The notes beneath the pieces are model-generated. The model searched no databases and was not told where the DNA came from. It saw only the letters and a program-made list of their open reading frames with translations. The translations under genes and the position numbers were made by a program. Below, in pieces: positions 1-7,848 of a stretch of DNA of 7,848 nucleotides (positions within the stretch are counted from its first letter, which is position 1; each line of letters starts with the position of its first letter). Source of the DNA: an uncultured Oscillospiraceae bacterium (GTDB lineage: Bacteria > Bacillota > Clostridia > Oscillospirales > Oscillospiraceae); contig CAKTZN010000086.1 of assembly GCA_934635545.1 (NCBI GenBank), forward strand, positions 1 through 7,848, in the 5' to 3' direction.

Positions 1-2240
1 TCCATGAAGTAGCCGAAATGGCAGGACTTCACCCGGTCGATGCGGCTGGCGGACATGGCGATGGAGTGGCCGTACAGGGAGCGCACCGCCTCGGGGGACA
101 GGCGGCCCCGCGTCATGTGCCGCGCCCGTTCCATGGCGGAGAGCGCCGGGGCGTACCGGGGACTCTGGGCGAAATAGCGCCACAGGGCCTCGTTCTCGCC
201 TGCGGCGCACAGTGCCGCGGCGGGCAGGGTCAGGCGATAGGCCCCGTCCTCCCGTTGGATCTTCGTTTGGGGGAACAGCCGGGTCAGCCGCTCCACCACG
301 AAGGAGGGCCGCAGCTCCGCGCCGGTCACGTCGGTGACGGGCCAGGAGACGTGGAGCCGCTCCGTGGGCTGGGCCAGGCAGGCGTAGATGTTCTGCAGCT
401 CGTTATCCAGGGCGTCAAAGGTGGCGTCGGACAGGGGGATATCCCGCTGTTGGAGGGCCTGGCGGTCGTCGCTGTCCAGCACGCCGCCGTCCCGGTCGAT
501 CTGGGGCAGCAGGTGGTCGTTGGCGCCCAGCAGGAACAGCACCCGCACCCGGTGGCGGTCGTTGCGAGTGATCTCGCTGACCTTTACCTGATCCAGCGTG
601 GCGGGGATGGTGCCCACGCTGTACTGGGTCAGCACCAGGCGCAGCAGCCGGGCGAACTCCTCGCCGTCCAGCTCGGCGTCCCCCAGGATCTCCACGAACT
701 GATCCAGCACATCGCAGAAGATCTGCCAGAGCTGGGCGTATTCCTCCGCCAACTGCATCTGGCCCGACGCCAGGAGCCGGTCGGCCTTGTCCCGCAGCGC
801 CTCCGGCACACCGGCGTCCGCCGCGAACTGATAGAGCGTCCGGGCCTTGTCCCGGGCGGCGGGCCGCTGCTTCAATCCCTGAGCCAGGGCCGAGAGGGGA
901 CGGCGCACCTTCTCCCGGATGCGGTTGATCTCATCCAATCGGGCGGCGCGCTGGTCGGTCATGTCCATGCCGTAGCCGTCGGGGTTCAGCGTCCAGGGGG
1001 TGTCCCGCAGCCACATGCTGCCCCGGATGTCCCAGCGGATGACGTAGTTTTCCAGCAGGTCGCACTCCGCCTCCGTGACGCCGGTCATGCCGGTCTTCAG
1101 ATAGCGGAACATATCCTCATACTCGAAGCCGCCGGTGACGGCGTCCACGGCGGACAGCAGCAGCGTCATCACGGGCTTCTCCAGAATGTCGCTGCGGCGG
1201 CTGATGTAGGCGGGGATGCCGTCACGCCGGAAGATGGACTCCAGCAGCGGCCCGTAGCTGTCCAGCGTGCGGCTGGCCACGGCCATGTCCCGGTAGCGAT
1301 AGCCCTGCTGGGCAAGGTGCCGGATCTGGGCGGAGACGTACTCCACCTCCGTATAGGCGGTGGCCGCCTGATAGAGGGCCACGGCGTCGGTGTCCCCCTC
1401 CCAGGGGGCGTCGCCGCCGAAGAAGTGGCGCTCCAGATGGCCCAGGGGGCTGTCGTCCCGGCGGGAGAGATAGGTGAGGCGGCATTCCACCCCCGCCTGG
1501 CGTGCCATGCGCACCAGCCGCTCCTTCTGGGCGGCGGCGTTCTGGAACTGACGGCCCGCCCGGTCCCCCAGCAGGGTAACGGTGACGCTGCGGCAGCGGC
1601 CCAGGGCGTGGGACAGCACGCTCTCCTCCTGTTTGTTGAAGAAGGAGAAGCCGTCCAGATACAGGTCCTTGCCGTCCAGATAGCCGGACTGGGGCAGGCT
1701 GTCGCAGAGCTTCTGCACGCGGGAGCGCATGTCGGTGCCGCCGGTGCGCAGCCGGGCGTCATAGGCGGCGAAGATCAGCGCCACGTCCCGCAGCTTGTCG
1801 CCCATGGCACCCTCCATGTCCGCCACATGGCGGTGCAGCGTCTCCGGCGCGATCTGATAGGCGTAGAATTCGTCGGCCAGGGTGGTGAGCTGGTGGAGAA
1901 AGGCCGAGCGCTGGGAGGGGCGGCCGAACACCTTCAACTGGGTGTGCAGCTCCTGTAAACAGCGGCGCATGGTCAGCAGCTTGCCGCCGTTGTCCAGCGT
2001 GACGGCGGCCAGGCCGCCGGTCTCGCCCAGTACGCGGGTGGCCAGGCTCTGGAAGGTCAGCACCTCGGCATTGCGGCTGGCGGTGGGGCCGCAGGCGCGG
2101 CACAGATCCAGCTCCGCCTCGTGGGACGTGTGTTCCGGCACCAGCAATATCTGGGGGCGGCTGTCCCGCTCCCGGTCGATGGTCTCCAGCACCTGGGCGG
2201 ATTTGCCGCTTCCCGCGCGGCCGATCCAGATGGACAGCAT
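1..2240 (-). CDS. addB: ATP-dependent helicase/deoxyribonuclease subunit B (AddB), N-terminal part, cut by window edge
   Basis: AddB pairs with AddA to unwind and resect double-strand breaks for RecA loading; it acts in the cytoplasm. The minus frame starting at 2240 stays open for 746 codons to the window edge. It opens MLSIWIGRAGSGKS, a Walker A motif at residues 7-14 at the extreme N terminus, as in AddB. Further family-like stretches are LLVPEHTSHEAE, VLTFQSLATRVL, LYLDGFSFFNKQE and VLFLLGANDHLLP. The visible part ends SRIDRVKSCHFGYFM; Cys740 there matches in context the first of the four AddB iron-sulfur cysteines. The other three and the nuclease motif would lie outside the window. The start is supported by AGGAGG eight bases upstream and a consensus promoter. 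In Firmicutes addA usually follows addB, which would place it left of the window. The family call is firm; only the C-terminal part is unseen. Confidence 0.95.
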   Translation of the reverse strand, partial: MLSIWIGRAGSGKSAQVLETIDRERDSRPQILLVPEHTSHEAELDLCRACGPTASRNAEVLTFQSLATRVLGETGGLAAVTLDNGGKLLTMRRCLQELHTQLKVFGRPSQRSAFLHQLTTLADEFYAYQIAPETLHRHVADMEGAMGDKLRDVALIFAAYDARLRTGGTDMRSRVQKLCDSLPQSGYLDGKDLYLDGFSFFNKQEESVLSHALGRCRSVTVTLLGDRAGRQFQNAAAQKERLVRMARQAGVECRLTYLSRRDDSPLGHLERHFFGGDAPWEGDTDAVALYQAATAYTEVEYVSAQIRHLAQQGYRYRDMAVASRTLDSYGPLLESIFRRDGIPAYISRRSDILEKPVMTLLLSAVDAVTGGFEYEDMFRYLKTGMTGVTEAECDLLENYVIRWDIRGSMWLRDTPWTLNPDGYGMDMTDQRAARLDEINRIREKVRRPLSALAQGLKQRPAARDKARTLYQFAADAGVPEALRDKADRLLASGQMQLAEEYAQLWQIFCDVLDQFVEILGDAELDGEEFARLLRLVLTQYSVGTIPATLDQVKVSEITRNDRHRVRVLFLLGANDHLLPQIDRDGGVLDSDDRQALQQRDIPLSDATFDALDNELQNIYACLAQPTERLHVSWPVTDVTGAELRPSFVVERLTRLFPQTKIQREDGAYRLTLPAAALCAAGENEALWRYFAQSPRYAPALSAMERARHMTRGRLSPEAVRSLYGHSIAMSASRIDRVKSCHFGYFM

Positions 2241-2280
2241 AGGCGCGTCCTCCTCTCGTTGGGATAGATATTCAAATGGT

Positions 2281-2309
2281 ATTATACCGTATTTCTCCGC
2301 AAATGGAAA
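2281..2309 (-). promoter_or_regulatory. Likely addB promoter
   Basis: Read on the minus strand, TTTCCA (2309-2304), a 17 nt spacer and a perfect TATAAT (2286-2281) precede addB. Transcription would begin near 2274, giving a leader of about 34 nt that contains the AGGAGG site. The -35 is weak (4 of 6) but the -10 is perfect and correctly placed. Confidence 0.7.
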
Positions 2310-2320
2310 GCGGCGGCGGG

Positions 2321-2349
2321 AAAATAAAAAACAGCCGATATTTCGGTTG
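2321..2349 (-). terminator. Intrinsic terminator on the minus strand, upstream of addB
   Basis: On the minus strand a 7 bp stem (arms 2349-2343 and 2338-2332, one G-T pair, loop AATA) is followed directly by TTTTTTATTTT. It would stop leftward transcripts coming from beneath the secreted-protein gene before they reach the addB promoter. The hairpin arm overlaps the -35 of the divergent plus-strand promoter at 2347. No gene on this strand to the right is evident, so the terminator may act as an insulator or be left from an earlier gene order. Confidence 0.55.
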
Positions 2350-2375
2350 CCAAACGGCGGGTATGCTGGTAGAAT
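2347..2375 (+). promoter_or_regulatory. SigmaA-type promoter of the first transglutaminase-like gene
   Basis: TTGCCA (2347-2352), a 17 nt spacer and TAGAAT (2370-2375), with a TG one base before the -10 (extended -10). The start would be near 2382, about 43 nt before the ATG. The promoter closely resembles the one at 3992-4020 that precedes the paralogous gene. Confidence 0.75.
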
Positions 2376-2424
2376 AGTGGTATCGGAACGACCGCGTTTT
2401 CGACACAGGGAAAGGAGACCGCAT

Positions 2425-3927
2425 ATGGAAAAGAGGAAGAGACTGGCCGCGCTGCTGTGCGCGGTGATCATGGCGCTGACGCTGCTGCCGGTGCAGACCT
2501 GGGCCGCCGGGGAGGGGGCACTGTATACCGCCCGGTACGACGCCGTTACCGGCCAGATGCGCCGGGAGAGGCTGCCGGAGGGCACGGTGCTGCAGCCGTT
2601 CCCTACGGATGAGGGGAACACGGCGCTGTTCGCCGATGGCGAGGAGGATACGGAGGTCACCATTGACCCCTATTTCCTGATCATCAACGAAAATTTGCCC
2701 CGCTACGGATTTGACATGCTGTCGCAGATGGAAAACGGCGAGGCGCTGACGAACCTTTATGGCCTTCTTGCGGCGCTGGCATTTGGCTACTACTACGACA
2801 ATACCTCCAGCGACCCCGGCTACTATGGTTTCCCCGAGGGCGTCACATACAGCATGGATGAGGCGTTTATGGTGACCCAGGCGTTTTACGCCGACTGGCC
2901 GGAGATCTTCTGGATGTGGCCCGGCTGCCTCTGCATGGAGAACGAGCCGGAGGTCTGCGTCGGCCTCGACATGGGCTATAACGATCACATCGGCGATTTG
3001 GAGCGGGAGCAGCAGTTGTTCCTCTCCGCCGCAGATTCCATCCTGGCCGGTATGCCCGACGACGGTACGGACTATGAAAAGGAGCTGTATCTCCACGACG
3101 CACTGGTCAAGCACGTTACCTATAACGACGACTACGTGGAGGAGCAGAACGCCTATTCCGCGCTGGTGAACGGAGAAGCCGTCTGCGCCGGTTATGCCTT
3201 CGCCCTGCAATACCTGCTGATGCGGGCCGGGATCGAGAGCTATTATGTGGTGGGCACCGCCGGGGAGGATGAGAACGGTGATCCTGTCGGCCACGCCTGG
3301 AACATCGCCAGGATCGGCGGCGCCTGGTACTATGTGGACGCCACATGGGACGACTATGATGATGACACGCCGTACCACGCCTATTTCAACATCACCACCG
3401 CCATGCTGGAGGCGGAGCATACTCTTGATGCGCCTCCGTACAACGTGACGCTGCCGGTGTGCACCGCCACAGACGCTTTTTATTACGCTGTCAACGGCAG
3501 CATGATCTCCATGTCGGACGAGGGCCTTGTGGAGAAGATCGCGGAGCTGTTGATGGAGAACGACTGCGCGGTGTGGCTGTATGTCACAGATGACGATCCG
3601 GCTCAGGCCGCGTGGACATGGTATATAGAGAATGAGGCTGCCGTTCTCAAGGCTCTGCGGGCAACCGGTGAATGCTCGCTGGAGGCGTTGGGCAACGAAG
3701 TCCTGCTGACCTTTGCCGGTGATTTTGATCCGCCTGCGCGCGGCAACGTGAACGGCGACAATAAGCTCAGCATCAGCGATGTGCAGCTTCTGTACACCTA
3801 TCTCACCACCGGCGCCTATGAGGGCGACATGATCGCATATTATTTCCGCAGCGCCGCGGACATGAACGGCGACGGGGCGATCGACGTATACGACCTGCAG
3901 TTGCTGTACGAAACGGTCAGCGGCTGA
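2425..3927 (+). CDS. Secreted transglutaminase-like protein with C-terminal dockerin-like repeats
   Basis: Encodes 500 residues. The ATG at 2425 is chosen because AAAGGAG lies just upstream and the promoter at 2347-2375 excludes longer in-frame starts. Residues 1-27 form a signal peptide: basic MEKRKR, a hydrophobic core, then TWA-A cleavage. A transglutaminase-like (papain-fold) domain covers roughly residues 205-330 with a complete triad: Cys254 in GEAVCAGYA, His290 in GHAWN and Asp305 in YVDATWDD. After about 110 residues of unrecognised sequence, residues 440-500 carry two calcium-loop repeats. In the second (DMNGDGAIDVYD) the ligands are D479, N481, D483, D487 and D490; the first is less canonical (N441, N443, D445, S449, D452). 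This is a type I dockerin-like layout. The enzyme class is protease, transglutaminase or amidase-like, with substrate unknown. It is presumably extracellular and attached to a cohesin partner, which is not in this window. It is monocistronic, closed by the terminator at 3951. Confidence 0.9.
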   Translation: MEKRKRLAALLCAVIMALTLLPVQTWAAGEGALYTARYDAVTGQMRRERLPEGTVLQPFPTDEGNTALFADGEEDTEVTIDPYFLIINENLPRYGFDMLSQMENGEALTNLYGLLAALAFGYYYDNTSSDPGYYGFPEGVTYSMDEAFMVTQAFYADWPEIFWMWPGCLCMENEPEVCVGLDMGYNDHIGDLEREQQLFLSAADSILAGMPDDGTDYEKELYLHDALVKHVTYNDDYVEEQNAYSALVNGEAVCAGYAFALQYLLMRAGIESYYVVGTAGEDENGDPVGHAWNIARIGGAWYYVDATWDDYDDDTPYHAYFNITTAMLEAEHTLDAPPYNVTLPVCTATDAFYYAVNGSMISMSDEGLVEKIAELLMENDCAVWLYVTDDDPAQAAWTWYIENEAAVLKALRATGECSLEALGNEVLLTFAGDFDPPARGNVNGDNKLSISDVQLLYTYLTTGAYEGDMIAYYFRSAADMNGDGAIDVYDLQLLYETVSG

Positions 3928-3950
3928 GGCGTCCATACAATACAATTATA

Positions 3951-3985
3951 AAAAGAGACCGGTGCAGCGCACCGGCCTCTTTTTT
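3951..3985 (+). terminator. Strong intrinsic terminator after the first transglutaminase-like gene
   Basis: The arms AAAAGAG-a-CCGGTGC and GCACCGG-c-CTCTTTT enclose an AGC loop, and a run of six T closes the hairpin. The matching A-rich 5' side makes it potentially bidirectional. It lies 24 nt past the stop codon and ends just before the promoter of the next gene, so the two paralogues are separate transcription units. Confidence 0.9.
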
Positions 3986-3991
3986 GCACTC

Positions 3992-4020
3992 TTGCCAAAT
4001 GTTCGGCGGGCTGGTACAAT
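3992..4020 (+). promoter_or_regulatory. SigmaA-type promoter of the second transglutaminase-like gene
   Basis: TTGCCA (3992-3997), a 17 nt spacer and TACAAT (4015-4020), with TG one base before the -10. Transcription would start near 4027, which rules out the in-frame ATG at 4021 and points to the ATG at 4060. TTGCCAA, a CGGCGGG block in the spacer and CTGGTA at the -10 are shared with the promoter at 2347-2375. Confidence 0.8.
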
Positions 4021-4059
4021 ATGGAAAAACGGAGCATCCGGAGAAAGGAGGCGGCGGCC

Positions 4060-5331
4060 ATGAGACAGATCCGGAGGATCCCAAAGCGGCTGGCAGCCCT
4101 GATCTGCGCGGCGGCGCTGGCCCTGGCGCTGCTGCCGGTGCAGGCCCAGGCCGCGGAGACGGCGGTCTATCCCGTGTCGGAGACGTGGGGCAACCCCCTG
4201 TACCCGTCGCTGGCGGCGGAGCGCGCCGGCAGCGGCACGGCGCTGCTGTCCGACGGCGGCATGCCCAGCTTTGACACGGCGGCCCAGGCGGCGGACTACA
4301 TCAACCGGCAGTTCAGGGCCCGGGAGAACATGGCCTTCTTCTACACCGGCTATCCGGCGGACGGCCCCTTCCTGGCGCTGACCGCCGATGAGGAGAGCGC
4401 CGCCTATGACGATGAGGAGCAGGAGCTGGTGAGCCATGGCGCGTCCCGGGCGGACATCCTGCAGCGGCGGCAGCTTATGAAGTATGTGCGCCGTCTGGTG
4501 ACGGAGGAGCTGCTGCCGGAGGTCTTCCGCTATGTGCCCGGCGACCCCACCGGCGGCGACTATATGCGCACCCAGTACCGGGACGTGACCTGCTCCGCCG
4601 CCTATGACGGCGGCATCCTGGGCGTGTCCGTCACCTTTACCTATTTCACCACGGCGGCCCAGGAGGCCGAGACCGACAAGGCGGCGGCAGAGCTGCTGGA
4701 CTATCTCCGGCTTGACGGCATGACCGGCTACGACCGGCTGACGGCCATCTACGACTGGATCTGCGCCCATGTGGCCTTTGACTACGCCCACCAGAAGGAC
4801 GAGACGTATCTGGCCCAGTACACCGCCTATGGCGCGCTGGTGGACAAGGCCGCCGTGGGGCAGGGCTATGCCGCGCTGCTGTACCGTCTGGCGCTGGCGG
4901 CGGGGCTGGACGCCCGGATCGTCACCGGCACCGCACGGGGCGCGGCCCACCACTGGTGCCTGCTGCGCATGGGGGAGCGCTGGTACTACGCCGACGCCGC
5001 CTGGGACGCGGGCTCTCAGGCCCGGACGTACTTCCTGCGGCCTGCGCTGACGTACCATGTGCCGGACGACGCGTCCCTGGCCATGGCGGCCCAGTATCCC
5101 CTGGCCGACAGCGCCTATCTGCTGACGCCGGGGGACGTGAACGGTGACGGCTTCGTGAACATCCAGGATGTGCAGGCGCTGTACGCGTATCTGACCCTTG
5201 ACCGGCGGCCCACCGGCAGCGGCGCCCTGTCGGCGGCGGACTTCCGCTCGGCAGCGGATGTGAACAACGACGGCGCCGCCGATGTGTACGACCTGCAGAG
5301 GCTGTATGAGATGGTCACCGGCCTGGGATGA
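4060..5331 (+). CDS. Secreted transglutaminase-like pseudoenzyme with C-terminal dockerin-like repeats
   Basis: Encodes 423 residues and is a paralogue of the upstream gene. The ATG at 4060 follows AAAGGAGG by eight bases; an ATG at 4021 lies before the expected transcript start. A signal peptide spans residues 1-31 (RRIPKR, hydrophobic core, AQA-A cleavage), with the LLPVQ segment shared with the paralogue. The transglutaminase-like domain is recognisable around residues 225-330, but the expected catalytic Cys is Gly267 (AVGQGYA against AVCAGYA in the paralogue). His297 (AHHW) and Asp312 (YADAAWD) remain. The domain leads almost directly into dockerin-like repeats at 358-423. Loop 1 is DVNGDGFVNIQD from D359 and loop 2 is DVNNDGAADVYD from D400. 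The long spacer before the dockerin of the paralogue is missing. With no nucleophile, a binding or structural role is more likely than catalysis. No intrinsic terminator with a T-run follows. Confidence 0.88.
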   Translation: MRQIRRIPKRLAALICAAALALALLPVQAQAAETAVYPVSETWGNPLYPSLAAERAGSGTALLSDGGMPSFDTAAQAADYINRQFRARENMAFFYTGYPADGPFLALTADEESAAYDDEEQELVSHGASRADILQRRQLMKYVRRLVTEELLPEVFRYVPGDPTGGDYMRTQYRDVTCSAAYDGGILGVSVTFTYFTTAAQEAETDKAAAELLDYLRLDGMTGYDRLTAIYDWICAHVAFDYAHQKDETYLAQYTAYGALVDKAAVGQGYAALLYRLALAAGLDARIVTGTARGAAHHWCLLRMGERWYYADAAWDAGSQARTYFLRPALTYHVPDDASLAMAAQYPLADSAYLLTPGDVNGDGFVNIQDVQALYAYLTLDRRPTGSGALSAADFRSAADVNNDGAADVYDLQRLYEMVTGLG

Positions 5332-5359
5332 GGGATAGAGTAAGGTTCGATAGAGCGTT

Positions 5360-5438
5360 GTAGGGGCGGACGACTCTGTCGGCCCTGACGATGGCCGCAG
5401 CATTTCCGATAGGGGCGGACAGGGTCGTCCGCCCCTAC
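5360..5438. repeat. GC-rich palindromic repeat element (REP/MITE-like)
   Basis: GTAGGGGCGGACGAC (5360-5374) is the exact reverse complement of 5424-5438. A second direct copy of the core, TAGGGGCGGAC (5410-5420), forms an 11 bp perfect hairpin with 5427-5437 around a 6 nt loop. The RNA could therefore fold in two mutually exclusive ways. There is no coding potential and no T-run, so it is not a standard terminator, though it could protect or end the upstream mRNA. It resembles dispersed intergenic palindromes, but copy number elsewhere cannot be seen here. Confidence 0.7.
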
Positions 5439-5493
5439 GGACGGGTACAAGGAACCGCTCACCCAATATCCGGACGATCCTTCCGCGTTTCGC

Positions 5494-5521
5494 TTGACAA
5501 TCCACGCAAAATGGGTATAAT
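5494..5521 (+). promoter_or_regulatory. Near-consensus sigmaA promoter firing toward the small antisense ORF
   Basis: A perfect TTGACA (5494-5499) and a perfect TATAAT (5516-5521) are separated by 16 nt. Transcription would start near 5528. No credible plus-strand gene follows before the hairpin at 5589-5618, so the product should be a short RNA. Confidence 0.8.
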
Positions 5522-5527
5522 AAAAGC

Positions 5528-5620
5528 AGGGGTATTACCGCAGAGCGGTTTAGCCCGGTCGAAAATTGAAGATTTTAGGAATTATCCGAAAACCGTCACT
5601 TGGCCGAGTGGCGGTTTTCC
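5528..5620 (+). ncRNA. Predicted short antisense RNA (candidate type I antitoxin)
   Basis: A product of roughly 90 nt is inferred between the near-consensus promoter at 5494-5521 and the hairpin at 5589-5618, which ends in TTTT. It holds no ORF with a ribosome site. Small internal stems are possible: ACCGC-AGA-GCGGT (5537-5549) and AAAAT with ATTTT (near 5562-5576). Its 3' end is complementary to the last codons, stop and terminator of the minus-strand small ORF, so it could base-pair with that mRNA. Ends are predicted, not measured. Confidence 0.5.
5589..5618. terminator. Bidirectional terminator hairpin shared by the antisense RNA and the small ORF
   Basis: AAAACCG (5589-5595) pairs with CGGTTTT (5612-5618) and CACT with AGTG; two T-G wobbles join the stem around a GGCC loop. 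Both strands show an A-run before and a four-T run after the stem. On the minus strand the TGA stop of the small ORF (5598-5596) lies in the second arm. The T-runs are short, so some read-through is possible in either direction. Confidence 0.75.
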
Positions 5621-5679
5621 CATTTTATCCGCAGTGTGAACACAAGTCCAAACAGATGGAATGTAATGGTAATAGGCAC
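5596..5679 (-). CDS. 27-residue hydrophobic peptide, candidate type I toxin
   Basis: The frame starts at GTG 5679 and ends with TGA at 5598-5596. The start is set by AAGGAGGTGAT (5693-5683), a full-length match to the 16S anti-SD, with AGGAGG seven bases from the GTG. An upstream in-frame ATG at 5778 lies before the predicted transcript start and is excluded. The peptide has a hydrophobic, strand-like segment (ITITFHLFGLVFTLRI, residues 3-18), then a polar basic tail (KWENRHSAK). Length and layout fit type I toxin or small membrane peptides, but the hydrophobic run is short for a transmembrane helix. From memory, unnamed gut-Firmicute peptides with a similar RHSAK ending exist; this could not be checked. 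It could instead be a leader peptide. Function is unproven. Confidence 0.6.
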   Translation of the reverse strand: MPITITFHLFGLVFTLRIKWENRHSAK

Positions 5680-5682
5680 GAT

Positions 5683-5704
5683 ATCACCTCCTTCCGGAGG
5701 AGAT
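5683..5704 (-). promoter_or_regulatory. Hairpin sequestering the Shine-Dalgarno of the small ORF
   Basis: In the minus-strand RNA, AUC-U-CCUCC pairs with GGAGG-U-GAU around a GGAA tetraloop: eight pairs with one U-U mismatch. The whole GGAGGUGAU ribosome site is inside the stem, three bases before the GUG. It would repress translation until refolding, processing or ribosome stand-by binding, as described for several type I toxin mRNAs. Confidence 0.65.
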
Positions 5705-5744
5705 CCGGGCCAACCGCCCCGCAATGTTATGTAATACCCTTGCC

Positions 5745-5760
5745 CAAGGCCAAAGCCTTG
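5745..5760 (-). other. 5' end hairpin of the small-ORF transcript
   Basis: CAAGGC and GCCTTG form a 6 bp stem around a 4 nt loop. It lies only a base or two after the predicted transcript start near 5762, so it would form at the extreme 5' end, where such stems usually stabilise RNAs. The leader between start and GTG is about 80 nt, long for so small an ORF. Confidence 0.5.
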
Positions 5761-5768
5761 TACGAACA

Positions 5769-5797
5769 ATCGTAGCATAGTCGCGGGGTTTTGTCAA
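5769..5797 (-). promoter_or_regulatory. Promoter of the small ORF
   Basis: On the minus strand a perfect TTGACA (5797-5792), a 17 nt spacer and TACGAT (5774-5769), with TG one base before the -10 (extended -10). The start would be near 5762. From here to 5918 on the plus strand nothing else is recognisable; the stretch is AT-rich non-coding DNA. Confidence 0.7.
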
Positions 5798-5918
5798 CGG
5801 AAACCGGCGGTATCCTCTCCGTACTTCTGCCTGGCGACAACTGTCCACACGACATTCGGCAAAATCAACAAACGGCAAACAAAAAACTGTCATAACCAAC
5901 GAAAATCAAAAAACCACA

Positions 5919-5947
5919 TTGACACACAGTGTGAAAGTTGCTAGTAT
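5919..5947 (+). promoter_or_regulatory. Promoter of the LacI-family regulator gene
   Basis: A perfect TTGACA (5919-5924), a 17 nt spacer and TAGTAT (5942-5947). The inverted repeat CACAC-A-GTGTG (5923-5933) lies on the -35 and spacer and may be a binding site. The start would be near 5954, leaving a leader of about 73 nt. Confidence 0.75.
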
Positions 5948-5963
5948 TAAGTCACTCAGAGCG

Positions 5964-5991
5964 TGAAAACGTTTCCGGAAACGGTACCGTT
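5964..5991 (+). promoter_or_regulatory. Overlapping palindromic operators, LacI/CcpA type
   Basis: Three sites overlap. TGAAAACGTTTCCG (5964-5977) matches the cre consensus TGWAANCGNTNWCA at 12 of 14 positions. CGTTTCCGGAAACG (5970-5983) and AACGGTACCGTT (5980-5991) are perfect palindromes. They begin about 10 nt after the predicted transcript start, so a bound LacI-family dimer would block elongation. Autoregulation by the gene at 6027 and catabolite control are both possible. Confidence 0.7.
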
Positions 5992-6026
5992 GTTTCGCCT
6001 GAGGAGCAACGACAGGGGGAGAGAGT

Positions 6027-7040
6027 GTGACCATCAAGGATATCGCCCGATTGAGCGGCGTCAGTATCACCACGGTCTCCCGCGTACTGAACGACCGGCC
6101 CGACGTCAGCCAGGAGAGCAGGCGCCGGGTGCTGGACGTGATCGAGAGCACCAATTATATTCCCAACAACTCCGCCCGCGATCTGGTAAAGACCAAGTCT
6201 GATGCCATCGGCCTTGTGGTGCGGGGTATTTCCAACCCCTTCTATACCGACATCATCCGCGCCGTGGAGGCGGGCATCACCGCCAACGGCTACACCATGG
6301 TGATGCAGCAGATCGGCTCCTGCGACGACGAGCTGAAGCAGGCCGCCATGATGGAGCGGGAGAAGCGGCTGCTGGGCCTGGTGCTGCTGGGCGGGCGGTT
6401 CGACTACTCCGCCGCCGATCTGGCGCGGCTGAACGTGCCCTTCGTGTGCTGCTCCTTCGGCAACCACTACGGCACGCTGGAGCACGGGGACTACTCCTCC
6501 GTGTCCATCGCCGATATCGAGAACGCCAGCCGGGCCACCCGGTACCTCATTGAGAACGGCCACCGGCGCATCGCCGCCATGATCACCCGGCCCGACGACC
6601 ACTCCATCAGCCAGCTCCGGTACGAGGGGTATAAAGAGGCCCTGGCCGAGGCGGGCATCACCCCCGACGAGAGCCTGGTCATCTGCACCGAGACCTTCAA
6701 TATCCAGGCCGCCTATCAGGCCATGAACCGGGCGCTGGACAGCGGCGCGGACTTCACCGCCGTGTTCGCCATCTCCGACAACATGGCCATCGGCGCCATG
6801 CGCTCCCTGCGGGAGCACGGACGCACCGTGCCCGACGACTGCTCTGTCATCGCCATCGACGGCATCGAGGTGTCAGACTACATCGACCCGCCGCTGACCA
6901 CCCTGTGCCAGCCCATGGAGAAGATGGGACGGCGCAGCATCGAGATCCTGCTGGACATGATCGAGGGCCGCGCCGGGAACTTCCACGAGGTGCTGCCCAC
7001 GGTGCTGCGTGTGGGCGGCAGCGTGAAAAAGCTGGTATAA
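6027..7040 (+). CDS. LacI-family transcriptional regulator
   Basis: Encodes 337 residues, the usual LacI-family length. The GTG start at 6027 is chosen because MTIKDIARLSGVSITTVSRVLN is the canonical N-terminal helix-turn-helix (about residues 2-23), and a purine-rich AGGGGGAGA lies a few bases before it. A hinge region with ARDL (residues 53-56) links to a periplasmic-binding-protein-like sensor domain beginning AIGLVVRGISNPFY, with SVIAIDGIEVSDY and PPLTTLCQP near the C terminus, as in ribose/purine-repressor relatives. The ligand is probably a sugar but cannot be named. The neighbouring downstream gene for a sugar-binding lipoprotein suggests local control of its uptake, and the palindromes at 5964-5991 suggest autoregulation. 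Confidence 0.95.
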   Translation: MTIKDIARLSGVSITTVSRVLNDRPDVSQESRRRVLDVIESTNYIPNNSARDLVKTKSDAIGLVVRGISNPFYTDIIRAVEAGITANGYTMVMQQIGSCDDELKQAAMMEREKRLLGLVLLGGRFDYSAADLARLNVPFVCCSFGNHYGTLEHGDYSSVSIADIENASRATRYLIENGHRRIAAMITRPDDHSISQLRYEGYKEALAEAGITPDESLVICTETFNIQAAYQAMNRALDSGADFTAVFAISDNMAIGAMRSLREHGRTVPDDCSVIAIDGIEVSDYIDPPLTTLCQPMEKMGRRSIEILLDMIEGRAGNFHEVLPTVLRVGGSVKKLV

Positions 7041-7047
7041 ACCGTTT

Positions 7048-7075
7048 TTTACAGTGCATACTGTGAAAATAAAAT
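7048..7075 (+). promoter_or_regulatory. Possible promoter with embedded inverted repeat before the binding-protein gene
   Basis: TTTACA (7048-7053), a 16 nt spacer and TAAAAT (7070-7075) make a plausible promoter, starting near 7082 with a very short leader before AAGGAGA. ACAGT-GCAT-ACTGT (7051-7064) sits over the -35 and spacer, extended by T/A-rich flanks, and could be an operator or a weak hairpin. Read-through from the regulator gene is the alternative. Confidence 0.45.
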
Positions 7076-7099
7076 CATTTTAGAAGGAGATCATTCAAC

Positions 7100-7848
7100 A
7101 TGAAAAAGTTTCTTGCACTGATCCTTGCTCTTGTGATGGCTCTGTCTCTGGTCGCCTGCGGCGGCGGAAGCAATGACGCACAGGGCAACGGTGATGGCGA
7201 TGCCACTGCTACCGGCAGCGTCTATTACCTGAACTTCAAGCCCGAGGCTGACCAGGCCTGGCAGGATCTGGCTGCTGCCTACACCGCCGAGACCGGCGTG
7301 CCTGTCAAGGTCGTGACCGCCGCCTCCGGCCAGTACGACACCACCCTGACCGCCGAGCTGGACAAGGACGCTGCTCCTACCATGTTCCAGGTGGGCAACG
7401 TGGGCGCCGTCAACAGCTACGGTGAGTTCTGCTACAATCTGGAAGGCACCGACGTGTGGAACCAGATGACCACCCATGACTTCGATCTGAAGAACGCCGA
7501 CGGCGAGACCGTGTCCATCGGTTACTGCTACGAGGCCTTCGGCATCATCGTCAACAAGGCTCTGCTGGAGAAGGCCGGCCACTCCCTGGACGAGATCACC
7601 AACTTCGAGTCCCTGAAGGCTGTTGCTGACGATATCCACGCCAACGCCGCCACCCTGGGCTTCGACGCCTTCACCTCCGCCGGTCTGGACGGTTCCTCCT
7701 CCTGGCGTTTCTCCGGCCACCTGGCCAACATGCCCCTGTACTACGAGTTCCGCGATGACAACGTCACCGCTCAGCCCGCCACCATCAAGGGCACCTATCT
7801 GGATAACTACAAGGCTATCTGGGATCTGTACATCACTGACTCCGCCAC
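7100..7848 (+). CDS. Carbohydrate ABC-transporter substrate-binding lipoprotein, N-terminal part, cut by window edge
   Basis: The first 249 codons are present. The ATG at 7100 follows AAGGAGA by nine bases. The N terminus MKKFLALILALVMALS leads into a lipobox LVAC with Cys20 as lipidation site, then a Gly/Asn/Asp-rich linker, so the protein is anchored outside the membrane. The mature part has the family 1 solute-binding pattern: VYYLNFKPEADQAWQDLAAA, a GVPVKVVTA strand, TLTAELDKDAAPTMFQVGN and YCYEAFGIIVNKALLEKAG. It would deliver a sugar or oligosaccharide to permeases probably encoded to the right. Codon choice differs from the neighbours, with more GCT and GTC-type codons and few rare ones, as expected of a highly expressed protein. 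The substrate cannot be read from sequence. Confidence 0.92.
   Translation, partial: MKKFLALILALVMALSLVACGGGSNDAQGNGDGDATATGSVYYLNFKPEADQAWQDLAAAYTAETGVPVKVVTAASGQYDTTLTAELDKDAAPTMFQVGNVGAVNSYGEFCYNLEGTDVWNQMTTHDFDLKNADGETVSIGYCYEAFGIIVNKALLEKAGHSLDEITNFESLKAVADDIHANAATLGFDAFTSAGLDGSSSWRFSGHLANMPLYYEFRDDNVTAQPATIKGTYLDNYKAIWDLYITDSA

What the first reader, a model, noticed from the sequence alone, without database searches (positions are those of the whole stretch)
5494..5797. Compact convergent locus resembling a new type I toxin-antitoxin system
Within about 300 bp two strong promoters face each other (TTGACA-16-TATAAT on plus, TTGACA-17-TG-n-TACGAT on minus). The minus transcript carries only a 27-codon hydrophobic, basic-tailed peptide with a perfect ribosome site. 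The plus transcript would be a short non-coding RNA overlapping the 3' end of that mRNA. Both end in one shared bidirectional hairpin. This geometry (3' overlap, small hydrophobic peptide) is like txpA/ratA in Bacillus, but the peptide does not match a toxin family I recognise. Promoters and hairpins are seen; the toxin role is inference.
Basis: partly seen in the sequence, partly recalled or inferred. Interest (0 to 1): 0.8.

Follow-up and report, generated by a model that had tools for sequence, protein, structure and literature searches.

The report
Mirrored RNA pair guarding beta-hairpin peptide
A 300-base stretch of this bacterial genome is one copy of a recurring pair of facing genes: one encodes a conserved 27-residue peptide that is likely a self-poison and is predicted to fold as a beta-hairpin, and the other would make a short RNA that likely keeps the peptide silent, a predicted control design that recurs beside unrelated peptides in related genomes.

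Summary
In detail: two facing consensus promoters, a 27-codon frame with a strong ribosome site, one shared hairpin. The peptide belongs to a family, without a match in Pfam or NCBIfam, found in 59 of 250 genomes of one Oscillospiraceae-type family (up to 11 matches each), in viral contigs and a Vescimonas fastidiosa replicon, and thinly in Gemmiger's (6 of 148) and Butyrivibrio's (7 of 150) families. Toxicity and repression are untested; the role of the mirrored domain is unresolved.

The parts
5769..5797 (-). promoter of the peptide (likely toxin) mRNA: TTGACA, 17 nt, TACGAT with TG before the -10
   Evidence: family: 77 of 114 loci have one of at least 10/12 here, 14 of 114 on the other strand
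5705..5743 (-). 5' domain of the peptide mRNA, same-sense copy of the antitoxin 5' domain (GCAAGGGTATTAC...GGGCGGTTGGCCCGG)
   Evidence: inverted repeat I3 5526-5538/5731-5743, 92%; own-locus likeness above the median of other loci in 74 of 74
5687..5700 (-). small hairpin CCTCC-GGAA-GGAGG that takes up the ribosome-binding site
   Evidence: fold; family alignment A3, 85.7% of cells paired against 50-70% when slid
5596..5679 (-). 27-codon peptide gene (GTG start), predicted beta-hairpin, likely toxin
   Evidence: purifying selection in two peptide groups; beta-hairpin model; periodicity
5588..5619 (.). shared hairpin, terminator-like on the plus strand; on the minus strand its 5' arm encodes NRHS and its 3' arm holds the TGA stop
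   Evidence: covarying stem (antitoxin strand)
5494..5521 (+). promoter of the predicted antitoxin RNA: TTGACA, 16 nt, TATAAT (12/12)
   Evidence: conserved in 110 of 115 loci at 10/12 or better
5527..5633 (+). predicted antitoxin RNA (ends not mapped)
   Evidence: covariance model R1 from 40 such RNAs
5526..5558 (+). 5' domain of the antitoxin RNA (hairpin H1), mirrored in the peptide mRNA

Best explanation
This is a compact pair of convergent genes of a recurring family, in which a conserved 27-residue peptide, likely a toxin to its own cell, is likely held silent by a short RNA that would be made from the facing promoter: a predicted type I toxin-antitoxin pair. Shown by sequence and comparison: the peptide frame is selected, the facing promoter and the shared hairpin are conserved, the ribosome site sits in a small predicted hairpin, and both RNAs would start with the same locus-specific 5' domain. 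Inferred: the antitoxin RNA, from the better promoter, pairs with the peptide mRNA at the complementary terminator hairpins (as in Fst/par) and leads to block or decay of the mRNA; if the antitoxin runs out, the peptide is made and, as a cationic amphipathic beta-hairpin, most likely damages or depolarises the membrane. The chassis is modular: the same antitoxin-type RNA and 5' domain are found beside two other classes of small peptide, both membrane helices by hydropathy. The mirrored 5' domain probably takes part in recognition between the two RNAs, but no pairing scheme was confirmed.
For: Peptide family in 59 of 250 genomes with omega-like ratios 0.121 (43 distinct sequences, 222 pairs) and 0.064 (44 distinct, 660 pairs), while the shifted frames give 1.4 to 10.6. 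Opposing promoter of at least 10/12 in 110 of 115 loci, 1.4% in shuffles, 18 of 115 on the wrong strand; its -10 lies 62-84 nt from the stop in 106 of 113 loci. Antitoxin RNA structure: 93.9% of cells paired, 36 cells changed on both sides against 8.9 in shuffles and at most 7 when slid. Same chassis with membrane-helix peptides in 20 of 36 RNA-model matches examined that lack a whole beta-class peptide, with the mirrored 5' domain again (20 loci, p 0.0002). Loss pattern, by hand comparison: in 101 genomes 43 of 46 peptide frames have an antitoxin match beside them, while 4 of 46 antitoxin matches of 50 bits or more have no whole toxin. Fst/par works with this geometry (PMC7472228 passages).
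Against: No transcript, toxicity or repression was shown. Four family peptides scanned match no Pfam or NCBIfam family and only one has a weak PHROG hit, E 0.021. Type I toxins are generally membrane helices (PMC12390103 passage), which this one is not. Two of 115 loci (L156, L190) have a whole peptide frame but neither the 3' arm of the terminator nor an antitoxin promoter, so the toxin can persist alone or these copies are inactive. Apart from the terminator, no locus-specific complementarity between the RNAs was found (best of nine, other than the positive control, p 0.038, uncorrected). On the peptide strand of the window the terminator is not recognised by the scan.
Confidence: 0.75

Rival explanations
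1. The pair is an RNA-regulated small peptide with a useful, non-toxic role (for example a stress or phage-exclusion factor), and the facing RNA merely tunes its dose.
For: Peptide is unlike known type I toxins; the families shown for 50 flanking proteins are mostly housekeeping ones (25 of 54 families shown); purifying selection; two loci keep the peptide without the antitoxin.
Against: The same chassis carries membrane-helix peptides; antitoxin-type RNAs without a whole toxin are seen more often; some copies lie in viral contigs near integrase, antirepressor or virion genes.
Confidence: 0.15
2. A dispersed selfish repeat (MITE-like), spread because of its inverted ends, whose peptide is incidental.
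For: Up to 11 matches per genome, tandem pairs about 300-350 bp apart; ends are inverted repeats; by my reading of the hit ranges, homology between copies stops near the two promoters.
Against: Peptide codons are selected in frame; promoter spacers and the 25 nt outside the -35 boxes are not significantly shared between the two arms (p 0.09 and 0.13). Transposases and target-site duplications were not searched for; one look for an empty site was inconclusive.
Confidence: 0.06
3. The mirrored 5' domains are kept alike only by gene conversion or template switching between inverted repeats and have no role in RNA recognition (this bears on the mechanism, not on the toxin-antitoxin reading).
For: Cross-pairing energies are not clearly locus-specific (p 0.15 for both arms), although leader and antitoxin are alike at p 0.0002.
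Against: The likeness is not significant in the promoter spacers or beyond and, by eye, the loops between the arms differ in length and sequence while the arms agree; it recurs with three peptide classes.
Confidence: 0.4
4. Chance promoters and a meaningless short frame.
For: Short frames are common; the window lists 74 frames of 25 aa or more.
Against: Conservation across 117 complete loci and codon selection.
Confidence: 0.01

Closest known systems
Fst/par (parpAD1 of Enterococcus and the Fst family)
   Same: Convergent promoters; small peptide mRNA and short RNA sharing one terminator; ribosome site in a stem-loop; repeats in the 5' parts of both RNAs; copies on chromosomes and mobile elements (features of par from PMC7472228 passages).
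   Different: Repeats are inverted, so both RNAs carry the same sequence in the same sense, whereas DRa/DRb are direct repeats that make the RNAs complementary; peptide is a predicted beta-hairpin without the membrane helix; the terminator is part of the coding frame.
txpA/ratA and related Bacillus type I systems
   Different: B. subtilis type I toxins share a transmembrane domain (PMC6563280 passages); no family match here; a shared terminator and mirrored 5' domains are not recalled for txpA/ratA.
Type I systems of Clostridioides difficile (CD0956.2-RCd10 and others)
   Same: Clostridia, small peptides with antisense RNAs, prophage links (PMC6563280 passages).
   Different: Their toxins are 34-59 aa with a transmembrane domain and charged C-terminus; none of the passages seen describes this geometry or peptide.
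SymE and RalR (cytosolic type I toxins)
   Same: Exceptions to the membrane-helix rule (PMC12390103 passage).
   Different: Named there as cytosolic nucleic-acid-cleaving proteins; much larger than 27 residues (size recalled).

Membership tests
type I toxin-antitoxin (general) | small peptide gene under selection | tested here: met
   omega-like 0.064-0.121, shifted frames 1.4-10.6
type I toxin-antitoxin (general) | RNA from the opposite strand, overlapping the toxin mRNA, with its own promoter | tested here: inconclusive
   promoter and structure conserved; transcription itself not shown
type I toxin-antitoxin (general) | peptide is toxic when expressed | not testable with these tools
   needs expression in a laboratory strain
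type I toxin-antitoxin (general) | antitoxin acts as RNA and silences the toxin | not testable with these tools
   antitoxins without toxin are indirect support; L156 and L190 count against
Fst/par | convergent promoters and shared bidirectional terminator | tested here: met
   terminator on the peptide strand not listed by the scan in the window
Fst/par | stem-loop that sequesters the Shine-Dalgarno sequence | tested here: met
   (85.7% of cells paired; one of five pairs changes on both sides, no more than in shuffles; fold_alignment predicted no structure)
Fst/par | direct repeats DRa/DRb giving antisense complementarity in both 5' parts | tested here: not met
   repeats are inverted; reverse-complement likeness 13.4 is below the reversed control 15.5
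Fst/par | toxin with membrane helix, conserved tryptophan and charged C-terminus | tested here: not met
   beta-hairpin model and hydropathy; no family match
txpA/ratA | TxpA-like membrane-helix toxin | tested here: not met
txpA/ratA | convergent genes overlapping at their 3' ends | tested here: met
   (by sequence; RNA ends not mapped)
Hol_Tox-type peptides (for the other classes on the same chassis) | Pfam or NCBIfam match | tested here: not met
   no match above cut-off for the 11 membrane-helix peptides scanned; the likeness is recalled only

The most novel reading that the evidence does not exclude
A modular superfamily of type I toxin-antitoxin systems in gut Bacillota in which one RNA chassis controls interchangeable, unrelated peptide toxins, one class being the first beta-hairpin type I toxin, and in which the antitoxin recognises its own mRNA through a mirrored same-sense 5' domain (hairpin arm exchange) instead of an antisense stretch there.
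Probability: 0.3. Interest if true: 0.9.

Novelty: new variant of a known kind. Interest (0 to 1): 0.78.

Why it matters
If true, a large group of gut-associated bacteria carries many copies of an overlooked toxin-antitoxin design: the four whole copies on the V. fastidiosa replicon have no listed gene over them (that gene table is incomplete by the collection's own note). It would add a beta-sheet peptide to a toxin class made almost wholly of membrane helices, show that a type I antitoxin RNA can be kept while the toxin is exchanged, and give an RNA pair that shares sequence in the same sense, which makes a clear question for RNA recognition: how does each antitoxin know its own mRNA when a genome holds many copies?

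Tried and rejected
Exact long terminator pattern in viral contigs: 0 matches; a looser one found 10 contigs, three of them sharing one identical copy. Synteny beside lacI: none of 80 loci with a relative of the window's LacI carries the peptide; homology to the two closest starts at 5882, right of the locus, and their genomes show no peptide match at E 0.1. Rfam: no match near the locus up to E 5. RNAalifold on A2 and A3 predicted no structure; A2 held 79 of 93 and A3 77 of 90 candidate rows, dropped by me as odd or misaligned; A7 held 40 of 103 diverse antitoxin RNAs, and its structure was set by me from these sequences, which favours it over the slid controls. Pairing of the antitoxin 5' domain with leader, coding part, terminator or ribosome-site hairpin is not locus-specific (lowest of the other tests p 0.06, leader domain with the antitoxin middle). 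Pairing of the GCGGUU motif with the AACCGC arm of the terminator was dropped by eye because variants do not follow. The idea that the C-A mismatch in the peptide strand's hairpin is forced by the TGA stop is not settled: of five rows whose frame ends earlier, two have lost it, two keep it, one is altered. A look for an empty insertion site found only copy-number change. Papers: no title or abstract listed in searches names this family (open-licence PubMed Central only); for three papers I saw passages (PMC7472228, PMC6563280, PMC12390103), for the rest the listing.

Full report
1. The observation. The plus promoter matches 12 of 12 positions, the minus one 10 of 12 with a TG before the -10; shuffles of the window give 1.6 such sites against 12 found on both strands. 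The scan lists the hairpin as terminator-like on the plus strand only. Segments of both RNAs fold better than shuffles (z -2.8 each). The peptide's last codons and its stop codon are part of the hairpin.

2. It is a family. No whole genome is held for the window. Relatives of the neighbouring LacI gave 80 loci, none with the peptide. Searching the DNA of the locus in 11 of the genomes so reached showed several copies in one of them, G010, whose contig L010 is titled uncultured Oscillibacter. The terminator pattern is in 13 of 101 genomes of that genome's family, and in 0 of 101 when read backwards, and in 10 viral contigs. A profile of 19 peptides (A1) matches 59 of 250 genomes of the family at E 0.01 or better, with up to 11 matches in one, and tandem pairs about 300-350 bp apart. 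A wider profile (A5, 25 rows) matches 6 of 148 genomes of the family of Gemmiger formicilis, 7 of 150 of the family of Butyrivibrio fibrisolvens, and 2 of 391 of a class-wide draw; of the last two, one is G010 itself and the other a short tail match. That these families are Ruminococcaceae and Lachnospiraceae is recalled. Most new loci from them show the same anatomy. The replicon pMM35_01 of Vescimonas fastidiosa carries six matches, four with a whole frame; no listed gene covers those four. Four family peptides, the window's among them, match nothing in Pfam or NCBIfam and one has a weak PHROG hit.

3. Selection and promoters. From 132 rows I kept 117 with a start codon and 18-40 residues. 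In the peptide core of 91 of these (terminator codons left out) changes are mostly synonymous: omega-like 0.121 (43 distinct of 46, 222 pairs) and 0.064 (44 distinct of 45, 660 pairs), against 1.4 to 10.6 in shifted frames. The pairs are not independent. The facing promoter scores at least 10 of 12 in 110 of 115 loci with enough sequence, against 18 of 115 on the other strand and 1.4% in shuffles; the -10 lies 62-84 nt from the stop in 106 of the 113 scored at 9 or more. The peptide promoter reaches 10 in 77 of 114 (control 14 of 114). At 11 or more it is 101 of 115 against 54 of 114, so the antitoxin promoter is the closer to consensus. Of the five that miss, three have 9 of 12, and two (L156, L190) have a peptide frame but neither terminator 3' arm nor promoter.

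4. RNA structure. In 40 antitoxin RNAs a 5' hairpin of nine pairs and a terminator of thirteen pairs hold 93.9% of cells (86.7% and 98.8%); 36 cells are changed on both sides (shuffles 8.9, slides at most 7). One terminator pair is U-G in 40 of 40, hence a C-A mismatch in the peptide mRNA, where the A belongs to the TGA stop codon; members whose stop lies earlier do not settle whether the stop forces it. The ribosome site sits in a small hairpin, often with a GAAA or GGAA loop: 85.7% of cells pair against 50-70% when slid, one pair is U-A instead of C-G in 20 of 77 sequences, but the number of covarying pairs is no higher than in shuffles, and RNAalifold predicted nothing on the raw alignment.

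5. The mirrored 5' domain. In DNA the two ends of the locus are inverted repeats, so both RNAs begin with a like sequence in the same sense. In 74 loci with both promoters, the likeness of leader and own antitoxin is 30.2 against 18.8 with other loci, and own exceeds the median of others in 74 of 74; in 35 mutually distant loci, the window among them, permutation gives p 0.0002. It is not antisense: the reverse complement scores 13.4, below the reversed control of 15.5. Promoter spacers (p 0.09) and the 25 nt outside the -35 (p 0.13) are not significantly shared. Each locus thus has its own version of the domain, kept alike in both RNAs. I tested whether this serves pairing. The antitoxin's own hairpin is recovered as a positive control (p 0.003; 0.001), but cross-pairing of arms is not clearly locus-specific (p 0.15 and 0.15; 0.12 and 0.038, uncorrected among nine tests), and no other partner was found. 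The function of the mirror is open; arm exchange and template switching are both possible.

6. The peptide is not a typical membrane helix. Of 107 distinct family peptides, 106 have a larger hydrophobic moment at the beta angle than at the helix angle, 0 reach the 1.6 hydropathy cut-off, and the net charge is +3 to +7. AlphaFold2 on the window's frame (31 residues with four leader codons, eight relatives aligned) gives two strands, 4-13 and 16-25, with mean pLDDT 78.9, 93 in residues 11-20, and pTM 0.33. For so short a chain this is a hint, not proof. A cationic amphipathic beta-hairpin would suit membrane damage, but this is inference. A passage in PMC12390103 states that type I toxins are generally peptides with a membrane alpha-helix, SymE and RalR being the two exceptions.

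7. The chassis is modular. A covariance model of the antitoxin RNA (R1, built from 40 RNAs that match by construction) matches 28 of 101 genomes at E 1e-4 or better. By my count 46 matches have 50 bits or more: 41 lie beside a beta-class peptide found, four lack a whole toxin (L081, L377, L378, L380) and one has another peptide (L379). I then examined 36 fetched matches without a whole beta-class peptide, weak ones included: 14 carry a membrane-helix peptide ending in lysines or lysine and arginine, 6 a second helix class ending in KAC, KAR or NAC, 13 have antitoxin features but no whole frame that I could recognise (one of them cut by a contig end before the promoter), and 3 have neither promoter nor 5' domain (L389, L399, L406). 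The 20 with other peptides use different terminators but the same 5' domain, again mirrored in the leader (own 28.95, all 22.51, p 0.0002, 18 of 20 above the median; L393 and L401 align poorly). Eleven peptides of these two classes were scanned; Pfam and NCBIfam do not name them, and their likeness to holin-like type I toxins is recalled. Conversely, of 46 beta-class frames in those 101 genomes (after leaving out a truncated frame, a tail only and a likely chance hit), 43 have an R1 match beside them; of the other three, one has the promoter (L259), one runs out of contig (L257) and one was not fetched.

8. Reading. The parts, their conservation and above all the shared chassis make a type I toxin-antitoxin pair the best reading (0.75). 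In anatomy it stands closest to Fst/par, where RNAs meet first at the terminator loops and a stem-loop hides the ribosome site (PMC7472228 passages). It fails two defining features of that family, the direct repeats and the membrane-helix toxin, so it is not filed there. Some copies sit in viral contigs within about 1.5 kb of an integrase (L116), an antirepressor (L119) or a virion protein (L111), while among 50 proteins flanking other copies the 25 families shown, of 54, are mostly housekeeping.

9. Limits. All is sequence comparison. Genomes are given without names or completeness, and many are metagenome assemblies by the titles of the contigs that led to them. Loci are related, so counts of loci are not counts of events. 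Paper searches covered open-licence PubMed Central only.

Noticed in passing
window 2425-3924 and 4060-5328, + strand: Two neighbouring genes, each with a transglutaminase-like core and a type I dockerin, just left of the locus; both begin with a signal-like stretch by eye.
   Followed up: partly
window 3-2240, - strand: Part of an AddB-type helicase-exonuclease subunit (TIGR02773, 480.7 bits against a whole-protein cut-off of 903.7; the gene runs off the window).
   Followed up: partly
window 5410-5437: Short GC-rich palindromic repeat TAGGGGCGGAC...GTCCGCCCCTA left of the antitoxin promoter; the related 14-mer TAGGGGCGGACGAC occurs in 2 of 412 fetched loci, perhaps a REP-like repeat.
   Followed up: partly
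window 5969-5985: Palindrome ACGTTTCCGGAAACGGT between a promoter-like site and the start of the lacI-family gene, looking like its own operator.
   Followed up: no
L081 (G010), L377, L378, L380, L386, L412: Antitoxin-type RNAs with terminator but no whole toxin frame: possible solo antitoxins.
   Followed up: partly
L156 (G146) and L190 (G268): Whole peptide frames that have lost the terminator 3' arm and the antitoxin promoter: possible solo toxins or dead copies.
   Followed up: partly
L379, L385, L388, L390, L403, L408: A second class of short membrane-helix peptide (ending KAC, KAR or NAC) on the same RNA chassis; the four of these scanned have no family match above cut-off.
   Followed up: partly
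L138 2989-3562 (V. fastidiosa) against L329 1878-2131: Two tandem copies beside nadE and a lysR-type gene where a relative has one: change in copy number.
   Followed up: partly
family-wide, e.g. window 5596-5619: The stop codon lies in the 3' arm of the terminator, so a ribosome at the stop would cover the hairpin; translation might change termination.
   Followed up: no
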